Shown here: piece by piece, positions 1 through 64,000 of the stretch | How the letters are laid out: the number at the start of each line of letters is the position of its first letter | Numbering within the stretch: position 1 is the stretch's first letter | Source: Nesterenkonia sandarakina | GTDB taxonomy: Bacteria > Actinomycetota > Actinomycetes > Actinomycetales > Micrococcaceae | Direction: 5' to 3' | Length of the DNA: 64,000 nt | Assembly (NCBI RefSeq): GCF_013410215.1 | Contig: NZ_JACCFQ010000001.1 | Coordinates: forward strand, 744,001 to 808,000 | Program-made: the position numbers and the translations under genes | The notes under the pieces: model-generated | What the model was told of the DNA's origin: nothing | The model's database searches: none | What the model saw: only the letters and a program-made list of their open reading frames with translations

Positions 1-1052
1 GTGCGCTCGAGCAGCCGGGCCAGCCGGGAGGGACGCCGCGCCAGCCACAGCGCCAGCGGGATCGCAATCGCGGTGGTGGCCAGCGCGGCAAGACCGGCTG
101 CCCAGAGCGAGCTCAGCAGCGCCGAACCGATCTCGGCCAGCGACCCGGGCCGGGAGACCCCGCGCAGGCTCCAGACCAGCAGGGCGGAGAGCGGGACCGC
201 CAGCGCGGTCAGCACCGGCGCCCAGGCCAGCGCGAGGATCGGGAGCCCCCACCGGCCCATGCTGAAACGAGCCGGGCGGGCGCGTCCCTCGCCGGAGAGC
301 GTGGAGTACCGGGTCCCGGTGCGGCGGACCCGGCCTTCGAGGATCAGCAGGCACAGCGTGAAGACCAGCAGCACCGAGGACAGCGCGACCCCGCCGAGCC
401 GGTCGAAGCCCATCGAGAAGCTGGTGAACACGGCCCGCGTGAAGGTGTCCACCCGCAGGATCGAGACCGCACCGAAGTCGGCGATGACGTAGATCGCGCA
501 GAGCAGGGTTCCCGCGGTGATCGCCGGGGCGGCCTGCCGGACGGTGACATGGAAGAACGTGTCCACCGGGCCGCGGCCCAGCGCGCGGGCCGCCTCCTCC
601 TGGGCCGGGTCCACCGAGACCAGGGCGGCGACCACCGGGAGGTAGATATACGGGTAGGTCACCGAGGTGATCACGATCGCCGCGGCGAGGAAGCCTTCGA
701 AGCTGGTGCCCGGGTTGATGAGGGCGTTCATGGACTGCCAGCCGAAGGCGGCGACGTAGCTGGGGACCGCCAGCGGCAGCGCTGCGGCGACCCCGAGGAT
801 CAGCCGCCCCGGGAGCTGGGTGCGGGTGACCAGGAACGCCAGTCCCACCCCGAGGACCAGGCAGGCCACGGTGACGGTGCCGGTGAGCGTGAGAGAGGTG
901 TAGGCCAGTCGGGCGCTGCGCGCGCTGAACACGGTGTCCAGGAAGTCCGGCAGCGGGAACTGGGCCAGCCGGATGATCAGGTAGATCAGCGGCAGCAGCG
1001 CCACCGAGGTGGCGATGAGTGCGGCGGCGCGCAGCCACAGCGGCACCGCCAC
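1..1052 (-). CDS. Iron(III) ABC transporter permease (FbpB/SfuB type), 3' end cut by window
   Basis: Inner-membrane permease that would carry ferric iron from the lipoprotein encoded just upstream. The minus strand reads as one open frame of about 350 codons with successive hydrophobic segments and two repeated permease halves, as in FbpB-type proteins that fuse two BPD_transp_1 domains. The first half carries a loop near 590-620 reading EEAARALGRGP, the EAA motif that contacts the ATPase; the second half begins near position 180 and runs off the window. No ATG is available. I chose GTG at 1052 (VAVPLWLRAAAL) because the frame opens only after the stop of the upstream gene 70 bases away. The ATPase subunit is presumably beyond the left edge. 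Family call is firm; iron specificity rests on the neighbour and the iron box. Confidence 0.85.
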   Translation of the reverse strand, partial: MAVPLWLRAAALIATSVALLPLIYLIIRLAQFPLPDFLDTVFSARSARLAYTSLTLTGTVTVACLVLGVGLAFLVTRTQLPGRLILGVAAALPLAVPSYVAAFGWQSMNALINPGTSFEGFLAAAIVITSVTYPYIYLPVVAALVSVDPAQEEAARALGRGPVDTFFHVTVRQAAPAITAGTLLCAIYVIADFGAVSILRVDTFTRAVFTSFSMGFDRLGGVALSSVLLVFTLCLLILEGRVRRTGTRYSTLSGEGRARPARFSMGRWGLPILALAWAPVLTALAVPLSALLVWSLRGVSRPGSLAEIGSALLSSLWAAGLAALATTAIAIPLALWLARRPSRLARLLER

Positions 1053-1121
1053 GCGCCCGTTCCCTGCGGAGACGGAGCGTGCGGCGGTGCACGCGGGTGC
1101 TTGCAGCTGCGGGGAGATGGG

Positions 1122-2174
1122 TCAGCCCACCAGGCCCGATTCGACGATCATCTCCACGGAGGTCTCCAGGTCATCGAGCTGGTTCAGGTCGATCTCGGGG
1201 GCGTCGAGCTCCTCCAGGCTGGGCATGCCCTCGGGCCCGTCGACGCCCTCGATCAGCGGGTACTCCGCGGTCTCCTCGGCGAAGTAGGTCTGACCCTCGG
1301 TGCTGAGCATGAACTCGGTCAGAGAGGCGGCGGCGGGGTTCTCGGAGTTCAGCACGCCGACACCTGCCACATTGACCAGCGAGCCGACGTCGCCGTCGCT
1401 GAAGAGGTGGTTCGCCACGTTCAGCTCCTCGGGGGCCTCACCGAGCTCCTTGGCGCGGCTGTAGAGGTAGTAGTGGTTCACCAGACCCATATCGAGGACA
1501 CCCTCGGCGACGTCGGTGACGATCTCACCGTTGCCCTCGCGGATCTGCGGATCGTTCGCGGCCAGATCGTCGAGGAAGCTCTGGGTCTGCTCCTCGCCCT
1601 CGATCTCGCGGTGCGCGGTCACGAAGGACTGGAAGGAGGCGTTGGTGGGGGCGACTCCGACCCGGCCGGTGTAGTCGGCGCCGGTGAGCTCATCCACGCT
1701 CGCAGGAAGGTCAGCCTCATCCACGGTGTCGGTGTTGTAGATCAGGGTGCGGACACGGCCGGAGAGACCGACCCACTGGTCCTCGGTGTCACGGTAGGCC
1801 TCGGGCACCTGCTCGAGAAGCTCGGCGTCGAGCTCATCGAAGAGGTCCTCGGCGGCCACGGCTCCGAGTGCTCCGGCGTCCTGGGCGAGGAAGACATCGG
1901 CGGGTGAGCCCTCCCCCTCCTCCAGGATCTGCGCGGCGAGCTCGGCGGTGTCTCCGTACCGGACCTCGACCTCGATGCCGGTCTCCTCGGAGAAGGTGTC
2001 GATCAGCGGCTGGATCAGTTCCTCATTGCGCCCGGAGTAGAGCACCAGGCTCTGCGCCTCGGCGCTGGCCTCCCCGCCTTCGGCGTCGGCGTCGGACTCG
2101 GCGGTGTCGCCGCAGGAGGTGACGGTCAGCGCGAGGATCGCGCCCAGAGTGACCGCCAGGGAAGTTCTGCGCAT
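1122..2174 (-). CDS. Iron(III) ABC transporter substrate-binding lipoprotein (FbpA/FutA type)
   Basis: Extracytoplasmic ferric-iron-binding protein of 350 residues, the normal family length. It has a lipoprotein signal peptide with lipobox TSC (Cys21), followed by an acidic linker rich in Asp, Glu and Ala (residues 23-40). The fold follows the class II iron-binding family: YSGRNEELIQPLIDTF opens the first lobe, and GLVNHYYLYSRAKEL near residue 233 supplies the adjacent tyrosines that coordinate Fe3+ in this family. It is the first gene of the operon; the permease follows after 70 bases. An iron-regulator-like box lies 61 bases upstream of the start, which supports an iron rather than a thiamine or putrescine substrate. 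Confidence 0.9.
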   Translation of the reverse strand: MRRTSLAVTLGAILALTVTSCGDTAESDADAEGGEASAEAQSLVLYSGRNEELIQPLIDTFSEETGIEVEVRYGDTAELAAQILEEGEGSPADVFLAQDAGALGAVAAEDLFDELDAELLEQVPEAYRDTEDQWVGLSGRVRTLIYNTDTVDEADLPASVDELTGADYTGRVGVAPTNASFQSFVTAHREIEGEEQTQSFLDDLAANDPQIREGNGEIVTDVAEGVLDMGLVNHYYLYSRAKELGEAPEELNVANHLFSDGDVGSLVNVAGVGVLNSENPAAASLTEFMLSTEGQTYFAEETAEYPLIEGVDGPEGMPSLEELDAPEIDLNQLDDLETSVEMIVESGLVG

Positions 2175-2234
2175 AGCTGTGTTCCTTCTTCTCGCATCGC
2201 AGGCTCACCCGTCCGGAGCCTGATTGATCTGATC

Positions 2235-2253
2235 CAAGGTTACCCTAAGATAC
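2235..2253. promoter_or_regulatory. DtxR/IdeR-like iron box
   Basis: The sequence CAAGGTTACCCTAAGATAC matches the DtxR/IdeR consensus TTAGGTTAGSCTAACCTAA at 13 of 19 positions, including the GGTTA half and the CTAA half. It lies 61 bases upstream of the iron-binding lipoprotein start. Inferred role: Fe2+-dependent repression of the iron uptake operon. Confidence 0.7.
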
Positions 2254-2255
2254 GC

Positions 2256-2271
2256 AAGACAAGTGTGTCTT
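2256..2271. promoter_or_regulatory. Inverted repeat AAGACA-N4-TGTCTT in the divergent promoter region
   Basis: Perfect 6-bp arms (2256-2261 and 2266-2271) with spacer AGTG. It lies 2 bases from the iron box and 50 bases upstream of the nucleoside hydrolase start, so it may be the operator for that operon or a promoter element. No cognate regulator gene is adjacent. Confidence 0.4.
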
Positions 2272-2321
2272 AATTGAATAAGGCTCTCTATGTAGCGGGG
2301 CCTTCGGGTGCACCCGGCACA

Positions 2322-3440
2322 ATGGGACGGGTGATCCCTCTCTTCCTCGACTGTGACCCCGGCATCGATGATGCACTCGCGCTGGGCTGGCTGTTCTGCC
2401 AGGACGACGTCGAGATCACCGGCATCGCGGCGAGCGGCGGCAACGTCTCCACCGCCCAGGTGCTGACGAACACGCTGGGCTGGCTGCAGCTGGCCGGGCG
2501 CACCGACCTGTGTGTGCACGCAGGGGCAGAGCACCCGCTGGCCGGAGTCAGCGAGTACGCCGAGGAGACCCACGGCGACACCGGCGCCGGCTATGCCCAG
2601 CTGCCTGTCGGTGGGATCGCCGGCGGATTCACCGCCGATGCGCTTCCCGCCGCGCAGGCCTGGGTCCGGGCGGCCCACGCTCATCCGGGTGAGCTGCTCG
2701 GAGTGCTCACCGGACCGGCCACCAACCTGGCCCTGGCACTTCAGCTGGAGCCCCGGCTCCCGCAGCTGCTCAAGCGGCTCTTCATCATGGGCGGGGCCTT
2801 CAACTACCGGGGCAACACCCGGCCCACCACCGAGTGGAACATCAGCTATGACCCGGAGGCCGCGAAGGGCGTGCTCGACGCCTTCGGTGCCGCAGCCCGG
2901 CTGCCGGTGATCGGCCCGATCGAGGCCACCGAGGCGGTGGCGCTGACCCCTGATCTGCTGGCGAGAATGCTCGAAGGTCCCTGCTCCGCGCAGTGGTCAG
3001 CCTTTCTGGAGCAGCTGGCCGAGGCGCTGCGGTTCTACTTCGAGTTCCATGAGAGCGATGGCCACGGCTACCTCGCCCATGTCCACGACCCCTATGTCAC
3101 GGCCGCCGCCGTTCTCTGGGCGCGAAACCAGGCTCAGCACCAGCCGCAGACCCCCGTCCGGCGCCATCAGGAGAGCCCCTCCCCCACGGCGAAGGCTGAC
3201 CCAGATTCGTCCGCACCTCCCGCAGACGGGATAATTCCCTGGGCGCGCAAGACCGAGCAGGCAGCGGTCGACGTCGAGCTCATCGGCTCCCTGACCCGTG
3301 GCGAGACCGTGGCCGATTGGCTGGGCCGCTGGGGCCGTGCGCCGAATGCGGAGATCATCCGCAGCCTGGACGCCGAGGCGTTCCTGGATCACCTCACCAC
3401 CACCTTGAGAAGAGGACCACAACACCATGACTCACACTGA
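2322..3440 (+). CDS. Inosine/uridine-preferring nucleoside hydrolase family protein
   Basis: Cleaves the N-glycosidic bond of ribonucleosides to base plus ribose. Near the N-terminus it carries the family signature DCDPGIDDALAL, the Asp cluster that binds Ca2+ and the ribose. FIMGGAFNYRGN and the TEWNISYDPEAA segment are further conserved active-site regions. The protein is 372 residues, longer than the usual 310-320, because of a Pro/Gln/Ser-rich insert around residues 270-310 (HQPQTPVRRHQESPSPT) between HDPYVTAAAV and the final domain. ATG 2322 was chosen because the motif begins about ten residues later; a further ATG lies in frame at 2274. The stop overlaps the next gene by 14 bases, which couples it to an ECF transporter and suggests that imported nucleosides are hydrolysed on entry. 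Confidence 0.88.
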   Translation: MGRVIPLFLDCDPGIDDALALGWLFCQDDVEITGIAASGGNVSTAQVLTNTLGWLQLAGRTDLCVHAGAEHPLAGVSEYAEETHGDTGAGYAQLPVGGIAGGFTADALPAAQAWVRAAHAHPGELLGVLTGPATNLALALQLEPRLPQLLKRLFIMGGAFNYRGNTRPTTEWNISYDPEAAKGVLDAFGAAARLPVIGPIEATEAVALTPDLLARMLEGPCSAQWSAFLEQLAEALRFYFEFHESDGHGYLAHVHDPYVTAAAVLWARNQAQHQPQTPVRRHQESPSPTAKADPDSSAPPADGIIPWARKTEQAAVDVELIGSLTRGETVADWLGRWGRAPNAEIIRSLDAEAFLDHLTTTLRRGPQHHDSH

Positions 3441-4386
3441 CCCGCACTCTGGGCAGGGGTCCGTCACCGCGGCGGATCCCGGAGAAACCCCGAAGACGCA
3501 CCCGCAGCAGACCCGCACTCCTAAAGCTCGCACCGCCAAGACTCGCGACACCGACCGCGCGGGCAACCAGCTCCGCCCCGCTCCCCCGCTGTGGTCGACT
3601 CTGGCGCTCACCGCCGGCGCCGCCGTCATCCTGGGCACCTATCTCTGGGTGCTGACCAGCCAGCCCGCCACCCTCGGCGCCGACCTGGGCCACACCACGC
3701 TCGGCGTGATGGTCGGCTACCTGCTGGGCGCCGCGCTGATCGCAGCCGGCACGCTGCCGCGGATCCCGCGCAGCGTGCTCGCCCTGATGCCGGTGATGAT
3801 CGCGCTGAACATCGCCACCGGCCAGATCGTGGGCACCATGACCCCGATCCCGCTCTACCTGGATTCCCTGGGCACCGTAGTCATCGGCGTCATCGCCGGC
3901 CCCGCCGCCGGAGCGCTGACCGGAATCCTGACCAATGTCATCTGGGGCGTGACGATCAACCCCACCGTCATCGCCTTCACCGCCGGCTCCGCCTTCATCG
4001 GCGCCGCCGCCGGCTGGGCCGCCCGGCTCGGCGGCTTCCGCCGCATCTGGTGGGCCGTGATCGCCGGAGCCCTGGCGGGGATCCCCACCGGCCTGATCGC
4101 CACCCCGGTGGCCGCCTTCATCTACGGCGGAGGTCTCGGCGTGGGCACCGGGAGCCTCGTCGCCGCCCTGCAGGGGGCCGGTGCCTCGATGCTGGGTGCT
4201 GCCACCATCCAGGGGCTGGGCAGCGACGTGGCCGATAAGGCGATCATCTTCGCTCTGGCCTTCCTGGTGCTCGCCGCGCTGCCGAACCGGCTGCGCAGCC
4301 GATTCCCGTTCACCGAACACTCCCGGGTGAGGCGCCGGAACCGGACAGACGCGGGACCTGCGCATGCGGCTGCATCCGGCCACTGA
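3427..4386 (+). CDS. ECF transporter S component (membrane substrate-binding subunit)
   Basis: Integral membrane protein of 319 residues. A polar, Thr/Pro/Lys-rich cytoplasmic N-terminus of about 55 residues precedes roughly six hydrophobic segments. The segments LYLDSLGTVVIGVIAGPAAG and GILTNVIWGVTINPTVIAF are typical of ECF S components, which capture the substrate and pair with the T subunit through small-residue helices. It overlaps the nucleoside hydrolase by 14 bases and the T component by 23, so translation is probably coupled. Substrate is inferred to be a nucleoside from the first gene of the operon; a thiamine-precursor substrate cannot be excluded from sequence. Confidence 0.82.
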   Translation: MTHTDPHSGQGSVTAADPGETPKTHPQQTRTPKARTAKTRDTDRAGNQLRPAPPLWSTLALTAGAAVILGTYLWVLTSQPATLGADLGHTTLGVMVGYLLGAALIAAGTLPRIPRSVLALMPVMIALNIATGQIVGTMTPIPLYLDSLGTVVIGVIAGPAAGALTGILTNVIWGVTINPTVIAFTAGSAFIGAAAGWAARLGGFRRIWWAVIAGALAGIPTGLIATPVAAFIYGGGLGVGTGSLVAALQGAGASMLGAATIQGLGSDVADKAIIFALAFLVLAALPNRLRSRFPFTEHSRVRRRNRTDAGPAHAAASGH

Positions 4387-5146
4387 GCTGGTCCTGCTCG
4401 GCTGTGCGCTGCTGCTCGTCTACGGGGTTCCCTCCCCGCTGATCCCGGCCGCCGTGCTTCTATGCGCGGTGGCCGGGGCGGCGGCCTCCCCACGAGTCCG
4501 CTTTCGCAGCTGGGCGCTGACCCTGGTGGTGCTCGCCGGACCCATGCTGGTCATGGTCGGGATCATCCAGGGACTGTTCTATCCCGGCGAGCAGGCCCAG
4601 GTCCTCGCCGAGTTCGGGCCCGCCGCGGTCACCGTGGAGGGCCTCGCGCTGGCGATCCAGCTCTGGCTGCGTGTTGCCGCGATGGTCGCGGTGTGCGCAC
4701 TTTTCGCCTTCGGCTCGGATCCCTCGCGCGCCTTCGACGGGATGCTCACGCTGCGCCTTCCGCTGTCCCTGGCCTATGTCTGCGCCGCCGCGATGAGTCT
4801 GATCCCGCTGGCGCGGCACCGAATCTGGGCGGCGCTCACCGCCCGCTCGGCACGCGGCTGGGACACCGACAGATTCCTGGTGCGGCTGCGCCTGCTCCCC
4901 GGAGTGCTTGCCGGCCTGCTGATCACCGCCATCACCCAGCTGGACCAGCGCCATGACGCGCTGACCCAGCGCGGGTTCGGCCTGACCCCGCGCCCCACCC
5001 CTGCCCGGTTCTATCCCGCAGGGCCCGGTCAGCGCGGGCTGCGCTGGGGCGCCGTCCTCGGGTCCTGTCTTCTCGTGGGCGCCTCCCTGGCCGGGCTGCT
5101 CCCGCTGCCCTCGGCCACCGACCTGCTCGGAGTCCTAGATGTCTGA
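4364..5146 (+). CDS. ECF transporter T component (EcfT/CbiQ family transmembrane coupling protein)
   Basis: Transmembrane subunit of 260 residues linking the S component to the ATPases. Several hydrophobic helices are followed by the cytoplasmic coupling region, where TARSARGWDTDRFL and TQRGFGLTPRPT correspond to the two X-R-X motifs (Ala/Ser-Arg-Ser/Gly) that dock into the ATPase grooves. It overlaps the S gene by 23 bases upstream and the ATPase gene by 8 downstream. EcfT assignment is firm from the coupling motifs and the gene order. Confidence 0.85.
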   Translation: MRLHPATELVLLGCALLLVYGVPSPLIPAAVLLCAVAGAAASPRVRFRSWALTLVVLAGPMLVMVGIIQGLFYPGEQAQVLAEFGPAAVTVEGLALAIQLWLRVAAMVAVCALFAFGSDPSRAFDGMLTLRLPLSLAYVCAAAMSLIPLARHRIWAALTARSARGWDTDRFLVRLRLLPGVLAGLLITAITQLDQRHDALTQRGFGLTPRPTPARFYPAGPGQRGLRWGAVLGSCLLVGASLAGLLPLPSATDLLGVLDV

Positions 5147-6875
5147 TCCCACGATGTCTGATCCCTCGACGCCCGATTCCAGGACGCCCCCGCCCGCAGT
5201 CGTGCCCTCGGGGTGTTCCCCGCTGCTGCGTCTGACTGACTTCGGATTCACGTACCGCGGCGCCGAGACCCCGGCCCTGCAGAGCGTGGACCTGGTGCTG
5301 CGCCCCGGTGACGCCGTGGCGGTGCTCGGCCCGCAGGGCGCGGGCACCTCCACCCTGGCCCGCGCCGCCGCAGGGCTGCTGGGTGAACATGGGCAGAGCA
5401 CCGGGGTGCGTGAGGTGGCCAAGGACCGCGTGGGCATGCTCGGCGATGACCCGGAGGCCCAGCTCACCGGCCTGACCGGCACCGTCGAAGACGAGGCCGC
5501 ACTGCCGGGGCGGCTCCTCGGGCTGCCGCTGAAGGACTGCCTGGAGCGTGCCGAAGCCAGCCTGCAGGCGCTGGGCATCGCCGCCCTGGCGCAGCGTCAG
5601 CTAACCACGCTCTCCGGCGGGGAGCGCCAGCTCACCGCGCTGGCCGGGCTGCTCACCCTGCGGCCCAGCGTGCTGGTCCTCGATCAGCCCTCACAGGCCC
5701 TGGACGCGGGCGCACGACGGCGACTGGCCCGGTCCCTGCGCGCGTTCCGGGATGCCGGGGGCGCGGTGCTGCTCACCGGACATCAGCACGATGATCTCAC
5801 CGCGGACTGTGACCGGGTGCTGTTCCTGGACCAGAGCCGACCGGCCACTGATGCAAAGGAGGAGCGCTCAGCACCGGACCGCGTCACCGAGCAGCCTGGT
5901 CAGGGGGAGCCAGCGCAGCCTGACCTGGCGGAGCCAGACCAGCCGGATCAGGCGTCGGGGAGGCCTGACCAGCGACCCCAGGATGAGCTGCGGCTGGACC
6001 CCGCGCGGCTTGATCGGCATGGGATCTGGGATGTCCGGCGCGCACCCTCCCGCCCCGCTCCGCAGCCCGCCCCGACCACGCAGCCCGCCCCATCACGGCA
6101 GTCCGCCCCAGCCCGGCACCCCGAAGCAGCATCCAATCCTGCCCCGGAGCCCAGCCGCGATGCGGCAACCGGCCGCAACACAGACGTGCAGCTGCACGTG
6201 CAAGGACTCTCGGTCACCCGAGGTGACCGCCCGGTGCTCCAGGACCTCGGGCTGGAGCTGCGCGCCGGGGAGGTCACCGCCCTGCTGGGCGCCAATGGCT
6301 CCGGGAAGTCCACGCTGCTCGGCGCCCTGGCCGGACTGCTGCCCGTGGCGCCGGGGGCCCAGATCACCGGGCCGCGCGGCGTCGAGCTCGCGGGGACCCC
6401 GGCGCATGTCCGGGCCGCTCATCTGGCCTGGGTGGGCCAGGACCCCGGGGACCAGCTCTCCGCCTCCACGGTGCGCGCGGAGCTGCTGCGTGCGGCACCG
6501 CTGGGCCCCGGCGGGCGTCGGCTGCGCCGGGCGGATCGTCAGCGCGCCCGGGCTCAGCGAGAACTAGCCGTGGACCACGTGCTGCAGACCGCGGGACTCA
6601 CCGACCACGCGCAGGAGCACCCCTATGATCTGGTGCCCGCCCAGCGCAAGGATTGTGTGATCGCCTCGGCGCTGCTGCTGGGGCCTGCGGTGCTGCTGCT
6701 GGACGAGCCCACGCTGGGCCGGGATGCGGCCGGGATGGATCGGCTGAGCACCCTGGTCCGCGGATTCACCGCGGCGGGGGGCGCGGTCTTGGTGGCCACC
6801 CATGATCAGCGCTGGGCGGCGGAGATCAGCGAGCATCAGCTGCGCCTGGACGGAGCAGACTCACCTTCGCAGTGA
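5139..6875 (+). CDS. ECF transporter fused ATPase A-A' with one degenerate nucleotide site
   Basis: Two ABC ATPase domains in one chain of 578 residues, joined by a Pro/Gln/Asp-rich linker (about residues 225-345). Domain 1: the Walker A is GPQGAGTST, with Thr70 where Lys is expected; the signature LSGGERQ (158-164) is intact; the Walker B ends LVLDQPS with Gln183 in place of the catalytic Glu; and the Q-loop reads GDDPEAQ. Domain 2: the Walker A GANGSGKST (Lys390) and Walker B LLLDEPT (Glu523) are intact, but the signature is LVPAQRK (498-504) instead of LSGGQ. In an ABC dimer each site pairs the Walker motifs of one domain with the signature of the other. One site is therefore complete and the other lacks all its key residues. 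It powers the ECF transporter encoded just upstream. Confidence 0.9.
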   Translation: MSDPTMSDPSTPDSRTPPPAVVPSGCSPLLRLTDFGFTYRGAETPALQSVDLVLRPGDAVAVLGPQGAGTSTLARAAAGLLGEHGQSTGVREVAKDRVGMLGDDPEAQLTGLTGTVEDEAALPGRLLGLPLKDCLERAEASLQALGIAALAQRQLTTLSGGERQLTALAGLLTLRPSVLVLDQPSQALDAGARRRLARSLRAFRDAGGAVLLTGHQHDDLTADCDRVLFLDQSRPATDAKEERSAPDRVTEQPGQGEPAQPDLAEPDQPDQASGRPDQRPQDELRLDPARLDRHGIWDVRRAPSRPAPQPAPTTQPAPSRQSAPARHPEAASNPAPEPSRDAATGRNTDVQLHVQGLSVTRGDRPVLQDLGLELRAGEVTALLGANGSGKSTLLGALAGLLPVAPGAQITGPRGVELAGTPAHVRAAHLAWVGQDPGDQLSASTVRAELLRAAPLGPGGRRLRRADRQRARAQRELAVDHVLQTAGLTDHAQEHPYDLVPAQRKDCVIASALLLGPAVLLLDEPTLGRDAAGMDRLSTLVRGFTAAGGAVLVATHDQRWAAEISEHQLRLDGADSPSQ

Positions 6876-6888
6876 TCCAAGGCCCGCA

Positions 6889-6911
6889 CCGACGCGAGGT
6901 CGCTGCGTCGG
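6889..6911. terminator. Hairpin between convergent genes, possible bidirectional terminator
   Basis: CCGACGC (6889-6895) and GCGTCGG (6905-6911) form a 7-bp stem with a 9-base loop, between the ECF ATPase stop and the LysE-type stop. There is no T-tract. Confidence 0.4.
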
Positions 6912-6950
6912 CACCCTTGAAGCGGCACCGCACCTAGACCGGCGCCACAC

Positions 6951-7562
6951 CTAGAGCGGCAGCGACTCCCAGGTGTCCACGATGGCGGGCACCACCGAGG
7001 CCACCAGCAGTCCGGCCATGACCAGGTTGAAGATCAGCATGTGCTTCGGCTGGGAGATCACCTTGCCGGCGCCGACCCCGAGCAGGGTCCAGGCCACGGT
7101 GAAGGGGGCGCCGAAGGTGCAGGCCACGAGCGCGATCACGGCGACCTCGAGCATGAAGGAGTCCCAGAAGCCGGTGAAGGCGCTCAGCGCCGCCACCGAG
7201 AGGGTCCAGGCCTTCGGGTTCACGAACTGGAAGAGCGCCATCTGCACGAATCCCGGCGGGGTGGCTCCGGGCTTGGGGGTCAGCGTGGTGGGGCCGTTGG
7301 CGATCTTGAACGCGAGCCAGAGCAGATACAGGATCCCGATCGGACGCAGGATGTCGAGGATCACCGGCCACTGCTCCAGTGCCTGGCCCAGACCGATTCC
7401 CACCAGCAGCACCATGGTCGGGAAGCCGACGTTGACTCCCAGGATCGCCGGCAGCGTGCGCTTGAAGCCATAGGCGGCTCCGGAGGCCATCACGATGGTG
7501 TTGTTAGGTCCCGGGGTGCCCGCGCCGGCCACCACGAAGAGCATCAGAGAGAGAATCGCCAC
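6951..7562 (-). CDS. LysE family amino-acid/metabolite exporter
   Basis: Membrane protein of 203 residues with about six hydrophobic segments. The N-terminal signature GTPGPNNTIVMASGAAYG matches the LysE/RhtB pattern PGPN(x) followed by a glycine-rich helix, and FVNPKAWTL is the second conserved motif (NPK). It begins with GTG and follows the TetR gene after 9 bases, so it is the last gene of an MFS-TetR-LysE operon. The substrate cannot be read from the sequence; efflux of an amino acid or a toxic analogue is the family expectation. Confidence 0.85.
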   Translation of the reverse strand: MAILSLMLFVVAGAGTPGPNNTIVMASGAAYGFKRTLPAILGVNVGFPTMVLLVGIGLGQALEQWPVILDILRPIGILYLLWLAFKIANGPTTLTPKPGATPPGFVQMALFQFVNPKAWTLSVAALSAFTGFWDSFMLEVAVIALVACTFGAPFTVAWTLLGVGAGKVISQPKHMLIFNLVMAGLLVASVVPAIVDTWESLPL

Positions 7563-7571
7563 TGGTCGAGA

Positions 7572-8144
7572 CTACTCTGCCGGTACGGTCGCGTTCTGCG
7601 CGAGCGCGATGATCTCCTCGGTGACTCGTTCCCGCAGCCGGGGGTCCAGCCGTTCGGTGGAGAGCGCCTCGTAGAACCACAGTCCGTCGGCGGCGAGCCG
7701 CGCGATGAAGCGCTGGACCGCGGCGGCTTCCGCGGCGTCGTCGTCGGAAGCCTGCGCCGTCTCGGGGGGCTGCGGGGCCCAACGGGCGAAGATCTCATCC
7801 CAGGCGGCGTTGGCCACCGGGTCCTCGGATGCCTCGAGCATCAGCAGCAACTCCGCGCGCTCCGGGTTCTGCGAGAGCCGCACGAAGGCGCGGAAGCGTT
7901 CGTCCCGGTTCAGCTGGGCCGCGGTGCCGCCGGCCTCTGCCTCCAGCGCCAGCTCCCAGTTCTCCGCCACGTGCCGGTGCAGCCCGAGCAGCAGCTCCTC
8001 CCGGGACGGAAAGTGATACAGCAGCCCGCCCTTGGTCATTCCCGCCTCGGCGGCCACGGATTCATAGGTCAGGGTGGTCACGCCTTCGCGCTGGACCACA
8101 CGGGTGGCGGCGTCGAGGATCTCGCGGCGTTTGGAGGGTCGCAC
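7572..8144 (-). CDS. TetR/AcrR family transcriptional repressor
   Basis: 190 residues. The N-terminal helix-turn-helix is typical: RREILDAATRVVQREG, then YESVAAEAGMTKGGLLYHFP. The C-terminal ligand domain is not assigned to a ligand. It sits 16 bases after the MFS exporter, so it probably autoregulates as part of the efflux operon. The likely operator is the 11-bp-arm palindrome lying on the promoter in front of the MFS gene. A drug-responsive derepressor is inferred from this arrangement. Confidence 0.88.
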   Translation of the reverse strand: MRPSKRREILDAATRVVQREGVTTLTYESVAAEAGMTKGGLLYHFPSREELLLGLHRHVAENWELALEAEAGGTAAQLNRDERFRAFVRLSQNPERAELLLMLEASEDPVANAAWDEIFARWAPQPPETAQASDDDAAEAAAVQRFIARLAADGLWFYEALSTERLDPRLRERVTEEIIALAQNATVPAE

Positions 8145-8160
8145 AGGGGTTCGTCTCCGC

Positions 8161-9702
8161 TCAGTGGTTCTCGGGGTAGGCCTGGGACTCGGTGCCCGGA
8201 GTGTAGCGGCGCAGCATCCAGGAGGAGGCGACGGCGGCGAGCACCATCACCACCGCCACACCGATCAGCACGCCCAGGTAGGCGATGTCGAAGGCCTCCG
8301 CAGCCGCGGCCATCGCCGGGGCGTCCCCGGATTCCAGCACCGCGGCGGGCGCCTGAGAAGCGTATTCCTCGGAGCCGGCGGGCAGCACCAGCACCCGGGT
8401 GTAGACGAAGGTGAGCAGGCTGCCCAGCAGCGCCACCCCGACCAGTCCGCCGAACTCGTAGGAGACCTCCTCGATGGAGGCCGCCATGCCGGCCCGGCGC
8501 GGGGGAACATTGCCCATGATCGCGGTGGAGGCCACCGACATCGAGGCACCCAGCCCGGCGCCGAGCACGCAGAAGCTGATCACCAGCAGCACCAGAGAAT
8601 CCTCCAGGGTGGCGTAGATCGAGCCCAGCGCGCCCACTGCGGCCAGCGCCATGCCGCCGCCGATCAGCGTGAGCAGTCCGGCGCGGTGCAGGATCGCGCC
8701 GCCGAAGAGTGCGAAGGGCATCGAGCCCACGGCGAGGGCGGAGACGATCAGGCCGGCGTCCAGCGGGGAGAAGCCCTCGACCAGCTGGAAGCGCTGGGTG
8801 GTGCCCAGCTGGACCCCGACGATCGCGAAGATGCTGGCGCCGGCGGCGATGACTCCGCCGCTGAACCCGCGGTTGCGGAAGATCGTGAAGTCCACCAGAG
8901 GCTCGGCGGTGCGGGTGAGTCGCATCTGACGCCGGGCGAAGACGGTGAGCATGACGACGGCGACCACCACGGAGACCACGAAGCGCACCCAGTCCACCGG
9001 GGTCTCGGCGATGGTCTTGATCGCCAGCACGGCGGCGGTGAGCCCGATCATCACCTGGGCCGAGGACAGCCAGTCCCAGCGGCGGCCCGGGCTGGCGATG
9101 TTGGCCGGGCCGACCACCAGCATCAGGACCAGGGCGGCGACCACGATGGGCACGTTGACCAGGAACACCGAGCCCCACCAGAAGAACTCCAGCAGCACCC
9201 CGGAGACGATCGGGCCCAGCGCCATGCCCACGGTGGCCACTGCGGCCCAGATGGCGATGGCCATATTGCGCTCGCGCTCCACGGAGAAGGTCAGCCGGAT
9301 CAGCGCCAGGGTGGCGGGCATCATGGCGGCCGCGCCCACGGCCAGCAGGGCCCGGGAGGCGATGAGCATCTCGGAGCTGGGTGAGAAGGCTGCCAGGATC
9401 GAGGCGACACCGAAGATGCCCAGGCCGACCTGGAAGATCCGTTTGTGACCGAACCGGTCCCCCAGCGCGCCGGAGCCCGGCAGCAAGCCGGCGATCACCA
9501 GCGGATAGGCGTTGATGATCCACAGCTGCTGGGAGGAGGAGGCGCCGAGCTCCGCGGTCAGCGTGGGCAGGGCGGTGTAGAGGATCGTGTTGTCCAGGGC
9601 GATCAGCAGCAGCGCCGAGGAGACGATGGCGAGCATGGTCCAGCGCTGCCACGCGCTGAGGGCGGGCCGGGCGTCGGCGCGCACAGAAGGAAGGGTCATC
9701 AC
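8161..9702 (-). CDS. MFS multidrug exporter, DHA2 (14-TM) family
   Basis: 513 residues with about 14 hydrophobic helices, the length and layout of DHA2 drug:H+ antiporters. The segment DNTILYTALPTLTAELGASS in the first helix region corresponds to motif D1 of this family (LDxTIVNVALP), and GALGDRFGHKRIF is motif A. The start is GTG 9702 followed at once by ATG. There is no Shine-Dalgarno, and a -10 hexamer TATAGT ends 7 bases upstream of the GTG, so the mRNA is probably leaderless. It is the first gene of the MFS-TetR-LysE operon. Confidence 0.9.
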   Translation of the reverse strand: MMTLPSVRADARPALSAWQRWTMLAIVSSALLLIALDNTILYTALPTLTAELGASSSQQLWIINAYPLVIAGLLPGSGALGDRFGHKRIFQVGLGIFGVASILAAFSPSSEMLIASRALLAVGAAAMMPATLALIRLTFSVERERNMAIAIWAAVATVGMALGPIVSGVLLEFFWWGSVFLVNVPIVVAALVLMLVVGPANIASPGRRWDWLSSAQVMIGLTAAVLAIKTIAETPVDWVRFVVSVVVAVVMLTVFARRQMRLTRTAEPLVDFTIFRNRGFSGGVIAAGASIFAIVGVQLGTTQRFQLVEGFSPLDAGLIVSALAVGSMPFALFGGAILHRAGLLTLIGGGMALAAVGALGSIYATLEDSLVLLVISFCVLGAGLGASMSVASTAIMGNVPPRRAGMAASIEEVSYEFGGLVGVALLGSLLTFVYTRVLVLPAGSEEYASQAPAAVLESGDAPAMAAAAEAFDIAYLGVLIGVAVVMVLAAVASSWMLRRYTPGTESQAYPENH

Positions 9703-9705
9703 CCG

Positions 9706-9737
9706 AGTAACTATACTATACGTACGGTATAGTTACT
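9706..9737 (-). promoter_or_regulatory. TetR operator palindrome overlapping a leaderless promoter
   Basis: AGTAACTATAC (9706-9716) and GTATAGTTACT (9727-9737) are perfect 11-bp inverted arms with a 10-base spacer. A nested second pair, CTATAC at 9716-9721 and GTATAG at 9727-9732, is also present. On the minus strand TATAGT (9715-9710) is followed by 7 bases and then GTG at 9702. Binding would cover the -10 and the transcription start. The right arm also contains the stop codon of the upstream sir2 gene. Confidence 0.8.
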
Positions 9738-10692
9738 GGTGATCCTGCTCACCCAGCAGAGCGTTCAGACTCTGCAGCGCCGGGGTGATCCGGGTCCGCC
9801 AGCGCCAGTCGGCCTTGGTGTCAGCGCGGGAGGGTCCACCGTTGATCACCCCGATGGGCCGATTCGACTGGTGCATGGTCAGCGCGATCTTGAATCCGCT
9901 CATCACCGCCATGGAGCTGCCTACCACCAGCAGGGCCGAGGAGGCCGCGATCAGCTCCTGCACGGCGGCCTTGCGCTCAGCGGGCACGGATTCGCCGAAG
10001 TAGACGACGTCGGGCTTGAGCTTCTCCGAGCCGCAGACCAGGCAGGTGACCATGTGGAACTGCTCCACCCAGGACTGATCCAGGGTGACATCGCCATCGG
10101 GGTTCACGTTCTCGGCCGCGGCGAAGGCGGCCTCGGCGTAGCCAGGGTTCGCCTCCTGCAGCCGGGTGTCCAGTGAGGAGCGCATCTCGCGGTTGCCGCA
10201 GTGCAGGCAGATCACGGAGTCCATGTCGCCATGCAGGTGGATCACCGGGTCTGCCCCGGCGGCGCGATGCAGGCCATCCACGTTCTGCGTGATCAGGCCG
10301 CTGAGCAGACCCTCAGCCTGCCAGTCGGCGAGCAGCCGGTGCGCCTCATTGGGCTCCGCGCGGTGCATCTGGCGCCAGCCGACGAAGCCGCGGGCCCAGT
10401 AGCGGCGCCGCGAGGCGGAGTCGTGCTGGAACTCCTGGTAGGTCATCGGGCGGTGCCGATGCAGGGATCCCTGGGGTCCGCGGTAGTCCGGGATCCCGGA
10501 GTCGGTGGAGACTCCGGCTCCGGTCACGCAGAGAACATCGCCGGAAGCCAGCATCTCGCGGATGCCCTCGCGGGCGATCTCCTCAGGTTGCGGTTCGGCG
10601 GTGTCGTGCACCACCCGTGCGATGGATCGCAGAGCCGCCTTATGGGCGTTCTCGACGGGCTTGGTGAAGGCCGCTGGGGTGGGCTCTTCCAC
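9733..10692 (-). CDS. Sir2 family NAD-dependent protein deacylase (sirtuin)
   Basis: Removes acyl groups from lysines using NAD+. The 319-residue protein shows the sirtuin core in order: GAGVSTDSGIPDYRGP (from residue 58, NAD binding), TQNVDGLHRAAG, and HLHGD with the catalytic His. A zinc ribbon follows with CLHCG and, about 60 residues later, CLVCG. VVGSSMAVMSGF closes the Rossmann fold. A 40-residue N-terminal extension precedes the core. It follows the DUF3073 gene after 3 bases, indicating one transcript. Its stop lies inside the operator of the next operon. Deacetylase versus desuccinylase activity is not decided. Confidence 0.9.
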   Translation of the reverse strand: MEEPTPAAFTKPVENAHKAALRSIARVVHDTAEPQPEEIAREGIREMLASGDVLCVTGAGVSTDSGIPDYRGPQGSLHRHRPMTYQEFQHDSASRRRYWARGFVGWRQMHRAEPNEAHRLLADWQAEGLLSGLITQNVDGLHRAAGADPVIHLHGDMDSVICLHCGNREMRSSLDTRLQEANPGYAEAAFAAAENVNPDGDVTLDQSWVEQFHMVTCLVCGSEKLKPDVVYFGESVPAERKAAVQELIAASSALLVVGSSMAVMSGFKIALTMHQSNRPIGVINGGPSRADTKADWRWRTRITPALQSLNALLGEQDHQ

Positions 10693-10695
10693 AGG

Positions 10696-10899
10696 TCAGC
10701 GCCCGTACTTATCCTCGTACGGGTCGAAGCCGCTGCTGCGCTCTTCAGTGTCCGGCCGTACTGGGCGGCTGGACGGCTCCCTGTCGCCACGGGTCTTGGC
10801 GAGCTCCCTCTCGAGAGCGGTCAGGTCGGTGTCAGGAGTGTAGTACTTGATCTCCCGAGCCTGCTTTGTAGCTTTCGCCTTCTGACGGCCACGCCCCAT
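10696..10899 (-). CDS. DUF3073 family small protein
   Basis: 67 residues beginning MGRGRQKAKATKQAREIKYY, followed by TPDTDLTALERELAK; this N-terminus is the hallmark of actinobacterial DUF3073 proteins, whose function is unknown. It is basic at the N-terminus and acidic and Arg-rich at the C-terminus (DPYEDKYGR), so it probably binds nucleic acid or ribosomes, though this is only a guess. It is the first gene of a two-gene unit with sir2. The 283 bases upstream, to ogt, show no other convincing gene. Confidence 0.88.
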   Translation of the reverse strand: MGRGRQKAKATKQAREIKYYTPDTDLTALERELAKTRGDREPSSRPVRPDTEERSSGFDPYEDKYGR

Positions 10900-11182
10900 A
10901 AGCGAGACCCCCTCTGTCTTCTCGTGTCCCTGTGCGATGCCGGGCAGGCGCTATCGCGGGATTAGCCGTATATGAAGTAGTTCGTGATCACTAGGTTAAC
11001 ATGACTGGCGCTGCGTCGTCGTCCGATGCACGCTCAAGGTCAGCACGATCACATGCAGATCGGCCCTCCCCGCAGCTCAGTCATCCGGTACAACGCCGCG
11101 GCAGCGCCGTCTGTTCCGCAGCATCGACCCGGGATCCAGGCGTGAGTGGACCTTGCCCGCTGAGCGGTGGAGAATTTGGTTT

Positions 11183-11788
11183 ATGACTGCCGCACCGCCG
11201 CTTGAAGAGTCCTACCTGCCCGAGCTTCGCTGGTGCTCGGCATCCCTGGAGGGCCTGGGCGCGATCGTGGTGATCTACTCCCCGGAAGATGACACCATCC
11301 GCGCCGCCTCGCTGGCGCAGGCCTCCGGGGACGAACCGGAGGTGGCCGCCATCGGGCGGGTGCTCCTAAAGCTGATGGACCAGCTCGAGGTGCTGGCCCC
11401 GGCCACGGCGGCCCGAGAGATGAAGCCGCTGCCGGCAGGATCAGGCCCGGTGCCCGAGGCGGTGGCGGCCTATGCCGCCGGGGATCATGCAGCACTCGAC
11501 GCACTGACTGTGGTGCAGCCGGGTTCGGCCTACCGTCAGGAGGTCTGGGCCGCGATGCGCGAGGTCCCGGCCGGGGAGACGGTCTCCTACGGAGAGCTGG
11601 CGCAGATGGCTGGGCGCCCGCTGGCGCACCGGGCGGCGGCCAGCGCGTGTGCGAACAATCTGGTGGCCTTCGCAGTGCCGTGTCACCGCGTGATCCGCTC
11701 CGACGGGAGCCTAGGCGGCTACGGCTTCGGCGGCGTCGAGACCAAACGCGCCCTGCTGGCCCGCGAAGGCCTCCCCCTCCCCCGCTAA
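11183..11788 (+). CDS. ogt: Methylated-DNA--[protein]-cysteine S-methyltransferase
   Basis: Suicide repair enzyme that moves the methyl group of O6-methylguanine to its own cysteine. The active site is AVPCHRVI with Cys167, followed by the conserved SDGSLGGYGFGGVETKRALL (Gly-rich loop to helix). VSYGELAQMAGRP is the DNA-binding recognition region. The length is 201 residues. ATG 11183 was preferred to an upstream in-frame ATG at 11153 because GGTGGAG lies 10 bases before it. A perfect 24-bp-arm hairpin repeat follows the stop by 20 bases and may end the transcript. Confidence 0.92.
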   Translation: MTAAPPLEESYLPELRWCSASLEGLGAIVVIYSPEDDTIRAASLAQASGDEPEVAAIGRVLLKLMDQLEVLAPATAAREMKPLPAGSGPVPEAVAAYAAGDHAALDALTVVQPGSAYRQEVWAAMREVPAGETVSYGELAQMAGRPLAHRAAASACANNLVAFAVPCHRVIRSDGSLGGYGFGGVETKRALLAREGLPLPR

Positions 11789-11808
11789 CCCCTTCCTGGC
11801 TGACCCCT

Positions 11809-11868
11809 TCCTGGCTGGTTGAGTTCTCCGGTAGCTACGTACCGACCGGAGAACTCAACCAGCCAGGA
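11809..11868. repeat. Palindromic repeat, copy A
   Basis: Perfect 24-bp inverted arms (11809-11832 and 11845-11868) around a 12-base loop AGCTACGTACCG. The arm contains GGTTGAGTTCTCCGGT, shared with copies at 12549 and 49959. A shorter direct duplication (CCCCTTCCTGGCTG) precedes it. It follows ogt and could act as a terminator. Confidence 0.85.
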
Positions 11869-11951
11869 GGATGTCCGGGGTGCACGCTTCCCTAGCCGTG
11901 ACAGCCTGCCCGCCGTGGTGCAGAATCGAGCTCTTCGACTCGGGAGGTCAC

Positions 11952-12527
11952 ATGGCCAGGGAATTGGTGTGGACAGGTTTCATGACGCTGGACGGGGTCG
12001 TGGACTCCCCGGGCGGGAGCAGCGAGGGACATCCCAGCGGCGGCTGGGTGCTCGGCACCGAGTTCCTGCCGGAGGCATTCGCGCTGAAAGCCGAGGAGCT
12101 CGAAGACACCACGGCGCTGATGTTCGGGCGGCGCAGCTATGAGGCCTTCGCCCCGATCTGGGCCACCTCCGAGGATCACGCGGGTTACCAGGACCTCCCC
12201 AAGTACGTGGCCTCGACCAGCCTGGAAGAGGACGCCCTGGTCAGCAACTGGGGACCGATCACCCTGCTGCGCTCCACCGAGGACATCGCGGCGCTCAAAG
12301 ACGACGACGGCGGCGCGATCTTCATCCACGGCAGCGCCGAGCTCGCGCGGAGCCTGCAGGATGCCGGGCTGATCGACCGGTACAACCTGTTGATCTTCCC
12401 GGTGCTGCTGGGCTCCGGGAAGCGACTCTTCACCGCCGAGGACCGGGAGTCGACCGCGCTGAGCCTGCGCGAGTCAGCCCACTACCCCAATGGAGTCATC
12501 AAAGCGGTCTACGAGGTCCATCACTGA
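11952..12527 (+). CDS. Dihydrofolate reductase / RibD C-terminal domain family protein
   Basis: 191 residues of the RibD_C/DHFR-like fold, a NADPH-dependent reductase family often of unknown substrate. Visible family elements are GFMTLDGVVDSPGG at the N-terminus (substrate loop), TTALMFGRRSYEAFAPIW, and GGAIFIHGSAELARSL near the NADPH-binding glycine pair, ending with VLLGSGKRLF. The start at ATG 11952 is supported by GGGAGG 5 bases upstream. The gene stands alone between two near-identical palindromic repeats in the same orientation. True folate reductase activity is unlikely given the family. Confidence 0.85.
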   Translation: MARELVWTGFMTLDGVVDSPGGSSEGHPSGGWVLGTEFLPEAFALKAEELEDTTALMFGRRSYEAFAPIWATSEDHAGYQDLPKYVASTSLEEDALVSNWGPITLLRSTEDIAALKDDDGGAIFIHGSAELARSLQDAGLIDRYNLLIFPVLLGSGKRLFTAEDRESTALSLRESAHYPNGVIKAVYEVHH

Positions 12528-12548
12528 GCCCCTCCCGCACCGACCCCT

Positions 12549-12594
12549 TCCTGGCTGGTTGAGTTCTCCGGTGGTGACGTTCCGACCGGAGAAC

Positions 12595-12608
<14 letters not shown>
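12549..12608. repeat. Palindromic repeat, copy B, overlapping the 3' end of clpB
   Basis: The left arm 12549-12572 is identical to copy A. The right arm 12585-12608 differs by three bases near its outer end. The clpB stop codon (12595-12597) lies within the right arm, so the last codons of clpB are made of repeat sequence. Placed between convergent genes. Confidence 0.8.
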
Positions 12609-15228
<2,620 letters not shown>

Positions 15229-15281
15229 GTCTTCCCCTCCCAGTGCTAGGTGACGCCGGATGCACGACGACGCCGAATAAA

Positions 15282-15302
15282 CTTGAGTCCATCCTACTCA
15301 AC
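15282..15302. promoter_or_regulatory. HAIR element (HspR operator) of clpB
   Basis: CTTGAGT-N7-ACTCAAC matches the HAIR consensus CTTGAGT-N7-ACTCAAG at 13 of 14 defined positions. It lies 54 bases upstream of clpB. HspR binding would repress clpB until heat shock. Confidence 0.88.
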
Positions 15303-15767
15303 TTTGAGGCGAGCGGAAGTATTCCAGGAGATGTCACCTATTGGTTCGGAAGCACTCCTTCCACCCGGTTGGGCGCCCTGGGTTCCCGGCAGGGCGGCAT
15401 CGTGGTTGTCTCATCCTGGAACAGGCATTGACCCCCAGCGCTACCGCTGGCGCCTGTCTTGATCTCGGCATGTAGCTTCACCGGAAGCCGCGAGGACGAT
15501 AGCGGCCTCTCGCTTGTTGGCATGATCTCCATGGCGTTCTGCACCGTCGTGGGAACACTCGTCGCCCTCGGTATCACCCGCTTTGCGCGTAGCTTGAGCG
15601 AACAACGCAAGTCCGCCGCCGCTCGGCGGACACGGCTACCGTCCTCGACCAAGTGACCCATCCGACGTCGACAATACTGCCGGCTTTCCTGGCGGCTGAG
15701 TTGTCCTTCAACGCAGATTCTCCCGCATGAGCTGTCCCGAAAAACAGCGGATCTCGATGACACAAGA
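15303..15767. other. Gene-poor region downstream of the clpB promoter
   Basis: About 465 bases with no convincing gene. A short plus-strand frame (15525-15656) would encode MISMAFCTVVGTLVALGITR, a hydrophobic helix, followed by a basic tail. It has no Shine-Dalgarno and no known family, so it is noted but not called. No repeats or RNA gene were recognised. Confidence 0.4.
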
Positions 15768-15815
15768 AACGATGGTGGTCGCTCCACCCGTAGAGGTGAA
15801 GCGACCACCATCGTT
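15768..15815 (-). terminator. Strong intrinsic terminator of the bacteriocin-like operon
   Basis: 21-bp arms (15768-15788 and 15795-15815) with one G-T mismatch and a 6-base loop. On the minus strand the stem is followed by TCTTGTG, a weak T-rich tail. It lies 28 bases after the last gene of the two-gene unit. Confidence 0.75.
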
Positions 15816-15843
15816 AGAAGCGATCCAAATCTGCGCTGAGTGG

Positions 15844-16050
15844 TTACTCAGAACTGCGCAGTGACCATCCTTGCGTGAAATTGCGTCGAATCCGCCGCAG
15901 TGCCTCGCGGCCACTCGCGGTCATCACCGTCGCACCGATCGCGGCTAAGGCTGCGCTGATGTACAACACGAAGGCCAGGTTCTCCGAGCCGGTGAGCATC
16001 CCACCGACAACTAGTAAGGCGAAGAGCAGCACGAAAAGTCCGGCTCGCAT
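15844..16050 (-). CDS. Small two-helix membrane protein, candidate immunity/partner protein
   Basis: 68 residues: MRAGLFVLLFALLVVGG and LAFVLYISAALAAIGATVM are two hydrophobic helices, followed by a basic tail REALRRIRRNF and a polar end. The Shine-Dalgarno AGGAGGT stands 7 bases before ATG 16050, and the start is only 14 bases after the stop of the peptide precursor, so the two are co-translated. No known family was recognised. Small cationic membrane proteins encoded directly after a bacteriocin gene often give immunity; that role here is inference. Confidence 0.7.
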   Translation of the reverse strand: MRAGLFVLLFALLVVGGMLTGSENLAFVLYISAALAAIGATVMTASGREALRRIRRNFTQGWSLRSSE

Positions 16051-16064
16051 ATCGATACCTCCTG

Positions 16065-16586
16065 TTACCAGCCCATGTAGACGGCCAGAGCACCGCCGGC
16101 TCCGGCGACACAACTGATGGCAAGACCTGGCCCGATCTTACCGCCGATGAACTTCACGAGCGCCCAGTACGAGACTCGCTTTTCCAAGATGGAGACGATT
16201 GCGTCGAAACCGATAACGCCGCCCGTGCATCCAGCGATCGTTGAAGCGATACCTCCCAGTGCACCCTTGCTGCTGGACTGGGCCTGGGCGCTGGATTCAA
16301 TGCCAGCGTTCGCCGCAGAGGCTGCTGTCATTTCATCTTCCATGGACCCAGCACTTGCCAGCTGCACTTCTGAGCCATCATCTAAGACCACGACGGCATC
16401 GCCTTCCGCGTTGAATCCCAGAGCATGAGCATCCGCGGTGAGAGTCTCTTGCCCGACGGCAGTGAGATCTTCGTTGATCGCTTCACGCGCGGCGTCATCC
16501 AGGACCTGACTGTTTTCTAAGTCGGATGCAGCCTGTTCTGCAACTGATGGGACGCTCGCGGCGGCACCTGCGACCCCGGTCGCCAT
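16065..16586 (-). CDS. Secreted bacteriocin-like peptide precursor, signal peptide interrupted by TGA
   Basis: The uninterrupted part encodes 173 residues. An acidic, Ala/Ser/Glu-rich propeptide (about residues 14-110) leads to a hydrophobic, Gly-rich C-terminal region with GGIASTIAGCTGGVIGFDAI, FIGGKIGPGLAISC and final AVYMGW. Two cysteines bracket a central amphipathic stretch. This layout resembles Sec-dependent hydrophobic bacteriocins, but I recognise no family. The natural start looks to be ATG 16637 (MKTLS, preceded by GGAG), in the same frame, giving MKTLS-stop-GIPALLVTGSLMATG: a good signal peptide broken by TGA at 16620-16622. Starting at ATG 16586 loses the charged n-region. The gene is probably inactivated, recoded or miscalled at one base. 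It is followed by a candidate immunity gene and a terminator. Confidence 0.65.
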   Translation of the reverse strand: MATGVAGAAASVPSVAEQAASDLENSQVLDDAAREAINEDLTAVGQETLTADAHALGFNAEGDAVVVLDDGSEVQLASAGSMEDEMTAASAANAGIESSAQAQSSSKGALGGIASTIAGCTGGVIGFDAIVSILEKRVSYWALVKFIGGKIGPGLAISCVAGAGGALAVYMGW

Positions 16587-16637
16587 CAGTGATCCCGTAA
16601 CAAGGAGTGCTGGAATTCCTCAAGACAGCGTCTTCAT

Positions 16638-16882
16638 AACTCTCCGTTCCTGATACGGTCGTCGACCTCTTCGACGGCCAGGCCTTCGTCCCCGTCTGAA
16701 CGACGGCTTAACACGACCAAATCACAGCTAATACACAAACTGAAGGATAGTTGCTAGATTCACACAGAATATACAGAAAAGGAATGCTTACCTTAAAGAT
16801 AGCTGTCCAATATATACTAAAGAAATTCAAGTTTTAAGCAACAAGCCACATAAGGTGCCTTTGACGCACCACAGGGGGAACC
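16638..16882. other. AT-rich intergenic region, likely promoter of the minus-strand peptide operon
   Basis: Positions 16690-16860 are strikingly AT-rich compared with the rest of the window (for example CAATATATACTAAAGAAATT). They contain several TATA-like minus-strand hexamers (TATATT near 16810) that could serve as -10 elements. No gene or repeat is visible. The composition suggests acquired DNA or a strong promoter. Confidence 0.45.
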
Positions 16883-17458
16883 ATCTTCAGCCACAAACCC
16901 ACGCTCGAAGGTCAGCTAGTCCGTCTGCGACCCATCCAGGGGCAAGACGCCGAGGTGATCCACCGACTGATCCACGATCCTGAAGTCGCGGTCCTGACCG
17001 GCTCGGTTCACACCAGCGCACCCCAGCCTTCATCGTGGTCGGTGGAGGCCCTTCGAGAGACCTACCAACAGTGGAGCACCTCGGAGGACCGTCTCGTGCT
17101 CGCAGTGATCGAGCGGAAGACCGAGACAATGGTCGGTGAAGTAGTCCTCAATGACTGGCACGAGGAGAACCGCTCCTGCGGCTTCAGAACCCTCATCGGT
17201 CCGGAGGGCCGTGGCAAGGGCCTCGGCACCGAGGCCACCCGCATGATCATCCGCTATGGACTGCAGTCCCTCGGGCTTCATCGGATCTCGCTGGAGGTCT
17301 ACGATTTCAACCCGCGCGCTCGGCACGTCTACGAGAAGGTCGGTTTCACTCACGAGGGGACCGGACGGGACGCCTTGTGGTTCGAGGATCGGTGGGTCGA
17401 CGTGCACTACATGTCGATCCTCGACACCGATATCTTCGGAGGCGCCAGCTCGCGGTGA
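16883..17458 (+). CDS. GNAT family N-acetyltransferase (RimJ/RimL type) without a normal start codon
   Basis: Acetyl-CoA-dependent N-acetyltransferase. The frame carries the opening strand LEGQLVRLRPIQGQDAE expected for RimJ/RimL proteins, then acetyl-CoA-binding GPEGRGKGLGTEATRMII and the closing NPRARHVYEKVGFTHEG. The open frame begins after a TGA at 16863 and has no ATG, GTG or TTG before GTG 16955, which would remove the first strand. ATC at 16883 sits 4 bases after AGGGGG, exactly where ATG should be. I place the start there. It may be a rare ATC start, a mutated ATG or a base error. The substrate is unknown; protein N-termini or small amines are typical. Confidence 0.75.
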   Translation: MFSHKPTLEGQLVRLRPIQGQDAEVIHRLIHDPEVAVLTGSVHTSAPQPSSWSVEALRETYQQWSTSEDRLVLAVIERKTETMVGEVVLNDWHEENRSCGFRTLIGPEGRGKGLGTEATRMIIRYGLQSLGLHRISLEVYDFNPRARHVYEKVGFTHEGTGRDALWFEDRWVDVHYMSILDTDIFGGASSR

Positions 17459-17539
17459 AGCATGATTGCGAGGATCAGCTCCGCGCGTCGTCGTCGGCCT
17501 TCACGTCCCCTGGGGCAAGAGACTCGCGCCGTCGCGCCC

Positions 17540-18979
17540 CTAGCCCCGGCCACCACTCCCGGGCCCCAGCGTGCGAAGCAGCCCGTCCATGGTCATCATG
17601 GCTCCGCCCAGCACCGCCGGCAATCCGCCGCCGGGATGAACCGAGGCGCCTACCCGCCACAGCCATGGCCGCGTCACACTGTGCCGAGCCGGACGGTGCA
17701 GCGGCCCGCTCATCACCAGGGGGCGGATCGGGCCATACAGGGAGCCTCCGGAAGAGCCGGCGAGACTGAAATAGTTCGGATCTAGGATGGTGTACTCCTC
17801 AGCGCACGTCTCGAAGCTTCCGGGAAGCCCCACCGTGTCCCACACGCGGCGCAGTTCCCGGTCGACGAAGGCATCATCGAGGCCGTAGCGCCGCCCATTC
17901 GGAGGCGCTGTCAGCAGCACTGCGAGCGTGTCAGCGGTATTGGCGCCTGAGTCCGTCGCCGGATAGTAGTTGAGAAACGCCATGGTCTGGCCCGGCTCCC
18001 GCTGGGCCTCGAGGCTCGCGTAGAGCTCCCGTGGATCCTCGGGCAGCACCACACTGTGCTGTGGCGTGCCCTCGGGAAGGGGGCGCTTGAGCGCGGCGTA
18101 CACCGCAACCGCGGAGCAGGAGAGCTTCTGCGGTGCTCGAGGTGTGCGCCCAGGCAGCAGCGCCTCGAGGCGGTGCGCCTCTATACCGCTGACCACTGCG
18201 TCGGCCCGATACTCCCGCTGAGCGGTCCTGACTTTTCCCCGTTCCAGGCCCAGGACGGGCTCATCGGTGCGAACATCGACCCCTGCGGCTCGCGCCAGAC
18301 GCTCCAGGGCCCGCACCAGCTCGTAGATGCCACCTTGTGGCACCCACACCCCGTCTTGGGCCATCACCGCGGGCATGCTGGCGTAGAGCGCCGGGGTCCG
18401 GGAGGGGCCCACCCCCGCATTGAGTGTGTGGATAGCGATCACTTCGCGCAGCCCATCCGGCAGCCAGGTGAGACTGTCGAGATAGCTCCGGGTCGTGAGC
18501 CGGTGCCCATAGAGGCGCTGCATCCGAGCCAGCGAAGGGTAGGCCTCGCGCGATAGTGGCGCGGTGGTCAGCAGCCGGGTCACGTCCGGCCCGATCGGTC
18601 CGTGCAGCGCAGCGAAACGCTCCCACGCCGGGTGCCATGGGTGCCCCGGCGGCACCGGCAGCGAACAGACTTCCCCGCGGAAGTAATACTGGCCTACCTC
18701 CGACAGCCGCTGAAGATTCAGCCCTGCTGTCTCTTCGGCCGCTAAGGAGGGATCCCGGTTGGAGTCATCCAGGCGGCGCAGCAGCTCCTGCCAGACGGCA
18801 GGGAAGGTGAACAACGACGGGCCGGTGTCGATGCGTTGACCAGCGACTTCGATGCGGTGGCTCTTCCCGCCCAGCGTTGAGCCCGCTTCCAGAAGCGTGA
18901 CAGCGTGTCCTGCCCAGGCGGAGAGGACCGACGCCGTCAGGCCTGCCACTCCGCCACCGACCACTACGACGCGACTCAT
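17540..18979 (-). CDS. Phytoene desaturase family FAD-dependent oxidoreductase (CrtI-like)
   Basis: 479 residues. The N-terminal dinucleotide-binding motif is VVVVGGGVAGLTASVLS with LLEAGSTLGGKS, and the C-terminal FAD signature is VGASVHPGGGLPAVLGGA, both diagnostic of the CrtI/CrtN carotenoid desaturase group. The start ATG 18979 overlaps the stop of the prenyltransferase gene (ATGA), so the two form an operon. CrtI enzymes desaturate phytoene to lycopene; a saturase or ketolase-like role for this shorter member is possible. No phytoene synthase (crtB) or GGPP synthase (crtE) is nearby, so the pathway would need genes elsewhere. Confidence 0.85.
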   Translation of the reverse strand: MSRVVVVGGGVAGLTASVLSAWAGHAVTLLEAGSTLGGKSHRIEVAGQRIDTGPSLFTFPAVWQELLRRLDDSNRDPSLAAEETAGLNLQRLSEVGQYYFRGEVCSLPVPPGHPWHPAWERFAALHGPIGPDVTRLLTTAPLSREAYPSLARMQRLYGHRLTTRSYLDSLTWLPDGLREVIAIHTLNAGVGPSRTPALYASMPAVMAQDGVWVPQGGIYELVRALERLARAAGVDVRTDEPVLGLERGKVRTAQREYRADAVVSGIEAHRLEALLPGRTPRAPQKLSCSAVAVYAALKRPLPEGTPQHSVVLPEDPRELYASLEAQREPGQTMAFLNYYPATDSGANTADTLAVLLTAPPNGRRYGLDDAFVDRELRRVWDTVGLPGSFETCAEEYTILDPNYFSLAGSSGGSLYGPIRPLVMSGPLHRPARHSVTRPWLWRVGASVHPGGGLPAVLGGAMMTMDGLLRTLGPGSGGRG

Positions 18980-19806
18980 GGGTACCACCCCAGCAGCAGC
19001 GCCGCGACCAGTTGAATACCTGCCACCGCTCCGGCGACGTAGGGAAAGGCAATGGAATACCGGTACAGACCGTGGGCGGTGCTGGTGAGGGGCGAGCGGA
19101 ACAGCCTGTAGAGCAGCCACCCACTGATCAGCGCATTCACCAGCGCAACCGGAATATTGACCATGGCAAAGCCGATGGTAGCCGAAGCCCACCAGAACCC
19201 GCTCCAGAACACCGCCCCGCGCACCCCCAGGCGCACCGCGGTGGTGGTGATTCCGGCAGCCTGGTCTTCCTCGATGTCCTGCACCGCGTCATAGGTGTGC
19301 TTAGCCACGCTCCAGGCCATCAGCGCCAAGGCAGCGGCCCAGACCGGACCGGCACCCAGGGCCAGCGGCACAAAGACCATCGGCAGGGCGTAGGCGGCGT
19401 TGCTCAGCGAATCCAGATAGGGGCGGGCCTTGAATCGCAGCGGTGGCGCCGAGTAGAAGACGAACACCACCAGGTAGAGCGCGATCCACAGCAGTGCTTC
19501 ACCGGGAAGTGCCCACACGAAGTACGCCAGGAACGGAAGATTGGCCACGAGAACGGCGATCCAGATCGAGGAGACCTCCGCGGCGCGAATCCGGGCGCCT
19601 TCGAAGGATCCCTTGCGCGGATTCAGCGCGTCGGTCTCTTGGTCAAAGATGTCGTTGACGCCGTAGATGAGCAGGTTGAACGGCAGCGTAAGCCATAAGA
19701 GCAGGGCCAGTGCATCCCAGTGCCATAGATGACCGGCCAGCCACATCCCCAGGACGGCGGGACCGACGGTGTTGATCCACAGCACCGGCCGGGAGATATG
19801 GAGCAT
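18976..19806 (-). CDS. UbiA family prenyltransferase, lycopene-elongase-like (CrtEb type)
   Basis: Membrane prenyltransferase of 276 residues with about eight hydrophobic helices. The first Asp-rich motif is YGVNDIFDQETDALNPRKGS, closely like the C50-carotenoid lycopene elongase of corynebacteria (SRP-WINT opening, then YG-ND-FD and NPRKG-EGA). The second Asp-rich region is DAVQDIEEDQAAGI. ATG 19806 is the only in-frame ATG before the conserved ISRPVLWINT; a TTG at 19932 would add a poor 42-residue leader. It overlaps the CrtI-like gene by 4 bases. Likely role: adding C5 units to lycopene for C45/C50 carotenoids; another polyprenyl acceptor is possible. Confidence 0.82.
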   Translation of the reverse strand: MLHISRPVLWINTVGPAVLGMWLAGHLWHWDALALLLWLTLPFNLLIYGVNDIFDQETDALNPRKGSFEGARIRAAEVSSIWIAVLVANLPFLAYFVWALPGEALLWIALYLVVFVFYSAPPLRFKARPYLDSLSNAAYALPMVFVPLALGAGPVWAAALALMAWSVAKHTYDAVQDIEEDQAAGITTTAVRLGVRGAVFWSGFWWASATIGFAMVNIPVALVNALISGWLLYRLFRSPLTSTAHGLYRYSIAFPYVAGAVAGIQLVAALLLGWYP

Positions 19807-20114
19807 TCTGTGGAAGACAGATCCAGCTTGCGAATGAGTTTCGACGGTGGAGCCCCTTCTGCCTCGTGAAACAGCTGCGCCGGAATCACCACGTACCCAT
19901 GTCAGCCGGCAATCTGACTCTGTAGCGTCCAATCGCCGACGGCGGAGGGCCCACTCTCGCCATGCTACGTCAGCCGTCCCTAGGCACTTGACGGCCTACG
20001 ATCACAGCGCCTGCCGCAGCAGAGGAGTACGCTCAGAATTGGACGGGTGGCGTGAAGCCCGAAGCCCTTCGCATAGAGAACTACCCGCGATGTTCGTGAG
20101 GATGTGAGGATGCC

Positions 20115-20324
20115 ATGTCGACCCCCAGTAGCCACCAGCCGGATGCGCCCCAGGGTGCCCGTCGAAGCGTGACGCCGGACCAAGCGCAGCTGACTCCCGA
20201 AGAGAACTCCGGTAAACCTCCTCGCACGACGGCGTCGCTGCTGGCGATCTTCGCCCTGATCTGTCTGGGCCTGTTGTTCCTGCTCCTCATCGGTGAGATC
20301 GGAGTGTTCGAGATCGGAAACTGA
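20115..20324 (+). CDS. Small single-TM membrane protein, unknown function
   Basis: 69 residues: a polar, Pro/Gln-rich N-terminal half, then TASLLAIFALICLGLLFLLL as one transmembrane helix and a short end IGEIGVFEIGN. GAGG lies 6 bases before ATG 20115. Not recognised as a family. It stands alone, divergent from the carotenoid pair. Confidence 0.6.
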   Translation: MSTPSSHQPDAPQGARRSVTPDQAQLTPEENSGKPPRTTASLLAIFALICLGLLFLLLIGEIGVFEIGN

Positions 20325-20416
20325 TGCCGAAGGTGGAGGGCCGGACGTCCTCCCCCAGGTGAATTCCGTCCTGGACTATTAGACAGATCGGGGCTGAGCC
20401 GCGCCGTCGGCGGTTT

Positions 20417-21175
20417 CTACTTGCCCGCGCAGAGCAGCGTTCGGGACCAGAGGTCCTGGTGGTGCCGGACGTACTCGGCGACGGCCCGCCAATGCGCTCC
20501 ATGGCCTTTCTCGAACATGGATCCCCAAGGTTCTATGTCCGCCTCGTTCGAGTGCTTCAGGAGGTCGTACATCGCCGTCGTCCGCGCAGCCATGGCTGCG
20601 GGCAGTGCTGCGCGCAGGTCGTCTTCGGCGTCGTATCCACCGACGAATGCCGCCAACCCCGGGGCAGCCTGCTCTGGTGCCTGATCGGGGTCAGGCAGCG
20701 CAAACGCCTGCGCCGCGTACGCGAGGTCCCAGAGCCGGGTGCTCGGTGCCGCGGCATCCCAGTCGATGAAGGTCCACCGATCTCCGATGACGAGGTTCCA
20801 AGGAGCAAGATCGTTGTGGCAGATCAGTTCCTCCCCCGGTGCCGGAATCGCGGTGGTCCAGACAGCGCGGGTCTCCGGTCTGTAGGCCTGGCTGGCGTCG
20901 TGAATCGCTCGGACCATCGAACCCACCCTGGCGAGTTCTGAGTCCGTCAGCGGGGCGGAGTTGATGGCGAGTTCTCCCGGGATGAACTCGGTGACCTGCC
21001 GACCCAGCTGATCCCGACCCAAGGGTGCGGGCACATCAACACCGGTCGCAGCAAGGAAAGTCATGTACCGGAACACGCTGGGGCTGGCATCAGTCCACGG
21101 CTTACGCACCGTCTGTCCCAGGCGGTAAACCGAGTCACTCGAGTGTCCGCCAGTGAGCAGCTGCTCCTCCTCCAT
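20417..21175 (-). CDS. Aminoglycoside phosphotransferase-fold kinase (APH family)
   Basis: 252 residues of the APH/choline kinase fold. The catalytic loop is ICHNDLAPWNLVIGD (HxDxxxxN) and the metal-binding segment is TFIDWDAAAPSTRLWDLAYA (DWD). The N-terminus GGHSSDSVYRLGQTVRKP provides the nucleotide loop and Lys. Phosphorylates a small hydroxylated substrate, possibly an antibiotic; the substrate is not readable. Divergent from a second APH-fold gene 100 bases away, but the two are not closely alike. Confidence 0.85.
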   Translation of the reverse strand: MEEEQLLTGGHSSDSVYRLGQTVRKPWTDASPSVFRYMTFLAATGVDVPAPLGRDQLGRQVTEFIPGELAINSAPLTDSELARVGSMVRAIHDASQAYRPETRAVWTTAIPAPGEELICHNDLAPWNLVIGDRWTFIDWDAAAPSTRLWDLAYAAQAFALPDPDQAPEQAAPGLAAFVGGYDAEDDLRAALPAAMAARTTAMYDLLKHSNEADIEPWGSMFEKGHGAHWRAVAEYVRHHQDLWSRTLLCAGK

Positions 21176-21275
21176 GGGCCGACCCTATCTCCTGGTCGTC
21201 TCCGTTTCGCCGCGAGCAGCGTCCTCATACGCGCCAAGCCGCGACGCTACCGCCACGTGCCGTAGCGTCGGCTCC

Positions 21276-22199
21276 ATGGCGATGCACGACGACGAGCTCC
21301 GAGTCAGTGCCGACACCGCACGGCAACTGATTCTCGATCAGTTCCCGGCGTGGGGCGACGAAGCAATAGAGGAGATCCACGGGGCCGGAACAGACAACAC
21401 GATCTTCAGAGTCGGAACGACCCGAGCGGCGCGGTTTCCTCGTCGACGCGCAAACGCGACGATTCTCGGCGCAGAACTTCTCCGTGAGGCCGCTGCCATG
21501 CGAGAACTTGCCGAGGTGGCTCCCGTACCGACACCCTTGCCGGTCGCGATCGGACGTCCCGGCCATCAGTATCCGTTGCCATGGACCCTCCAGTCATGGA
21601 TTCCTGGCACGGTCGCGACGCCGCTGGGGTCTGCCCATTCCACGGGACTGGCCCGCCAAGTGGCCGAGCTCATCGCCACGTTCCGTGACGCCCCGACACG
21701 GGGCCGACAGTTCGCCGGCACCGGACGAGGCGGAGACCTCACCGCCTCCGACCAGTGGATGGATACCTGCTTCTCAGAGAGTGCAGGCCTGCTGGATGTT
21801 CCTCGTCTACGAGCCATGTGGGCGGAGTTCCGGCAGCTTCCCCGAGACCAACCGGATGTCATGACCCATGGAGACCTCACTCCACCCAATCTCCTCCTGC
21901 TCGAGAGTCAACTCGTGGGCGTTCTCGACGCTGGGGGTTTCGCCGCTGCCGATCCGTCCCTGGATCTGATCGTGGCGTGGCACCTCTTCGACGACGACGG
22001 CCGCACCGTTCTTCGGGATGACCTAGGGGCCGATCGGCTGGAGTGGCAGAGGGGCGCCGCGTGGGCGTTTCAGCAGGCCATGGGATTGGTCTGGTACTAC
22101 CAGAACTCGAACCCCGGGATGGCTCAGCTCGGTCGCAGCACCCTCGCCCGCATCTCAGGCGACCTGGAGCTGTCTCGGACGCTCTTCGGCGCGCCCTGA
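21276..22199 (+). CDS. Aminoglycoside phosphotransferase-fold kinase (APH family), second copy
   Basis: 307 residues. The N-terminus ISADTAR-like (VSADTARQLILDQFP) and GAGTDNTIFRVG are typical of the APH(4)/macrolide-kinase-like group. The catalytic loop is MTHGDLTPPNLLLLE and the metal motif is VLDAGGFAAADPSLDL. ATG 21276 (a second ATG follows at 21282) was chosen because upstream in-frame codons run through the divergent gene. Antibiotic resistance is possible but unproven; many such environmental proteins phosphorylate unknown metabolites. Confidence 0.85.
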   Translation: MAMHDDELRVSADTARQLILDQFPAWGDEAIEEIHGAGTDNTIFRVGTTRAARFPRRRANATILGAELLREAAAMRELAEVAPVPTPLPVAIGRPGHQYPLPWTLQSWIPGTVATPLGSAHSTGLARQVAELIATFRDAPTRGRQFAGTGRGGDLTASDQWMDTCFSESAGLLDVPRLRAMWAEFRQLPRDQPDVMTHGDLTPPNLLLLESQLVGVLDAGGFAAADPSLDLIVAWHLFDDDGRTVLRDDLGADRLEWQRGAAWAFQQAMGLVWYYQNSNPGMAQLGRSTLARISGDLELSRTLFGAP

Positions 22200-22257
22200 G
22201 AAACTCCCACGGGGCGCCTTGCCCCCGGAGGCACCACCGGCTGAGACCCTCCAGCGA

Positions 22258-22752
22258 CTAGAACCGGGCCGGCGCACCCGAATCGAGGGCCCACTGGATG
22301 CGCTCACGGTGACTCTCCGTGAACGGTTCCGGCAATGCGTTCGCGGGAAACCACGCGACATGCGTGGATTCGTCATCGCCAACCTGCGGAACCCCCGAGA
22401 TCCACTCCAGTTCGAACGCGACATCTACGAATCGACACTGGTCCCCATTGGGGTAAACCGATGGCGGGGTCGCGGATACTCCGGCCACCCGAACGACCCG
22501 CGCTTGAACCCCAGCCTCTTCCTGAACCTCGCGCTGGGCCCCGGAGGCTGGCGAGTCACCAGGTTCAAGGATCCCGGAGATGGCGCTCCAGTGAGCGTTG
22601 TCTGATCTCTTGACCAACAGCACCTCTGGCCCCTCGAGGGCCGTCCGGGTTTCATCTTCGCGCCGAAGCACCACGCTCGTGACACCTGGAAGGAAGAGCT
22701 CCTTGTGCCCAATCTCTTCACGCAGGTCAAGTACGAAGTCGGGGGTCGCCAT
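22258..22752 (-). CDS. Nudix hydrolase
   Basis: 164 residues. The Nudix box begins at GILEPGDSPASGAQ and continues REVQEEAGV; it fits G-x5-E-x7-REUxEExGU except that the first Glu is Asp. The domain hydrolyses nucleoside diphosphates linked to another moiety (NTPs, NDP-sugars, NADH). LLVKRSDNAHWSAISG precedes the box. Part of a minus-strand pair with the GNAT gene 75 bases upstream. The substrate is unknown. Confidence 0.88.
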   Translation of the reverse strand: MATPDFVLDLREEIGHKELFLPGVTSVVLRREDETRTALEGPEVLLVKRSDNAHWSAISGILEPGDSPASGAQREVQEEAGVQARVVRVAGVSATPPSVYPNGDQCRFVDVAFELEWISGVPQVGDDESTHVAWFPANALPEPFTESHRERIQWALDSGAPARF

Positions 22753-22827
22753 CGATCCAGCCTATGTCTTCGGTGTTCCAACCGGGATCGACGATCGATT
22801 CGTCGCGTGCGCGGCGGATGGATCTTC

Positions 22828-23364
22828 CTACAGCTGTCTCCTGGTGAACAACGTAGTCCCGCTATCAGGGTGCACTTCCCTGCGATCAGTCTCGGTAAAT
22901 CCGACCTTGGCCAAGACACGGCGAGAAGCAGTGTTCCAATCCCAGACCGTAGCCCACAGCTGTTCATACCCAGAGGATCTCGCCCAGTCCAAGACCACCC
23001 ACGAGGCCTCCGTCGCGTAGCCACAGCCCCAGGTGCGGCGCAGCAGCTCAAACGCCAGCTCCGGCTCACCCGCCGTGCCACGCCCGCTCGCCACCAACCC
23101 GCAGTACCCGATCACGCCCGGTACGGCCTTGCGTTCAATGGCGAGCAGACCAACTGAGGATGGCCGGTTGGCGCGGATGGAATCTTCGAGTTCATCCAAC
23201 GTGGGGCGCCCCTGCGCATCTATTCGGCGGTGGGGTGGCACACGAGGATCTCGTTCGCTCCATAGTTCACGCAGGACCCCAGCCTCGCTCACCCTCCAGG
23301 GCCTGAGTCGCAGTCGAGGCGTCTCCAACAGGGGTGCACGGTCTTGGGCAGCAGCTTCGGTCAT
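22828..23364 (-). CDS. GNAT family N-acetyltransferase (RimJ/RimL type)
   Basis: 178 residues. It opens with LLETPRLRLRPWRVSEAG, the standard first strand, then GVIGYCGLVASG, the acetyl-CoA-binding region WGCGYATEASWVVLDWA (Q/RxxGxG/A reads W-G-C-G-Y-A) and WNTASRRVLAKVGFTET. ATG 23364 was chosen by position of the first strand. Probably acetylates a protein N-terminus or small amine. Confidence 0.85.
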   Translation of the reverse strand: MTEAAAQDRAPLLETPRLRLRPWRVSEAGVLRELWSERDPRVPPHRRIDAQGRPTLDELEDSIRANRPSSVGLLAIERKAVPGVIGYCGLVASGRGTAGEPELAFELLRRTWGCGYATEASWVVLDWARSSGYEQLWATVWDWNTASRRVLAKVGFTETDRREVHPDSGTTLFTRRQL

Positions 23365-23473
23365 GCCAGCGATTCTTGCATTCGCTGCCATCACGGTGGC
23401 CTATCCCCGAGAGCTTCCTGCAGCACGAAGACTGCCGGGGGCGGGTTCTCACTTGCCTTGTTAGCGTGATCGC

Positions 23474-24043
23474 ATGCCCGACCTGATACTGCTCAATGGC
23501 GCCCCGGCCAGCGGGAAGTCCACCCTGGCGCGACTATTAGCCGACGACCAAGACCTGATGCTCGTCCTGGACATCGATACGGTCCGCGGGCTTCTGACTC
23601 GCTGGGAAGCTGCTCCAACCCCCGCTGGCCACGCGGCTCGGCGTCTGGCGCTCAGCATGTGCCGAACTCATCTGTCAACCGGGAATGACGTGGTGGTGCC
23701 CCAGTTTCTTCAACGCGAGGCATTCATTCTTGAGCTCGCTTCCGTGGCAGCCGAGACGGGCGCTCGTTTCATCGAGATCTGCTTGACCAATACGCCGGAG
23801 ATCGCCTCGTCGATGTTTGCTGCACGCGCCTCATCTGATGAACCGAACCATCGGGCGGCGAAGCTGCTCCAGGGGGATCCGGAAGCCGTCCCCGTCTCGG
23901 ATCTCTACAACACCATGATCGGCATGCTCGCAGCCAGACCCCAGACGATCTTTGTGGAGTCGGTCCCTGACGACGTCGGACGAAGTCTTGAGAATCTGCG
24001 CACCGCGATCGACCACAGGTTCGGTCTGGAGTCGCGCTCCTGA
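23474..24043 (+). CDS. P-loop kinase-like AAA family protein
   Basis: 189 residues. Walker A NGAPASGKSTLARLL stands at the N-terminus, followed by LVLDIDTVRGLL, a possible Walker B/substrate Asp, and VVVPQFLQREAF, typical of the chloramphenicol-phosphotransferase/zeta-toxin-like kinase group (AAA_33). No toxin-antitoxin partner is adjacent. Substrate unknown; a small-molecule kinase is the most likely role. Confidence 0.8.
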   Translation: MPDLILLNGAPASGKSTLARLLADDQDLMLVLDIDTVRGLLTRWEAAPTPAGHAARRLALSMCRTHLSTGNDVVVPQFLQREAFILELASVAAETGARFIEICLTNTPEIASSMFAARASSDEPNHRAAKLLQGDPEAVPVSDLYNTMIGMLAARPQTIFVESVPDDVGRSLENLRTAIDHRFGLESRS

Positions 24044-24075
24044 CCTGGGCGTGAGCCCGACTTAGACTTGATCGC

Positions 24076-24681
24076 GTGACCCACCAAAGGAGCAGCGCGG
24101 CGTATTCACGGCGCGCAACGGAGTACATCGAACGTCTTGGGCTGATGGACCCCGTGCATCCATCGGATCGCGAGCTCGTCTCCACGTGGGCATCCGGCGT
24201 CCACGAGGCCATCGACGCTGGATGCGGACCAGGTCACTGGACGAACTTCCTTGCCGAGCAAGGTGTCATTGTCCGCGGGGTCGACCTTGTTCCTGAGTTC
24301 ATCGCGCACGCCCGGAACACGTACCCCGCCGTGCGCTTCACAGTCGGTGATCTCGCTTCCCTCGATGCCGCGGCCGACTCGGTCGATGGGATTCTCTCCT
24401 GGTACTCCCTCATCCACTACGAGCCGCAAGCGATTCAGTCCCCCTTGCGCGAGTTCGGGCGCGTGCTCAAGCCCGGAGGCACGTTGCTCGTCGGTTTCTT
24501 CGAGGGACCCACGGTGGAGAAGTTCGCTCACGCGGCCACGCCGGCGTACCAGTGGCCGGTCGACGACCTCGGCGCTGAGTTGCTGGCAGCTGGCTTTGAC
24601 GTCCTCGAATCCCACGTTCGCAAGACCCCCGATCAGCGGCCTCACGGAGCAATCATCGCGCGGTGTCGCGGCACACGCTGA
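24076..24681 (+). CDS. Class I SAM-dependent methyltransferase
   Basis: 201 residues starting at GTG 24076. Motif I is AIDAGCGPGHWTNFL (SAM binding), then VRGVDLVPEFIAHAR (acidic loop), SVDGILSWYSLIHY (motif IV) and REFGRVLKPGGTLLVGFF. It follows the P-loop kinase gene after 32 bases. The substrate is not evident. Confidence 0.85.
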   Translation: MTHQRSSAAYSRRATEYIERLGLMDPVHPSDRELVSTWASGVHEAIDAGCGPGHWTNFLAEQGVIVRGVDLVPEFIAHARNTYPAVRFTVGDLASLDAAADSVDGILSWYSLIHYEPQAIQSPLREFGRVLKPGGTLLVGFFEGPTVEKFAHAATPAYQWPVDDLGAELLAAGFDVLESHVRKTPDQRPHGAIIARCRGTR

Positions 24682-24745
24682 AGGGTGGCCCATCGGGTAC
24701 TTGGCCCGCAATAAGTGACCCCTAGACCGGCTCTAGACCTCTGAC

Positions 24746-25648
24746 TCACCCCAACCCGGCACTCGGTGCCTCTGCAGCGGCACTGGTGATGACCTCAGAT
24801 ACTTTCTGGACCGCACGGGACTGGGCTCGGCGCGGATCAATGACGAGTCGCACGGGATAGTCCGGACGAGGCAGTCCCGGTACACGTGCGATGCCTTCAG
24901 AACGAGCCATGCACGCCGCAACTGGGAGCACCGCAAGCCCCAGACCCGCTTCCACACACGCCCGAGCTGCCTCGATGCTGCCGAAGCGAGTCACCCGCGG
25001 GGCCCTCGGCAGTCCTTCTGAGAGATCCCGGAACAATGCATCCGAGTAGCCACAACCATCCTCGAGCAGATAGAAGACCTCTTCGGAGAGTTCTGACCAC
25101 TCCACCGATTTCTGCTGCGTCAACGGGTGTCCCTGGGCAGCGAACACGGCTACTTTCTCATGGCCGATAACGTCTATATCCAGCCTGGAGGTGGGCGGCG
25201 CTTCCTCGACAATGAGGCCGATGTCGAGGCTGCGATCTGAGACCCCGGCTAGGGAAGCTCTCGTATCCGAGGGGACCAGATGCAAGTTGATACGCGGATG
25301 CTGCTTCCGAACCTCGGCAATCACGGAGGGGAGACGATACGCACAGATCGACTCGGGAGCCCCCACGACCACGTCACCCTGTGGCTCTGCCTCATGGCCG
25401 CGAACCGCTAGGGCCATTGAATGCTCGAGGTCCAGAAGCTGCTGGGCTTGCTCATGAATCCGTTTGGCAGCTTCCGTCAGGTGCGCCCCAGTCGGGGTGC
25501 GCTCAAACAGAGGCGCACCAAGCTCACGCTCCAACAGCTTCACACGGGCGGTGACCGTCGACTGCGCCAGGTGGAGCTCGTCAGCTGCGGCGGTGAAATT
25601 GTTCCACCGAGCCACGGAGAGGAAAGTCTTCAGCAACGATGTGTCCAT
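24746..25648 (-). CDS. LysR family transcriptional regulator
   Basis: 300 residues. N-terminal helix-turn-helix: LLKTFLSVARWNNFTAAADE then LHLAQSTVTARVKLLERELG. The C-terminal LysR substrate domain starts near residue 90. It is transcribed divergently from the PhzF-like gene, with two ATCG-N7-CGAT sites in the 84-base gap, so it most likely activates that gene and represses itself. Effector unknown. Confidence 0.92.
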   Translation of the reverse strand: MDTSLLKTFLSVARWNNFTAAADELHLAQSTVTARVKLLERELGAPLFERTPTGAHLTEAAKRIHEQAQQLLDLEHSMALAVRGHEAEPQGDVVVGAPESICAYRLPSVIAEVRKQHPRINLHLVPSDTRASLAGVSDRSLDIGLIVEEAPPTSRLDIDVIGHEKVAVFAAQGHPLTQQKSVEWSELSEEVFYLLEDGCGYSDALFRDLSEGLPRAPRVTRFGSIEAARACVEAGLGLAVLPVAACMARSEGIARVPGLPRPDYPVRLVIDPRRAQSRAVQKVSEVITSAAAEAPSAGLG

Positions 25649-25659
25649 ACAACCAGGCT

Positions 25660-25706
25660 ATCGACAGAACCGATGCAGCACATCAGAAACTATCGTTGGA
25701 ATCGAT
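25660..25706. promoter_or_regulatory. Twin LysR-type operators between lysR and the PhzF-like gene
   Basis: Two identical half-site pairs, ATCG-N7-CGAT, at 25660-25674 and 25692-25706. Each fits the LysR T-N11-A rule. Their centres are 32 bases apart, three helical turns, as expected for a tetramer bound on one face. Confidence 0.75.
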
Positions 25707-25732
25707 TGACCGAATTGACCAGACTTGGCGTC

Positions 25733-26575
25733 ATGGACGAAATCCTTCACTACACCGCCTTCACCTCCGACCCCTCTGGAGGCAACCCCGCCGGAGTTGT
25801 TCTCGATGCTCAGAATCTCTCCGACGAGGAGCGGCAAGACCTCGCGTCGCAGATCGGCTACTCTGAGACCGCCTTTCTGGAGTCCGGCCCAATCGCCGGT
25901 ACGTACCGCGTACGCTTCTTCAGTCCACTTGCTGAGGTGGCCTTCTGCGGGCACGCCACGATCGCAACGGCCGTCGCACTAGCGCACCGATCCGGCGTCG
26001 CCGATGTTGTGTTCGAGACATTGGCAGGTCCCATCCCGGTCTCAACCCAGGCCGTCGATGGGGTTGTCCGTGCGACGCTGACCAGCACTGAGACCTGGAG
26101 TCGACCAGCTTCCGCCTGGCAGATCCAGTATGTGCTCGACGCACTGGGGTGGTCTGCCGAGGATCTCTCGACTGAGTTTCCACCCCACGAAGCTTTTGGC
26201 GGGGAAACCCACCTTGTTCTCGTCACCGCGTCTCGTCGACGGCTCACCGACGTCGAGTATGACTTCGACGCACTGAAGGCGATCATGCAAGACTACCGGT
26301 GGACCACGGTTCAACTGGTCTGGTTCGAGAACGAGCATCTGGCGCACTCCAGAAACCTGTTTCCTGTCGGCGGTGTGGTGGAGGATCCGGCAACTGGCGC
26401 TGCGGCCGCGGCCTTGGGAGGTTACCTACGCAGCCTCGGCCGCGTGCACGGCAGGTGCGAACTGACAATTCTGCAGGGCGAGGACATGGGCAGACCTAGC
26501 CGACTCGACGTCGTGGCTCACGCCGACTCCAAACGCGTCACTGTCGCCGGATCGGCGGTGCCGATAACGCATTAG
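25733..26575 (+). CDS. PhzF family isomerase/epimerase-like protein
   Basis: 280 residues of the PhzF/DAP-epimerase fold. FTSDPSGGNPAGVVLDA opens the first domain; GYSETAFLESG contains the conserved catalytic Glu (SETAF); FFSPLAEVAFCGHATIATA and VVEDPATGAAAAALGGYL are the other signatures. ATG 25733 lies 84 bases from the divergent LysR start. The reaction is unknown for most members; regulation by the LysR neighbour is inferred from the twin operators. Confidence 0.9.
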   Translation: MDEILHYTAFTSDPSGGNPAGVVLDAQNLSDEERQDLASQIGYSETAFLESGPIAGTYRVRFFSPLAEVAFCGHATIATAVALAHRSGVADVVFETLAGPIPVSTQAVDGVVRATLTSTETWSRPASAWQIQYVLDALGWSAEDLSTEFPPHEAFGGETHLVLVTASRRRLTDVEYDFDALKAIMQDYRWTTVQLVWFENEHLAHSRNLFPVGGVVEDPATGAAAAALGGYLRSLGRVHGRCELTILQGEDMGRPSRLDVVAHADSKRVTVAGSAVPITH

Positions 26576-26707
26576 AGGGCCTGCATTGTGAGACAGGACA
26601 GTCGCTCAGCGGGAACTCTCCCCTCGTTCCGATGCGCCCAGATTCGACGCCACGTTCCGCCCATCCCTGGTGAGTCGACCGAGAGCTCCGCCGGGGTTCG
26701 GCCTCAC

Positions 26708-27169
26708 CTATGAGGCAGGGGTGATATGTCGGGAAGGGACGGGACTCGAGTAGACAACGCTGGTGGTGATTCCACCAAGGGTTGCGAGTCTACCGGTGAT
26801 GCGTTCGAGGTCCCTCATGGACCGCGCGAGGACTTTGATGATGAAGCAGTCCGCACCCGTGACGTGATGGGCCTCGATGATCTCAGGCAGCGAGTCCACG
26901 AGATCGTGGAACGGCTTGTAGTTGCCTGTGGGGTAGGCCAAACGCGCGAAGGCAGTGACGTTGTATCCGAGGGCCTCGGGATCGACAGTGATCGAGTAGC
27001 CGGTGATGACCCCGGCATCGGTGAGACGACGCAAACGATCAGCCGTCGCGCTGGGGGACAGATTGATGGCGCGCGCGAGCTGCGCCACGCTCATCCGGCC
27101 GTCCTGTTGCAGGTTCCCGATGATGGCGTGATCGGTGTTGTCGAGATCTATCCGTGGATTCGAGGGCAT
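26708..27169 (-). CDS. Lrp/AsnC family transcriptional regulator
   Basis: 153 residues. Helix-turn-helix: LDNTDHAIIGNLQQDGRMSV, then LARAINLSPSATADRLRRL. The RAM/AsnC effector domain follows (HHVTGADCFIIKVLARSM). ATG 27169 was chosen over 27217 because the HTH begins about 8 residues later. Divergent from a rhodanese gene 94 bases away, its likely target. Confidence 0.9.
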   Translation of the reverse strand: MPSNPRIDLDNTDHAIIGNLQQDGRMSVAQLARAINLSPSATADRLRRLTDAGVITGYSITVDPEALGYNVTAFARLAYPTGNYKPFHDLVDSLPEIIEAHHVTGADCFIIKVLARSMRDLERITGRLATLGGITTSVVYSSPVPSRHITPAS

Positions 27170-27263
27170 ACAGCAGAATGTACCGCTCAAAACGTTGCCG
27201 TAGGAGCAGACTGACAACGATCACATCTTCACGGAGAAACTGATCAGCGGATTCAATCGAGTC

Positions 27264-27683
27264 ATGACATCTTCTATCTCCGCCACGGAATTCTTCGCCG
27301 CGAAACTCACCTATGAGATCGACCCCGCAGACCTCGCGGCCGCCCGGACCTCCGACTCCCCGCCCGTGGTCATCGACACCCGCTCAGCAGCAGCCTGGAG
27401 TCAGGGACGCATCCCCGGAGCGATCCACATCCCTAATGCCGAGCTGGACGCGCGGATCGCCGATGCCGTGCCTGATAAGAACGCCGCCGTCGTCGTCTAT
27501 TGCTGGGGGCCTGGCTGCAACGGCAGCACCCGCGGCGCACTGATACTGACAACCCTGGGTTATACCAATGTGCGAGAGCTCATTGGTGGGTTCGAGTACT
27601 GGGCCCGCGAGGGACTGGCCACGGTCAGCGATGCTGGTCGGGGCCGACTCGCTCCGGACCCCCTGACCGCGCCTGCCTCATGA
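27264..27683 (+). CDS. Rhodanese-like domain protein
   Basis: 139 residues forming one rhodanese domain: VVIDTRSAAAWSQGRIPGAI (entry motif), then VVVYCWGPGCNGSTRGA, where the first Cys after VVVY is the sulfur-carrying residue, and LGYTNVRELIGGFEYW. It transfers sulfane sulfur or acts as a sulfur sensor. Cytoplasmic, with no signal peptide. Divergent from the Lrp gene. Confidence 0.9.
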   Translation: MTSSISATEFFAAKLTYEIDPADLAAARTSDSPPVVIDTRSAAAWSQGRIPGAIHIPNAELDARIADAVPDKNAAVVVYCWGPGCNGSTRGALILTTLGYTNVRELIGGFEYWAREGLATVSDAGRGRLAPDPLTAPAS

Positions 27684-27928
27684 CCTCGCATCAACCATCG
27701 GCGCGGCTGGCGCCTGGGGCTTCCGTGAACACGCTCACTCGGGCGCAGCGTGGACGACAACGGACCAAGCCCCTGCCTCCGACGCCCCGTAGCCCTGCGC
27801 GGTCACTGCGTTGACATCGTCTCAGCCTATGACACGGGGGCCTCGTCCACCCCAACCCTAGAACCTGCGCCCTGAGGGTGTTCCCCCTACCTGGCCCGAT
27901 CCAAAGTTGTGGCTGGCACACTGGCCAC

Positions 27929-28654
27929 ATGGCCTTCGAACGGTTTCCCCTCCGAAGATTGAGCGAAGATCCCTCCAACACCCTGGACCGGAAGATGTGG
28001 CCAGCGACGTTGGCGCCTGTAGCCACGATCCTCGATCGTGGACTGGACCTCGGCATGGCGACCGTCCTGGTGGGCGAGAACGGGTCCGGCAAGTCCACCA
28101 TCATCGAGGCAATCGCGTTGGCCTACGGACTCTCCCCGGAGGGCGGCTCAACCGGAGCCCAGCACCGAACACGTTCCACGGAGTCCGTACTCGCCGATCA
28201 CCTCAAAGTGGTCCGCAACGCCGGCGCCACCCGACGCGGGTACTTTTTGAGAGCCGAAACGATGCACAGCTTCTTCAGCTACCTCGAATCACATCCCAGC
28301 ACCAGCGGTCGGCCTGACCTTCCGTTCCACGAGATGTCCCATGGTGAATCGTTCCTCGAACTCGTCGGTGATCGATTTCGTGGATCAGGTCTGTGGCTCC
28401 TCGATGAGCCAGAATCAGCCCTGTCCTTCTCGGGCTGTCTAGCGTTACTCAGCGTCCTGAAAGACATTGTGGCCGCCGGGGATTCCCAGGTGATCCTCTC
28501 GACGCACTCGCCCCTCCTGGCCGCTCTGCCCAATGCTCAGATCCTCGAAGTAGGCAGCTGGGGCCTCCGCCCTCGGCAGTGGGCGGATCTTGACCTGGTC
28601 ACGAGCTGGCAAGCGTTCCTCGACTCGCCCGAGCGCTACCTCAGGCACCTCTAA
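27929..28654 (+). CDS. AAA family ATPase (ABC/SMC-like)
   Basis: 241 residues. Walker A VLVGENGSGKSTIIEAIA, ABC-type signature MSHGESFLEL, Walker B GLWLLDEPESALS and switch ILSTHSPLLAALP are all intact, so it should hydrolyse ATP. There is no transmembrane partner and no coiled-coil arm. Such standalone proteins occur in several unknown or defence contexts, but no nuclease or partner gene is next to it. The start is uncertain (27929 or 27878). Confidence 0.8.
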   Translation: MAFERFPLRRLSEDPSNTLDRKMWPATLAPVATILDRGLDLGMATVLVGENGSGKSTIIEAIALAYGLSPEGGSTGAQHRTRSTESVLADHLKVVRNAGATRRGYFLRAETMHSFFSYLESHPSTSGRPDLPFHEMSHGESFLELVGDRFRGSGLWLLDEPESALSFSGCLALLSVLKDIVAAGDSQVILSTHSPLLAALPNAQILEVGSWGLRPRQWADLDLVTSWQAFLDSPERYLRHL

Positions 28655-28830
28655 CTGACAGCTGAATGGACGCCTCCGCACCGCATCTGGTGAAGCTCCG
28701 GCCCGTTCGTTGCTGACATCATCATGTTCATGATTGCCCTCGCGTCTGTGGTGCTTCACGCTCTCACCGTCTGACCCAGCGCGCCGCGCAGCCACTGCCA
28801 TCAGAGATTCGTCCATCAAGGAGAGAGACC

Positions 28831-29673
28831 ATGCTCGAGAAAACCATCATCCTCACAGGTGCCAGCGACGGAATCGGAGCTGCAGCTGCCCGCCAGCTGG
28901 TCGCAGATGGCCACACAGTCGCCCTTGTGGGGCGCTCGAAGCAGAAGACGGAAGCCTTGGCGCAGGAGCTCGACGCCGACTTCTTTCTCGCTGACTTCAC
29001 GAGGTTCTCCGAAGTCAGGACACTGGCTGCGCGCCTGAAGGACGAATATCCCCGGATAGACGTTCTCGTCAACAACGCTGGCGGCATCTTCGGGGATCAG
29101 ACCCGCACTGAAGATGGGTTCGAGAAGACGCTGCAGGTGAACCACCTGGCGCCGTTCCTGCTCACCAACCTCTTGATGAACACCCTTACGGCGAGCAACG
29201 CTTCGATCATCAACACCGCCAGCGTGGGCGCGCGCTTTTTCGGCAAGATCGACCTCGATAACCTCAATAACGAGCGGAGGTACTCCGCCAACAAGGCCTA
29301 CGGCGACGCGAAGCTGGCCAATATCCTCTTCGCCAAGGAACTTCACCGCAGGTTTTCCCACCAGGGGATCTCCGCCGTCGCCTTCCACCCCGGAAACGTG
29401 ATGACAAGTTTCGCCTCAGACACCACAAGCGTGCTGCGCTTCATCTACCAGACCCCCTTGGGTCGTATGACTGGTCTCATCAGCCCGGAGCAGGGCGCAC
29501 TACCCCTGGTGTGGCTTGCTGAGGGCGAGTCGGGCAGGGAGTGGGTCTCGGGTGAGTATTACGAGAAGCAGAAGATCGCCAAGACCAACCCCCAAGCCGC
29601 AGACGCGCAACTGGCAGCCGGACTGTGGGACAAGAGCGCTGAGTTCGTAGGGCTCTCCACCCCAGCGCAGTAG
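28831..29673 (+). CDS. SDR family NAD(P)-dependent oxidoreductase
   Basis: 280 residues. NAD(P)-binding ILTGASDGIGAAAARQLV, NNAGGIFG, and the catalytic region with YSANKAYGDAKLAN: the Y-x3-K motif is displaced (YGDAK gives Tyr and Lys), with Ser of TASVG upstream, as in retinol-dehydrogenase-like SDRs. AAGGAGAG precedes ATG 28831. Substrate unknown. Confidence 0.88.
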   Translation: MLEKTIILTGASDGIGAAAARQLVADGHTVALVGRSKQKTEALAQELDADFFLADFTRFSEVRTLAARLKDEYPRIDVLVNNAGGIFGDQTRTEDGFEKTLQVNHLAPFLLTNLLMNTLTASNASIINTASVGARFFGKIDLDNLNNERRYSANKAYGDAKLANILFAKELHRRFSHQGISAVAFHPGNVMTSFASDTTSVLRFIYQTPLGRMTGLISPEQGALPLVWLAEGESGREWVSGEYYEKQKIAKTNPQAADAQLAAGLWDKSAEFVGLSTPAQ

Positions 29674-29819
29674 GCGTCTGGTCGGGCAGGAGGCGTCTTG
29701 TCTGTTTTGGCGGTGCCCGTTAGCCGATCGGCGGATTCCCGCGGTGATTGCAACAGGTGAAGTGCCGACCATAGAAAGTCTGGCATGAAGTCTCCAATCC
29801 CTCGGGCAGGCCGACATAC

Positions 29820-30821
29820 CTACCTGTAGCGCTGCGTAGTATCGCGGACGACGAGTTCAGGTTCTGAAACGCGGGTATGGGTATCGCCTGCACCAGCAAC
29901 TTGTTCTCGCAGGAGCTCTAAACAATTGCGTGCAATCTCATCGAACGGGATCCGCACTGTACTGAGGGGGGCCGAAAGGTACCTTGCTAAGGGGATGTCG
30001 TTGTAGCCAACCACCGAGACATCCTGCGGGACGGATCGGCCGGCGCCCCTGAGTGCGGAAATCGCCCCGACTGCGAGGTTATCTGTAGCAGCGAAACATG
30101 CACTGAATGACGCTTGTCCCTCGAGAAGGTTCCCCATCTGATGCTCCGCTGACGCTGTAGTGAAGTCAGTCTCGCGCATCAGCGAGGCATCAACCTCGAT
30201 CCCAGCCTCCTCATGGGCTTGGCAGTATCCGGCACGACGCCCCCGGGCGCTGGAGGCGAAACCGGGGCCATTTATCAAAGCGATCCTCCGGTGTCCCAGT
30301 TCGAGTAGATGCGAGGTCGCAAGATAGGCCCCCTGAACGTCGTCTCCCAGGGCAGCATCACTCAGACCCTCTGTACGGAGAGCACAGACGTGCGGAACCC
30401 CTAACTTGCGCAGCTTAGCTACCGTCGGATCCTCTGCCTGATCCGTAGTCAGGATGAGTCCGTCGACTCGCCGCTCGAGCAAGGTGTCGACCGCTTGCTC
30501 TACTGCCTGAATGCTGTTCTCCGAGGTAGCAACGATCGCGAGCTTGTGCTCCGCCTGGCAGGCTTTCGAGATCTCTTCATAGAGCACCGCCATCGTCGTG
30601 TCGGTCAACCGCGGAACTATCAACCCGATCGTGTTCGTCTCGCCACGGCGCATGCCTGACGCGAAGATGTTTCGCTGATAACCCAGCTCACTTGCGGCCT
30701 GACGGACCCTCTGTGCATGCGGTGACCCGGAGTTTCTGCGTCCGTCGAGAACTCTTGAGACGGTCGATTTACTCACGCCAGCAAGTTTCGCGACATCGAG
30801 GATCGTCGGTTGACTCACCAC
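29820..30821 (-). CDS. LacI family transcriptional repressor
   Basis: 333 residues from GTG 30821 (TTG 30848 would add nine). N-terminal HTH with hinge: TILDVAKLAGVSKSTVSRVL then DGRRNSGSPHAQRVRQAA; the periplasmic-binding-like domain begins TNTIGLIVPRLTDTTMAVLY. It is divergent from the DapA-like/Nramp-like operon, with a perfect 16-bp palindrome between them, the probable operator. The effector is presumably the catabolic substrate. Confidence 0.92.
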   Translation of the reverse strand: MVSQPTILDVAKLAGVSKSTVSRVLDGRRNSGSPHAQRVRQAASELGYQRNIFASGMRRGETNTIGLIVPRLTDTTMAVLYEEISKACQAEHKLAIVATSENSIQAVEQAVDTLLERRVDGLILTTDQAEDPTVAKLRKLGVPHVCALRTEGLSDAALGDDVQGAYLATSHLLELGHRRIALINGPGFASSARGRRAGYCQAHEEAGIEVDASLMRETDFTTASAEHQMGNLLEGQASFSACFAATDNLAVGAISALRGAGRSVPQDVSVVGYNDIPLARYLSAPLSTVRIPFDEIARNCLELLREQVAGAGDTHTRVSEPELVVRDTTQRYR

Positions 30822-30950
30822 TTCCCTGCCCTGGGCTCCCTGTGACAACTCGCCGCACTTCCTTCTATTCAGTCTGCCTGGGTCCTACAAGAGATTCTGC
30901 GTCCGGGTGGCGCGATCTCATGATCTAGCTTACGCTGTGACGTGGGACAC

Positions 30951-30966
30951 GTGGGAACGTTCCCAC
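30951..30966. promoter_or_regulatory. LacI-family operator palindrome
   Basis: GTGGGAACGTTCCCAC is a perfect 16-bp palindrome with the central CG expected for LacI-family operators. It lies 31 bases upstream of the DapA-like start. A weak promoter (TGGCGC, 17 bases, TACGCT at 30931-30936) sits just before it, so the repressor would block early transcription. Confidence 0.8.
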
Positions 30967-30996
30967 CACTCATATTTCGACATAGGAGAGATACCG

Positions 30997-31917
30997 ATGG
31001 ACGTCATGGATCTTCGAGGACTCAACCCCGCACCCGTCACCGTTTTCACCCAAGACGGCGGCGTCGACCATGAGGCGAACGCGAAACTGGCCAAATGGCT
31101 GGTCTCCGTCGAAGGAGTCAAAAGCCTGGTCTGCCTGGGCCACGCCGGCGAGGGCACGTTCCTGACCACCGAGGAACAGACCGCACTCATTGAGACTCTG
31201 GTCGAGGCTGTCGGCGACCAGGTGCCGATCATTGCCGGCATCACCGGTGAAGGAACAGAGGTTGCCGCCAAGGAAGCAAAAAGGGCAGCCGACGCAGGTG
31301 CGGTGGGTGCACTGGTGTACCCGTCTCATGGATGGCTCCGCTTCGGCTACCAGGCAGGAGCTCCTCAGGAGCGCTACCGCGCGATCCATGAAGAATCAGG
31401 GTTGCAGAGCATCCTCTTCCAGTACCCTGATGTCACCAAAGCCACGTACAACCTGGATACCCAGCTGGAGATCGCCTCCCAGCCAGGGGTAGTCGCCACC
31501 AAGAACGGTGTGCGCAACATGAAGCGTTGGGACACCGAGATCCCAGTGCTGCGTCGCGAGCACCCGGATCTGCAGATCCTGACGTGCCACGATGAGTACC
31601 TCCTCCACACCATGTTCGACGTCGATGGCGCACTCGTCGGATACGGCGGGCTGGCCCCGGAACCGCTCGTCGACTTCATCCAGGCCGGCAAGCGTGGCGA
31701 CTACGCGGCAGCCCGCGCCATCCATGACCGGTTGCTGCCGCTGACCAAGGTGGTCTATCACCGCGGATCACACATGGAGGGGACCGTCGCGCTGAAGCTT
31801 GGCCTCGTGGAACGGGGAATCATCCCGACCGCAACAGTCCGGTCACCTCTGATCGATCTTCCGGATGAGGCACGTATCGCCATTCGAGAAGCGCTCCAGG
31901 CGGCTGAACTGGCATGA
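30997..31917 (+). CDS. Dihydrodipicolinate synthase/N-acetylneuraminate lyase (DapA) superfamily protein
   Basis: 306 residues, a TIM-barrel Schiff-base aldolase. Visible family residues are GHAGEGTFLT (the usual GTTGE loop altered to GHAGE), ILFQYPDV with the catalytic Tyr and VATKNGVRNM with the Schiff-base Lys. AGGAGAG precedes ATG 30997. The family cleaves or forms 2-keto acids. The altered GTTGE loop argues against lysine biosynthesis, and the LacI regulator plus the transporter behind it point to catabolism. Substrate unknown. Confidence 0.85.
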   Translation: MDVMDLRGLNPAPVTVFTQDGGVDHEANAKLAKWLVSVEGVKSLVCLGHAGEGTFLTTEEQTALIETLVEAVGDQVPIIAGITGEGTEVAAKEAKRAADAGAVGALVYPSHGWLRFGYQAGAPQERYRAIHEESGLQSILFQYPDVTKATYNLDTQLEIASQPGVVATKNGVRNMKRWDTEIPVLRREHPDLQILTCHDEYLLHTMFDVDGALVGYGGLAPEPLVDFIQAGKRGDYAAARAIHDRLLPLTKVVYHRGSHMEGTVALKLGLVERGIIPTATVRSPLIDLPDEARIAIREALQAAELA

Positions 31918-33185
31918 GTGCGACCCATGAGAGGAAGTCCCAGTCGCGCGGCCTGGGCCCACCTGAGGGATCCAGGCCGGGATGGGGCAGAAGACTCGTT
32001 ACCGGACTGGCCATCATGGGGCCGGCCTTCATCGCGGGTGCGTGGCAGTTCGGGCCCGGCGCCCTGACCACCGCAGTCCAAGCAGGAAACCGCTACGGCT
32101 ACGTACTGCTGTGGGTTATCGTCCTGTCCACCGTGCTGGCCATCATGTTCACCGACATGAGCGTCCGAATCGGCCTGAGAAGCGGCAAATCGGTTATCCA
32201 GACAGCGAAAGACGCATACGGTTCAGCCGTGGGGGCTGCTTCAGGTCTCGGGGTCTTCCTCATCACGCTGATCTTCTCCGTGGGTAACGCCGTCGGCACC
32301 GGCATAGGACTCAGCGCACTGTTCGGCGGACCCGCGATCATGTGGACGATCATTGCCTCCCTGGCCGTGGCTTTCGTGGTCTTCGCGAAGAACGTCTATC
32401 GGATCATCGAGCGAATGCTTATCGCCATGGTGGCGGTGATGGCCATCGGTTTCGTGGTCAGCGCTCTCATGACATCCCCGGAGTGGGGTTCAGTGGCGAC
32501 CGGGATCGTGATACCCACCATCCCTGCCGGAGGAGAACTCCTGGTCGTGGCGCTGGTTGGGACGAACTTCTCGATCAATGCCGCCTTCTACGTGAGCTAC
32601 GCGATTCGTGAGCGCCAGATGAAAGAGCAGCAGTACCGAACGATCACCCTGCGTGACACGATTCCAGGGATCGCCGCACCGGGCATCATGGCGGTCTTCG
32701 TCATAGTTGCAGCTGTTGCCACGAGTGAACGAGGTCTCGAGTCCAATACACTCCAGGAACTGGGCGTAGCACTCGAGCCCGTGGCGGGACCTGTCGCGTC
32801 CACTCTGTTCTCTCTGGGATTCTTCGCCGCTGCATTCTCCTCTATGACAGCCAACGCAGTGGCCAGCGGCACGGTACTCTCCGACGCTCTGGGACGTGGT
32901 CACAAGTTAGAGACCAAGAGCGTGAAGGGATTCATTCTGATCCCCCTGGTGTTCGGCGCTACCGTCATGATCGTTGCCGGGGGTAATCCCATACAGCTGA
33001 TCGTTTCCGCCCAAGCACTGATCGTGCTGGTGGCACCGTTCGTGGGGATCATCCTGGTGTTGCTCTCTAGCAGGCGCACGCTCATGGGAAAACTCGTCAA
33101 CGGACCAATCAGGAAATCTATCGGGGTCATCGGCATATTGATCCTTCTAGCGATGAGCTTCCAGCTCGTACTGTCCTGGTTCTGA
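31914..33185 (+). CDS. Nramp-family (COG1914) transporter lacking the canonical metal ligands
   Basis: 423 residues with about eleven hydrophobic helices in the LeuT-like Nramp arrangement. The first helix reads FGPGALTTAVQAGNRYGY where metal transporters have DPGN, so the metal-binding Asp and Asn are Gly and Ala. The sixth helix reads VGTNFSINAAFY where MPHN is expected, so the Met ligand is gone too. It overlaps the aldolase-like gene by ATGA. Transport of Mn2+/Fe2+ is therefore unlikely; import of the organic substrate of the aldolase-like enzyme is my inference. A hairpin terminator follows. Confidence 0.82.
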   Translation: MSATHERKSQSRGLGPPEGSRPGWGRRLVTGLAIMGPAFIAGAWQFGPGALTTAVQAGNRYGYVLLWVIVLSTVLAIMFTDMSVRIGLRSGKSVIQTAKDAYGSAVGAASGLGVFLITLIFSVGNAVGTGIGLSALFGGPAIMWTIIASLAVAFVVFAKNVYRIIERMLIAMVAVMAIGFVVSALMTSPEWGSVATGIVIPTIPAGGELLVVALVGTNFSINAAFYVSYAIRERQMKEQQYRTITLRDTIPGIAAPGIMAVFVIVAAVATSERGLESNTLQELGVALEPVAGPVASTLFSLGFFAAAFSSMTANAVASGTVLSDALGRGHKLETKSVKGFILIPLVFGATVMIVAGGNPIQLIVSAQALIVLVAPFVGIILVLLSSRRTLMGKLVNGPIRKSIGVIGILILLAMSFQLVLSWF

Positions 33186-33203
33186 TAGAAACCACGCGAA
33201 CCC

Positions 33204-33245
33204 GATGCGGGTGTGCCTAGGGAATCTCCTGAGCACACCCGCATC
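33204..33245 (+). terminator. Hairpin after the Nramp-like gene
   Basis: GATGCGGGTGTGC (33204-33216) pairs with GCACACCCGCATC (33233-33245): a perfect 13-bp stem with a 16-base loop, 19 bases after the stop. It lacks a clear T-tract. Confidence 0.65.
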
Positions 33246-33434
33246 GCTCTGTGCCGAGGAATCATTCCGGTCAACGTCGACCGGTTCTCTCACCAATGTC
33301 GGTGCACGCAAGCCGATGGTCTAGCGGGCACTGAGGAACCCAGCGCGCATAGCTGGGACCATCAGAGGCCATGGGCGCTGACCAATCAACGCGGCGAGGT
33401 CTCACCGCGCCAGCTCTGTACTGGTAGCTCATGG

Positions 33435-34658
33435 TCAGTGGTTCGGTGACCGTCTCGCGATCGCCACCGCGACCATTACCGCGCTACCCAACAGGATCAG
33501 TGACAGCAAGAACATCGCCGTGGAGTACCCGAGATGTGAACCCGCCATCCAGCCCACCAGCGCAGGACCGCCTGCACGGCCCACAGCGATCGCCACAGCC
33601 TGGACACCCATGAGTGCCCCGAAACGCGGACCGGTAAACCAGTCGCTCATGATCACGGCGCGCAGCGGCATGAAGGCACCGAATAGCAGGCCGAAGATGA
33701 TGAAGTGCCCATGGAGTTCCCAGGCTTCGGTCCCGCGTACCGCCATCCATACAGAGGGCATGATCAGTGCCGTGCTGATCAACCACAGTTTCGCCGGGTC
33801 AAACCTGTTCGCCAGAACCGGGAGCAAGAACCTCGCCGGAAGACTGAGCAATCCAACAGCCGCGGCCCACCAGGCCACCATCGTGGGATCAAAACCACTG
33901 TCTTCGAATCGCGCGATGCGGTGGACGTTGAACGCTTCCAGGACTGCCATCGTCAGCAGCACGCCCAGAGTCAGCGGGATGAACCCCGTGGGGAATCTTT
34001 TCAGAGACTTTGACTTGCGGGGCGTGATGGCTTCCTCCCCGCCGGCACTAGGGGCAGGTGGGTGAACACGCAAGGACCATCCCGCCACCGCGAGACTCAC
34101 CACGAGAACGACTGCGCCCAGCACGATTGCGGTGGCCCGCCATCCAAGTTCCTCCGCGAGGTAAGTGGTGGTGGGTATGAAGATGGGTCCGGCCAGCCCG
34201 GTGATCAGTGTCAGAGTGCCAGCGGCCTTGTTCCTGGCTGTCCTGTCGAACCATTGTTGGATCCCGATGAAGGCTGGTTCGAAGAGCACCATAGCGCTGC
34301 CCGGACCGATCAACGCCCACCAGCAGCCGAGCACCTGCCACGGCGTCTGGCTCAGCGCGAACCCGATGAAACCCAGGGCCACCAGAGTGCCTCCGAGCGC
34401 AGTGATACCGCGGATTCCATGACGGTCCCCGTAGCGACCTACCGGTACGGCGAAGATCGCGCCGGTGAGGACGGACCCGGAGAACGCCGTAGACAAAAGA
34501 GCGACGGAGAACTCTGCGCCGGCCGCGGTTGAGGTGATCAACACGGAGGTGCCGAAGAGAATAGCGCCAAAGCTGACCCCGACGCTCAGAGCTAGCGGGT
34601 AGATCAGTCGACCAAAGTGCGGCGCTGGGTTGGTCTGAGGTGGCGGAGTCTGGGACAT
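33435..34658 (-). CDS. MFS transporter (MCT/oxalate-formate-like group)
   Basis: 407 residues with about twelve hydrophobic helices. The N-terminal half shows GAIFAVPVGRYGDRHGIRGI (motif A-like). AAGG lies 10 bases before ATG 34658. The central loop is charged. Its nearest look is to monocarboxylate-type MFS carriers, without a firm substrate. Convergent with the Nramp-like operon. Confidence 0.82.
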   Translation of the reverse strand: MSQTPPPQTNPAPHFGRLIYPLALSVGVSFGAILFGTSVLITSTAAGAEFSVALLSTAFSGSVLTGAIFAVPVGRYGDRHGIRGITALGGTLVALGFIGFALSQTPWQVLGCWWALIGPGSAMVLFEPAFIGIQQWFDRTARNKAAGTLTLITGLAGPIFIPTTTYLAEELGWRATAIVLGAVVLVVSLAVAGWSLRVHPPAPSAGGEEAITPRKSKSLKRFPTGFIPLTLGVLLTMAVLEAFNVHRIARFEDSGFDPTMVAWWAAAVGLLSLPARFLLPVLANRFDPAKLWLISTALIMPSVWMAVRGTEAWELHGHFIIFGLLFGAFMPLRAVIMSDWFTGPRFGALMGVQAVAIAVGRAGGPALVGWMAGSHLGYSTAMFLLSLILLGSAVMVAVAIARRSPNH

Positions 34659-35000
34659 GTGGTGAAACCTTCTGGTGGGTGGGCATCGTGAGATGCCGAC
34701 ACCATTCCTGCAGGTTTCTATCCCTTGAGATCAATTCCGCTTTTGAGCGGGCTACCGCGGCGCTTGAACCAGACTCGACGCCCGTAGTGCGTCGACGGAA
34801 CCCTAGCCGCCAGTGTTGGTCGGTGACCCAAGCATACAGAAGCCCCTAGTGCCTTCCTGCCGAGAGATTGTGGCCTCGCCGCTCGGTGGACTGTCCGGGT
34901 CGTTCACAAACCGATCCTTTTGCGTGCCTATATTCGCGCGGGGTATTCGTGCAGCAGCTACATCGTCGGCGTCGATATGCTCGCACGATGTTTGGAGGAT
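34659..35000. other. Gene-free interval
   Basis: 342 bases between the MFS start and the HxlR stop. No open frame with family-like sequence, no repeat and no RNA gene were seen. It holds the MFS promoter and possibly decayed DNA. Confidence 0.4.
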
Positions 35001-35345
35001 TCACCACCGAGATGATGGCGGTGAATCAACGAACGCTGTGCCCCACTCATTCATCAACGCCACCAGCGGTGCTAACGACAATCCCCATTCGGTAAGCGAG
35101 TACTCGACCTTCGGGGGCACCTGCTCGAACACCTTGCGTGTCACGATGCCGTCTTGCTCCAGCTCACGCAGCTGACGAGTCAACGTCTTGGTATTCGCCG
35201 TCGGTACCCGGCGCCCCAGCTCCCCGAAACGGTGGGTCCCTTCCAGCAGGTACTTCACCAACGTCAGTTTCCACGCCCCACCGAGCACCGAGACCGCCAC
35301 CTCGACCGGGCACACCTGCATCGCTCGCTCCACCGGTACACGCAT
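35001..35345 (-). CDS. HxlR family transcriptional regulator
   Basis: 114 residues, a winged-helix domain alone: CPVEVAVSVLGGAWKLTLVK, FGELGRRVPTANTKTLTRQL, then GIVTRKVFEQVPPKVEYSLT. This is the standard HxlR length. It includes one Cys near residue 12, the position of the redox-sensing Cys in YodB/QorR-like members. Divergent from an NAD(P)H:quinone oxidoreductase, with an inverted TACT-N5-AGTA site in the gap: a quinone or electrophile sensor pair is likely. Confidence 0.92.
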   Translation of the reverse strand: MRVPVERAMQVCPVEVAVSVLGGAWKLTLVKYLLEGTHRFGELGRRVPTANTKTLTRQLRELEQDGIVTRKVFEQVPPKVEYSLTEWGLSLAPLVALMNEWGTAFVDSPPSSRW

Positions 35346-35373
35346 GCGAACCTCCTGGCGACAAAAATGACAG

Positions 35374-35386
35374 TACTACCCAAGTA
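35374..35386. promoter_or_regulatory. HxlR/YodB-type operator
   Basis: TACT-ACCCA-AGTA, an inverted repeat of the YodB/QorR type, lies in the 66-base gap between hxlR and the quinone reductase gene, 25 bases before the latter. Confidence 0.6.
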
Positions 35387-35411
35387 TCGCCTGACACGTG
35401 ACGATAGGTCT

Positions 35412-36215
35412 ATGACCGAAAAGCACACCGTTCTCTGGGTGAGTGCTCACCCAGAGCCTCAGTCCTTGACACATCAGCTCCGCCGCGACGGCATCGCTCA
35501 CCTTCGCGCGCAAGACCACAAAGTCCTGGAGTCTGATCTCTACGCCATGGGGTGGGACCCTGTCCTCCGGTCCTCGGATGCTCACCTCTCAGAGGGTCAG
35601 CGGTTCCGGGTCTCCGCCAATGTCCGGCAGGCCTACCTCGAGGACGCACTACCCCCAGAGCTCCGCACGGAGCACGAGAAAATCCTGCAGGCCGAAACGA
35701 TCGTCATTCAGTTCCCGCTGTGGTGGTACGGCATGCCGGCCATCCTCAAAGGATGGTTCGACCGCCTGTTCGTCAGCGGCTTCGCCTTCGGCAAAGACCC
35801 CGACACCGGAAAGCGACTGCGCTACGAAAAGGGCCCCTTCAGCGATAAAAGAGCGCTGGTCCTCACCACACTGGGCGACCGTCCGGCTTCGATCGGCCCC
35901 AGGGGCAAGAGCGGTGAGATCACCGAGCTGCTCCACGGCGTCCTGCACGGCACGTTCGCCTACACCGGGATGAACGTCCTGACCCCATGGGCTCTACCCA
36001 GCGCGGACTTTACCGAAGACTACGACCAGGTGCGTCAGAACCTGCTGACCAAGTTGGACCAGCTGCCCACCGAACCACCGATCCCTTACCGTCCCCAGTT
36101 CACCGGCCAGTACACCGACGAATGGGAACTGGTCCCAGACATCGCCCCAGGCAAGTCCGGGCTCTCCATCCACATCGATAACACTGATCCTTCTTCGGCG
36201 GTGCGGGGTGGTTGA
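35412..36215 (+). CDS. NAD(P)H-dependent quinone oxidoreductase (flavodoxin-like, NQO1/MdaB family)
   Basis: 267 residues. The N-terminus VLWVSAHPEPQSLTHQL is the FMN/FAD phosphate loop and FPLWWYGMPAILKGWFDRLF the conserved dimer and flavin-binding region. ATG 35412 was chosen as the first ATG before this motif. Two-electron reduction of quinones is the family function, consistent with the HxlR regulator. The stop overlaps the LysE-like gene by 8 bases. Confidence 0.9.
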   Translation: MTEKHTVLWVSAHPEPQSLTHQLRRDGIAHLRAQDHKVLESDLYAMGWDPVLRSSDAHLSEGQRFRVSANVRQAYLEDALPPELRTEHEKILQAETIVIQFPLWWYGMPAILKGWFDRLFVSGFAFGKDPDTGKRLRYEKGPFSDKRALVLTTLGDRPASIGPRGKSGEITELLHGVLHGTFAYTGMNVLTPWALPSADFTEDYDQVRQNLLTKLDQLPTEPPIPYRPQFTGQYTDEWELVPDIAPGKSGLSIHIDNTDPSSAVRGG

Positions 36216-36843
36216 TGTCGCAGTCCTGCCGGCGTTTATCGCCGTCATCTTGCTGTTCTTAATCCCTCCGGGGCCCGATATGGCTTTCATGGTGGCCGTG
36301 GGTCTCGAGCGAGGTCGACGGGCTGCCGTCACGGCGATCCTCGGCATCGGGACCGGGATGAGTCTCTACGCCGCGGGAGCCGTCGCTGGGATAGGACAAC
36401 TAGCCCAAGCGCACCCGTTGCTCTTCGACCTGGTGAAGCTACTCGGCGCCGGTTACCTGATCTGGTTGGGAATCGGAACTCTTCGTAGCGCCCGTCGGGC
36501 CACAACTGATCATGACGTCAGCGTCACGGCACGGCCCTACGTGCGGGGTCTGTTGATCAGCCTCACGAACCCGAAGATCATCCTCTTCTTCGTCGCTGTG
36601 CTGCCCCAGTTCCTAGGAGAGGCCCAGAACACAGGGCTCCAGCTAGCGATGTTGGGAGCGGTCAACGTCATGATGGAAGTCGTCCTGTACGGCGCTATTG
36701 GATTGCTGGCCGGGACCTTCAACGCACGCTTCGCGAGCTCTGGAAAGGGAAGAGCGGTGCTGAGCTATATGGCCGGTGCCGTATACCTAGTGCTTGCTGG
36801 TGTTGCCGTTGCTGACGTTGTGAGCGCAGGGTTCTTTCCATGA
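36208..36843 (+). CDS. LysE/RhtB family exporter
   Basis: 211 residues from GTG 36208, with about six hydrophobic helices. LFLIPPGPDMAFMVAVGLER is the PGP signature and LLISLTNPKIILFFVAVLP the NPK motif. It overlaps the quinone reductase by 8 bases, so both are probably induced together by the HxlR signal. Substrate unknown. Confidence 0.85.
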   Translation: MVDVAVLPAFIAVILLFLIPPGPDMAFMVAVGLERGRRAAVTAILGIGTGMSLYAAGAVAGIGQLAQAHPLLFDLVKLLGAGYLIWLGIGTLRSARRATTDHDVSVTARPYVRGLLISLTNPKIILFFVAVLPQFLGEAQNTGLQLAMLGAVNVMMEVVLYGAIGLLAGTFNARFASSGKGRAVLSYMAGAVYLVLAGVAVADVVSAGFFP

Positions 36844-37028
36844 ACCCCAAACCCGTCGAAAACGACACAACGACCGGTAGAGCATCCCTCTGCGTGCGAT
36901 GACCCCGTTGTACACGATGGCGGCTAGCCCATTGAGCTTGGCGGAGAGAAGGACCCCTACCTTCCGGGCCCCTCGGTATCTAAGGCGCCCATGGTCCGCC
37001 AGCCGTGCTCGATTCAGGGACGCTCTGC

Positions 37029-37340
37029 TTACACGCGGCTGAGTCTGTCGCCAATGAGATCCGGAATCGCAGGGTCAATTTTGATGGTTGCTCTGAACAG
37101 CATCACCATAGGCTCGTACCCCTGGAGGAAACAATGAAAGTTCAGACGACCTAAAGATATGACCTCATCTTTGGACAAATCCCCTGACCCAGCTATCAAC
37201 TTGGACACTGCGGCCTTCGAGTCGCTAGCCATGATGAGAAGGACAGCCTCTCCTGGCGCGAGTTCAGGGTCTGCCGTGTGCCACTGCCGATGTGGCTCCC
37301 CAGGAGCTGGCACTACTGAAATCTTCCGCTCGTGATCCAT
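37029..37340 (-). CDS. Hypothetical protein
   Basis: 103 residues from ATG 37340, with AGGAG just before it (only 2 bases away). Cytoplasmic with no TM segment; sequence features include PGEAVLLIMASDSKAAVSKL and GRLNFHCFLQGYEPMVMLF. Not recognised as a family. Base composition is less GC-rich than its neighbours. The 185 bases between it and the LysE-like gene hold nothing I can support. Confidence 0.5.
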   Translation of the reverse strand: MDHERKISVVPAPGEPHRQWHTADPELAPGEAVLLIMASDSKAAVSKLIAGSGDLSKDEVISLGRLNFHCFLQGYEPMVMLFRATIKIDPAIPDLIGDRLSRV

Positions 37341-37739
37341 AGCTCCTAACTGTAGGCCCGCCTTCAACCACGTGCACTTGTCTTTGAACCCTTAGGTTGC
37401 AAGGCATCGGCCACTCGACCTAACAGTCGCGAGGTTTGCACACTTCGCCGTCTCAGATAAGAAGCACGAGCGAAACGTCACCGCCAAGCTCAGCCTCACG
37501 GACCACGATCACGCAGTTGGGTCGCTTTACTCCAACACGGTCAGATGCTGTGCCCGTAAGCCGGTCGACAACCGGGCGCGATTCCTCGGACCGGAAACGG
37601 CGGGCCCGCCCCATCATTGGGATGCCCGTTTACCCCGCCCGATGAAGATGCCCGCCCCGGTGCCTTATCTGACACATGGATCGCCTCTCCAGCAGCCCGT
37701 TGCAAGCCGCATTCGCTGCGAGTGCGTAGCATCGGCCAG
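37341..37739. other. Gene-free interval
   Basis: About 400 bases without a gene, repeat or RNA feature that I can support. It separates a lone hypothetical gene from the MazG-like gene and looks like decayed accessory DNA. Confidence 0.35.
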
Positions 37740-38066
37740 ATGCATCTCAATGACATCGCCCAACGCATCGAGAACCTCTCGGTCCAGTACGCCCAGGTGT
37801 ACGGGATCAACCGCTCTGCCGAATGGGCGCTCCTCAAGCTCACCGAAGAGCTCGGGGAACTCACCCAGGCCCACCTCACGGCGACGGGACAGAGCAGAGA
37901 TCGTGATCTCAGCGCCGAGGAGCGGCAGAATGTAGTGGCTCGCGAGCTTGGAGATGTCCTGGGGATGTGCCTGGTCTACGCGAAACAACTCGGAATCGAC
38001 CCAGAGACGGCGATTGCTGAGAAGTGGTTCCCCTACGAGAAAACGCCAAAAATCTCGGCCAAGTAG
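37740..38066 (+). CDS. MazG-like nucleotide pyrophosphohydrolase
   Basis: 108 residues of the all-alpha NTP pyrophosphatase fold. EWALLKLTEELGEL gives the first ExxE metal motif and VARELGDVLGMCLVYA the second (ExxD). It would hydrolyse NTPs or dNTPs to NMP and PPi, a housecleaning role. Followed after 59 bases by a methyltransferase gene. Confidence 0.85.
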   Translation: MHLNDIAQRIENLSVQYAQVYGINRSAEWALLKLTEELGELTQAHLTATGQSRDRDLSAEERQNVVARELGDVLGMCLVYAKQLGIDPETAIAEKWFPYEKTPKISAK

Positions 38067-38125
38067 CGCGACACCCCGACGTCGCCACTCCCCAGGCTTA
38101 TGGGCCAGCAGATAACGTTCACTCG

Positions 38126-38854
38126 ATGACAGCGATTCACGCCTCAGACCTCTACGACGCGGTCAATCAGTGGAGCCCCAGCGATGACTTCTTCTTGGAG
38201 TTCCTCACCAAGACACCCCGCCCCCACGCCCTCGACCTGGGATGCGGCACCGGCGAAATCACCCTCGCGGCGGCAGAGGCGGGCTGCGAGATGGTGGGCA
38301 TCGACCCCGACCTGCCCTCGCTCCAGGCGGCTGAGGCGAAGCCCGGCGCCCACCGGGTCCGGTGGATAGAAGGCACCTCGTCTGCGATTCCTGCCGGAAC
38401 CAGCTTCAACGCCGCAATCATGTCCTCGAACGTCGTCCAGGCCATCCTTGACGACGCCGAACTCGCCACGTCCTTCCACGACATCGCCTCCCACCTGAAG
38501 CCCGGGGGCCGCCTGGCCTTCGACACCCGAGACCCCGACGCCCGCGGCTGGGAAGCCTGGACCAAGGAACGTTCACACCGCCTGGTCAGCCTCCCCGAGG
38601 GCGAGGCTCAGCACTGGTACCAGACCACGCAGGTCGAGGAGGAGACCGGACTCGTGGATTTCCGCGCGCACGAGATCGCAGAAGATGGCACCGAATCGGT
38701 GCAGCCCTCGCGAATACGCTTCCGGTCACAGGACCAGATCCGCAGCATGCTCATCGAAGCGGGGCTGGCCGTAGAGGACGTGTTCGGTGGATTCCGCTCG
38801 GAACCAGTGGGGCGAGGAGTAGGTGCATTGGTGTTCATCGCTCAGCGCCCCTAG
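38126..38854 (+). CDS. Class I SAM-dependent methyltransferase
   Basis: 242 residues. ALDLGCGTGEITLAAAEAG is motif I, EMVGIDPDLPSLQAA the acidic loop, AAIMSSNVVQAI motif II and IASHLKPGGRLAFDTRD motif III. The C-terminal half contains a beta-rich insert around RAHEIAEDGTESVQPSRIRF. Substrate unknown. Starts at ATG 38126. Confidence 0.88.
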   Translation: MTAIHASDLYDAVNQWSPSDDFFLEFLTKTPRPHALDLGCGTGEITLAAAEAGCEMVGIDPDLPSLQAAEAKPGAHRVRWIEGTSSAIPAGTSFNAAIMSSNVVQAILDDAELATSFHDIASHLKPGGRLAFDTRDPDARGWEAWTKERSHRLVSLPEGEAQHWYQTTQVEEETGLVDFRAHEIAEDGTESVQPSRIRFRSQDQIRSMLIEAGLAVEDVFGGFRSEPVGRGVGALVFIAQRP

Positions 38855-38864
38855 GGTCACGCCC

Positions 38865-39145
38865 CTAGCTGGAGAGGTCCTTGCAGTACCGCGCCACCGG
38901 CCACCTCTGGAAGCCGGCCGCCTCGGAGGTGCGCCCTGACGGTTCATGTCCGGGGTCATCGCCGGTTCCGACCAGCACCATGCGCATGCCGGCTTTCCGG
39001 CCCCGCTGGAAGGCATGCTCCATGAGCATCCGAGCGATCCCCCGCCCATGTGCTGCGGATCCACTGCCAGCACGTAGACCTCACCTATGCTGTCCTCCGG
39101 ATGAAGGCGGGTGCAGACCCAACCCACCACGGTGGAACCCTCCAC
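38865..39145 (-). pseudogene. Truncated, frameshifted GNAT acetyltransferase remnant
   Basis: From GTG 39145 the minus strand reads VVGWVCTRLHPEDSIGEVYV and LAVDPQHMG, the first half of a GNAT core. One frame over it continues ARMLMEHAFQRGRKAGMRMV, then GDDPGHEPSG and AAGFQRWPVARYCKDLSS with a TAG at 38865-38867. Adding one base in the run GGGCGGGGGA would join them as QHMGRGIARML, the acetyl-CoA loop. A TAG also lies just before GTG 39145, so the N-terminal third is missing. Both breaks point to a decayed gene. Confidence 0.8.
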
Positions 39146-39227
39146 CGCCTACCCAGCTACTCACCACTCCACCGCAGAGGCACCCCCGGCTCGGCGAAAA
39201 CCGTGTTCACCCCCACGTGACACGAGT

Positions 39228-39241
39228 GAAACATTCGTTTC
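39228..39241. promoter_or_regulatory. Inverted repeat GAAAC-N4-GTTTC before the YfcC gene
   Basis: 5-bp arms (39228-39232 and 39237-39241) lie 14 bases before ATG 39256. The word GTGAAACAT occurs twice (39226 and 39250). Could be an operator. Confidence 0.35.
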
Positions 39242-39255
39242 GTACGGTGTGAAAC

Positions 39256-40683
39256 ATGGTTGCTACCCAGTCGCAGGAGACCACCGCCAAGCGCGGTTTC
39301 CAGATGCCGCATATCTACGTGATCCTCTTCGTGCTCTCCGCGCTGGCCGCACTGACCACGTACCTCATCCCGGCCAACGAGTTCCAGCGGGTCGAGGGAC
39401 CTGACGGCAGGGAGGTCATCGACCCAGACTCCTATGGGCCCGTGGAGGCGAGCCCGACGTCGTTCCTGGAGTTCATCACCGCTATCCCCCGCGGCCTGGT
39501 CGACGCCGGTGAGGTGGTGTTCTTCACCTTCATCATCGGTGGGGTCTTCATGGTCATCCGGCGCACCGGCATCATCGAGAACGCCCTGGACCGGCTGCTG
39601 CGGGCCTTCGCCAACCGCCGGCTGCTGCTGATCCCGGTGCTGATCACCCTGTTCGCGGCCCTGGCCTCTCTGATCGGCACCCAGGAACTGGCCCTGGTCT
39701 ACATCCCGGTGCTCATCCCGGTCATCATCGCCTTGGGCTATGACTCCATGGTGGCAGTGGCGATCGCGCTGGTGGGCACCACCGCGGGCTTCACCTCCGG
39801 GGTGCTCAATCCGATCAACACCGGGCTGGCCCAGCAGATCGCCGGGGTCGAGACCTTCTCCGGGGCGGGACTGCGCGGGGCGCTCTTCCTGGTGATGATC
39901 ACGCTGGGCTCCTACTGGGTCATCCGCTACGCCCGCCGCATCGAGAAGGACCCCGCGAAGAGCCTGGTCTACGGCGAGGACGCGGAGGCAGAGAAGCAGC
40001 GCCTCTACTCCTCCGGGGCCGAGGGAGAGGCCAAGCGGATGACCCGCCGGCAGAAGATTTCGCTGCTGCTCTCCGCCCCGGTCCTGGGGGTCACGATCTG
40101 GGGCGTCTCCTCCCAGGGCTGGTTCATGATCGAGATGGCCGGGATGTTCGTCCTGCTGATGCTGATCATCGGCTTGGTCAGCGGGCTGACCCCGTCCACG
40201 ATCTCCAGCTCCTTCTCCGAGGGCATGCGCAGCGTGCTCGAGGGCGCCATCATCGTAGGCGTCGCGCGCTCCGTGGCGGTGGTCCTGGAAGATGGACAGA
40301 TCCTGGACACCATCGTGTACTCACTCGGCAACGCGGTCAGCGGGATGCCGGGGGAACTTGCCGCCGTCGGCATGTTCGCGGTGCAGACCGGCTTCAACTT
40401 CGTGGTGCCCTCCGGCTCCGGCCAGGCGGTGGTCACCATGCCGATCATGGCTCCGCTCGCGGACCTCCTGGAGGTCACCAGGCAGACCGCCGTGCTGGCG
40501 TTCCAGCTCGGCGATGGGCTGACCAACATCCTCTACCCGACCTCCGGGTACTTCATGGCGGCCCTGGCCATCGGCGGGGTCCGGTGGGAGAAGTGGCTGA
40601 AGTTCTACCTGCCGCTCTTCGGGCTCTGGGTCGCCGTGGCACTGGCGTTCCTGGTCTTCGCCCAGATGACCGGCTGGAGCTAA
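39256..40683 (+). CDS. YfcC/ArcD-like (DcuC superfamily) membrane carrier
   Basis: 475 residues with about twelve hydrophobic helices. The opening PHIYVILFVLSALAALTTYL and IPANEFQRVEGPDG match YfcC family proteins; GVLNPINTGLAQQIAGV and NFVVPSGSGQAVVTMPIMAP are the paired re-entrant loops of the ion-transporter superfamily. Probably takes up an amino acid, peptide or dicarboxylate. Its TAA stop overlaps by 2 bases the TAG of the convergent AarF gene. Confidence 0.85.
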   Translation: MVATQSQETTAKRGFQMPHIYVILFVLSALAALTTYLIPANEFQRVEGPDGREVIDPDSYGPVEASPTSFLEFITAIPRGLVDAGEVVFFTFIIGGVFMVIRRTGIIENALDRLLRAFANRRLLLIPVLITLFAALASLIGTQELALVYIPVLIPVIIALGYDSMVAVAIALVGTTAGFTSGVLNPINTGLAQQIAGVETFSGAGLRGALFLVMITLGSYWVIRYARRIEKDPAKSLVYGEDAEAEKQRLYSSGAEGEAKRMTRRQKISLLLSAPVLGVTIWGVSSQGWFMIEMAGMFVLLMLIIGLVSGLTPSTISSSFSEGMRSVLEGAIIVGVARSVAVVLEDGQILDTIVYSLGNAVSGMPGELAAVGMFAVQTGFNFVVPSGSGQAVVTMPIMAPLADLLEVTRQTAVLAFQLGDGLTNILYPTSGYFMAALAIGGVRWEKWLKFYLPLFGLWVAVALAFLVFAQMTGWS

Positions 40684-42428
40684 CGGCCGGGTGCCGGGCG
40701 CCTGCCACCCCGCGAGGGTAACACCGCATGCAGCAGCGGAACCAGAGAGATCCCCATCAGCACCGGCCCGAACAGGCTGTCCTGGGATTCCAGCAGCGCG
40801 CCGGTGACCAGCAGTCCGGTGAACAGCACCGCTGAGATCAGCCTCCTGCCGACCCGCTCCAAGGCCGTGGTGCGCCGATCCAGCTCCGGGGTGCGCACCG
40901 CGATCCGGCCATCTTCCAACCTCTCGATGACGTCGGAGATCCGGCCTGGCAGCCGCGCAGCGGTCAGCGCGGTGTTGAACACCTGCCGGGCGGCGTCCTG
41001 CACCGCGGGCCGACCCTGGTCCCGGATCAGCTGCTCGGCGTAGGGCTCGATGGCGTCCCAGAGGTTGAATCGTGGGTCCAGGGTGCTGCAGACCCCGGAG
41101 ATCAGCGAGACGGTGCGCAGCATCAGCAGGAAGTTCTCGGGCAGCTGGAACGGCAGCGAGCGGACCAGCTCGCCGAACTCATTGGCGAAGTCCCGGAACT
41201 CCCGCGGGTCGACCTCCTTGAGCTCGGCGAAGCCCATCCCGCCGAAGCGGGCGAAGAGCTGGGTCATGGCGCGTTCCAGCTCGGCGGTGTCCGCCGAGGG
41301 CAGCAGCACCCCGACCTCTTGGATCGCGTCGACCAGGCCCTTGCCGTCTCGCGAGGCCGCGGCGATGAACACCCGGCGCAGCCCGTCGCGCAGGGTGTCC
41401 GGGATCTCGCCCATCATCCCGAAGTCGATGAAGGTCAGGTGCCAGGGAAGCGGCTGCCCCTCCCCGGGAAGCCCCTCGGCTGCTGGTCCGGCCGCCGGGG
41501 GCGCGGCTGGCGCCGTCGTCGTCGTGACGAAGATGTTCCCGGGATGCGGGTCGGCGTGGAAGAACCCGTGCACGAAGATCTGATCGAACATCACGTTTGC
41601 GAACTGGGTGGCGACGGCGGTGGGGTCGATTCCCAGTGACCTCAGCCGCTCCACGTCATTGATCTTGATCGCGCTGACATCCTCCAAGGTGAGGACCCGC
41701 CGCGTGGTGCGTTCCCACATCACCTCCGGGACCGAGACGCGCGGGTCCTGGGAGAAGTTCCCCGCGAAACGTTCCGCATTGGCCGCCTCGTGGAGGTAGT
41801 CGATCTCCTCCAGGCTGGTCGCAGCGAACTCTTCGACCAGCGCCGGGGCGTCCACCCGGTTGCTCACCAGTCGGATCCGCGAGAGCCAGCGACCCACCCG
41901 GCGCAGCGCGGCCAGGTCGACGTCGACGATCTCACCGATCCCAGGACGCTGGATCTTCACGACGGCGGCGCCGAATCCTGCCAGCTCAGCGTCCTGCGCG
42001 GTGGGCGTGGCCTGGTGCGCCTGACCCAGGGAGGCGGCAGCCAGCGGGGCACCGTCCACGGCGGAGAACACCTCATCCAGCGGCGCTCCCAGTTCCCGCT
42101 CGGCGGCGGCCTGGATCTCGGCGAAGTCCACAGGACTGACCTCGTCCTGCAGCCCCTCCAGCTCCTTGGTGATCTCCGGCGGCAACACGTCTAACCGGGA
42201 AGACATGAACTGGCCGACCTTGATCATCAGCCCGCCCAGATCGACCGCAAGCTTGTGGAAGCGCTGCGCGAGCCGCCGCATGCGCCGGGATCGCCCCGCG
42301 CCGGCCAGCCGAGACAGACCGATGCGCGGCAGGAACAGCTCGAACCACCACACCTGCACCAGGTGGAGCGCGGCGAACCGCAGAATGCGGCGGTAGCGTG
42401 AGCGCAGCGTCTTGGCAGTGGGGCTCAC
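40680..42428 (-). CDS. ABC1/AarF (UbiB) family atypical kinase
   Basis: 582 residues. KxGQ motif: LMIKVGQFMSSRLDVLPPEI; Ala-rich nucleotide loop PLAAASLGQAHQA; catalytic region FFHADPHPGNIFV; metal motif FIDFGMMGEIPD. Two hydrophobic helices at the C-terminus (ISAVLFTGLLVTGALL and VLMGISLVPLLHAV) anchor it in the membrane. UbiB-type proteins support quinone or lipid metabolism. Transcribed 52 bases after the PadR gene, probably in the same operon. Confidence 0.92.
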   Translation of the reverse strand: MSPTAKTLRSRYRRILRFAALHLVQVWWFELFLPRIGLSRLAGAGRSRRMRRLAQRFHKLAVDLGGLMIKVGQFMSSRLDVLPPEITKELEGLQDEVSPVDFAEIQAAAERELGAPLDEVFSAVDGAPLAAASLGQAHQATPTAQDAELAGFGAAVVKIQRPGIGEIVDVDLAALRRVGRWLSRIRLVSNRVDAPALVEEFAATSLEEIDYLHEAANAERFAGNFSQDPRVSVPEVMWERTTRRVLTLEDVSAIKINDVERLRSLGIDPTAVATQFANVMFDQIFVHGFFHADPHPGNIFVTTTTAPAAPPAAGPAAEGLPGEGQPLPWHLTFIDFGMMGEIPDTLRDGLRRVFIAAASRDGKGLVDAIQEVGVLLPSADTAELERAMTQLFARFGGMGFAELKEVDPREFRDFANEFGELVRSLPFQLPENFLLMLRTVSLISGVCSTLDPRFNLWDAIEPYAEQLIRDQGRPAVQDAARQVFNTALTAARLPGRISDVIERLEDGRIAVRTPELDRRTTALERVGRRLISAVLFTGLLVTGALLESQDSLFGPVLMGISLVPLLHAVLPSRGGRRPAPGR

Positions 42429-42480
42429 TCGACGTCCCGGACGCCGCGACCGCGCTGGTCACCTGGTGCAAGCACGCAGT

Positions 42481-43056
42481 TCAGTCCTGGGCGAGGATGG
42501 CGTAGAGCTTGCGGCGCACCGCGTCGATCTCCTTCTCCGCCTGGTGGATCTGCTCCGGAGTCCCCGAGCGGCCCACCTGCGCGGCGGCCTGCGCGAGCTC
42601 CATCCCAGCCTTGGACAGGGTGCGCACCGCGTGGCCGCGATTCTCCGCGCCCTGCCATTGCGCCGGCCACTGATCTGCGGCGGCTGCGGCTTCGCGCCCC
42701 TCATCGGTCAGCGAGTAGGTCTTGCGTCCACCCTCGGCCTCGGCGTGGATGAGTCCTTCATCGGCGAGCAGCTGCAGGGTCGGGTAGACCGAGCCGGGAC
42801 TGGGCTTCCAGGCCCCTGCGCTGCGCTGCTCGATCTCGTGGATGATCTGGTACCCATGCATCGGGCGTTCCGCGAGCAGCACGAGAACCGCTGCACGGAC
42901 ATCACCTCGGCTCGCGCGCGGAGCGGATTTGTCCTTGAACGCCCCCCGCAGCTGATCCAGCGCGTCCCACAGGTCAGCCGGTGGGCCTCCTGGAGCTGGC
43001 CGGCGGTCCCCGAAGAACCCCCGGGCATGCGAGTCGCCTGTAAATGATCCAGTCAT
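42481..43056 (-). CDS. PadR family transcriptional regulator
   Basis: 191 residues. Winged helix: VLVLLAERPMHGYQIIHEIE, PSPGSVYPTLQLLADEGLIH, EGGRKTYSLTDEGR, all typical of PadR. The N-terminal 50 residues are disordered-looking, and the C-terminal helix mediates dimers. It precedes the AarF gene by 52 bases. The palindrome CGATATATCG 48 bases upstream may be its operator. Confidence 0.9.
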   Translation of the reverse strand: MTGSFTGDSHARGFFGDRRPAPGGPPADLWDALDQLRGAFKDKSAPRASRGDVRAAVLVLLAERPMHGYQIIHEIEQRSAGAWKPSPGSVYPTLQLLADEGLIHAEAEGGRKTYSLTDEGREAAAAADQWPAQWQGAENRGHAVRTLSKAGMELAQAAAQVGRSGTPEQIHQAEKEIDAVRRKLYAILAQD

Positions 43057-43103
43057 GACAGCCTCCTAAGCGCCGCACCCAGGGTGGGCCCGGTACAGGC
43101 TAA

Positions 43104-43113
43104 CGATATATCG
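43104..43113. promoter_or_regulatory. Palindrome CGATATATCG upstream of padR
   Basis: A perfect 10-bp palindrome that includes TATAT, and so a possible -10 region, between padR and marR. Candidate PadR operator. Confidence 0.45.
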
Positions 43114-43148
43114 CCCGGCGCTGGGGCGTGAAGATGTGACGCCAGACC

Positions 43149-43736
43149 TCACGCGTGGTCACCCTTGGCCCAGGCGACGTCCTCCAGGGAGAGCTGCCGG
43201 GTCATGTCCTGGAGGAAGCCGATGATCACCTCGCGCTCCGAGACGCTCAGCGCCGCGGCAGAGTGGAAACGCTTGGCCTGTTGCCGCCCGACGGTCTCCA
43301 TCGCCGCGTCGGCTGTGCCTGGCGTGACCCGGACGGCGAAGGCGCGCCGGTCGGCCTGGTTGACCTCGCGCGTGACGTGACCGCCCTGTTCCAGGCGATT
43401 CAGCAGCTTCGTGGTGGACGCCGCCGAGATCTCCAGATGGGCGGCGAGCATCCCTGGGGTCACCGTGGTTCCGCGATTATGCGCCACGATCAGGTAGTGG
43501 ATGGCGCGCATGTCCAGCTGACTCAGCTTCATGTACCGCTGGGAGGCCTCGGAGAGATGCTCCTCGGCCGTCCGGAGCTCGGAGAGCGCCCGCATGAGTC
43601 GACCGATCTGCACGAGGTCCTCGGGGGACATCTCGGATCGATCCACGAGGCGCTGCCGCGGGTCGGTGGCATCGACCTCATACAGGCGCTCCGATATGGG
43701 ATCCGAACCGATCTCTCCTGCTGCCATGGTGACCAC
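43149..43736 (-). CDS. MarR family transcriptional regulator
   Basis: 195 residues (GTG 43736, or ATG 43727). Winged helix: MLAAHLEISAASTTKLLNRL then GGHVTREVNQADRRAFAVRV, the DRR wing typical of MarR. A longer N-terminus (about 45 residues) precedes the dimer helix. Divergent from the MMPL exporter, which it probably represses; a TTCC-N5-GGAA site lies at that promoter. Confidence 0.9.
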   Translation of the reverse strand: MVTMAAGEIGSDPISERLYEVDATDPRQRLVDRSEMSPEDLVQIGRLMRALSELRTAEEHLSEASQRYMKLSQLDMRAIHYLIVAHNRGTTVTPGMLAAHLEISAASTTKLLNRLEQGGHVTREVNQADRRAFAVRVTPGTADAAMETVGRQQAKRFHSAAALSVSEREVIIGFLQDMTRQLSLEDVAWAKGDHA

Positions 43737-43804
43737 CTTACGACGCGGCGACGACCCTCTCGACGTTTATTATCTTCCGGTGTACTTTATCCTCAGGGAC
43801 AGCA

Positions 43805-43822
43805 TATAGTTCCGTCAAGGAA
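43805..43822 (+). promoter_or_regulatory. MMPL promoter -10 with MarR-type inverted repeat
   Basis: TATAGT (43805-43810) can serve as -10 for the MMPL gene. TTCC-GTCAA-GGAA (43810-43822) overlaps its end and the likely transcription start, a good position for repression. Confidence 0.55.
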
Positions 43823-43846
43823 TTCGTCTCGTCAGGGGAGAAGAAC

Positions 43847-46105
43847 ATGTCGCACACCGCCACGGACACCCGCAGGTCACCGCATCGAGGCGCGGGCACC
43901 CCGCGCGGTGAGCGCCCCACCCGAAGCAGCGTTCCCCGGTGGCTGCGGGTCTTCCTGCCCGCGGCCCTGATCCTGCTCTGGCTCACCGGCACCGCCATCG
44001 GCGGCCCCTACTTCGGCCGGGTCGCTGAGGTCTCCTCCAACGATCAGACGACGTACCTCCCGGAGTCCGCAGACGCCACCGCGGTGCAGGAGCTGTTGGG
44101 TGAGTTCAATGACTCCGACACCATTCCCGCCGTCGTCGTCGCCACCTCGGACTCGGAGCTCAGCGAATCGCAGCTGACCGCGATCGAGGACGCGGTCGCC
44201 CAGCTGCCCGAGATCTCCGGGGTCCAGGATGACCTCTCCCCGGTCATCACCTCGGAGGACGGACTCGCGGTCCAGGCGTTCGTGCCGATCGGATCCGAGG
44301 AGGAACTCGGCGCCATCGTCGAGGAGATCTCGGAGACGCTGCGCGCAGACCTTCCCGACCTCGAGGTCTTCGTGACCGGTCCGGCCGGGTTCACCGCGGA
44401 CCTCGCCGCCGGCTTCGAGGGCATCGACGGCCTGCTCCTGGCAGTCTCCCTGGCCGCGGTCTTCCTGATCCTGATCGTGGTGTACCGGTCGCTGCTGCTG
44501 CCGCTGGCCGTGCTGGCCACCAGTGTCTTCGCACTCACGGTCTCGCTGTTGACCGTCTGGTGGCTGGCGTATGCAGACATCCTGCTGCTCAGCGGACAGA
44601 CCCAGGGCATCCTGTTCATCCTGGTGATCGGCGCGGCCACCGACTACTCGCTGCTCTACGTGGCGCGCTACCGGGAGGCGCTGCGGGTCCACCAGGACAA
44701 GTGGACCGCCTCCTGGAAGGGCCTGCGCGGATCCTTCGAACCGATCCTGGCCTCGGGAGGCACCGTCATCGCGGGCCTGCTGTGCCTGCTGCTGAGCGAC
44801 CTGAAGTCGAACAGCACCCTGGGTCCGGTCGCCTCGATCGGCATCCTCTTCGCCATGGCCTCGGCACTGACCTTCCTCCCCGCGATCCTGTTCATCCTTG
44901 GGCGTGCAGCCTTCTGGCCCCGCCGCCCCCGGTTTGAGCCCGAGGTCGTCGCCGCTGAGGACGGGATCCCCAGCCGCGGCATCTGGGCACGGACCGGGCG
45001 CGTTGTGGAACGACGGCCGCGCCGGATCTGGATCGCCACGACCCTGGTGCTGTTCCTGGGCGCCGTGGGTGTCACGCAGCTCGACGCGCAGGGGGTGCCG
45101 CAGTCGGAGCTGGTGCTGGGCGAGTCCCAGGCGCGCGACGGCCAGGTCGCCCTGGGCGAGCACTTCCCCGGAGGGTCGGGCAGTCCTGCCTACGTGGTCA
45201 CCGAGGAGGGCTCGCTGCAGAGCACCGCTGATGTCCTGCTGGAGAACAGCGGGGTCGACGGGGTCACCGTGGTGACCGACGACGACGCCGGCTCCGCCCC
45301 GGTGGACTCAGACGGGGTCAGCGCCTTCGGCCCTCCCGGGACGCCTGCCCCCGAGCCTCTCGTGATCGACGGCTCGATCATGCTCCAGGCCACCCTGACC
45401 GAGGCAGCGGATTCCGCCGCCGCACAGGACACCGTCCGCGAGCTGCGGGACAGCTATGCAGACGCAGACTCCGAAGTGCTGGTGGGCGGGGTGACCGCCA
45501 CCGCGATCGACACCAACGACGCCGCGATCGATGATCGAAACCTGATCATCCCGCTGGTGCTGGTCGTCATCCTGCTCATCCTGATGATGCTGCTGCGCTC
45601 GGTCCTCGCCCCGGTGCTGCTGGTGCTCACGACCGTGCTGTCCTTCGCCACGGCGCTCGGGGTCTCAGCACTGGTGTTCAACGGGGTCTTCGAGTTCCCG
45701 GGAGCCGATCCGACCGTGCCGCTCTACGGCTTCGTGTTCCTCGTGGCACTGGGCATCGATTACAACATCTTCCTGATGACCCGGGTGCGGGAAGAGTCGC
45801 TGAGCCACGGGACGCGCCGCGGGGTCATCCGTGGACTGACCGTCACGGGAGGGGTGATCACCTCGGCCGGGATCGTGCTCGCTGCAACCTTCGCGGCGCT
45901 CTCGGTGATCCCGATCCTGTTCCTGGTGCAGATCGCGTTCATCGTGGCCTTCGGCGTCCTGCTGGACACCTTCCTGGTGCGAGCGCTGCTGGTGCCCGCC
46001 CTGGTGCACGACATCGGACCAGCGGTCTGGTGGCCGTCCAAGCTCGCGAAGGGTGACCGGGGAGGCTCCGATCAGAGGCTCAGATCTGGCACTGCGGGGA
46101 ACTGA
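43847..46105 (+). CDS. MMPL family RND-like transporter
   Basis: 752 residues with two MMPL halves. Each half has one N-terminal helix, a large extracytoplasmic domain and about five clustered helices. The first cluster is near residues 185-370 (GAATDYSLLYVARYREAL, the family's GxxxDYxxF/L motif) and the second near 560-740 (VALGIDYNIFLMTRVREESL). Exports lipids or hydrophobic drugs driven by protons. Divergent from MarR with the operator described above. The 3' end overlaps the convergent hypothetical gene by 34 bases. Confidence 0.92.
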   Translation: MSHTATDTRRSPHRGAGTPRGERPTRSSVPRWLRVFLPAALILLWLTGTAIGGPYFGRVAEVSSNDQTTYLPESADATAVQELLGEFNDSDTIPAVVVATSDSELSESQLTAIEDAVAQLPEISGVQDDLSPVITSEDGLAVQAFVPIGSEEELGAIVEEISETLRADLPDLEVFVTGPAGFTADLAAGFEGIDGLLLAVSLAAVFLILIVVYRSLLLPLAVLATSVFALTVSLLTVWWLAYADILLLSGQTQGILFILVIGAATDYSLLYVARYREALRVHQDKWTASWKGLRGSFEPILASGGTVIAGLLCLLLSDLKSNSTLGPVASIGILFAMASALTFLPAILFILGRAAFWPRRPRFEPEVVAAEDGIPSRGIWARTGRVVERRPRRIWIATTLVLFLGAVGVTQLDAQGVPQSELVLGESQARDGQVALGEHFPGGSGSPAYVVTEEGSLQSTADVLLENSGVDGVTVVTDDDAGSAPVDSDGVSAFGPPGTPAPEPLVIDGSIMLQATLTEAADSAAAQDTVRELRDSYADADSEVLVGGVTATAIDTNDAAIDDRNLIIPLVLVVILLILMMLLRSVLAPVLLVLTTVLSFATALGVSALVFNGVFEFPGADPTVPLYGFVFLVALGIDYNIFLMTRVREESLSHGTRRGVIRGLTVTGGVITSAGIVLAATFAALSVIPILFLVQIAFIVAFGVLLDTFLVRALLVPALVHDIGPAVWWPSKLAKGDRGGSDQRLRSGTAGN

Positions 46106-46428
46106 TCCCACGCATCCTCCCCATGCGGAGCCAGTTCCAGGTAGCTGAGCCGGTCATCGTCGATGAACAACAACAGTGACGCCTCCGGGTGCTCGGCGCT
46201 CAGCACGACGCTCCTGCCACCTTTCGATGTCCGACCGCGCCCATCCTCCAGTTCGATCGACGGGCAGGCGTCACACACGCAGCCCGGGCCCGCCAAGGTG
46301 GCAGGGATGGACCGGCGCCATCGTGCGCGCGCGGCGGCGGGCACAGGTTGGTCACCTCCCGGGGGAAGGGCGTTCTCGATCATGAATCTCAGCACGTCTC
46401 GCTCGCGCTCGGTGAGAGGTCGTCCCAT
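46072..46428 (-). CDS. Conserved hypothetical protein, actinobacterial type
   Basis: 118 residues from ATG 46428. It opens MGRPLTERERDVLRFMIENA, continues with CVCDACPSIELEDG (two cysteines in CxxC spacing) and ends FIDDDRLSYLELAPHGEDAW. It resembles small actinobacterial proteins of unknown function with this N-terminal helix and Cys pair. Its 3' end overlaps the MMPL gene (convergent). A perfect DosR-like core box lies 90 bases upstream. Confidence 0.7.
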   Translation of the reverse strand: MGRPLTERERDVLRFMIENALPPGGDQPVPAAARARWRRSIPATLAGPGCVCDACPSIELEDGRGRTSKGGRSVVLSAEHPEASLLLFIDDDRLSYLELAPHGEDAWDQFPAVPDLSL

Positions 46429-46846
46429 GTCCGGATCATAGAGGGTCGCGGCGCTGCGAACCGCTGCCGACCCGAGGAATCTCGCGTGAAGCAGGTTCAG
46501 GCCCGTGACACCCAATAGGGACTTTAGTCCCTGTCCTGGGGCAGGCTGCGGTGATTGACTGCCTGAAAGAAGCAGGATTCAGGTCTACAACAGCAGACCC
46601 GCCCTCGGTGTGTCTCCTTGCACCGGATAGGACCCCGAGGGCAGTAAGGGACATCCGTCATGCCTGTCTATCTCACCGTTGATCACCGTTGCTTCACCCC
46701 GAAGCTGACCACTCAGGCGCGCCAGGATCCGGGTCTCGCCCCGCCCTATGCTGCCCTGGCAAGCACCGCCGTCGTCGCTGCGCGGGCCGGAATGCTGGCT
46801 GGACTGCTGGCTGGCGACCGGGCTAGAACACCAGGAGGCCTCTCCC
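46429..46846. other. Interval between the hypothetical gene and the sigma factor, with hairpin
   Basis: 418 bases. It contains the DosR-like palindrome and an inverted repeat GCCCTCGG (46601-46608) / CCGAGGGC (46635-46642) that would fold into a hairpin with a 26-base loop in the leader of the sigma-factor transcript. A 65-codon open frame at 46660-46857 was judged unconvincing. Confidence 0.4.
46518..46531. promoter_or_regulatory. DosR/DevR-type core palindrome
   Basis: GGGACTTTAGTCCC is a perfect match to the core GGGACTWWAGTCCC of the mycobacterial DosR box; the flanks do not match (TTS/SAA). It is 90 bases from the minus-strand hypothetical start and 315 bases upstream of the sigma factor. 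Confidence 0.5.
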
Positions 46847-47494
46847 ATGCAGACTGAGATTGAGGCCGTCTTCAACGTCGCTGAGTCCTATGCCGCCCAC
46901 GGCAGCGTCCTCTTCGCCTACGCCCTGAACACGCTGGGAGACCGCGAGGAGGCCGAGGACTGCGTGCGGGAGACCTTCATCCGCGCCTGGAGCCGCAATG
47001 ATGAGCACACCAGCCCTCCTGGTTCGGTGCGGACCTGGTTGTTCGGCATCTCCCGGCACCTGATCAGCGATTCCCTGCAGGAACGCGCTGCACATCCGGA
47101 CCCCACGCACTCGCGGGGGGTCGACTTCGCGCAGGGGCAGGATGCCGCGTCCAAGCAGGGCGCCGGACTTGAGCAGCAGTCCGTGTCCCAGCAGCAGTCC
47201 GTGTCCCAGAATCCTGCTGCCCCTGAGCAACAGGCCACCCCAAAGCAGGCTGCTGCGGAGCAGACGGCAGAGGACCCGGCCGTGGCGGAACGTCTGCTGC
47301 TCTGCGAGTCACTCGCCACTCTCCCACCCGATCAGCGCGAAGTCCTCTCCGCGGTCCAGCTGGACGGCAGGAGCTACCAGGAGCTCTCGGAGACCACCGG
47401 GGTCCCCATCCCGATCCTGCGGATGCGGATGTACGAGGGACTGAAGGCACTGCGCGCAACACTGGGAAGCGATTCGCCGGTCCCCCGGGACTGA
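46847..47494 (+). CDS. ECF-type RNA polymerase sigma factor with a long inter-domain linker
   Basis: 215 residues. Sigma-2 region: ALNTLGDREEAEDCVRETFI with RAWSRNDEH and TWLFGISRHLISDSL. Sigma-4 region: LATLPPDQREVLSAVQLDGR then SYQELSETTGVPIPILRMRM. Between them lies a Gln/Ala/Ser-rich linker of about 60 residues with a DNA-level repeat (QQSVSQ twice). AGGAGG precedes ATG 46847 by 8 bases. No anti-sigma gene is adjacent. Regulon unknown. Confidence 0.85.
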   Translation: MQTEIEAVFNVAESYAAHGSVLFAYALNTLGDREEAEDCVRETFIRAWSRNDEHTSPPGSVRTWLFGISRHLISDSLQERAAHPDPTHSRGVDFAQGQDAASKQGAGLEQQSVSQQQSVSQNPAAPEQQATPKQAAAEQTAEDPAVAERLLLCESLATLPPDQREVLSAVQLDGRSYQELSETTGVPIPILRMRMYEGLKALRATLGSDSPVPRD

Positions 47495-47553
47495 ACACCG
47501 TGTTGCTGGCGCTCTCCCCTCTCGAGCCACCCAGGGGTGAGTTCTCGGGGTAG

Positions 47554-47727
47554 TACGTGGCGACTTTGGTCTCCTCGTGCCCGGCCCCGGGGACCCGAGT
47601 TCTCTGCGGTCTACTTGGCAACTTTGGTCTCCTCGTGCCCGGCCCCGGGGGACCTGAGGCTCTTGGGTGTACGTGGCGACTTTGGTCTCCTCGTGCCTGG
47701 CCCCGGGGGGCCTGAGGCTCTGCGATC
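47554..47727. repeat. 58-bp tandem direct repeat, three units
   Basis: Units begin at 47554, 47612 and 47670, an exact 58-base period. The conserved 39-base core in each runs from TAC(G/T)TGGC to the CCCCGGGG end, containing ACTTTGGTCTCCTCGTGCC; the tails (GAG/GAGGCTCT) vary. A partial tail precedes the first unit. Not a CRISPR array: units abut and no spacers vary in length. Confidence 0.85.
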
Positions 47728-47754
47728 CCCAGCACCTTGGGACCGGTCACCGTG

Positions 47755-47792
47755 GTGGATCACGTGGGGACTTTCGTCTCCACGTGATCCAC
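47755..47792. terminator. Near-perfect hairpin after the tandem repeats
   Basis: GTGGATCACGTGG (47755-47767) and CCACGTGATCCAC (47780-47792) are perfect 13-bp arms; the stem extends inward to a TTTC loop with one G-T pair. It could end the sigma-factor transcript. The loop side holds GACTTTCGTC, the motif repeated in the tandem units as GACTTTGGTC. Confidence 0.55.
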
Positions 47793-47913
47793 CACTGAGA
47801 GACTTTCGTCCACACGGGCTTCCGGTCGACGGTCGGCCTCCCCGCCCCGTCGTCGACCGCCTTCGACTGCGCCGTCAGCTCGCCCATCTGGAAGACTCAA
47901 GGGCACCGACGAG

Positions 47914-48531
47914 ATGACGGAGGGGAAGGCTTTGACATCCATGCTCGATCGCACCGCCTGGATCGGGTCCGAGGTCTTCTCTCCCCCGGTATTGGTCGCG
48001 GCGATGCTGGCCTCCTTGGCCGTGGTCACCGATCCTCGCTGGGCACTCACCACTGTGATCTCAGTGTTCGCGTTCGCCGTGGTTCCTCAAGGGGTGGCCA
48101 TCGCGATGACGCTGCGCGGGCGCGCAAGCGACAAGTTCATCGTCAACCGACACCAGCGCCACCTGTTCTACGCGATCGTGATGGCCTCGACTCTGTTGGG
48201 CGCCGCCGCCACGGCGCTGGTCACCGAGAGCACCTGGGTGAGATGGACATGCGTCATCGCCGTCGGGCTGGTGATGATGGTCGCCGCGATCAACCTTGTC
48301 TTCAAGATCAGCCTCCACGGGCTGATCTCCGCGCTTTCCGCCGTGGTGATCGCCAGCGCATTCTCCTGGTGGGTGCTTCTGGTGGGCATCCCGGTCTGGG
48401 CGCTGGTGATCTGGTCTCGGGTCTACCTGCGCCGTCACTCGGCAGGCGAGGTGGCCGCCGGCTCAGTGCTCGGCTTCGCAGCGGCGGGAGTGCTGCTGGC
48501 CGCGGCCGGGATCCCAATGCGCATCACCTGA
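47914..48531 (+). CDS. PAP2-superfamily membrane protein
   Basis: 205 residues with about six hydrophobic helices. The actinobacterial PAP2-like pattern is visible: VNRHQRHLF, FKISLHGLIS and WSRVYLRRHSAGEVAAGSVL (SR-x5-H of motif 3, Asp replaced by Glu). The standard PSGH of motif 2 is absent. Lipid phosphatase or a related membrane role is expected but unproven. Its last 97 bases overlap the convergent TetR gene. Confidence 0.75.
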   Translation: MTEGKALTSMLDRTAWIGSEVFSPPVLVAAMLASLAVVTDPRWALTTVISVFAFAVVPQGVAIAMTLRGRASDKFIVNRHQRHLFYAIVMASTLLGAAATALVTESTWVRWTCVIAVGLVMMVAAINLVFKISLHGLISALSAVVIASAFSWWVLLVGIPVWALVIWSRVYLRRHSAGEVAAGSVLGFAAAGVLLAAAGIPMRIT

Positions 48532-49049
48532 TCCACGTGCCCAACGACCCATTCCGAGGTGAAGGGACCTGTTCTCAGCAGCCAGCGGTGCAGGATCGCA
48601 CCGAGCAGAAGCTCCGCCGCCAGCTCCGGCACTCGGAAGCCGGCCTTCTGAAACCTCTCGGCAACTGCCTCGAACTGCGGCCGCCAGAGGCGCTCGCGAT
48701 ACTGATCCGCCAGTTGCTGATCGGTCTGGATGCTGGCAGTCACGGCCCGCAGCAGCGGCTCGACGGCGGGGTCGGTGAGCTCATGGACCGTGTCAGTCAC
48801 CAGGGATTCCAGATCCGCCCGAAGTTCGCCGGCATTGGGCACCAGGACGGACCCGTCCGCGTCCTGGCTACGGGCGAGCAGGGCGTCGAAGACGATCTCT
48901 CCCGGCGAGGACCAGGTGCGGTAGAGCGTCTGCTTGCTGACTCCTGCACGCCCCGCAATACCCTCCATGCTGAGCGCGCCGATGCGCCCAGACCCGGCGA
49001 GCACAAGGACGGCCGCGTAGACCTTGTCTCGAGTTTGTGTGCGAGCCAT
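48435..49049 (-). CDS. TetR family transcriptional regulator
   Basis: 204 residues. HTH: AAVLVLAGSGRIGALSMEGI then AGRAGVSKQTLYRTWSSPGE, followed by the C-terminal ligand domain (TetR_C_11 type). The last 32 residues (Ala/Pro/Ser-rich) lie antisense to the end of the PAP2 gene. Divergent from an SDR gene with a candidate operator ACGA-N6-TCGT between them. Confidence 0.88.
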   Translation of the reverse strand: MARTQTRDKVYAAVLVLAGSGRIGALSMEGIAGRAGVSKQTLYRTWSSPGEIVFDALLARSQDADGSVLVPNAGELRADLESLVTDTVHELTDPAVEPLLRAVTASIQTDQQLADQYRERLWRPQFEAVAERFQKAGFRVPELAAELLLGAILHRWLLRTGPFTSEWVVGHVDQVMRIGIPAAASSTPAAAKPSTEPAATSPAE

Positions 49050-49070
49050 GCACCCACTCTAGTCGGCTAA

Positions 49071-49084
49071 ACGAGACGGTTCGT
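49071..49084. promoter_or_regulatory. Candidate TetR operator between tetR and SDR gene
   Basis: ACGA-GACGGT-TCGT, an inverted repeat in the 59-base gap between the divergent genes. Confidence 0.5.
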
Positions 49085-49108
49085 CCAGTTTCGGAGTACT
49101 CTGGGGTC

Positions 49109-49936
49109 ATGACCTCCCACGGGACCTGGCTCATCACCGGCGCCGGCCGGGGCTTGGGCCGTGCGATCACGCTCGCCGCCTTGGACGCGGGGCACTCCGT
49201 CGTCGCCACCGTCCGCGGCGCGCACGACCTCCCGGCATCCGATCAGCTCCTGGTGCGGGAGCTCGATGTTCGGGACCGGGCCGCCGTCTTCCGGGTCACA
49301 GAGGACGCCGTCACGCGGTTCGGCAGCCTCGACGTCGTGGTGAACAACGCCGGCTACGGGATCATCGGCGCGGTGGAGGAGATCACCGAAGGTGAAGCGC
49401 GAGAGATCCTGGACACGGATCTTTTCGGACCACTCTGGGTCTCTCAGGCTGCGATCCCGGTGATGCGCAGGCAGGGACGCGGACACATCATTCAGATCTC
49501 CACCGTGGGCGCGGCGGGGACCATGCCCACCTTGGGGCTCTACAACGCTGCCAAGTGGGGGCTGGAAGGTTTCAGCGAGGCGATGGCCGCGGAGGTCGCG
49601 CAGTTCGGGATCCGGGTGACGCTTGCCGAGCCCGGCGCCATCGCCACTGATTGGGCGGGGAAGAGCATGCGGTTCAGCTCCCCGGTCCCTGCCTATGACG
49701 AGCTGCGCGAGAGTCTCTTCGGCAGCCCGACCGTGCCCTGGCCCGCCAGCGAGACCGATGACGGCACCAGCGACGGCACCCCGGCGTCGGAGATCGCGGC
49801 AGCCCTGCTGGCCCACGTGCAAGACCCCGGGGACACCCGGCTGAGGCTGCTCCTCGGGGATGACGCCCCCGGGCAGGTGCGGGCGGCACTGGATCTGCGG
49901 CTCCAGGACTACGGCCGAGACCCACGGTTCAATTGA
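49109..49936 (+). CDS. SDR family NAD(P)-dependent oxidoreductase
   Basis: 275 residues of the classical SDR fold. ITGAGRGLGRAITLAALDAG (nucleotide-binding TGxxxGxG), VVNNAGYGIIGAVEEI and ISTVGAAGTMPTLGLYNAAK (catalytic Ser, Tyr and Lys in YNAAK). ATG 49109 was chosen by position of the TGxxxGxG motif. Probably controlled by the divergent TetR. Substrate unknown. A palindromic repeat lies 22 bases after the stop. Confidence 0.9.
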   Translation: MTSHGTWLITGAGRGLGRAITLAALDAGHSVVATVRGAHDLPASDQLLVRELDVRDRAAVFRVTEDAVTRFGSLDVVVNNAGYGIIGAVEEITEGEAREILDTDLFGPLWVSQAAIPVMRRQGRGHIIQISTVGAAGTMPTLGLYNAAKWGLEGFSEAMAAEVAQFGIRVTLAEPGAIATDWAGKSMRFSSPVPAYDELRESLFGSPTVPWPASETDDGTSDGTPASEIAAALLAHVQDPGDTRLRLLLGDDAPGQVRAALDLRLQDYGRDPRFN

Positions 49937-49958
49937 CCCGCCGCACCCCCCCATCCTG

Positions 49959-50008
49959 CGTGGTTGAGTTCTCCGGTCGGTACGTAGCCGCCGGAGAACT
50001 CAACCACG
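49959..50008. repeat. Palindromic repeat, copy C
   Basis: Perfect 18-bp arms CGTGGTTGAGTTCTCCGG (49959-49976) and its complement (49991-50008), loop with GGTACGTAG. Shares GGTTGAGTTCTCCGG and the TACGTA loop with copies A and B. Located between convergent genes. Confidence 0.85.
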
Positions 50009-50053
50009 GGGGTGGGGTGGGGGTGGAGCGGTCAATCGGCGGTTGCCGTCAGG

Positions 50054-51043
50054 TCAGCTCTTCGGCAGCGGCGCCTTCGGAGAGATCAGCCCCTCCTGGG
50101 CCAGCTCCTCCCAGAACGCGCCGGGGATCTTCGCCGACAGTGCGGCGATGTCCTCCGAGATCCGGCCAGGTCGGCTCGAACCGGGGATCACGGCCACGCT
50201 GGCGGGGTGCGCGGTGGAGAACTGCAGCGCGGCGGCCTTGAGGTCGACCTCGTGGCGAGCCGCCACGTCAGTGAGTGCTGCGACCTGATCCTTCACCGAC
50301 TGCGGCGCCTCGGCGTAGTCGAAGTGATCCCCGCCCAGCAGGGCTCCGGAGTTGTACGGGCCGCCCACGATGATCCCCACACCCTGGGCCTCCGCCCGGG
50401 GCATCATCCGCTCCAGGGCCTTCTCGTGCTGAAGGATCGTGTACTGGGTCGCGGAGAGGCTCACATCCGGCGGGGTCTCATCGAGCTGCATTGCCAGCTC
50501 GATGGGCTCGGTGGTGTTGACCCCGAGCCCCCATCCCTTGATCAGCCCCTGCTCGCGCATCTCAGTCAGCACCCGGAAGGCGCCGGTGCGGGCCTCTTCG
50601 AACTTCGCGAGCCACTGGTCCCCGTGGAAGTCCCGCGAGATGTCGTGGACGAAGACGAAATCGATCCGGTCGGTGCCCAATCGCTGCATGGACTGCTCCA
50701 GGGACTTCCGGGTGGCCTCCGCGGTGTAGTCCGTGACGACCTTGTTGCCGCGACCGTCCGCGAAGAGCCCCTCCTTCTCTTCGGTCTCCTCCGAGATGTA
50801 GCGCCCGACCTTGGTGCTGAGCACGAACTCATCCCGCGGCTTCTCACCCAGGGTGGCACCGAGTCGCTTCTCGGCGAGCCCGGCACCGTAGAACGGGGCC
50901 GTGTCGAAGTACCGGATGCCGGCCTCCCAGGCGGCTTCGACGGTGTCCCGGGCCTCCTCCTCGGGGATGTCGCGGAACATGTTGCCCAGAGGCGCAGTGC
51001 CGAATCCGATGGTGTTGTTCAGCAGCTGGTGCAGCTCGCTCAT
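50054..51043 (-). CDS. Aldo/keto reductase
   Basis: 329 residues of the TIM-barrel AKR fold, L-fucose/D-threo-aldose dehydrogenase-like. AAWEAGIRYFDTAPFYGAGL contains the catalytic Asp and Tyr; VLSTKVGRYIS gives the Lys and FVFVHDISRD the His region. ATG 51043 was preferred; the upstream in-frame extension to 51154 is unlike the family. NADPH-dependent carbonyl reduction or NAD-dependent sugar oxidation. Confidence 0.9.
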   Translation of the reverse strand: MSELHQLLNNTIGFGTAPLGNMFRDIPEEEARDTVEAAWEAGIRYFDTAPFYGAGLAEKRLGATLGEKPRDEFVLSTKVGRYISEETEEKEGLFADGRGNKVVTDYTAEATRKSLEQSMQRLGTDRIDFVFVHDISRDFHGDQWLAKFEEARTGAFRVLTEMREQGLIKGWGLGVNTTEPIELAMQLDETPPDVSLSATQYTILQHEKALERMMPRAEAQGVGIIVGGPYNSGALLGGDHFDYAEAPQSVKDQVAALTDVAARHEVDLKAAALQFSTAHPASVAVIPGSSRPGRISEDIAALSAKIPGAFWEELAQEGLISPKAPLPKS

Positions 51044-51147
51044 AAGATCAAAAGTCCTCACTATCGGCGGTGTTTCTCTCCCCGGGGGAACACCCTTGGC
51101 GCCGGGGTTTATTTCATCGCGCACCCGCCGGCCGTATCTTGGGTTCC

Positions 51148-51879
51148 ATGACACCCAGCACCTGCTGGTCCGCTGAGTCCGGCGCAGGCGAGCAGCTCCT
51201 GCTCCTGCACCCCGGTGGCACCGACTCAGCGGCGATGGGCCCGCTCGCGGAACACCTCACCGGCTACCGCCAGGTGGTCCTGGACCGCCCCGGGCATGGC
51301 CGCTCAGCGGACGTCGACGGGGACTGGTCCTTCGCGATGATGGCGGACGCCGTGGCGGAGGTCCTGCAGCGGCATCCGACGCCGGCCCACGTCGTGGGGT
51401 GGAGCGACGGAGCGATCGTGGGGCTCTACCTGGCGCTGCGACGGCCCGAGCTGGTGCGCAGCCTCGTCTTCGGTGGGGCGGTTTTTCACCATTCCGGCTG
51501 GCGTCCGGGGGTGCTGGACGGGGAGCCGCCGGAGTTCATGCGGGAGGCCTACGGCGCGGTCTCCCCCGACGGGGTGCAGCACTGGGACGCCGTCGTGCAG
51601 AAGGCCCGGGAGCTGCACCTCCGGGAGCCTGATCTCAGCGTGGCGGACCTTCACGGTGTCGGCATCCCGGTGCTCATCGTGGTCGGTGATGATGATCAGG
51701 TGCAGTGGGGGCACCTGATCGAGATGCTGGAGGCCCTGCCCGACGGTGAGCTCGCCGTGCTCCCCCGCGCCACCCACGGGGCGATCGTCGAGAAGCCGGC
51801 GCTGCTGGCCAAGTTGATCCGCGAGTTCCACCATGGGGACCGCGACGACGGCGTCGCCCCGCTCCGTCGGCGCCCCTGA
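51148..51879 (+). CDS. Alpha/beta hydrolase
   Basis: 243 residues. Oxyanion region LLLLHPGGTDSAAMGPLAEH, nucleophile elbow VVGWSDGAIVGL (Ser), acid GDDDQV and base ATHGAI. Divergent from the aldo/keto reductase. Substrate unknown. Confidence 0.88.
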   Translation: MTPSTCWSAESGAGEQLLLLHPGGTDSAAMGPLAEHLTGYRQVVLDRPGHGRSADVDGDWSFAMMADAVAEVLQRHPTPAHVVGWSDGAIVGLYLALRRPELVRSLVFGGAVFHHSGWRPGVLDGEPPEFMREAYGAVSPDGVQHWDAVVQKARELHLREPDLSVADLHGVGIPVLIVVGDDDQVQWGHLIEMLEALPDGELAVLPRATHGAIVEKPALLAKLIREFHHGDRDDGVAPLRRRP

Positions 51880-51994
51880 CCCCCCCCTTGACCTGCTGGG
51901 ATCCTGGCTCTGGCCGCATAGTCGATACGATGGCCCATCAGGGGTGCCGCCTGCCTCCCACTGACGTCCGTACTCGGCAGATCCTAGGGGCCTG

Positions 51995-52804
51995 ATGTTC
52001 CAGAGAAGCGCCCCACCTGCGGGGTCCAGCACACGACGCCTGCAGATCGACGGTCACGCCGTGGATGTCCGCGGGACCTTCTCCCCGCAGCGACCTGCGA
52101 TCGTCATGGTTCACGGGCTGGGGATGTCTGGGGAGTACTTCCTGTCCCTCGCCGACGAGTTCGCGGCCACCCACGACGTCTATGCCCTGGACCTTCCCGG
52201 ATACGGCAAGACCCCGAACCCGGACCATGCGCTGAGCATCTCTGAGCTCGGCGAGGTGGTGGCCGGAGTGGTCCGCGCCCTGGGCCTGGATCGCCCCGTC
52301 GTCGTCGGGCACTCCATGGGGTGTCAGATCGCCGCAGACGTCGTCGCGGCCGACCCAGAGCTGTTTGCCGGGTACATCCTGATCGGGCCCACCGTGGATC
52401 CGTCGGCGCGCAGCCTCCTGGGCCAGGGCGCGCGACTGATGCGGGACACGTGGCGCGAACCGCTGCGCAATAACCTCGTGGTGTTCCGCAACTACCTGCG
52501 GATGGGCCCGCTGCGCTACCTGCACACGGTCCGGCATATGCTCGCCGACCGCACCGAGGACTCGATCCGTGCCTGCACGATCCCTGGGCTGGTGATCCGC
52601 GGCGAGCAGGACCCGATCGCCTCGGCGCCATGGGCCCGGCAACTGGTGGACCTTGCCCCGGATGCTGCTCTGCTGGAGATCCCCGAGGCCCCACATGCCC
52701 TGCAGATCAGCCAGGCCCAGCAGCTCGCGTCCGGGTGCGCTCCGTTCCTGGCAGCCATCGACGGCGCGCGACCGGGCCCGCAGCCCACGGCACCCGCCGC
52801 GTGA
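51995..52804 (+). CDS. Alpha/beta hydrolase
   Basis: 269 residues. HGLGMSGEYFLSLADEF forms the oxyanion hole, VVVGHSMGCQIAADVVA the nucleophile elbow, RGEQDPIA the acid and EAPHALQI the base. It resembles esterases of the MenH/proline-iminopeptidase group. The stop overlaps the GTG start of the next hydrolase (GTGA), so the two are co-translated. Confidence 0.88.
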   Translation: MFQRSAPPAGSSTRRLQIDGHAVDVRGTFSPQRPAIVMVHGLGMSGEYFLSLADEFAATHDVYALDLPGYGKTPNPDHALSISELGEVVAGVVRALGLDRPVVVGHSMGCQIAADVVAADPELFAGYILIGPTVDPSARSLLGQGARLMRDTWREPLRNNLVVFRNYLRMGPLRYLHTVRHMLADRTEDSIRACTIPGLVIRGEQDPIASAPWARQLVDLAPDAALLEIPEAPHALQISQAQQLASGCAPFLAAIDGARPGPQPTAPAA

Positions 52805-53547
52805 CCCGGCTGCCGCCCACCGATCCCCCTGCCGGGGCGGCGCGCCTGCGCCTGCGCGCGGCCACCGAGCTGGGGCTCAACCTGAGCGCCTGGGGCCGGG
52901 ACTATGCCTACGCGCTGCGCCGGCAGGCCTCCGGGCTGCTCCGCAGACCTGACCCGCGGGCCTACCGGCAGCCGGAGTCACCGCGGCCTCCGGTGTTGCT
53001 GCTTCCGGGGATCTATGAGGCCTGGGCGTTCATGCTTCCGGTGGCCAATGTGCTGCGGGAGCAGGGCTACGACGTGCACGCCGTGGTCGACCTGGGGTAC
53101 AACGGCGGCAATCTCGAAGACATGGCGGATCTGGTCGATGAGTACCTCCGCCGTGAGGGGCTGCACCGCTGCGTGCTGGTGGCGCACAGCAAGGGTGGGC
53201 TGATCGGCAAGCTGCTGCTCACCCGGCACGCCCAGTCTGATCTGCTGCTCGGTCTGGTCACGATGAACACCCCGTTCGAAGGGTCACCGCTGGCGCGCGC
53301 GCTGCCGCTTCCCGCACTCCGGCTCTTCCTGCCGCGCTCCCCCGAGCTCGCCGAGCTGGACGCCCACCGCGAGGTGGACCAGAGGATCGTCTCGATCTAT
53401 GGGCGCTTCGACCCGCACATCCCCGGTGGCAGCCGGCTGCCCGGAGCCCGCAACGTGGAGCTGGGCACCCGGGGACATTTCCTGCCCCTGGGCGACGCCC
53501 GGGTGCACCGGGCGGTGCTCGACGGGGTCCAGCAGCTCGGGGGCTGA
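52801..53547 (+). CDS. Alpha/beta hydrolase, lipase-like
   Basis: 248 residues from GTG 52801. PVLLLPGIYEAWAFMLPVAN is the oxyanion region, CVLVAHSKGGLIGKLLL the nucleophile elbow with Ser in HSKGG, and LGTRGHFLPLGD the base region. This looks like a lipase/triacylglycerol-hydrolase-like group that includes proteins resembling PHA synthases. Translationally coupled to the previous hydrolase. Confidence 0.85.
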   Translation: MTRLPPTDPPAGAARLRLRAATELGLNLSAWGRDYAYALRRQASGLLRRPDPRAYRQPESPRPPVLLLPGIYEAWAFMLPVANVLREQGYDVHAVVDLGYNGGNLEDMADLVDEYLRREGLHRCVLVAHSKGGLIGKLLLTRHAQSDLLLGLVTMNTPFEGSPLARALPLPALRLFLPRSPELAELDAHREVDQRIVSIYGRFDPHIPGGSRLPGARNVELGTRGHFLPLGDARVHRAVLDGVQQLGG

Positions 53548-53576
53548 GCAACGGCCCTGCTCCCCAGCTGTCGAGA

Positions 53577-55283
53577 TCAGGCGTCGAGCGACCTCGCTCC
53601 CTGGTGTCCGGCAAGGGCCTCCCGCCGTTGCTTCTGCTCCACCGGGTCCGGCACCGGAACCGAGGCCAGCAGTCGCTGCGTGTAGGTATGCTGCGGGTCA
53701 GTCAGCACCTGCTCGCCGGTCCCATGCTCGACAAGCTCTCCCCGGTAGAGCACCCCGATGTGGTCCGCGAGCATCCCGACCACCGCCAGGTCATGGCTGA
53801 TGAACAAGGTCGCGAAGCCCAGGCGCTGCTGCAGCTCGCTGAAGACCTCCAGGACCCGAGCCTGCACTGAGACGTCCAACGCCGAGGTGGGCTCATCGGC
53901 CACCAGCAGCTCGGGGTCCAGGGCGAGCGCCCGCGCCAGGCTGGCTCGCTGCCGCTGACCACCGGAGAGCTCGTGCGGATACCGCTGGGCGTAGTGGGTG
54001 GGCAGGTGGACGGCGTCGAGCAGCGCTTGCACCTTTTTCTTGGCACCCGCGGGGTCCTCGGAGACCCCGTGGATCAGCAGCGGCTCGGCGATCGCCTCTC
54101 CCACGGTGAGCAGCGGGTTGAAGCTGGTGGCCGGATCCTGGAACACGAATCCCATCCGGGAGCGCAGCGGTCGGAAGGCGCGCTCCTTGAAGCCCACCAT
54201 CTCATGGCCGAGCACGCTCAAGGACCCCCCGGTCGCACGGGTCAGCCCCACGATGGCCCGGCCGATCGTGGTCTTCCCGGACCCGGATTCACCCACCAGG
54301 CCAAGCACCTCACCAGGGGCGATGGTGAAGTTCACGTCTTTGACGGCGTGGAACCCGGCCCGGCCCAGTCGTCCCGGGTAGACGATCTGCAGGTCCCGCG
54401 CCTGGACCACCGGGGTGGCCGGCTCGGCCGCGGAGGCCGTAGGCCGGTAGACGGTGTGCGCGCCCAGGCGTGGCACCGCGCCCAGCAGATGCTGGGTGTA
54501 TTCGTGTTGGGGATGCGCGAACAGGTCGCCGACCGCCGCCTCTTCGACCACCTCGCCGCGATACATCACCGCGACCCGGTCCGCGAGGTCCGCCACCACA
54601 CCCATGTTGTGGGTGATCAGAACGATGGCGCGACCGAAGTCGTCGCGGACACGGCGCAGCAGGTCCAGGATCTCGGCCTGCACGGTGACGTCCAAAGCCG
54701 TGGTGGGCTCATCGGCGACGATGACCTTGGATCCCAGGGCCAGGGCCATGGCGATCACCACGCGTTGCTTCTGCCCGCCGGAGAATTGGTGCGGATAGTG
54801 GTCCACCCGCTTCTCCGGGTCGGGGATGCCGACCGTGCCGAGGATCTCCACGGCGCGCTCTCGTGCCTGTTTCTTCGAGTACTTGCCATGCGCGCGGAGC
54901 CCCTCGGCGATCTGCCATCCCACGGTGAACACCGGGTTGAGCGCGGTGGAGGCCTCCTGGAAGACCATGGCGACATCTCGACCGCGCACCTGGCGCAGCT
55001 CTGAAGGGTTGAGCTGGACGACGTCGTTGCCTGCCAGCACCACGGCACCGGAAACTGTCGCGTTCTCCGGCAGCAGACCCAGGATGGACTTGGCGGTGAC
55101 CGTCTTGCCCGACCCGGACTCCCCGACGATGGCGAGCACCTCACCGGGCTGGACGTGGAGGGTGACGCCTTCAACCGCGCGGACAGGTTCGGCGTCCGTG
55201 GCGAAGCTGATCCGCAGGTCGCGGATCTCCACCGCGGGATCGACCGCGGGCTCAGGCTCGGTATGGTTCTGCACGAGACTCAT
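53577..55283 (-). CDS. Dipeptide/oligopeptide ABC transporter fused ATPase (DppD-DppF)
   Basis: 568 residues with two full ABC ATPase domains. Domain 1 Walker A: AIVGESGSGKTVTAKSILGL, signature FSGGQKQRV, Walker B VIVADEPTTALDV. Domain 2: LVGESGSGKTTIGRAIVGLT, LSGGQRQRA and LLVADEPTSALDV. Both domains are canonical, so both sites should be active, unlike the ECF ATPase elsewhere in the window. C-terminal oligo_HPY segments follow each domain. ATG 55283 overlaps the permease stop (TGATG). Energises peptide uptake. Confidence 0.93.
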   Translation of the reverse strand: MSLVQNHTEPEPAVDPAVEIRDLRISFATDAEPVRAVEGVTLHVQPGEVLAIVGESGSGKTVTAKSILGLLPENATVSGAVVLAGNDVVQLNPSELRQVRGRDVAMVFQEASTALNPVFTVGWQIAEGLRAHGKYSKKQARERAVEILGTVGIPDPEKRVDHYPHQFSGGQKQRVVIAMALALGSKVIVADEPTTALDVTVQAEILDLLRRVRDDFGRAIVLITHNMGVVADLADRVAVMYRGEVVEEAAVGDLFAHPQHEYTQHLLGAVPRLGAHTVYRPTASAAEPATPVVQARDLQIVYPGRLGRAGFHAVKDVNFTIAPGEVLGLVGESGSGKTTIGRAIVGLTRATGGSLSVLGHEMVGFKERAFRPLRSRMGFVFQDPATSFNPLLTVGEAIAEPLLIHGVSEDPAGAKKKVQALLDAVHLPTHYAQRYPHELSGGQRQRASLARALALDPELLVADEPTSALDVSVQARVLEVFSELQQRLGFATLFISHDLAVVGMLADHIGVLYRGELVEHGTGEQVLTDPQHTYTQRLLASVPVPDPVEQKQRREALAGHQGARSLDA

Positions 55284-56356
55284 CACGCAGCTCCCTTCAT
55301 GGCGGTGGCGGTCTTCCGGGGCAGCTTCGTGGGGCGGCGGCGCATCCGCAGCCGGGGGTCCGAGAGGTCGTTCAGCGACTCGCCCACCAGGGTGATGCCC
55401 AGCACCAGCAGCACGATGGCGACACCGGGGAACACCCCGGTCCACCAGATTCCACCGGCGACGTCGGAGATGGCGCGGTTGAGGTCATAGCCCCACTCCG
55501 CGGCTGCGGTGGGGTTGATACCGAAACCGAGGAAGCCCAGCCCGGCCAGGGTCAGGATCGCCTCTGAGGCGTTGAGTGTGACGATCAGCGGCAGCGAGCG
55601 CGTTGCATTGCGCAGCACATGCCGGGAGAGGATCCGCGGAGTCGACGCCCCCAGCACGCGGGCCGATTCGACGAACGGCTCCGCCTTCAGGCGCACGGTC
55701 TCGGCGCGGACCACACGGAAATACTGCGGGACGAAGACCACGGTAATGGACAGTGCGGCCGCGAGGATCCCGCTGAGGAACCCGGACTCTCCACCGGAGA
55801 TCACGATGGAGACCACGATCGCCAGCAGCAACGACGGAAAGGCGTAGATGGCATCAGCGATGGTGACCAGGATCCGGTCGAGCCAACCTCCGAGGTAGCC
55901 GGAGATCAGACCCAGCGCGATGCCGAGGAAGATCGAGGCGAGGACGGCGAGCAGAACGGTGAGCACCGCGGTCTGCGCGCCCCAGATCACGCGGGAGAAG
56001 ACGTCATACCCGCCGACCGTCGTGCCCCACCAGAACTGTGCGGAGGGTGCGGCTTGGCGGGGGAAGTTGCCCTCGGCGTCGGAGAGCTGGTTGAAGCCGT
56101 AGGGGGCGATCAGCGGAGCGAGGACCGCCATGAGGATGAACATCACGCAGAGCACCAGCCCGGCGATCAGCATCCCGCGCTGGAGCCCGACGCTGCGGCG
56201 CAGCTGCCAGACCACCGGCAGTCGCTTCCAACGGGGTTCCCGCTGGGCGACCTCGCCATGGGCGACTGGATCGGCGGCCACGGGATCGGGAGCCACCGGA
56301 TCGGCAGCCGGGTTCGGCCCGGCGGCTGGCGTGGTGTCGTGGTTGGGGGCGTTCAT
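55283..56356 (-). CDS. Dipeptide/oligopeptide ABC transporter permease (DppC type)
   Basis: 357 residues. A long charged cytoplasmic N-terminus (Asp/Pro/Val-rich to about residue 50), then six hydrophobic segments of BPD_transp_1 with the EAA-like loop SARVLGASTPRILSRHVLRN. DppC-type N-terminal OppC_N helix near residue 60. Overlaps the ATPase gene by one base; DppB follows 2 bases upstream. Confidence 0.92.
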   Translation of the reverse strand: MNAPNHDTTPAAGPNPAADPVAPDPVAADPVAHGEVAQREPRWKRLPVVWQLRRSVGLQRGMLIAGLVLCVMFILMAVLAPLIAPYGFNQLSDAEGNFPRQAAPSAQFWWGTTVGGYDVFSRVIWGAQTAVLTVLLAVLASIFLGIALGLISGYLGGWLDRILVTIADAIYAFPSLLLAIVVSIVISGGESGFLSGILAAALSITVVFVPQYFRVVRAETVRLKAEPFVESARVLGASTPRILSRHVLRNATRSLPLIVTLNASEAILTLAGLGFLGFGINPTAAAEWGYDLNRAISDVAGGIWWTGVFPGVAIVLLVLGITLVGESLNDLSDPRLRMRRRPTKLPRKTATAMKGAA

Positions 56357-56358
56357 GC

Positions 56359-57435
56359 TCAGTACCTCACTCGGGGGTCGATCAAGGCGGCGATGACGTC
56401 GACGATGAAGTTGGTCAGGGCGACGATCACGGCGAGCAGCGCCACAATGCCCTGGACCGCGACGAAGTCCCGGGCGCCGAGGTACTGCGCCAGCTGGAAG
56501 CCCAGCCCACGCCAGCCGAAGGCGGTCTCGGTGAGGATCGCGCCTCCCAGCATCAACGCGATCTGCATGCCCATCACGGTGATGATCGGGATCAGCGCGG
56601 GCTTATAGGCGTGCTTGCGCAGCAGTCGACCTTCCCGCACGCCGCGTGAGCGCGCGGCGTCGACATAGTCCATGGAGAGGGTGCCGATCAGGTTGGTCCG
56701 CACGAGTCGCAGGAAGACCCCGGCTGTGAGCAGCCCCAGGGCCACGGCAGGAAGCACGGCGTGGGAGAGCACATCCGAGATCAGGTCCCAGCGTCCGGTG
56801 CGCAGGGCATCGATGATGTTGATCCCGGATGAGCCGGAGATCCGGTCCAGCACCAGCTGAGTCTCGGTGCTGGCGCGTCCGCCCAGCGGGAACCAGCCCA
56901 GCCAGACCGAGAACACCAGCTTCAGCAGCAGCGCGGCGAAGAACACCGGGGTGGCATAGCAGAGGATCGCGAAGATGCGCAGCGCGGCGTCGGGGATCTG
57001 GTCCCGGTGGTAGGCGGCGAAGCGGCCCAGCGGGATGCCCACCACCAGGGCGACCACCAAGGCGTAGAAGACCAGTTCCAGGGTTCCCGTGCCGTAGGTG
57101 ACCAGGATTTCACTGATCTCACGGTTGTCCGTCAGGGTGCGCCCGAAGTCACCGGTGAAGATCTGACCGATGTATTCGAAGTACTGCACCAGCACCGGCC
57201 GGTCGTAGCCGGCCTCAGCCAGCCGGGCGTCGAGCTGGGCGGGGGTCAGCCGCCCGCCCACGGAGGCGGAGATCGGGTCACCGACCACGCGCATGAGGAA
57301 GAAGACCAGCGTCACCAGGATGAACACGGTGGGGATGATCAACAGGAATCGCACCAGGATGTAGCGGCCCAGACCTCCGCCGCCGGAACTCTTCCCGGGA
57401 GCGGTGGTAGGGGTGGTTTGTGCAGCGACGGTCAC
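56359..57435 (-). CDS. Dipeptide/oligopeptide ABC transporter permease (DppB type)
   Basis: 358 residues with six hydrophobic helices. FILVTLVFFLMRVVGDPISA is the DppB/OppB N-terminal helix motif, and DAARSRGVREGRLLRKHAYK is the EAA loop. Starts at GTG 57435, 41 bases after the binding-protein gene stop. Confidence 0.92.
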   Translation of the reverse strand: MTVAAQTTPTTAPGKSSGGGGLGRYILVRFLLIIPTVFILVTLVFFLMRVVGDPISASVGGRLTPAQLDARLAEAGYDRPVLVQYFEYIGQIFTGDFGRTLTDNREISEILVTYGTGTLELVFYALVVALVVGIPLGRFAAYHRDQIPDAALRIFAILCYATPVFFAALLLKLVFSVWLGWFPLGGRASTETQLVLDRISGSSGINIIDALRTGRWDLISDVLSHAVLPAVALGLLTAGVFLRLVRTNLIGTLSMDYVDAARSRGVREGRLLRKHAYKPALIPIITVMGMQIALMLGGAILTETAFGWRGLGFQLAQYLGARDFVAVQGIVALLAVIVALTNFIVDVIAALIDPRVRY

Positions 57436-57476
57436 GCTGGTCCTCTTCTCTCAGGCTCTCTCGGTGGTCCGGGGAC

Positions 57477-59114
57477 TCAGCGAGACAGCGGGGCGTAGCG
57501 GAACTTGAACGAGGCATCCAGGGTGACGCCGGTGATGTCGTTGCCCGACACCGCGACCTGCGCGCCCTGAAGGTACGGCAGCGTGGAGAGATCCTCAGCC
57601 ACCAGCTCCTGGGCCTCTTCGATCAGCGCAGTGCGCTCGGCTTCAACGGCGGTGCTGGACTGCTCCAGAATGGTCTCCTGGACCTCGCTGTCGGAGTATC
57701 CGTTGACCAGGAAGTTGTCCTCCTGGAAGAACGGGCTGAGGTAGTTGTCAGCATCTGAATAGTCCGGGAACCAGCCGAGCTGGTAGGCCGGATAGACGCC
57801 CTCGACACGCTCGGCGTTATAGGTGTCCCAGAGCGTGGACTGCAGGTTCACCTCGAAGAGGCCGTCGGCCTCGAGCTGGCTCTCGATCATGGCGTACTCC
57901 TCGTCCGAGGAGCTGCCGTAGTGATCCGGGCTGTACTGCAGGTTCAGCTCGACCGGGGTCTCGATGCCGGCCTCTTCCAGGACCGCAGCGGCGGCCTCTG
58001 CGTCCGGGCCGCCCTCACCGTCGCCGTACATCTCCAGCAGCGGCTCGTTGGCGCCGGTCAGACCCTCCGGGACGTAGGAGTAGAGCGGGGTATAGGTGCC
58101 CTGGTAGATCTCCTCGCTGAGCGCCTCACGGTCCAAAAGGTCCGCAGCCGCCTGGCGCACGGCCAGGGCCTGGTCCTCGTCGGCGTCCTCGGTCTCAGCA
58201 CCGAAGGGCTGTGAGTTGAAATCGAAGACGATGTAGCGGATCTCTCCGCCCGGACCGTCGTGGACGGTGACGTTCTCGTCCTCGCGCAGGTCACCGAGGT
58301 CGGTGGGGCTCAGGTTGCGGTAGGCCAGGTCGACATCGCCTTGCTGCACGGCGAGCTTGAGCTGCGTCTCCTCGGTGAAGTACTGGGCGGTGACGACGTC
58401 GGTCTCCGGAGCTTCGAGCAGACCGTTGTAGTCCTCGAATGCCTGATAGCGGATGAGCTCGTTCTCGGTGTAGTCGGTGATGGCATACTGCCCGGCGAAG
58501 GCGTTGCCCTCGACGATGTCCTCGGAAGGGGTGAGCTCGGTGGCGGAAAAGACCTCCTCATCCACAATCGGTCCCACCGGAGAGGAGAGGATCTGCGGGA
58601 AGGTCTGGTCATCTTCGCTCGCGAGGTTGAAGACCACGGTGAGATCATCTGGCGCTTCAACGCTCTCCAGGTTGTACAGCAGCGAGGAGGGACCGTTGGG
58701 GTCGGCGATCTCCAGCTGACGGTCGAAGCTGAACTTCACATCCGAGGATGTCAGCTCGTTGCCGTTGGCGAAGGTCAGACCCTCTTTGAGCGTGACGGTG
58801 TACTGCGTGGGTTCGGTGAACTCGGCCGACTCGGCGATGTCCGGCTCGACGTCCGGGCTGCCGTAGGGGGTGTTCAGCAGGAAGGGGTACACCTGGTTCT
58901 GCACAGAGAACGAACCGTTGTCGTAGGAGCCGGCAGGATCCAGCGAGGTCACGACGTCGGTGGTGCCGACGGAGATGCTGCCGCCGCCTTCGCCCTCGGT
59001 GCCTCCTCCACCGTCGATGTTCTCGGTGTCTGCACATGATGCGAGCACCAGTGCGAGAGATGCGGTGAGGCCGACCGCGCTGAAGGCGCGGCGCCGCTGT
59101 CCAGAAGATGCCAT
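57477..59114 (-). CDS. ABC transporter peptide-binding lipoprotein (DppA/OppA, family 5)
   Basis: 545 residues. Lipoprotein signal with lipobox ASC (Cys27), a Gly/Asp-rich linker, then family 5 features: VTLKEGLTFANGNELTSSDV, EETQLKLAVQQGDVDLAYRN and the C-terminal lobe LEADGLFEVNLQSTLWDTYN. First gene of the dpp operon. Which peptides or other solutes are bound is not readable. Confidence 0.92.
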   Translation of the reverse strand: MASSGQRRRAFSAVGLTASLALVLASCADTENIDGGGGTEGEGGGSISVGTTDVVTSLDPAGSYDNGSFSVQNQVYPFLLNTPYGSPDVEPDIAESAEFTEPTQYTVTLKEGLTFANGNELTSSDVKFSFDRQLEIADPNGPSSLLYNLESVEAPDDLTVVFNLASEDDQTFPQILSSPVGPIVDEEVFSATELTPSEDIVEGNAFAGQYAITDYTENELIRYQAFEDYNGLLEAPETDVVTAQYFTEETQLKLAVQQGDVDLAYRNLSPTDLGDLREDENVTVHDGPGGEIRYIVFDFNSQPFGAETEDADEDQALAVRQAAADLLDREALSEEIYQGTYTPLYSYVPEGLTGANEPLLEMYGDGEGGPDAEAAAAVLEEAGIETPVELNLQYSPDHYGSSSDEEYAMIESQLEADGLFEVNLQSTLWDTYNAERVEGVYPAYQLGWFPDYSDADNYLSPFFQEDNFLVNGYSDSEVQETILEQSSTAVEAERTALIEEAQELVAEDLSTLPYLQGAQVAVSGNDITGVTLDASFKFRYAPLSR

Positions 59115-59360
59115 GTTTCACGTCCTTAACGGTGATGGACGGTCCACGGCAGAGCACTGCCGCGACCGGGGTCGCGGCGAATCGTCGTGCCCAGGGAATA
59201 GTGAAACACACAACTATCTCGATTCGCGTGAGGAGCCACACTTTCTTCGCCACGGTGCAGACTGTTTTTCGTCCTTGAAACCTGGTCCTCTGCCAGGGTG
59301 CGAGGAGTAGTCTGCGAGCGTCCAGCCAGCCTCGGACCGACCCCTCAGGAGATGAGCATC

Positions 59361-60425
59361 ATGCGCGCAGCACGCTTCTACGATCGCAAAGACATCCGCA
59401 TCGAAGACATCGACGAACCCCCGCTGAAACCGGGACACGTGGCCATCGACGTCGCCTGGTGCGGGATCTGCGGCACTGATCTGCACGAGTATCTGGAAGG
59501 CCCGATCTTCGTCCCGGCCCACGGCCACCCACACCCGCTCTCCGGCGAGTCCGCGCCGGTCACGATGGGCCACGAGTTCTCCGGCACGGTCACCGAGGTG
59601 GCGGCCGACGTCGACGATCTCGGCCCCGGCCAGAAGGTGGTGGTGGAGCCCTACATCCTCGGAGACGATGTCGAGGTCAAGCCCGGAGTGGACTACCAGC
59701 TCTCACCGAATATGAACTTCATCGGCCTCGGCGGGCGCGGCGGCGGACTCAGCGAGAAGATCGTCGTGGAACGCCGCTGGGTGCACCCGATCGCGGACCA
59801 CGTCGCCTTGGACCACGCCGCACTGATCGAACCGCTCGCCGTGGGCCACCACGCCTTCATCCGGTCCGGGGCCAAGGCCGGGGACGTCGCGATCGTCGGC
59901 GGCGCCGGACCCATCGGGCTGCTCACCTCCGCGGTGCTCAAAGCTCAGGGGCTCACCGTCTTCGTCTCGGAGCTCTCCGAGGCGCGCAAGGCCAAGGCCC
60001 GGGAGACCGGGGTGGCCGATGAGGTTTTTGATCCGCGCGAGGTCGACGTCGCCGCGGAGGTCCGGAGCCGCACCGGAGGCCGCGGGGCCGACGTCGGCTT
60101 CGAATGCTCCTCCGTGCCGGTGGTCCTGGACATGCTCCTGGACGCGGTGCGACCCGCCGGAACCATCGTGAACGTCTCGATCTGGGGCCACAAGCCGGAG
60201 GTCGACATGCCGAAGCTGGTGCTCAAGGAGATCGCCCTGCTGGGCACCATCGGTTATGCCAATGATCATCGGCGCGTGATCGAACTCGTCGAGCAGGGCA
60301 AGATCGACCTGGGCCCGTTCATCACCGGTCGGATCGGTCTCGACGGGCTGGTCTCCGAGGGGTTCGATCAGCTGATCAACAACAACGAACAGCACGTCAA
60401 GATCCTGGTGAACCCCCGAGCCTGA
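59361..60425 (+). CDS. Zinc-type medium-chain dehydrogenase, (R,R)-butanediol dehydrogenase-like
   Basis: 354 residues. Catalytic zinc ligands: Cys in WCGICGTDLHEYLEGP, His and Glu in MGHEFSGTV; NAD(P)-binding AIVGGAGPIGLLTSAVL. The butanediol-dehydrogenase landmark SPNMNFIGLGGRGGGLSEKI is present, but the four structural-zinc cysteines normally just before it are missing (DVEVKPGVDYQLSPNM). AGGAG lies 7 bases before ATG 59361; an ATG at 59352 has no room for it. Likely oxidises a vicinal diol or sorbitol-like substrate. Confidence 0.88.
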   Translation: MRAARFYDRKDIRIEDIDEPPLKPGHVAIDVAWCGICGTDLHEYLEGPIFVPAHGHPHPLSGESAPVTMGHEFSGTVTEVAADVDDLGPGQKVVVEPYILGDDVEVKPGVDYQLSPNMNFIGLGGRGGGLSEKIVVERRWVHPIADHVALDHAALIEPLAVGHHAFIRSGAKAGDVAIVGGAGPIGLLTSAVLKAQGLTVFVSELSEARKAKARETGVADEVFDPREVDVAAEVRSRTGGRGADVGFECSSVPVVLDMLLDAVRPAGTIVNVSIWGHKPEVDMPKLVLKEIALLGTIGYANDHRRVIELVEQGKIDLGPFITGRIGLDGLVSEGFDQLINNNEQHVKILVNPRA

Positions 60426-60509
60426 CCCTGCCAGCAGCTGCGGGGGCAGGCCTGCGCGCCGGGCCTGGCCCCGGGCCCCAGCGGTGCACCCCGTGGTAGG
60501 AAGAGAGCT

Positions 60510-61190
60510 ATGACTCCCGTGCCTGCCGTGCTGGTCTTCGACGTCAACGAGACGCTCTCCGACATGCGTCCCCTGGCGGGGGCGTTCGAAGACGCCGGGC
60601 TGCCACCCGGCGCGGCGTCGTTGTGGTTCTCAGAGGTGCTCCGCGACGGGTTCGCGCTGACCACCACCGGGGTGAATCCGGACTTCGTCACGATCGCGCG
60701 CGACGCGCTGCTCCGCCATCTGGCTGCGTCGCCTGCGCCGCGGGATGGCGAGGAGAGCGCGGATCGCATCCTTAAGGTCTTCAAGCATCTGGACCTTCAC
60801 CCCGACGTCGCGCCGGGCGTCACCGCCTTGAGCCAGACCGCCGAGCTGGTCACGCTCAGCAACGGCTCTGCGGCGATCGCGGAGGCCCTGCTGGAGTCCG
60901 GCGGTGTGCGCGGGCTCTTCGCGCAATGCCTCAGCGTCCAGGACGCACCCCGGTGGAAACCTGCGCGAGAGGCCTACGACTACGCCGTGCGGCAGATCGC
61001 TCGGGAGGCGCAGGAGCTGATGCTGGTCGCGGTGCACCCCTGGGACATCCACGGGGCCGCCGCCGCGGGTCTTCGCACCGCGTGGATCAACCGGACCGGG
61101 GCCGCGTACCCGAGTTACTTCCAGGCGCCGGAGATCGAAGCAGAACACCTGGTCGGTCTCGCGGACATACTCACAGCGACCGAGGACTGA
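60510..61190 (+). CDS. Haloacid dehalogenase type II-like HAD hydrolase
   Basis: 226 residues. Nucleophile motif VLVFDVNETLSD (Asp, then Thr of DxNxT), motif II VTLSNGS, Lys in RWKPAREAYDYAV, motif IV AVHPWDIHGAAAAGL. L-2-haloacid dehalogenase is the family; the substrate may be another 2-haloacid or phosphoester. Independent gene between the dehydrogenase and an MFS gene. Confidence 0.85.
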   Translation: MTPVPAVLVFDVNETLSDMRPLAGAFEDAGLPPGAASLWFSEVLRDGFALTTTGVNPDFVTIARDALLRHLAASPAPRDGEESADRILKVFKHLDLHPDVAPGVTALSQTAELVTLSNGSAAIAEALLESGGVRGLFAQCLSVQDAPRWKPAREAYDYAVRQIAREAQELMLVAVHPWDIHGAAAAGLRTAWINRTGAAYPSYFQAPEIEAEHLVGLADILTATED

Positions 61191-61350
61191 GCACGCGGCC
61201 ACCGCTCAGCGCAGCACCCGGACTTTCTCCTGCAGACCCCAAGGCGGCGATCGCAGCACGGGCTCGTCAGTGGTGCCAGTGTGGGCGGAACTCCACGGAC
61301 GCGCAGACCCGCGCTCAAGGAGACGCGCACCGAGAGTGTGGTTAAGTTCA

Positions 61351-62553
61351 ATGATGAGTCTGGGCCGTCGATTCCGCGTGCTGCTGGGCGCCAGTGGTCT
61401 CTCGAACCTCTCAGACGGCCTGGCCTTCGTCACGATGCCGCTCCTGGCCGCCTCGATGACGGACGATCCGCTGTGGATCGCTGGGCTGGCAACCATGTAC
61501 GCCCTCACGCGGCTCTTGGTCGTGCTGCCCATCGGTGTCTACGTGGATCAGCTGGATCGCCGGTCCCTCATGGTCAGCGCCAATCTCCTCCGAGGACTGG
61601 CACTGGTGCTCCTAGCTGCCAGCATCCAGTTCGGCGCTGCCTCTTTGCTGGCGCTCTACACAGTGATGGCGGTCGTGGCGACCCTGGAGAGCCTGGCGGA
61701 TGGCGCGGCCGTGGCCATGCTGCCCGGCGTGGTGCCCAAACCTGCACTCGACCGGGCGAACTCTCGCATCGCCAGTGTCCAGCTGATCAGCGACGAGTTC
61801 GTCGGCCCACCGCTGGGCGGCCTTCTCTTCACCGTGGCCGCTGTTCTGCCGGTCTACGTCATGGGCGGAGTCTGGGCCGCGGCCGGCGTACTTGCTCTCG
61901 CTCTGCCCAGGAGCGACGATCCGAAGGCGCGGGCTGAGTCGCGGCAGGCGTTCGGCACGCAGGTCGCGGAGGGCGCACGGTGGCTCACCGGACACCGGAC
62001 CATCGGCAAGCTGTCGTTGATCGGCGGGCTCGCCAGCGCGGGGTACATGCTGCCCTTCTCGGTCTTGGTGATCTTCGCTCAAGACCGACTTGATCTGGCG
62101 AGCTTCGGCTATGGGCTCATGCTCGCCGGATCGGCGCTCGGCGGGCTCCTTGCTGCCCTGCTCGTCCCTCGACTGCGGCGTCGGTGGAACTACAGGACTC
62201 TCATCACAGCCAGCCTCGCACTCGGATCATTGAGCCTCGCCTGCTTGGCCTGGACATCGGCACCGATGCTCGCCGCGATCCTGCTGGCTCTGTACATATT
62301 TCATGCGGTGCTGTGGAACATCTGCGCCACGTCGTTGCGCCAGTGGCTGGTGCCAGGCGAGCTCCTCGGGCGGGTCGGTGCCGCGACAAGCGTGGTGAGC
62401 CTGCTCGGACTGGCCATCGGCTCCGCCCTCGGTGGGTTGCTGGCTGGAGTCGATATCCGGCTGCCAACCGCCTCAGGAAGCCTCGTGTTCGCTGCCTGCG
62501 CCGCGCTCGCCTGGTTAGGCCTCCCGGGCCGAGACCCTGACTCGAGCAGCTAG
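61351..62553 (+). CDS. MFS transporter, DHA3/macrolide-efflux-like
   Basis: 400 residues with about twelve hydrophobic helices and MFS_3 layout: FRVLLGASGLSNLSDGLAFV opens the first helix, and VDQLDRRSLMVSANLLRGLA is motif A. Two ATGs (61351 and 61354) are possible. The stop shares a CTAG with the convergent methyltransferase gene. Drug efflux is possible. Confidence 0.85.
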   Translation: MMSLGRRFRVLLGASGLSNLSDGLAFVTMPLLAASMTDDPLWIAGLATMYALTRLLVVLPIGVYVDQLDRRSLMVSANLLRGLALVLLAASIQFGAASLLALYTVMAVVATLESLADGAAVAMLPGVVPKPALDRANSRIASVQLISDEFVGPPLGGLLFTVAAVLPVYVMGGVWAAAGVLALALPRSDDPKARAESRQAFGTQVAEGARWLTGHRTIGKLSLIGGLASAGYMLPFSVLVIFAQDRLDLASFGYGLMLAGSALGGLLAALLVPRLRRRWNYRTLITASLALGSLSLACLAWTSAPMLAAILLALYIFHAVLWNICATSLRQWLVPGELLGRVGAATSVVSLLGLAIGSALGGLLAGVDIRLPTASGSLVFAACAALAWLGLPGRDPDSSS

Positions 62554-63248
62554 CTCCGCGCCTCGAGCACGAAGAACATGAAGCAGATGAAGGAACGCCC
62601 CACCAGTGGCGGTGGGATCAGCTCCAGCGGAGTGTTCGGGTCATAGGGCGGTTCGGTGATCGAGGAGATCTCGAAGCCGGCCTGCGTGAACGCCGCGGTG
62701 ATCGCCGGCAGCGGGCGGTGCCAGTAGGTCAGCGTCGCCTCCTGACCCGCGAAAGTGAACTCATCGGAGAACTGGGTCCTCGCGAAGTAATCGGCCTTCG
62801 GGTGATTCAGCATGTAGGCGTAGGGGTGGTTGACCGAGAGGATCAGCCTGCCGCCGGGCTTGAGCACACGGTGCAGCTCCGCCAGCGCCGCCGTCCAGTC
62901 CTCGAGGTAGTGCAGCACCAGGGAGCCGACCACGTCGTCGAAGGAATCATCCGGGTAGGGCAGTGGCTCGCCGAGGTCGGCCACGCGCAGGTCCGCGTCC
63001 GCACCGAGTCGCTGGCGCGCAATCTCCACCATCTCCGGGCTCAGGTCGAAGCCGACGACGTCGGCGCCCCGGTCGATCAGCGCAGCCGCCAGAGGCCCGG
63101 AGCCGCAGCCGGCGTCGAGCACCCGGCGCCCGGCCACATCACCCGCCAGATCGATCATCGCGGGGCGCTCATAGTGCCCGTTCACGAAGTTGGATTCGTT
63201 GTCTGCCGCGTAGGCCGCAGCGAAACTGTCATAGGGCGCTGTCTGCAT
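62550..63248 (-). CDS. Class I SAM-dependent methyltransferase
   Basis: 232 residues. VLDAGCGSGPLAAALIDRG is motif I, VVGFDLSPEMVEIARQRLG the acidic loop, FDDVVGSLVLHYLEDW motif II and LHRVLKPGGRLILSVNHPY motif III, typical of UbiE-like methyltransferases. Substrate unknown. Convergent with the MFS gene. Confidence 0.88.
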   Translation of the reverse strand: MQTAPYDSFAAAYAADNESNFVNGHYERPAMIDLAGDVAGRRVLDAGCGSGPLAAALIDRGADVVGFDLSPEMVEIARQRLGADADLRVADLGEPLPYPDDSFDDVVGSLVLHYLEDWTAALAELHRVLKPGGRLILSVNHPYAYMLNHPKADYFARTQFSDEFTFAGQEATLTYWHRPLPAITAAFTQAGFEISSITEPPYDPNTPLELIPPPLVGRSFICFMFFVLEARS

Positions 63249-63370
63249 TGCGTGGACTCCCGTTCATAGGCTCGGCATGAGAAACCCCCTGAGCAGCCCA
63301 TTTCAGCACGTTCGGCGTCCCGTGACCGGAGCAACACCCGAAACCCGCTCACCCGGTTGGAGATGGGAGT

Positions 63371-64000
63371 TCACACAGCGCGCGTAAGCTGGTCCGCTCC
63401 CAGCATCCTGCGTCGGACCATGGCGCTGAGCTGCTCAGCAAGCAGCACCACGACCAGGATCATGAGGATGATCGCGAATGCCGTGTCGAATTGGCGCAGA
63501 GTGAATGCCGTGGTCAGCTCCCCGCCGATGCCACCTGCACCGACCATCCCCAGCACGGTGGCACCGCGGATCGACTTCTCCAGGCAATAGAGGCTGGTCG
63601 CGGTGAACGAGGCGAATGATGCCGGCAGCACGGCCCCGACCACGATTGAGATCTCGTTGGCCCCGGTGGAGCGCAACGCGTCGATGGGCCCGCGCTCAAC
63701 CTCCTCGATCCGCTCGGCGAAGAATCGTCCGGCGAAGCCGATCACGTCCACGGCGATCGCTAGGATCCCCGCCAGCGGACCCAGGCCCACGGCCATGACG
63801 AAGATCAAGGCCCAGACGAGGTCGGGGATTGCGCGAAGCGACGTGAGCATGAACCGCACCGCATGCGCCAACGGCTTCCACGGGGTGGTGTTCTGTGCGG
63901 CCAGAAGGGCAGCGGGCACGCTGAGCACCACCCCGATGATGGTGCCGATCAGCGCGATCTCGATGGTCTCCAGCATCGCTTCTGCGAAGTTGGGAAACCG
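63371..64000 (-). CDS. Phosphonate/phosphate-ester ABC transporter permease (PhnE type), 5' end cut by window
   Basis: About 210 codons are visible, entering from the right edge as RFPNFAEAMLETIEIALIGT. The conserved permease loop RSTGANEISIVVGAVLPASF is the EAA motif, and GMVGAGGIGGELTTAFTLRQ the PhnE C-terminal landmark. Its start is outside. A PhnC/PhnD pair is expected upstream, beyond the window. Confidence 0.88.
   Translation of the reverse strand, partial: RFPNFAEAMLETIEIALIGTIIGVVLSVPAALLAAQNTTPWKPLAHAVRFMLTSLRAIPDLVWALIFVMAVGLGPLAGILAIAVDVIGFAGRFFAERIEEVERGPIDALRSTGANEISIVVGAVLPASFASFTATSLYCLEKSIRGATVLGMVGAGGIGGELTTAFTLRQFDTAFAIILMILVVVLLAEQLSAMVRRRMLGADQLTRAV

Follow-up and report, generated by a model that had tools for sequence, protein, structure and literature searches.

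A fused ATPase with one canonical and one degenerate ATP site in an ECF importer operon of Nesterenkonia and its relatives

The fused two-domain ATPase of an ECF importer operon in Nesterenkonia combines one canonical with one degenerate composite ATP site. It probably drives a dedicated (group I-like) ECF importer by hydrolysis of ATP at one site alone. The operon was analyzed in a window of 64,000 nucleotides from a Nesterenkonia genome, to which all positions refer unless another contig is named. Site I is formed by Walker A and Walker B of the first ATPase domain (D1) and the signature of the second (D2) and is degenerate. Site II is formed by Walker A and Walker B of D2 and the LSGGE signature of D1 and is canonical. 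In pairing a degenerate composite site with an intact opposite site, the protein matches the degenerate-site ABC proteins.

The operon and the motifs of its ATPase

The genes are arranged in the order nucleoside hydrolase, S, T and A, with the ATPase gene last (Table 1). Adjacent reading frames overlap. The frame of the nucleoside hydrolase opens at a TTG (2274) and the ATG at 2322 is the likely start. The S component is related to the CD3073 family (NF045596) but scores below the curated cut-off (98 vs 180 bits) and is not assigned to it. The fused ATPase is likewise below the NCBIfam cut-offs (ECF_ATPase_1, 179.5 vs 315 bits; ECF_ATPase_2, 164 vs 330 bits). Both X-Arg-Gly coupling motifs of EcfT (ARG and QRG) are conserved. 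Neither a riboswitch nor a promoter or terminator consensus was found at the operon. Its gene order is kept among relatives, and nearly every related operon has a nucleoside hydrolase homologue next to its ECF genes. The upstream flank (1122-2174) holds a divergent gene for an iron-type binding protein and the downstream flank (6951-9702) LysE, TetR and MFS efflux genes; close relatives within Nesterenkonia are the only ones in which these flanks accompany the operon.

An S gene beside the motor, an EcfT/CbiQ protein with two X-Arg-X motifs and two ATPase domains with Q-helices identify the system as an ECF (type III) importer. Two canonical ATP sites, a usual though not strictly defining property of this class, are not present since site I is degenerate. 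The membrane parts are encoded by separate genes, whereas in PDR/ABCG transporters the membrane domains belong to the ATPase chain.

The motifs of D1 read, in order, GPQGAGTST, LGDDPEAQ, LSGGE, VLVLDQPS and TGHQ, those of D2 GANGSGKST, VGQDPGDQ, LVPAQRKD, VLLLDEPT and ATHD. The Q-helices are DPEAQ in D1 and DPGDQ in D2. A preliminary description of this DNA had named Thr70, Gln183 and LSGGE (residues 158-162) in D1 and Lys390, Glu523 and LVPAQ (498-502) in D2, all of which proved exact on re-reading. Its division into one intact and one degenerate site also holds. Its statement that the degenerate site lacks every key residue does not, as D1 retains His215, the Walker B Asp182, the Gly/Ser71/Thr72 frame of the P-loop and an aromatic residue, Tyr39, near the A-loop. 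The replacement of the D1 Q-loop Gln by Asp103 was absent from that description. The linker between the domains differs in length among homologues.

Table 1. Genes of the operon and motifs of the fused ATPase (window positions)
Feature	Position	Strand	Basis or remark
IU-type nucleoside hydrolase, first operon gene	2322..3440	+	Pfam IU_nuc_hydro, E=4e-75
ECF S component (substrate binder)	3427..4386	+	NF045596, E=4e-28, 98 bits
ECF T component (EcfT/CbiQ)	4364..5146	+	Pfam CbiQ (PF02361), E=2e-14
Fused two-domain ECF ATPase (EcfA-A), 578 aa	5139..6875	+	Pfam ABC_tran, matched twice
D1 Walker A GPQGAGTST, Lys replaced by Thr70 (5346-5348); site I, degenerate	5328..5354	+	motif reading
D1 Q-loop with Asp103 instead of Gln (site I, degenerate), followed by the Q-helix DPEAQ, which is intact (T coupling kept)	5445..5462	+	
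D1 signature LSGGE; site II, canonical	5610..5624	+	
D1 Walker B VLVLDQ, catalytic Glu replaced by Gln183 (5685-5687); site I, degenerate	5670..5687	+	
D1 H-loop His215, kept in site I	5781..5783	+	
Variable, proline-rich, low-confidence linker between the ATPase domains	5859..6182	+	low pLDDT at residues 242-278 and 308-345
D2 Walker A GANGSGKST with Lys390; site II, canonical	6288..6314	+	
D2 Q-loop Gln434; site II, canonical	6438..6440	+	
LVPAQ in place of the D2 signature, with invariant RKD after it; site I, degenerate	6630..6653	+	
D2 Walker B LLLDEP, containing Glu523 of the canonical site II; D-loop TLGRD, containing Arg528	6690..6722	+	
D2 H-loop His555; site II, canonical	6801..6803	+	

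Conservation and polarity of the losses

A search of 30 Nesterenkonia genomes gave matches at E<=1e-60 in 11, the genome of the window counted. Further carriers of the operon in the genus were found by a later search (G025) and by a scan of genome contigs (L115 of N. cremea). All 12 proteins of the genus that were examined carry the degenerate pattern; in N. cremea, Ile takes the place of Thr70. The pattern is also present in Brevibacterium, Leucobacter, Pseudoclavibacter, Sediminivirga and Helcobacillus, and the 43 real loci of the contig scan are confined to these five genera and Nesterenkonia. One of the scan patterns, LGDDPEAQ, spans the Q-loop change and thus biases this set to the degenerate form. 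In an alignment of 24 proteins Gln183, Ser71, Thr72, Arg503, Lys504, Asp505, Lys390, Glu523 and Arg528 are invariant or nearly so and Thr70 exceeds 90%. Synonymous codons vary (ACC, ACG, ACT or ACA for Thr70; CAG or CAA for Gln183). Median dN/dS values are similar for both domains (Nesterenkonia, 0.27 for D1 and 0.24 for D2; two Brevibacterium sets, 0.22-0.25). Chance or sequencing error was rejected as a source of the pattern because it recurs in 12 proteins of the genus and in five other genera, with varied synonymous codons and dN/dS of 0.22-0.27.

Decaying genes classically lose catalytic residues, and in a few relatives (L116, L117, L121 and L124) the P-loop glycines are lost as well. The operon might accordingly be decaying, with D1 drifting to a pseudogene and the transporter weak or dead. 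Conservation is strongly opposed to this: 57 proteins from six genera share substitutions of one kind (Thr, Gln, Asp) while their synonymous codons differ, D1 and D2 have equal dN/dS (0.22-0.27 for D1), site II is untouched and the operon order is kept. Decay is therefore very unlikely.

For the comparison of the two sites, 84 motors were compiled from operons reached via the S component or the ATPase; some genomes are counted twice under two locus ids, and removal of identical proteins leaves 74. The counts exclude L083, L086 and L087, which have no credible neighbouring ECF ATPase, and the non-ECF loci L136-L140. Site II is preserved throughout, with the D2 Lys, Gln, Glu and His each present in 84/84 motors and the SGG of the D1 signature in 83/84. 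In site I the canonical state is kept in 0/84 motors at the D2 signature, in 23/84 at the D1 Lys, 22/84 at the Gln, 26/84 at the Glu and 70/84 at the His. The preliminary description would have been refuted by random or absent losses in homologues that share the operon. Neither was observed: the D2 signature is lost in 84/84 motors and the D1 Lys in 61/84, the D2 Lys, Gln, Glu and His in 0/84. A less biased set, the window included, comprises 41 scorable motors from a search of the order and the phylum by S component. In this set the D2 signature is non-canonical in 41/41 and the D1 Lys is lost in 18/41. Two Brevibacterium proteins (L119 and L125) have a D1 Walker B DEP within the DQP clade, an apparent return to Glu, with the Lys still lost.

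A tree was calculated from D1 and D2 without the motif columns (88 rows, YkoD type as outgroup). It parts this ATPase type from YkoD with support of 100/99; some inner branches are weakly supported. By parsimony, site I requires a minimum of three changes for the D1 Lys, four each for the Gln, Glu and His and one for the D2 signature (at least 16 changes), and site II 0, 0, 0, 0 and 1, the last in the D1 signature of L057. A sign test of 16 vs 1 changes gives about 0.0003 (calculated by hand; the events are not fully independent). The change of the D2 signature falls between this type and YkoD, and the loss of the D1 Lys is nested within the type and repeated. On the tree, the D2 signature was lost first and D1 Walker A and B afterwards, about three times. 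Graded relatives, in which the signature only, then the H-loop and then Walker A and B are affected, suggest the same order of site loss. There are two separate cases. In L088, Lys is replaced by Thr together with a Glu to Asp exchange, and its placement among Lys-bearing relatives is strongly supported. L054 and L057 form a pair without a P-loop, and their long branches make the placement of this pair uncertain.

Other ECF ATPases served as controls. YkoED-type systems likewise have a fused two-domain ATPase, but unlike in the window protein both of its sites are canonical. This applies to a second fused ECF ATPase of the same genome (L141, YkoE-linked), which is located at G000:C1:1308000-1311100 with a YkoE-type S component and an 845-aa frame that fuses two canonical ATPase domains with EcfT. 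Among 36 YkoD-type fused ATPases of the same order, L141 included, site I is canonical in 36/36 at all residues and site II in 34-36/36, with three isolated deviations in total. Together with the defects of single E->Q mutants (PMC10368641), these paralogues bear out the view that two active sites are usual in ECF motors. The asymmetry has milder forms elsewhere. In a wider sample of ECF modules reached via EcfT across the phylum, 15 paired modules have an EH-type D1 (hand count); among these the D2 signature is altered in 13/15, a D1 His or Glu is lost in 4/15 and a D2 catalytic residue in 0/15. These modules drift on the same side, and the direction of the asymmetry is thus wider than this operon; the window protein is its extreme end. 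Other ECF motors of the phylum with same-side losses are L208 (GAHASGRAV, partner signature LTGDE), L240 (D1 Glu replaced by Ser) and L230, L244 and L245 (D1 H-loop His replaced by Gln).

In the EcfT-based sample as a whole, one of the signatures often shows mild drift (LSxG), with LSCG and LSLG as forms of D2. Signature drift alone need not abolish activity, and both sites of the window protein could be active if its variant motifs still allow hydrolysis, as LSxG seemingly does in other ECF ATPases. In site I, however, the signature Ser and both Gly, the Walker A Lys, the Q-loop Gln and the catalytic Glu are missing together, and E->Q mutants of the studied ECF motor have no ATPase activity (PMC10368641). 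Hydrolysis at both sites is highly improbable.

Predicted domain pairing and the proposed roles of the two sites

The AlphaFold2 model of the window protein has a mean pLDDT of 82.7 and a pTM of 0.73 and contains a disordered linker. For a Brevibacterium homologue with a short linker these values are 92.3 and 0.90. Of all PDB entries, the fused DppD dimer of M. tuberculosis in its ATP-bound form matches both domains jointly best (TM 0.80); the other DppD entries matched reach TM 0.67-0.68, the apo and substrate-bound forms 0.68. The best fit to the ATP-bound fused protein supports a head-to-tail pairing of D1 and D2 inside one chain in the predicted structure. The head-to-tail sharing of sites assumed in the preliminary description agrees with this model, and the composite-site reading of the fused ATPase is supported. 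It would be wrong if the domains paired between chains (D1:D1 and D2:D2). No support for such pairing was found. A D2:D2 dimer would have two sites with broken signatures and a D1:D1 dimer two sites without Lys and Glu, so that no working site would result, and the structure prediction pairs D1 with D2. Pairing between chains is extremely improbable.

In the proposed mechanism, a D1:D2 head-to-tail dimer would form within one chain. Site II, with Walker A and B and the Q- and H-loops of D2 and the LSGGE of D1, would bind and hydrolyze ATP as the sole hydrolytic site. Site I (Thr70, Asp103 and Gln183 with LVPAQ) would be incapable of hydrolysis and would either hold a nucleotide passively or be purely structural. 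D1 would act as a pseudo-ATPase which provides the signature of site II and whose Q-helix groove receives one of the two EcfT coupling helices with X-Arg-Gly motifs. Binding of ATP at site II would close the dimer, push the coupling helices outward and expel the S component, as described for group II. Hydrolysis of one ATP would reopen the dimer, so that a single ATP may be spent per cycle.

The group II complex EcfA-EcfA'-EcfT (L. delbrueckii ECF-FolT2/CbrT) has the same S-T-A-A architecture, Q-helix and X-Arg-X coupling. There, important motifs are present in both ATPase subunits (PMC4820897) and both catalytic Glu residues are needed (PMC10368641), one of which is naturally Gln in the protein described here. 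Single exchanges, EcfA E169Q or EcfA' E171Q, cause severe growth defects, and the mutant motors show neither ATPase activity above background nor transport (PMC10368641). Since these single mutants are defective, the mechanism here must differ from that of group II. The presence of the D1 Walker B Glu in L119 and L125 despite the loss of Lys counts against a one-site motor. In addition, the aromatic residue of the A-loop region (Tyr39, 5253-5255) is kept in D1 and mostly replaced, often by Val, in D2 of the clade, in a region where the alignment is approximate. Its loss in D2 and retention in D1 are odd if only D2 binds ATP.

The likeness to asymmetric ABC exporters proposed in the preliminary description does not extend to exporters in general; the nearest precedents are Pdr5 and RbsA/NupO. 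In the yeast PDR exporter Pdr5, as here, the Walker A Lys, the Walker B Glu and the opposing signature are replaced at one site, the other site is canonical and the degenerate catalytic half comes first. Unlike the system described here, Pdr5 is an exporter with its own membrane domains and belongs to an unrelated subfamily. ATP is bound in its deviant site (PMC8421411), and a symmetrised Pdr5 has no activity (PMC7756269, PMC8421411). RbsA and NupO, of the ribose and nucleoside importers of B. subtilis, are fused ATPases with one degenerate site that lacks the Walker A Lys (PMC11466899). They serve type II importers with a binding protein and carry the degenerate Walker A in the second domain, unlike the window protein, in which it belongs to D1. 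A literature search, with most subscription journals outside its coverage, found no ECF case of a degenerate or asymmetric ATP site.

Site I might also have been rebuilt as a non-hydrolytic nucleotide sensor, in which Arg528 (with RKD) would replace Lys70 in trans and Tyr39 would stack on the base. This is compatible with site II as the only hydrolytic site. The D-loop Arg (T-x-G-R-D; Arg528, 6720-6722) is present in 57/61 Lys-less proteins and in 0/20 scored Lys-bearing proteins, and in trans Arg528 may extend as far as site I. Most D1s have an aromatic residue in the Tyr39 column, and Ser71 and Thr72 of D1, Gln183 and RKD are invariant or nearly so. In Pdr5 the deviant site binds ATP despite the replacement of Lys by Cys (PMC7756269, PMC8421411). 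Arg528, however, occurs only in the T70/Q183 clade and arose once with it, which reduces its tie to the Lys loss to a single event; moreover, four Lys-less relatives, all from lineages outside the main clade, do without it. A sensor at site I is therefore rather unlikely.

Probable substrate and significance

The linked nucleoside hydrolase indicates that the substrate is probably a nucleoside or a base. A nucleoside hydrolase combined with an ECF system resembles known parts of queuosine salvage (review PMC11130926). In the genome of the window TGT was found and QueA was not; a genome with TGT and without QueA would need queuine salvage. TGT is present in 13/13 operon-bearing Nesterenkonia genomes, N. 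cremea among them, and the operon was detected in 0/8 Nesterenkonia genomes that lack TGT. The probability of this association within the genus by chance is about 0.004 (calculated by hand, uncorrected for kinship). Import of queuosine or queuine by the operon is possible and is regarded as a lead, not a result. The loci concerned are 2322-4386 of the window and G000:C1:2773423-2774586.

More speculatively, and with a good deal of doubt, a branch of the ECF importers may have come to rely on a single hydrolytic site by a repeatable, one-directional route, with the D2 signature lost first and D1 Walker A and B later, several times, and site I, no longer hydrolytic, may have been rebuilt into a conserved site for a nucleotide or for regulation in which the D-loop Arg acts in trans.

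The finding bears on whether ECF importers need two ATP hydrolysis events per cycle. A Walker B mutation that is defective in the model system, together with the loss of the Lys and the Gln, is the normal state of a whole clade. The clade represents a natural experiment and allows a direct test of one-ATP operation in an ECF importer.
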